DNA of 10,322 nucleotides from an uncultured Granulosicoccaceae bacterium (GTDB lineage: Bacteria; Pseudomonadota; Gammaproteobacteria; CALCKW01). Location: NCBI GenBank assembly GCA_937941555.1, contig CALDHJ010000452.1:1-10322 (forward strand), in the 5' to 3' direction. The position numbers and the translations under genes are program-made. Under the pieces are notes generated by a model, which saw nothing but the letters and a program-made list of their open reading frames with translations, was not told the DNA's origin and searched no databases. How positions within the stretch are numbered: position 1 is the stretch's first letter; every line of letters begins with the position of its first letter. This document shows, piece after piece, positions 1 to 10,322 of the stretch.

Positions 1-301
1 TGCCGGGGTCGCCACCGAGCAAGGTGACAGACCCGGGTACGAGCCCCCCGCCGAGCACGCGGTCGAGCTCACCGATACCTGTTGGGGTGCGGCTCTCTTC
101 GCTGTAGGTGACGTCGGCGAGGCGAGAGATTGTCTGAGCCTGGCCCGCGTAGCCGACGGGGCGTGCGGCGGTACCAGCCGGCGGTGCTGCGGCTGATTCC
201 TCGAGCGTGTTCCAGCTCTCGCAGTCGCTGCACTGGCCACTCCATTTGGTCGATACGGCACCGCAGGCAGTACACGCGTAACTGGCGCGTGCTTTAGCCA
301 T
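1..301 (-). CDS. radA: DNA repair/recombination ATPase RadA (N-terminal 100 residues, cut by window edge)
   Basis: RadA is a RecA-like ATPase that drives branch migration during homologous recombination and repair in the cytoplasm. Only the first 100 codons are in the window. The protein opens MAKARASYACTACG and has a four-cysteine zinc finger, CxxC (residues 10 and 13) followed by CxxC (24 and 27), then WNTLEE, which is the typical RadA start. Residues 73-100 read RTPTGIGELDRVLGGGLVPG and continue to LLGGDPG, the beginning of the Walker A loop; the GKST part lies beyond the left edge. The ATG at 301 is firmly set by the conserved MAKA start, although no strong Shine-Dalgarno is visible. It lies 36 bases downstream of the corB stop on the same strand, so cotranscription with corB is likely. 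Family assignment is very secure; the rest of the gene cannot be judged. Confidence 0.96.
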   Translation of the reverse strand, partial: MAKARASYACTACGAVSTKWSGQCSDCESWNTLEESAAAPPAGTAARPVGYAGQAQTISRLADVTYSEESRTPTGIGELDRVLGGGLVPGSVTLLGGDPG

Positions 302-337
302 GATGTCGCTGCCCCCGTGGCAACGGCTGTCGGGGTG

Positions 338-1657
338 TCACGCAGGGTCTTCCGTGTCGGGATCTGGAGGCGGTGCAGACAGGGTCACGCGGGCGGTGTC
401 GACCGCGTTGCCGTCGAGCGCGAGCACTTCCACTGCGTTGCCGTCAATGTCGAGGGTAGTGCCAACATCGGGCAATGACTCGAGTTGCTCCAGGATCACG
501 CCATTCAGCGTTTTCGGGCCGTCAGTGGGCAGCGACCAGCCGAACTCGCGGTTAAGCGTGCGCACCGGTGTCGCGCCGTCGACGAGAAATTCGCCGTTGT
601 CCTGGGGTTGTATTTCGGGCGGCGCGGCATAAGCGTCGTCAGTGAATTCGCCAACGATCTCCTGCAGGATGTCTTCGACAGTCAGAAGGCCTTGAATGTC
701 ACCGTACTCGTCGACAACAAGACCCGAACGCCGCTTTTCGCGCTGAAAATTCAGCAGCTGCACGTTGAGTGGTGTGTTCTCGGGTATGAAGTACAGCTCC
801 TGCAGTTCTTTTTCGAGTCCGGAGCGGGTGAGGGTCCCCGAACGCGCCGGGTTGAACACCTTGCGCAATTGCAGGAGTCCGGCGGCCTGATCGATGTTCT
901 CGCGGAACACCAGCAAACGCCCATGCGGGGAGTTGACGATCTGCTCGAGCATGACCTCCCAGGGCTCATCGAGGTCGACGCCTTCGATCTCGTTGCGCGG
1001 CACCATCACGTCGTTGACCGTAACCTGCTCGAGGTCGAGCACGTTGAGCAGCATGTCAACGTGTGCCTTGGGGATCTTCTTGCCCGAGTCTGCGAGTACG
1101 GTGCGCAGTTCGTCGCGGTTGAGTGCGTCTTCGTTCAAGGGCACCTGGGTGGCACCAAACAGCTTGAGCACGAGATTGGCCATGAGGTTGACCAGCAGCA
1201 CCAGGGGGTAGAGCACCTTCAGCAGCGGCACGTACACGTAAGACGCCACGAACGCGAGCTTTTCGGGGTGCCGTGTGGCGAGTGTCTTCGGGGCGACTTC
1301 GGCGAAAATCAGGACGACCAGAGTCATGATGCCGGTTGCAATGGCGATGCCGGGCTCGCCCCACAGATCGAGTGCGATCGCGGTGGCGATGGCGGAGGCC
1401 AGAATGTTGACGAAATTGTTGCCCAGCAGGATCAGCCCGATCAGACGATCGGGTCGCTCGAGCAGTTGTTGCGCACGCCGAGCACCGCCGTGGCCCTCTT
1501 TGGCAAGATGGCGCAGGCGGTATCGATTCAGGGTCATGAGGGCGGTCTCGGAACCCGAAAAGAAACCCGAGAGCACAATGAGCACCAGCAGCAGTCCGGC
1601 CAGAAAGCTCAGATGAAATTCGTCCAAGAGGGGTTTTGCAACCGCAGAAGCGAGCAC
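338..1657 (-). CDS. corB: CorB/YfjD-type HlyC/CorC family membrane protein (CNNM domain, CBS pair)
   Basis: This is an inner-membrane protein of the CNNM/CorC family, linked to divalent cation (Mg2+/Co2+) efflux or homeostasis; the exact substrate is not shown by sequence. The 439 residues hold an N-terminal DUF21/CNNM membrane domain (about 17-170, with hydrophobic segments near 17-34, 72-95, 103-125 and 136-165). Family motifs SGSET (34-38), GNN (79-81) and AEVAPKT (119-125) are visible. A CBS pair follows (about 213-335, including DVMVPR and VVDEYGDIQGLLTVEDILQE), then a CorC_HlyC domain (about 350-425) and an acidic, proline-rich tail. It aligns end to end with E. coli YfjD/CorB, which also sits next to ypjD and ffh. 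The start is uncertain: the longest form uses GTG at 1657, but TTG at 1627 gives exactly the E. coli N-terminal length and fits a promoter at 1660-1688. Neither start has a clear Shine-Dalgarno. Confidence 0.93.
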   Translation of the reverse strand: MLASAVAKPLLDEFHLSFLAGLLLVLIVLSGFFSGSETALMTLNRYRLRHLAKEGHGGARRAQQLLERPDRLIGLILLGNNFVNILASAIATAIALDLWGEPGIAIATGIMTLVVLIFAEVAPKTLATRHPEKLAFVASYVYVPLLKVLYPLVLLVNLMANLVLKLFGATQVPLNEDALNRDELRTVLADSGKKIPKAHVDMLLNVLDLEQVTVNDVMVPRNEIEGVDLDEPWEVMLEQIVNSPHGRLLVFRENIDQAAGLLQLRKVFNPARSGTLTRSGLEKELQELYFIPENTPLNVQLLNFQREKRRSGLVVDEYGDIQGLLTVEDILQEIVGEFTDDAYAAPPEIQPQDNGEFLVDGATPVRTLNREFGWSLPTDGPKTLNGVILEQLESLPDVGTTLDIDGNAVEVLALDGNAVDTARVTLSAPPPDPDTEDPA

Positions 1658-1659
1658 CC

Positions 1660-1688
1660 GTTCTAAGCGGCAAGGGCTGCGGTGTCAA
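1660..1688 (-). promoter_or_regulatory. Candidate sigma70 promoter for corB
   Basis: On the minus strand a perfect -35 hexamer TTGACA (1688-1683) is followed, after a 17-base spacer, by TAGAAC (1665-1660), which matches 4 of 6 bases of the -10 consensus. Transcription would begin near 1653. That is just inside the longest corB reading frame (GTG at 1657) but upstream of the alternative TTG start at 1627. It lies in the 132-base gap between ypjD and corB, so corB may have its own promoter besides read-through from ypjD. This is a pattern match only. Confidence 0.45.
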
Positions 1689-1789
1689 GTGTCAGTGCGG
1701 CGAGAGTGTCCTGCGTTGCCGCCTTGGATGCGGCGTTGCGAATCGCCGTGGTGCCGGAACACGCTTGGACAGCCGACGTTGTGGCCCGA

Positions 1790-2575
1790 CTAGGCCGACG
1801 GTGTGATCAGGATCTCAAGCACCAGTTTGCTGCCGAAGAAGCCCACCAGCAACAACGCCATGCCGATGAGCGTCCAGCGTACGGCGGTCTTTCCGCGCCA
1901 GCCGGCGAGCCAGTGACCACCGAGCAGGGCGGCAAAAACCGCCCAGGCGAGCAGGGAAAAGACGGTTTTGTGGGCGACCTGTTGGGCAAACATGTCGTCG
2001 AGAAAGACGAAGCCGGAGGCAATGGCGGCGGTCAGCACCACCAGCCCGATGGTCAACAGGTGGAACATCAGCCGCTCGAGTGTTGCCAGCGGTGGCAAGC
2101 CGCGGGGCCCCGTGCCGGGCGCGCGGCGCAGGCGGGCGGTGTGCCAGGCGACCAGACAGGACTGCGCGGCGGCGAGGCAGAGCAGTCCGTAGGCTGTGAG
2201 CGACAGCCAGACGTGCACCCAGACGCCGGCCTCCAGAGCATTCGATTCCGGTGTCTGCAACAGTGGGACTGTTGCGACCACGAGTGCCGAGAGCGGCAGA
2301 ACCACGACGCCCAGGCTTTCGACCGGGTGGCGAACCGCGAGGCAGAGCAGGGTGAATACCATCGCCCAGGTGGTCAGCGAGAGCGCGTTGGCGATGGCGA
2401 CGTTCATGTTGTCTGCAACCGCCACCGATGCGGCGTGCGCGATCAGTGCGAGCGCGACTGGCGCCAGTCGCTGCAGCAGGGACTGATCCGGTGTGCTGCC
2501 GTGGAGGCCGCGCCACCAACGCAGCGCCGAGAATCCGTACAGCGCGGCCGCAACCAGGCCCAGCACCGCACTCAC
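1790..2575 (-). CDS. ypjD: YpjD, CcsA-like inner-membrane cytochrome c assembly family protein
   Basis: This is a polytopic membrane protein of the CcsA/CcmC-like family, whose better-known members handle haem for cytochrome c maturation; the role of the YpjD branch is not settled. From the GTG at 2575 it has 261 residues and about eight hydrophobic segments. Conserved histidines lie in or next to membrane segments (about H47, H121 in VHVWLSL, H172 in MFHLLTIG, H202 and H221 in GGHWLAGWRGK), ending GSKLVLEILITPSA. E. coli YpjD shows the same MFH, GWRG and TPSA landmarks and lies between ffh and yfjD, as here. I chose GTG 2575 over GTG 2584 (three codons longer) because a strong Shine-Dalgarno, TGAGGTG, spans 2588-2582. 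That overlaps the upstream GTG but sits six bases before 2575. It is first in the ypjD-corB-radA series and divergent from ffh. Confidence 0.92.
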   Translation of the reverse strand: MSAVLGLVAAALYGFSALRWWRGLHGSTPDQSLLQRLAPVALALIAHAASVAVADNMNVAIANALSLTTWAMVFTLLCLAVRHPVESLGVVVLPLSALVVATVPLLQTPESNALEAGVWVHVWLSLTAYGLLCLAAAQSCLVAWHTARLRRAPGTGPRGLPPLATLERLMFHLLTIGLVVLTAAIASGFVFLDDMFAQQVAHKTVFSLLAWAVFAALLGGHWLAGWRGKTAVRWTLIGMALLLVGFFGSKLVLEILITPSA

Positions 2576-2581
2576 CGGCGA

Positions 2582-2588
2582 CACCTCA
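2582..2588 (-). promoter_or_regulatory. Ribosome binding site deciding the ypjD start
   Basis: TGAGGTG on the minus strand is a near-complete match to the anti-Shine-Dalgarno. It ends six bases before the GTG at 2575 and overlaps the GTG at 2584, which therefore cannot use it. It supports the shorter start. Confidence 0.65.
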
Positions 2589-2669
2589 GGGTGTCATGGC
2601 GCGCGACGATCGGCAGGCAGAGGTGTGTCACGGCGGTGAGATCCACGCGGTGGTTGGGTCGGCATACAG

Positions 2670-2675
2670 TATAAT
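2670..2675 (+). promoter_or_regulatory. -10 element (TATAAT) of the likely ffh promoter
   Basis: A perfect TATAAT lies 61 bases before the ffh ATG in the 161-base divergent region between ypjD and ffh. No good -35 hexamer is visible 16-18 bases upstream, so the promoter may be weak or activator-dependent. Read on the minus strand, the same bases give TATACT (2673-2668, 5 of 6 matches), a possible -10 for ypjD, so the two divergent promoters may overlap. Confidence 0.5.
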
Positions 2676-2736
2676 GCGGTGACGATCCGGCGCAGTAGCG
2701 CCGACACCCTCCCAACTGCCCACGGCTGGAAGTCGC

Positions 2737-4140
2737 ATGTTTGCCAACCTCAGCGAACGCCTCGGTACCACGCTCAAGAACCTCCGTGGTCAGGGGCGCA
2801 TTACCGAACAAAACGTCAAGGACACGCTGCGCGAAGTGCGTATGGCTCTGCTCGAAGCGGACGTTGCCCTGCCGGTGGTCAAGCGGTTCATTGACCAGGT
2901 GCGTGATAAAGCGCTCGGTGTGGAAGTGCTGCAGAGCCTCACGCCCGGGCAGGCGCTGGTCAAGGTAGTGCACGACGAGCTGGTGGCCGTCATGGGGGCC
3001 GAAAACGCGTCCCTCGATCTGAGTCAGCAACCGCCGGCAATTGTTCTGATGGCGGGCCTCCAGGGCGCGGGCAAGACCACGACTACGGCGAAGCTCGCGC
3101 GGCACCTTGTCGAGCGTGAAAACAAGAAAGTCATGGTGGTCAGCTGTGACGTCTACCGGCCGGCCGCCATCAAGCAGCTCGAGACCCTCGCGAAGGATGT
3201 GGGTGTCGGGTTCTTTCCGTCCTCGACAGACGACAAGCCCGAGGCCATTGCGCGCGCCGCCCTCGAAGAGGCCCGCCGACAGCTCGTGGATGTGCTGCTC
3301 GTCGACACGGCTGGTCGACTCGCGATAGATGACGCGATGATGACCGAGATCAAGTTGCTGCACGCAGCGGTCGATCCGGTTGAAACCCTCTTCGTGGTCG
3401 ACGCCATGACCGGCCAGGATGCGGCCAACACGGCGGCGGCTTTTGGCGAAGCGTTGCCCCTGACCGGTGTGGTGCTGACCAAGACCGACGGTGATGCACG
3501 GGGTGGTGCAGCGCTGAGTGTGCGCACCGTCACCGGTGTGCCGATCAAGTTTCTTGGTGTGGGCGAGAAGACCGCGGCGCTCGAGGCCTTCCACCCCGAC
3601 CGTGTGGCTTCGCGCATTCTCGGCATGGGCGATGTCGTCTCGCTGGTCGAGGAAGTCTCGCGCCAGGTCGACGTCAAGAAAGCCGAAAAACTTGCGCGCA
3701 AGGTCAAGAAGGGCAAGGGCTTTGACCTTGAAGACATGCGTGAACAGCTCATGCAGTTGCAGAACATGGGCGGTATCGAGTCGATGCTCGACAAGCTGCC
3801 GGGCATGGACCAGTTGCCCGACCACGTGCGCCAGAAGGCCATGGACCAGGCGTCCGGCGGCGGGGATGTGAAAAAGAACATCGCCATCATCAGCTCCATG
3901 ACGCCGCGCGAACGCCGTTTCCCGGACCTGATCAAAGGCTCGCGTCGTCGGCGTATCGCCGCGGGTTCGGGCACACAGGTTCAAGACGTCAACCGCCTGC
4001 TCAAGCAACACCTGCAGATGAGCAAGATGATGAAGAAAATGGGCAAGGCCGGCGGCATGAAGAAGATGATGCGCATGATGGGTGGCGGGGGCGGGATGCC
4101 CGGCATGCCACCGATGCCGCCGGGCATGCCAAAGCTGTAA
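2737..4140 (+). CDS. ffh: Signal recognition particle protein Ffh (SRP54 GTPase)
   Basis: Ffh binds 4.5S RNA and signal sequences of nascent inner-membrane proteins and delivers ribosomes to FtsY. At 467 residues it is slightly longer than E. coli Ffh (453). Order: N domain (about 1-88); G domain with G1 GLQGAGKTT (107-115), DVYRPAA (138-144), DTAGR (190-194) and TKTDGDARGG (248-257); then the methionine-rich M domain (about 325-467). The 4.5S RNA-binding helix-turn-helix is intact at 387-424, including SMTPRER, IKGSRRRRIAAGSG and VQDVNRLLKQ. The tail is Met/Lys-rich and ends in a Gly/Met/Pro run (449-465), a common disordered end. The ATG at 2737 follows GGAAG four bases upstream and matches the family MFxNLSxRL start. 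ffh stands alone here: rpsP, its neighbour in many gammaproteobacteria, is 5.5 kb downstream. Confidence 0.98.
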   Translation: MFANLSERLGTTLKNLRGQGRITEQNVKDTLREVRMALLEADVALPVVKRFIDQVRDKALGVEVLQSLTPGQALVKVVHDELVAVMGAENASLDLSQQPPAIVLMAGLQGAGKTTTTAKLARHLVERENKKVMVVSCDVYRPAAIKQLETLAKDVGVGFFPSSTDDKPEAIARAALEEARRQLVDVLLVDTAGRLAIDDAMMTEIKLLHAAVDPVETLFVVDAMTGQDAANTAAAFGEALPLTGVVLTKTDGDARGGAALSVRTVTGVPIKFLGVGEKTAALEAFHPDRVASRILGMGDVVSLVEEVSRQVDVKKAEKLARKVKKGKGFDLEDMREQLMQLQNMGGIESMLDKLPGMDQLPDHVRQKAMDQASGGGDVKKNIAIISSMTPRERRFPDLIKGSRRRRIAAGSGTQVQDVNRLLKQHLQMSKMMKKMGKAGGMKKMMRMMGGGGGMPGMPPMPPGMPKL

Positions 4141-4165
4141 AAAGCCTGGCATTGCATTGCCGTCG

Positions 4166-5356
4166 TCACTCGGTGGATTCTCCACAATAGTCGCTTAGGC
4201 TCCTTCGAAAGGCCGACAGGCTTGCGCTTCGAACGAACACGATCGGTTTGTTTTGGCGCTGGCACAAACGCTTTGCGCGGTGCATCGCACTGTGGCTCAA
4301 CATCTTCGTGTTGCACATGACGACATCGGCTTTTGACACGAGGTCGTCGATCCGGGCATCGGCCGTCTCTGTGCCACCGTCGTAGTGCAGAAAATGCCCC
4401 TTGTGTTGTTCCACCGCCTCGCGCATGAAGCGGCATTGCCGGGTTTGGCCGCCCAACAGCAGTACACAACGTCCGCACACGCCCCTTGGCGAAGGTGGGA
4501 GAGTTGTGCGTTCTTCCATGCACAGTGCGGCAGCCTGCTCGATGTCTGGCCGTGGCTTGTGCGGTGTGTGCACCGAACTCGGCGTCTGATTGATCCGCGC
4601 GCGTTGGTGGCGCAACACTTGGCGTTGGCTCTTGTCCAGTTGCGCACTCAAGCGGTTGTTTTCAGCCTTCAACACCGACAGCTGTGAACGCAGTTGGTCA
4701 ACTTGACTGGCCGTCTTGGCCATGATCTCGGCTTCCGTTTTTCTCAGGTGAACGGCGTGGTTCGCGCGTTCCTGTGCCAGCGCCTCTCTCAACTCCCGAC
4801 TCAGGGCGTCCGAGCGGTTGCGCTCTTCGATCAGCCGGTTGATTCGCCGCTGTTGATTCGTCGCGCGTTCACACCCGCTGTGCGAAAGCATGTGGACATC
4901 GCCATAGACCAAGTCCAGCAGCGTCGAACTGCAGAGCGCATGACTGACGACGGACCACAGTGCGTTCGCAATGCGATCGCCCTTTTGCTCGGATTGCCAG
5001 AATGCCTGCAGCGTGGCGGTGTTCATGCCTCGCGTCTCAGCAATCTCCTGTCGATATTTGCGTTTCAAGAGTGAATCGAGCCGACCGGGTACGCCGGTTC
5101 GGGGATCGGAGCATGCCTGAACAATCGCGTGGTGCTGTTCGTAGGCCGTGAGCAGCGCAGGGTCGTGTCCGGCGGTTTTGCACAGGGATCGCGTTTCCCG
5201 GGCATCAAGGCATGAGCCCACCACAGGACAATGCATCCAGTTGGGCAGATCGCTGATACGTCGGCGATCCGGTCGTCTTGTTGGCTTCCCGGCCAGCGTA
5301 CGCTTACCCACAAAGTGTCCTGGATCTACCGGGAGGTCAGCCGCTCTTCGCACCAT
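4166..5356 (-). CDS. DUF2325 domain protein of unknown function, predicted Fur-regulated
   Basis: The biochemical function is unknown. The 396-residue protein has three parts. The N-terminal part (about 36-165) carries LPNWMHCPVVGSC (37-49), a histidine pair (75-76), WSVVSHA (134-140) and YGDVHMLSH (151-159); I recognise HCP..GxC and GDVHMLSH from other DUF2325 proteins of beta- and gammaproteobacteria. A charged, heptad-like segment (about 165-255) is a probable coiled coil. The C-terminal DUF2325 domain (about 294-383) reads VLLLGGQ, HYDGG (324-328), DVVMCNT, SHSAMHRAKRLCQ and PIVFVRSASLSAF. No signal peptide or membrane span is seen, so it is probably cytoplasmic. Conserved Cys/His residues suggest metal or thiol chemistry (inference); a CGRC pair (294-297) starts the last domain. 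The ATG at 5356 has GAGG only three bases upstream and AAGGGA eleven upstream, so the start is moderately certain. A perfect Fur box overlaps its promoter. It converges with ffh, 25 bases apart. Three hand-counted 60-base lines gave 55-58% GC, below the two lines counted in the next gene. Confidence 0.85.
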   Translation of the reverse strand: MVRRAADLPVDPGHFVGKRTLAGKPTRRPDRRRISDLPNWMHCPVVGSCLDARETRSLCKTAGHDPALLTAYEQHHAIVQACSDPRTGVPGRLDSLLKRKYRQEIAETRGMNTATLQAFWQSEQKGDRIANALWSVVSHALCSSTLLDLVYGDVHMLSHSGCERATNQQRRINRLIEERNRSDALSRELREALAQERANHAVHLRKTEAEIMAKTASQVDQLRSQLSVLKAENNRLSAQLDKSQRQVLRHQRARINQTPSSVHTPHKPRPDIEQAAALCMEERTTLPPSPRGVCGRCVLLLGGQTRQCRFMREAVEQHKGHFLHYDGGTETADARIDDLVSKADVVMCNTKMLSHSAMHRAKRLCQRQNKPIVFVRSASLSAFRRSLSDYCGESTE

Positions 5357-5392
5357 GTGCCTCGCTATCCCTTGCGATATGAGTTTCGCCTT

Positions 5393-5420
5393 AATATATG
5401 ATAATGATTATCATTTGCAA
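5393..5420 (-). promoter_or_regulatory. Sigma70-like promoter of the DUF2325 gene
   Basis: On the minus strand TTGCAA (5420-5415, 4 of 6 matches to the -35 consensus) is followed by a 16-base spacer and TATATT (5398-5393, 5 of 6 matches to the -10). Transcription would start near 5386, giving a leader of about 30 bases before the ATG at 5356. The spacer is filled by the Fur box. Confidence 0.65.
5398..5414. promoter_or_regulatory. Fur box (ferric uptake regulator operator)
   Basis: The 17 bases ATGATAATGATTATCAT form a perfect inverted repeat with 8-base arms around one central base. The core at 5399-5413, TGATAAT-G-ATTATCA, matches the 7-1-7 Fur consensus at every position. The 19-base window 5400-5418 matches the classic Fur box at 16 of 19 positions. 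It occupies the spacer between the -35 and -10 of the DUF2325 gene, where Fur-Fe2+ binding would block RNA polymerase. In an otherwise GC-rich region such an AT-rich palindrome is unlikely to be chance. Zur and other Fur relatives use similar but distinguishable sites; this one fits Fur best. Confidence 0.88.
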
Positions 5421-5609
5421 GTGGCTACGGTTCGGCACGCCGTCGCCTGATCGTATGGGCGTTGGGGGCCTGCGAACGGTCTACCCTCTTGAATTCCGGG
5501 GTCCCGCCTAAACTTCCGGTGTATGGCGGCGTCCGACAGTCATCGTTTGCGCGACCCGCTCCACGGGTGCGTGGACTCATCCAGCGTCCGGCAACGAGGC
5601 AGCGAGCAC

Positions 5610-6479
5610 ATGAATGTTCAGGAAATAGCGGCTTTTTCGGATGGCGCAGTCGGGGGCAATCCCGCCGGGGTGTGGCTCGGTGATCAACCCCTTGGGCGCG
5701 ACCACATGCAGGCCATTGCAGCCGAGCTTGGCCACTCTGAAACCGCCTTTGCAGTGCCGGAAGGAACCGGTTGGCGAGTGCGGTACTTTTCACCGGCGAT
5801 GGAGGTGCCGTTCTGTGGGCACGCCACCGTTGCGCTCGGCGCGGCGCTTGCGATGGCGCACGGCAACGGGGTGTTTCCGCTGCTGCTTAACGACGGCGAG
5901 ATCTCGGTTGAGGGGCGTGATCATCACGGTGAGCTGACCGCTGCATTGCAGTCGCCGCCGACGTCGCATACGGCGTTGAGTGACGCACAACTCATGCGCT
6001 ACCTGTCGCTGCTTGGTTACCAGCACGATGATTTGTCGAACGACTTGCCGCCAGCCTTGATTCACGCTGGCGCCGACCACTTGTTGCTACCGCTGTCATC
6101 GCGCGCGGCACTGTCACGCCTCGACTACGACCTCGAGACCGGTGCACGGATCATGCGCGGAGACGGCCTGGTGACGGTTATGTGCGTGTTTGCCGAGTCG
6201 GCGACGGTGTTCAGTTGCCGTAATGCCTTCGCCTCGGGCGGCGTCAAGGAGGACCCGGCAACCGGGGCTGCGGCGGCGGCATTTGGCGGGTATTTGCGTG
6301 ATGCCAAGCTCTCAACCGAGCGTGTGCTGGATCTCAAGCAAGGCGACGACATGGGCATGCCGTCTCGCATACGGGTCGAGTACAGCGAGGTGCCCGGCAG
6401 CAGCGTTCGCGTGTCGGGTCAGGCGCGTGTGATGGGCGCGACCCGCGCGGTGGGCGAGCCGCTCGAAACCGAAGCCTGA
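5610..6479 (+). CDS. PhzF family isomerase/epimerase-like protein
   Basis: PhzF-family proteins share the diaminopimelate-epimerase fold and act without a cofactor. The type member isomerises trans-2,3-dihydro-3-hydroxyanthranilate in phenazine synthesis, but most housekeeping members, probably including this one, have unknown substrates, and no phenazine genes are nearby. From ATG 5610 the protein has 289 residues, a normal family length. Visible landmarks are FSDGAVGGNPAGV (9-21), the catalytic glutamate E44 in HSETAF (42-47), FSPAMEVPFCGHATVALG (60-77) and the C-terminal-half motif GVKEDPATGAAA (211-222). The cysteine at 69 before GHAT is typical. The frame is open back to ATG 5523, but that adds 29 residues with no family likeness, and 5610 matches the usual N-terminus; GAGG lies ten bases before it. 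It stands alone, divergent from the DUF2325 gene and convergent with deaD. Its GC is high (63-73% in two hand-counted 60-base lines). Confidence 0.9.
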   Translation: MNVQEIAAFSDGAVGGNPAGVWLGDQPLGRDHMQAIAAELGHSETAFAVPEGTGWRVRYFSPAMEVPFCGHATVALGAALAMAHGNGVFPLLLNDGEISVEGRDHHGELTAALQSPPTSHTALSDAQLMRYLSLLGYQHDDLSNDLPPALIHAGADHLLLPLSSRAALSRLDYDLETGARIMRGDGLVTVMCVFAESATVFSCRNAFASGGVKEDPATGAAAAAFGGYLRDAKLSTERVLDLKQGDDMGMPSRIRVEYSEVPGSSVRVSGQARVMGATRAVGEPLETEA

Positions 6480-6490
6480 TTTTTGATTAC

Positions 6491-6514
6491 CGCGCACGCC
6501 TGTCAGCGTGCGCG
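6491..6514. terminator. Hairpin between convergent PhzF-family and deaD genes
   Basis: CGCGCACGC (6491-6499) and GCGTGCGCG (6506-6514) form a perfect 9-bp GC-rich stem with a 6-base loop in the 78-base gap between two converging genes. The position suits a bidirectional terminator. However, neither strand has a T-tract straight after the stem: the T run at 6480-6484 lies before it on the plus strand. It may act with Rho or only protect 3' ends. Confidence 0.5.
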
Positions 6515-6557
6515 ATGTTCCCGCTAATCGTCTTTGTTGAGCGAACCCGATCGTGTG

Positions 6558-8237
6558 TCAGGCGGTCGCGCGTGTGATCTGAATCTGCTGGCCCGCAACC
6601 CGCACTTTCTTGAGGTGATTGAGAATGGCTTTGGGCATGCCGTCTGGCAGATCGATGAACGTGTGGTCGTGGTTGATTGCGATGCGCCCGATGTATTTGC
6701 TCGCAAGCCCCGCTTCGTTGGCAATGGCACCGACAATGTTTCCGGGCTTGACGCGGTGCTTGGCGCCCACTTCGATACGGTAGGTCGTCAGTTCTTCATC
6801 GTTGTGCGCACGACGGGAGCCGGGCTTGCGCTTATCACCCTGCGCTGGACTGCGCTCCTGAAATTTCTTGTCACCTGCTGCGCGCTCGTGGCGGTTCGGC
6901 CGTTTTTCGGCCTGACGCGGTTTGTCCTTGGCGAGGAAGGGGCGTTGGCCCTGCAACTGAGTCGCGATAGCGGCCGCTGCCTCAACCGGATCGAGGCTGT
7001 GCTCGACTTGCAGTTCTTCGATCAGCTGCTTGAAGAAGGAGATGTCTTCTTCGCCAGCAGTTTTCAGGATGTCCGCTTTGAACTGCTTCACTCGGTGCTT
7101 GTTGATTGCACGCGCCGACGGCACTTCCATCCATTCGATCTTCTGGCGTGTGGCGCGCTCGAGGGTGTCGACCAGACGCCGCTCGCGCGGTGCAACAAAC
7201 AGGATCGCGTCGCCCTCTCGACCGGCGCGGCCGGTGCGGCCGATGCGGTGGATATAGGTCTCGGCATTGGACGGCGCGTCGTAATTGATGACGTGACTGA
7301 TGCGCTCGACGTCGAGCCCGCGTGCGGCGACATCGGTGGCGACGACGATATCGATCTTGCCGATCTTCAGGTTCTCAACCGTGCGCTCGCGCAGTGACTG
7401 ATCGACATCACCGCTGAGTGCGGCTGCGCGCAACCCGCGCGCTTGCAGCATTTCCGTGACTTCAACCGTGCTCGCTTTGGTGCGAACAAAAACGATGGCA
7501 CCGTCGACCGCTTCGAGTTCGAAGAGTCGCGCGAGCGCCTCGTTTTTCAGGCCCATACCGGGTGCCTGCAACACGCGTTGGCGCACGCCAACAGCGGTGC
7601 GGGTCTTGGCTTTGATGGTGATGTGGGCGGGATCGACGAGGTGTCGGGTCGCGATGCGTCGAATCGGGTCCGGCATGGTGGCAGAGAACAGCGCGAGCTG
7701 GCGGCCCTTCGGGCTTTGCTCGAGAATCCACTCGACATCGTCAATGAAGCCCATCCGCAGCATCTCGTCGGCCTCGTCGAGCACCAGCGCGCTCAACGCG
7801 CCGAGCGGGAGGCTTTCGCGCCGCATGTGGTCCATGACGCGCCCGGGCGTGCCGACGACCACTTGGGCGCCAGCCCGCAATGCATCGATTTGTGGCCGAT
7901 ACGGTTGCCCGCCACACAAGGTGGCAACCCGCACGCCGCCCACCGCTGACGCGTATTGTGTGAAGGCGTGGGCAACCTGATTGGCGAGCTCGCGTGTCGG
8001 GGCGAGCACCAGCACCTGCGGCTTGCGTACCGTGGTGTCGATGCCGGCGAGGGTGGGCAGCGCGAATGCCGCGGTCTTGCCGGTGCCGGTCTGGGCCTGG
8101 CCGACGATGTCGCGCCCGGCCAGCAGGGCCGGAATCGCCTCGCTCTGAATAGGCGTCGGTGTGTCGTAGCCCATGGTCGCGAGGGTGCGCGTGAGGGTGT
8201 CGGGCAGGCCGAGCTCGACAAAGGTGTTGGTGGTCAT
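6558..8237 (-). CDS. deaD: DEAD-box ATP-dependent RNA helicase DeaD/CsdA
   Basis: DeaD (CsdA) unwinds RNA during 50S ribosome assembly and cold-shock mRNA turnover. The 559-residue protein has the complete helicase core: Q motif region (FVELGLP to TPTPIQ, 6-31), motif I AQTGTGKT (48-55), Ia PTREL (80-84), TPGR (130-133), DEAD (154-157), SAT (185-187), ARGLD (305-309) and HRIGRTGR (330-337). A Lys/Arg-rich linker (about 433-480) leads to a DbpA-type RNA-binding domain (about 484-557, TYRIEVGAKHRVKPGNIVGAI and onward). This domain set separates DeaD from RhlB, RhlE and SrmB. It is somewhat shorter than E. coli CsdA (about 629), mainly in the linker and tail. ATG 8237 is preceded by GGAG nine bases upstream. 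A -10 element at 8300-8305 would give a leader of only about 55 bases, much shorter than the long cold-shock leader of E. coli csdA. Confidence 0.96.
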   Translation of the reverse strand: MTTNTFVELGLPDTLTRTLATMGYDTPTPIQSEAIPALLAGRDIVGQAQTGTGKTAAFALPTLAGIDTTVRKPQVLVLAPTRELANQVAHAFTQYASAVGGVRVATLCGGQPYRPQIDALRAGAQVVVGTPGRVMDHMRRESLPLGALSALVLDEADEMLRMGFIDDVEWILEQSPKGRQLALFSATMPDPIRRIATRHLVDPAHITIKAKTRTAVGVRQRVLQAPGMGLKNEALARLFELEAVDGAIVFVRTKASTVEVTEMLQARGLRAAALSGDVDQSLRERTVENLKIGKIDIVVATDVAARGLDVERISHVINYDAPSNAETYIHRIGRTGRAGREGDAILFVAPRERRLVDTLERATRQKIEWMEVPSARAINKHRVKQFKADILKTAGEEDISFFKQLIEELQVEHSLDPVEAAAAIATQLQGQRPFLAKDKPRQAEKRPNRHERAAGDKKFQERSPAQGDKRKPGSRRAHNDEELTTYRIEVGAKHRVKPGNIVGAIANEAGLASKYIGRIAINHDHTFIDLPDGMPKAILNHLKKVRVAGQQIQITRATA

Positions 8238-8299
8238 GTTCTGAGACTCCGTGGCGCACTGGGCGACGGTCTTGCAACCACCGGGCAGGCAAACCAGCC

Positions 8300-8305
8300 A
8301 TTATA
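8300..8305 (-). promoter_or_regulatory. -10 element (TATAAT) of the likely deaD promoter
   Basis: A perfect TATAAT on the minus strand lies 62 bases before the deaD ATG. The best -35 candidate, TTGCAC, is 21 bases away, which is too far, so only the -10 is supported. Confidence 0.45.
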
Positions 8306-8444
8306 CCGTTCTCGTTGCGGTTTGGCGTGCAATCGCACAGCGTTGTGATGCGTTTCCCGGTCTTTGCGCGCGCACATCTGCCATTTGCAGGGCCTGTGGG
8401 CGGGTGCTTTTGCGACAATACGGGCTCTACGACGGGGAACAAAC

Positions 8445-9431
8445 ATGGCAGGCAGCACGATCCGATGGGGCATTGTGGGCTGTGGGGATGTCACGGAGGT
8501 CAAAAGTGGGCCGGCCTATCAGCAAACCGACGGGTTCTCGCTCGACGCCGTGATGCGGCGGTCGGCGGACGAGGCGGCTGATTATGCTCGCCGACACGGT
8601 GTGCCCCGGTGGTACGCCAACGCCGCTGAGCTCATCAACGACCCCTGGATCGACGCTGTCTACATCGCAACGCCGCCGGCCAGCCACTGTGAGCTCGCGC
8701 TCGCGGTGGCAGCTGCCGGCAAGATCTGCTGTGTCGAGAAGCCGATGGCCAACTCGGTGGCCGAGTGTGAACGCATGAACGCTGCGTTTACAGCCGCTGG
8801 GTGTCCGCTTTTTGTCGCCTACTACCGGCGGTCGTTACCGCGATTTGTCCAGATCGCGAAGTGGGTGGCCTCAGGCGCAATCGGCGAGGTCCGGCATGTT
8901 GGCTGGCGCTTGATCAAGCCACCCAGTGAGGGTGATCGCGGCTCGGATTCCGCTTGGCGCACTGACCCGGCTGCCGCCCCGGGCGGGTATTTCGACGACC
9001 TGGCAAGCCACGGCCTGGACGCTTTTGACTATCTGCTCGGCCCGATCGAGCGGCTTGGCGGGCAGGCGGTCAATCAGGCTGGGTTGTATGCGACCGTGGA
9101 CGCTGTGGTCGCCACCTGGCAGCACCCGGGATTGGTGACCGGCTGTGGCAGCTGGCACTTTGGCGGCGCTGTGCACGAGGAGGAGGCCGTGATCGAAGGC
9201 AGCCTGGGACGTATCCGATTTGCCGTGTTCGACGACCGCCCCATCGTGCTGGACTGCCCGGACGGGCAGGACATCTGCGATCTGCCGGACCCGCCGGTGG
9301 TGCAGCTGCCCCACGTTCAGAACATGGCGCGTTCTCTGCGCGAAGGGGCGGCACACCCGTCCACAGGAGAGAGCGCGGTCCGCACAGCGCGCTCAATGGC
9401 TGCCGTAATCGGGCCTCGGCGCGTGGGCTGA
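8445..9431 (+). CDS. Gfo/Idh/MocA family NAD(P)-dependent oxidoreductase
   Basis: Members of this family oxidise or reduce sugars, inositols and related compounds with NAD(P); the substrate of this one cannot be told from sequence. The 328-residue protein has a normal length. The Rossmann dinucleotide loop is IRWGIVGCGDVTEVK (6-20), followed by DAVYIATPPASHCELA (70-85) and the hallmark CVEKPMA (96-102) with catalytic-region lysine K99. The C-terminal alpha/beta domain includes GGYFDDLASHGLDAFDYLLG (180-199), where H189 fits the family's conserved histidine. It is cytoplasmic, with no signal peptide. I chose ATG 8445 because GGGGA lies about six bases upstream and the Rossmann strand begins a few residues later; the frame is open back to 8364, but those 27 residues look unrelated. 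It is divergent from deaD (207-base gap) and read in the same direction as rpsP, 181 bases downstream. No functional link to its neighbours is apparent. Confidence 0.93.
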   Translation: MAGSTIRWGIVGCGDVTEVKSGPAYQQTDGFSLDAVMRRSADEAADYARRHGVPRWYANAAELINDPWIDAVYIATPPASHCELALAVAAAGKICCVEKPMANSVAECERMNAAFTAAGCPLFVAYYRRSLPRFVQIAKWVASGAIGEVRHVGWRLIKPPSEGDRGSDSAWRTDPAAAPGGYFDDLASHGLDAFDYLLGPIERLGGQAVNQAGLYATVDAVVATWQHPGLVTGCGSWHFGGAVHEEEAVIEGSLGRIRFAVFDDRPIVLDCPDGQDICDLPDPPVVQLPHVQNMARSLREGAAHPSTGESAVRTARSMAAVIGPRRVG

Positions 9432-9477
9432 GGCCTCCGATCTGGCCCATCAACTCGGGTCGGTTTCAGAGTCTTTG

Positions 9478-9504
9478 TAAAAAAATCCGGAGCGGGATTC
9501 CCGC
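9478..9504 (-). terminator. Terminator-like hairpin plus T-tract on the minus strand, upstream of rpsP
   Basis: Read on the minus strand, GCGGG-AAT-CCCGC (9504-9492) is a 5-bp stem with a 3-base loop, followed after six bases by seven Ts (9485-9479 region). This resembles a short intrinsic terminator facing away from rpsP, against the direction of both flanking genes. The stem-to-T spacing is longer than ideal, so it may be chance. Confidence 0.25.
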
Positions 9505-9521
9505 GCTGCGTATTTGTGCGT

Positions 9522-9527
9522 TATGAT
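9522..9527 (+). promoter_or_regulatory. Possible -10 element of the rpsP operon
   Basis: TATGAT (5 of 6 matches to TATAAT) lies 85 bases before the rpsP ATG in the 181-base gap after the oxidoreductase gene. The best -35 candidate, TTCCCG at 9498-9503, is poor. Because rpsP is separated from ffh here, some promoter in this gap is expected, but this is only the best candidate I see. Confidence 0.3.
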
Positions 9528-9612
9528 TGCGAGTTCGCCGGACCAGACGCGAGCGCGAGTGCGCGCGCCTCAGGAAAGGTTCAATCATCCTTTACCGGAT
9601 AGCGTACAGATT

Positions 9613-9876
9613 ATGGTTACGATTCGTCTCTCTCGTGGCGGAGCCAAGAAAAAGCCCTTTTATCAAGTGGTTGTCACCGACAGCCGCAACCGCCGCGATG
9701 GCCGCTACATCGAGCGCCTCGGGTACTTCAACCCCTGCGCGTCTGGTTCGGCTGAGCGGTTGAACCTGAAGATTGACCGGGTCGAGCATTGGGTCGGTCA
9801 CGGTGCACAGTTGTCTGACCGTGTTGCCAGCCTCGTCAAAGAGCACAAGAAAGCAGCAACCGCCAGCGCGGCCTGA
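9613..9876 (+). CDS. rpsP: 30S ribosomal protein S16
   Basis: S16 binds 16S rRNA in the body of the 30S subunit and is needed for its assembly. The 87-residue product is close to the usual 82-90 and reads [20 protein letters not shown] at the start, then [19 protein letters not shown] (24-42) and [19 protein letters not shown] (56-74), matching E. coli S16 throughout. The tail ends Lys- and Ala-rich. The ATG at 9613 is fixed by this homology; the frame runs open upstream to 9514 but without S16 likeness. No strong Shine-Dalgarno precedes it (GGA lies about 12 bases upstream). It is first in the rpsP-rimM operon, with rimM starting four bases after its stop. In many gammaproteobacteria ffh lies directly upstream; here an oxidoreductase gene does. 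Confidence 0.98.
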
Positions 9877-9880
9877 TGCC

Positions 9881-10322
9881 GTGAGTGCCCCGCAGGATCC
9901 CGTGTTGTTCGGGAAATTGACCGGGCACTATGGCGTCAAGGGTTGGGTCAAGGTCTATGCCTACACCCGTCCGCTGGACGCGCTTCTCGATTATCGCCGT
10001 TGGTGGATCGAGTCAGCGAATGGCTGGCGAGTACTGGAGGTGGCCGAAGCCCGACTGCACGGCAAGGGCATTATTGCGCGCATTGATGGCGTGCATGAGC
10101 GCACTGCCGCCGAGCCGTTGCTCGGAGTGGAGTTCTTCGTGCAGCGCGGCGATATGCCTGCAGCAGACGAAGGCAGCTTTTACTGGGCCGACCTGGTCGG
10201 GCTGACGGTGGTGAATCTCGACGGCGAGTTGCTCGGTCGGATTGACCACTTGTTCGAAAACGGAGCGAACGACGTGATCGTGGTTCGCGGTAAAGACAAA
10301 GAGCGATTGATCCCGTGGGCTC
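9881..10322 (+). CDS. rimM: Ribosome maturation factor RimM (C-terminus cut by window edge)
   Basis: RimM binds the 30S head region and helps mature the 3' part of 16S rRNA. A continuous frame of 147 codons runs from GTG 9881 to the window edge. The N-terminal RimM domain contains VLFGKLTGHYGVKGWVKVYAY (8-28), with the conserved glycines and GWVKV. The PRC-barrel domain begins at about 99 with SFYWADLVGLTVVN and continues through LGRIDHLFENGANDVIVV (118-135) to ERLIPW (141-146). About 20-30 C-terminal residues should lie beyond the edge, judging from the family length of about 175-185. GTG is chosen because the nearby ATG at 9875 meets a stop after two codons and no other start precedes the conserved region. 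It begins four bases after the rpsP stop and lacks a strong Shine-Dalgarno, which suggests translational coupling to rpsP. Confidence 0.95.
   Translation, partial: MSAPQDPVLFGKLTGHYGVKGWVKVYAYTRPLDALLDYRRWWIESANGWRVLEVAEARLHGKGIIARIDGVHERTAAEPLLGVEFFVQRGDMPAADEGSFYWADLVGLTVVNLDGELLGRIDHLFENGANDVIVVRGKDKERLIPWA

Follow-up and report, generated by a model that had tools for sequence, protein, structure and literature searches.

We identified a putative Fur operator preceding a gene that encodes a DUF2325 protein in a window of 10,322 nucleotides (the whole stretch of DNA that was analyzed) from an uncultured Granulosicoccaceae bacterium. The gene is convergent with ffh, and a PhzF-like gene (plus strand, 5523–6479) diverges from it. 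These neighbors, and a DEAD helicase, are uninformative about iron. An earlier note on this DNA had assigned the gene to DUF2325 from the sequence alone, and the assignment is confirmed by a match to PF10087 at residues 297–389 (82.2 bits against a cut-off of 33.6). The features are collected in Table 1.

Table 1. Features of the DUF2325 locus in the window, and homologues with a ModE-like palindrome
Feature	Position	Strand	Basis
DUF2325 long-form gene, 396 aa, single-gene unit convergent with ffh	4166–5356	−	PF10087, 82.2 bits
DUF2325 domain, Rossmann-like	4190–4468	−	PF10087 match and structure prediction
Long helix, coiled coil, residues 144–254 (about 110 residues)	4595–4927	−	Structure prediction
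N-terminal helical domain with C43, C49, H75, W120, W134, H139, H155, H159	4853–5275	−	Alignment and structure prediction
−10 hexamer TATATT	5393–5398	−	5/6 to TATAAT, spacer 16
Fur operator (predicted), 7-1-7 core; palindrome 5398–5414	5399–5413	−	0 mismatches; unique at 0 in the assembly; recurs before homologues
−35 hexamer TTGCAA	5415–5420	−	4/6 to TTGACA
ModE-like palindrome clade	Upstream of DUF2325 in L124, L125, L126, L127, L129, L140, L142, L143		

The operator core consists of the 15-mer TGATAATNATTATCA, which matches the 7-1-7 Fur consensus with no mismatch at the 14 scored positions and is embedded in a 17-base palindrome (ATGATAATGATTATCAT), both as the earlier note had claimed. 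Against the longer 19-base Fur consensus, 17 of the 19 positions agree. The core, TGATAATGATTATCA, lies inside the spacer of a minus-strand TTGCAA/TATATT pair. Reading that strand directly (TTGCAA-ATGATAATCATTATCA-TATATT, spacer 5414–5399) upholds the further claim that the box fills the 16-base spacer, and the site thus overlaps the predicted promoter, which is itself a modest match (9/12). The promoter ends 36 bases before the ATG, which starts at 5356, and the Fur core 42 bases before it, not 43 as had been stated. In the window there are two pattern matches with up to three mismatches, the second overlapping the first, compared with 0.04 expected from 200 shuffles.

A promoter scan of positions 5300–5650 returned two promoter-like sites (0.2 expected), both on the minus strand and directed toward the DUF2325 gene. 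It is very unlikely that the operator serves the PhzF-like gene instead. The palindrome does occupy the intergenic region, and the first possible ATG on the plus strand follows it by 109 bases, but both promoter-like sites point the other way, and in homologous loci the site accompanies the DUF2325 gene whatever its neighbors.

The assembly that contains the window (3.43 Mb in 600 contigs, 79% complete) has 25 places that match the pattern with up to three mismatches, compared with two for the backwards pattern. The window site is the only one without a mismatch, a single site has one mismatch, and none has two. A gene that begins 45 bases downstream of the one-mismatch site encodes an extracellular solute-binding protein (SBP_bac_6 and related Pfam families), which we read as the ferric-iron, FbpA-like type. 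We did not find a fur gene in this 79%-complete assembly; the only gene of the Fur superfamily detected is Zur-like, and it adjoins genes that we read as znu-type. All three congeners, however, encode a Fur-family protein (133–142 bits), so the gene is likely missing through incompleteness of the assembly. The genus itself probably falls within Granulosicoccaceae, since the protein of G002 appears identical to one from a named bin of that family (L055).

These observations bear on the identity of the regulator. Zur sites would be expected to look different from Fur sites, and the window sequence is a perfect Fur consensus. In addition, the gene read as ferric-iron uptake follows the assembly's second-best site, the congeners have Fur, and iron genes neighbor the homologues described below. 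Binding by another member of the superfamily (Zur, PerR or Mur), with zinc, peroxide or manganese as the signal, is therefore improbable, even though the Zur-like gene is the only one found in the assembly and excerpts of one report place a Campylobacter DUF2325 gene under PerR as well (PMC9426514).

We examined the same pattern upstream of other DUF2325 genes. The first sample comprised 40 full-length homologues, drawn from 22 of 30 matched genomes (eight short or weak matches were left out), four of six further loci (L052 and L055 were dropped as apparent copies of G035 and G002), three new loci, and eleven full-length rows. Of these, 39 had at least 250 bases upstream and were scored; L073 had no upstream DNA. 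The scored interval was fixed at −250 to +75 around the open-frame start (325 bases). A box with up to two mismatches precedes 15 of the 39 homologues, compared with 0.08 expected from dinucleotide shuffles, and these 15 span at least ten families. With up to one mismatch the count is six (0.01 expected), and with up to three it is 21. The reversed pattern was found in 0 of the 39 intervals, and control intervals from coding parts gave 0 of 80, likewise at three mismatches. These counts and controls, together with the 0.04 matches expected in the window, refute a chance palindrome, to which we give a negligible probability.

In 13 of the 39 homologues a sigma-70-like promoter lies over the Fur site, and eight of these promoters read exactly TTGACA-N16-TATCAT, in which the far half of the box serves as the −10 element. 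The 24 homologues without a site of up to two mismatches in the fixed interval include five of a molybdenum type, described below. The other 19 lack both a close Fur site and a molybdenum site; three of them (L057, L058 and L071) have a Fur site further upstream, six have a site with three mismatches, and ten have nothing close. Thirteen short or partial DUF2325 rows were kept outside the count; in a wider stretch, 5 of the 13 have a site with up to two mismatches.

A later sample of 45 homologues (44 + 1 new rows; the partial rows G869:C316 and G886 were left out) was scored with the pattern and interval already fixed. Here 26 of 45 have a box with up to two mismatches and none has the reversed pattern, although the boxes are strongly clustered: one genus contributes 23 (of its 32 homologues) and all others together 3 (of 13). 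The two samples support the Fur-box reading by comparison of orthologous promoters. The nearest relatives, whose lack of the palindrome the earlier note had named as grounds for rejection, are divided: congener G001 keeps the box with two mismatches, in congener G002 the best is a weak site with four, and no DUF2325 homologue was found in congener G003.

Fur-like sites also occur upstream of some short genes. Four genes of the same class that encode DUF2325-only proteins (L115, L116, L117 and L119) have sites with 1, 2, 3 and 4 mismatches, respectively. Three short DUF2325 genes of one family in another class (L107, L108 and L112) are preceded by TGATAAAAATTATCA-like sites with one to two mismatches, whereas others of that family lack them.

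A second palindrome was identified for the molybdenum type. Five homologues of the first sample of 39 carry CGnTATAT-N8-ATATAnCG, presumably the layout of ModE sites, with zero or one mismatch, which was reached in 0 of 300 shuffles for each; none of the five has a close Fur site. Of four plasmid homologues examined, those of Caballeronia (one mismatch), Ensifer (none) and Methylorubrum extorquens CM4 (L143; one) have the palindrome, and that of Azospirillum has a weak Fur-like site and no ModE-like palindrome. One of the 45 homologues of the later sample (L162) also matches with no mismatch. The pattern was written after the first five carriers had been seen, and independent support therefore comes from the three plasmid members and L162. 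In a quick tree the eight carriers listed in Table 1 form one clade (SH-aLRT 99).

In some members of this clade the genomic context also relates to molybdenum. In CM4 the DUF2325 gene and a ModE-type gene (94 bits, just under the cut-off of 98.5) flank the palindrome, and the cluster includes modA, modB and glp. A TOBE-domain gene and a ModA-like gene adjoin the DUF2325 gene in L129, and a gene with a molybdopterin-binding domain adjoins it in L126. Residue 348 is phenylalanine in all eight members of the clade and cysteine in 30 of 32 members outside it, the latter being defined by exclusion and not all carrying a Fur box. The window gene has six mismatches to the ModE-like pattern and a cysteine at 348, and thus does not belong to the ModE-linked clade.

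Neighborhoods outside this clade point to iron. The 121 genes that lie no more than two places from 34 homologues (genes called with our own script) include 12 that are ferritin-like, eight for TonB receptors, four for imelysins and three for Fur-family proteins. When the stretches around the 34 loci, including the window, were fetched and compared directly, bacterioferritin was found in nine loci, TonB receptors in eight, imelysin in four, HemP in three and an FbpA-like protein in one, with at least one of these in 17 of the 34. The L051 locus of Cocleimonas flava DSM 24830 combines a box of one mismatch with neighboring genes for HemP and a Fur-family protein. Bfd-like motifs are present in L059, L069, L053 and L054, and small proteins near three long-form homologues match the PA4570 model below its cut-off (28–58 bits versus 100). 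The iron and molybdenum neighborhoods overlap, as L121 on the iron side has a ModA-like match and L126 on the molybdenum side a TonB-type outer membrane protein. A small protein of about 80–90 residues also recurs near DUF2325 genes outside the molybdenum clade (L051, L059, L060, L062, L064 and L072); the four tested have no Pfam match.

The window protein follows the plan of the long form, a His/Cys helical domain followed by a coiled coil and the DUF2325 domain. Residues C43, H75, W120, W134, H155 and H159 are invariant in 44 of 44 aligned homologues, and C49 is kept in all 44 but two degenerate congeners. The window protein has Tyr325 and Met352 where most others have histidine and cysteine, and is therefore a divergent member; it also occupies a long branch in the tree. 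AlphaFold (7 sequences) predicts a helical domain, the helix of residues 144–254, and a Rossmann-like domain with a mean pLDDT of 80. The pTM of 0.39 gives no firm relative placing of the three parts. The helical domain modeled alone reaches a pLDDT of 92 and a pTM of 0.84.

Two further observations concern the homologues. Those of congeners G002 and G001 (L022 and L075) keep the N-terminal histidines, but their DUF2325 domain no longer has its DGG and SH motifs. Many long forms begin with Met-Cys (L051, L058, L060, L061, L062, L069, L071 and L074, among others), although their N-terminal tail is otherwise variable.

Structure comparison gave no informative match for either the helical or the Rossmann-like domain, the matches of the latter including response-regulator receivers. 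Such matches, in models with a long coiled coil, together with the presence of the same residues in iron-side and molybdenum-side members, would suit a protein that regulates the iron-starvation response, or serves it as an adaptor, while binding neither metal nor cofactor itself, its histidines and cysteines being structural. We regard this as possible but somewhat doubtful. Middling Z scores to common Rossmann-like folds show no function, and the strict conservation of four histidines and two cysteines in a small domain suggests more than a structural role.

Considering these data together, the operator, the promoter layout and their recurrence before homologues can be read from the sequences themselves, and the regulator of the window gene is very probably Fur. 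The earlier note had proposed expression mainly under iron limitation. This is supported by the recurrence of the box, the iron-gene neighbors and the precedent in Campylobacter, and from these we infer the iron response. There is thus a good probability that the operator represses the DUF2325 gene when iron is plentiful and reserves the product for metal scarcity; that the product acts in metal scarcity is, taken separately, fairly likely. With plentiful Fe2+, Fur would occupy the palindrome between the −35 and −10 elements and keep RNA polymerase off the promoter. Under iron shortage Fur would be released, and the gene would be expressed as a single-gene unit. The predicted product, which combines a small His/Cys helical domain, a coiled coil some 110 residues long and a small Rossmann-like domain, is most likely cytoplasmic.

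Given the textbook Fur site and the same arrangement before relatives, the DUF2325 family probably aids cells when iron is scarce. It is not solely related to iron, as one clade is tied to molybdenum. The product most likely helps the cell to withstand metal scarcity and acts close to iron storage and uptake, given that homologues neighbor genes for bacterioferritin, TonB receptors, HemP and imelysin and that one clade is instead linked to a ModE-like site and molybdate genes. The product might be a dimeric metal- or cofactor-handling adaptor with the His/Cys domain as its working part. More broadly, we tentatively suggest that long-form DUF2325 proteins are a cytoplasmic class for metal scarcity in which the metal is set by promoter rewiring, with Fur in the main line and ModE in one clade, a change accompanied by Cys348 to Phe. 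The shared His/Cys domain would then do the same job for either metal, whether in handling the metal or cofactor or as an adaptor for its recovery from storage. The occurrence of one architecture in two metal-starvation responses argues for a general role in metal economy over one specific to iron.

DUF2325 has no assigned function, and the Fur signal makes the question of its function experimentally approachable. The promoter signal, recurring over at least ten families and accompanied by iron neighbors, places many long-form members in the Fur regulon. The ModE-wired clade was unexpected and draws attention to residue 348. No co-mention of DUF2325 and molybdenum was found in the literature searched, and the excerpts of literature naming DUF2325 mention neither the promoter conservation of the long form nor the molybdenum clade.

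In published work, repression by Fur and a strong response to iron are described for a short Campylobacter DUF2325 gene (PMC4491227, PMC3815106), so that the window case extends a known regulon and iron control of DUF2325 is not new. This gene, cj1384c of Campylobacter jejuni, belongs to the katA gene cluster and is reported to be also under PerR and RacRS (PMC9426514). Its product shares the DUF2325 domain with the window protein but, at the 104 residues given there, has no room for the helical domain or the coiled coil. PA4570 of Pseudomonas aeruginosa is reported to carry a Fur site and to be induced when iron is lacking (PMC13277308, PMC5145850). Small proteins that resemble its family, by the sub-cut-off matches above, are neighbors of three long-form homologues and not relatives.

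The ModE regulon for molybdate uptake is resembled by the DUF2325 clade that has a ModE-like site, in some members near modA, a TOBE protein or a ModE-type gene; the window gene differs in having no such site. Gammaproteobacterial Fur operators likewise place a 7-1-7 palindrome over a sigma-70-like promoter, and the assembly has such a site before the solute-binding protein read as ferric-iron type. The window operator differs from these in its target, a family without known function.
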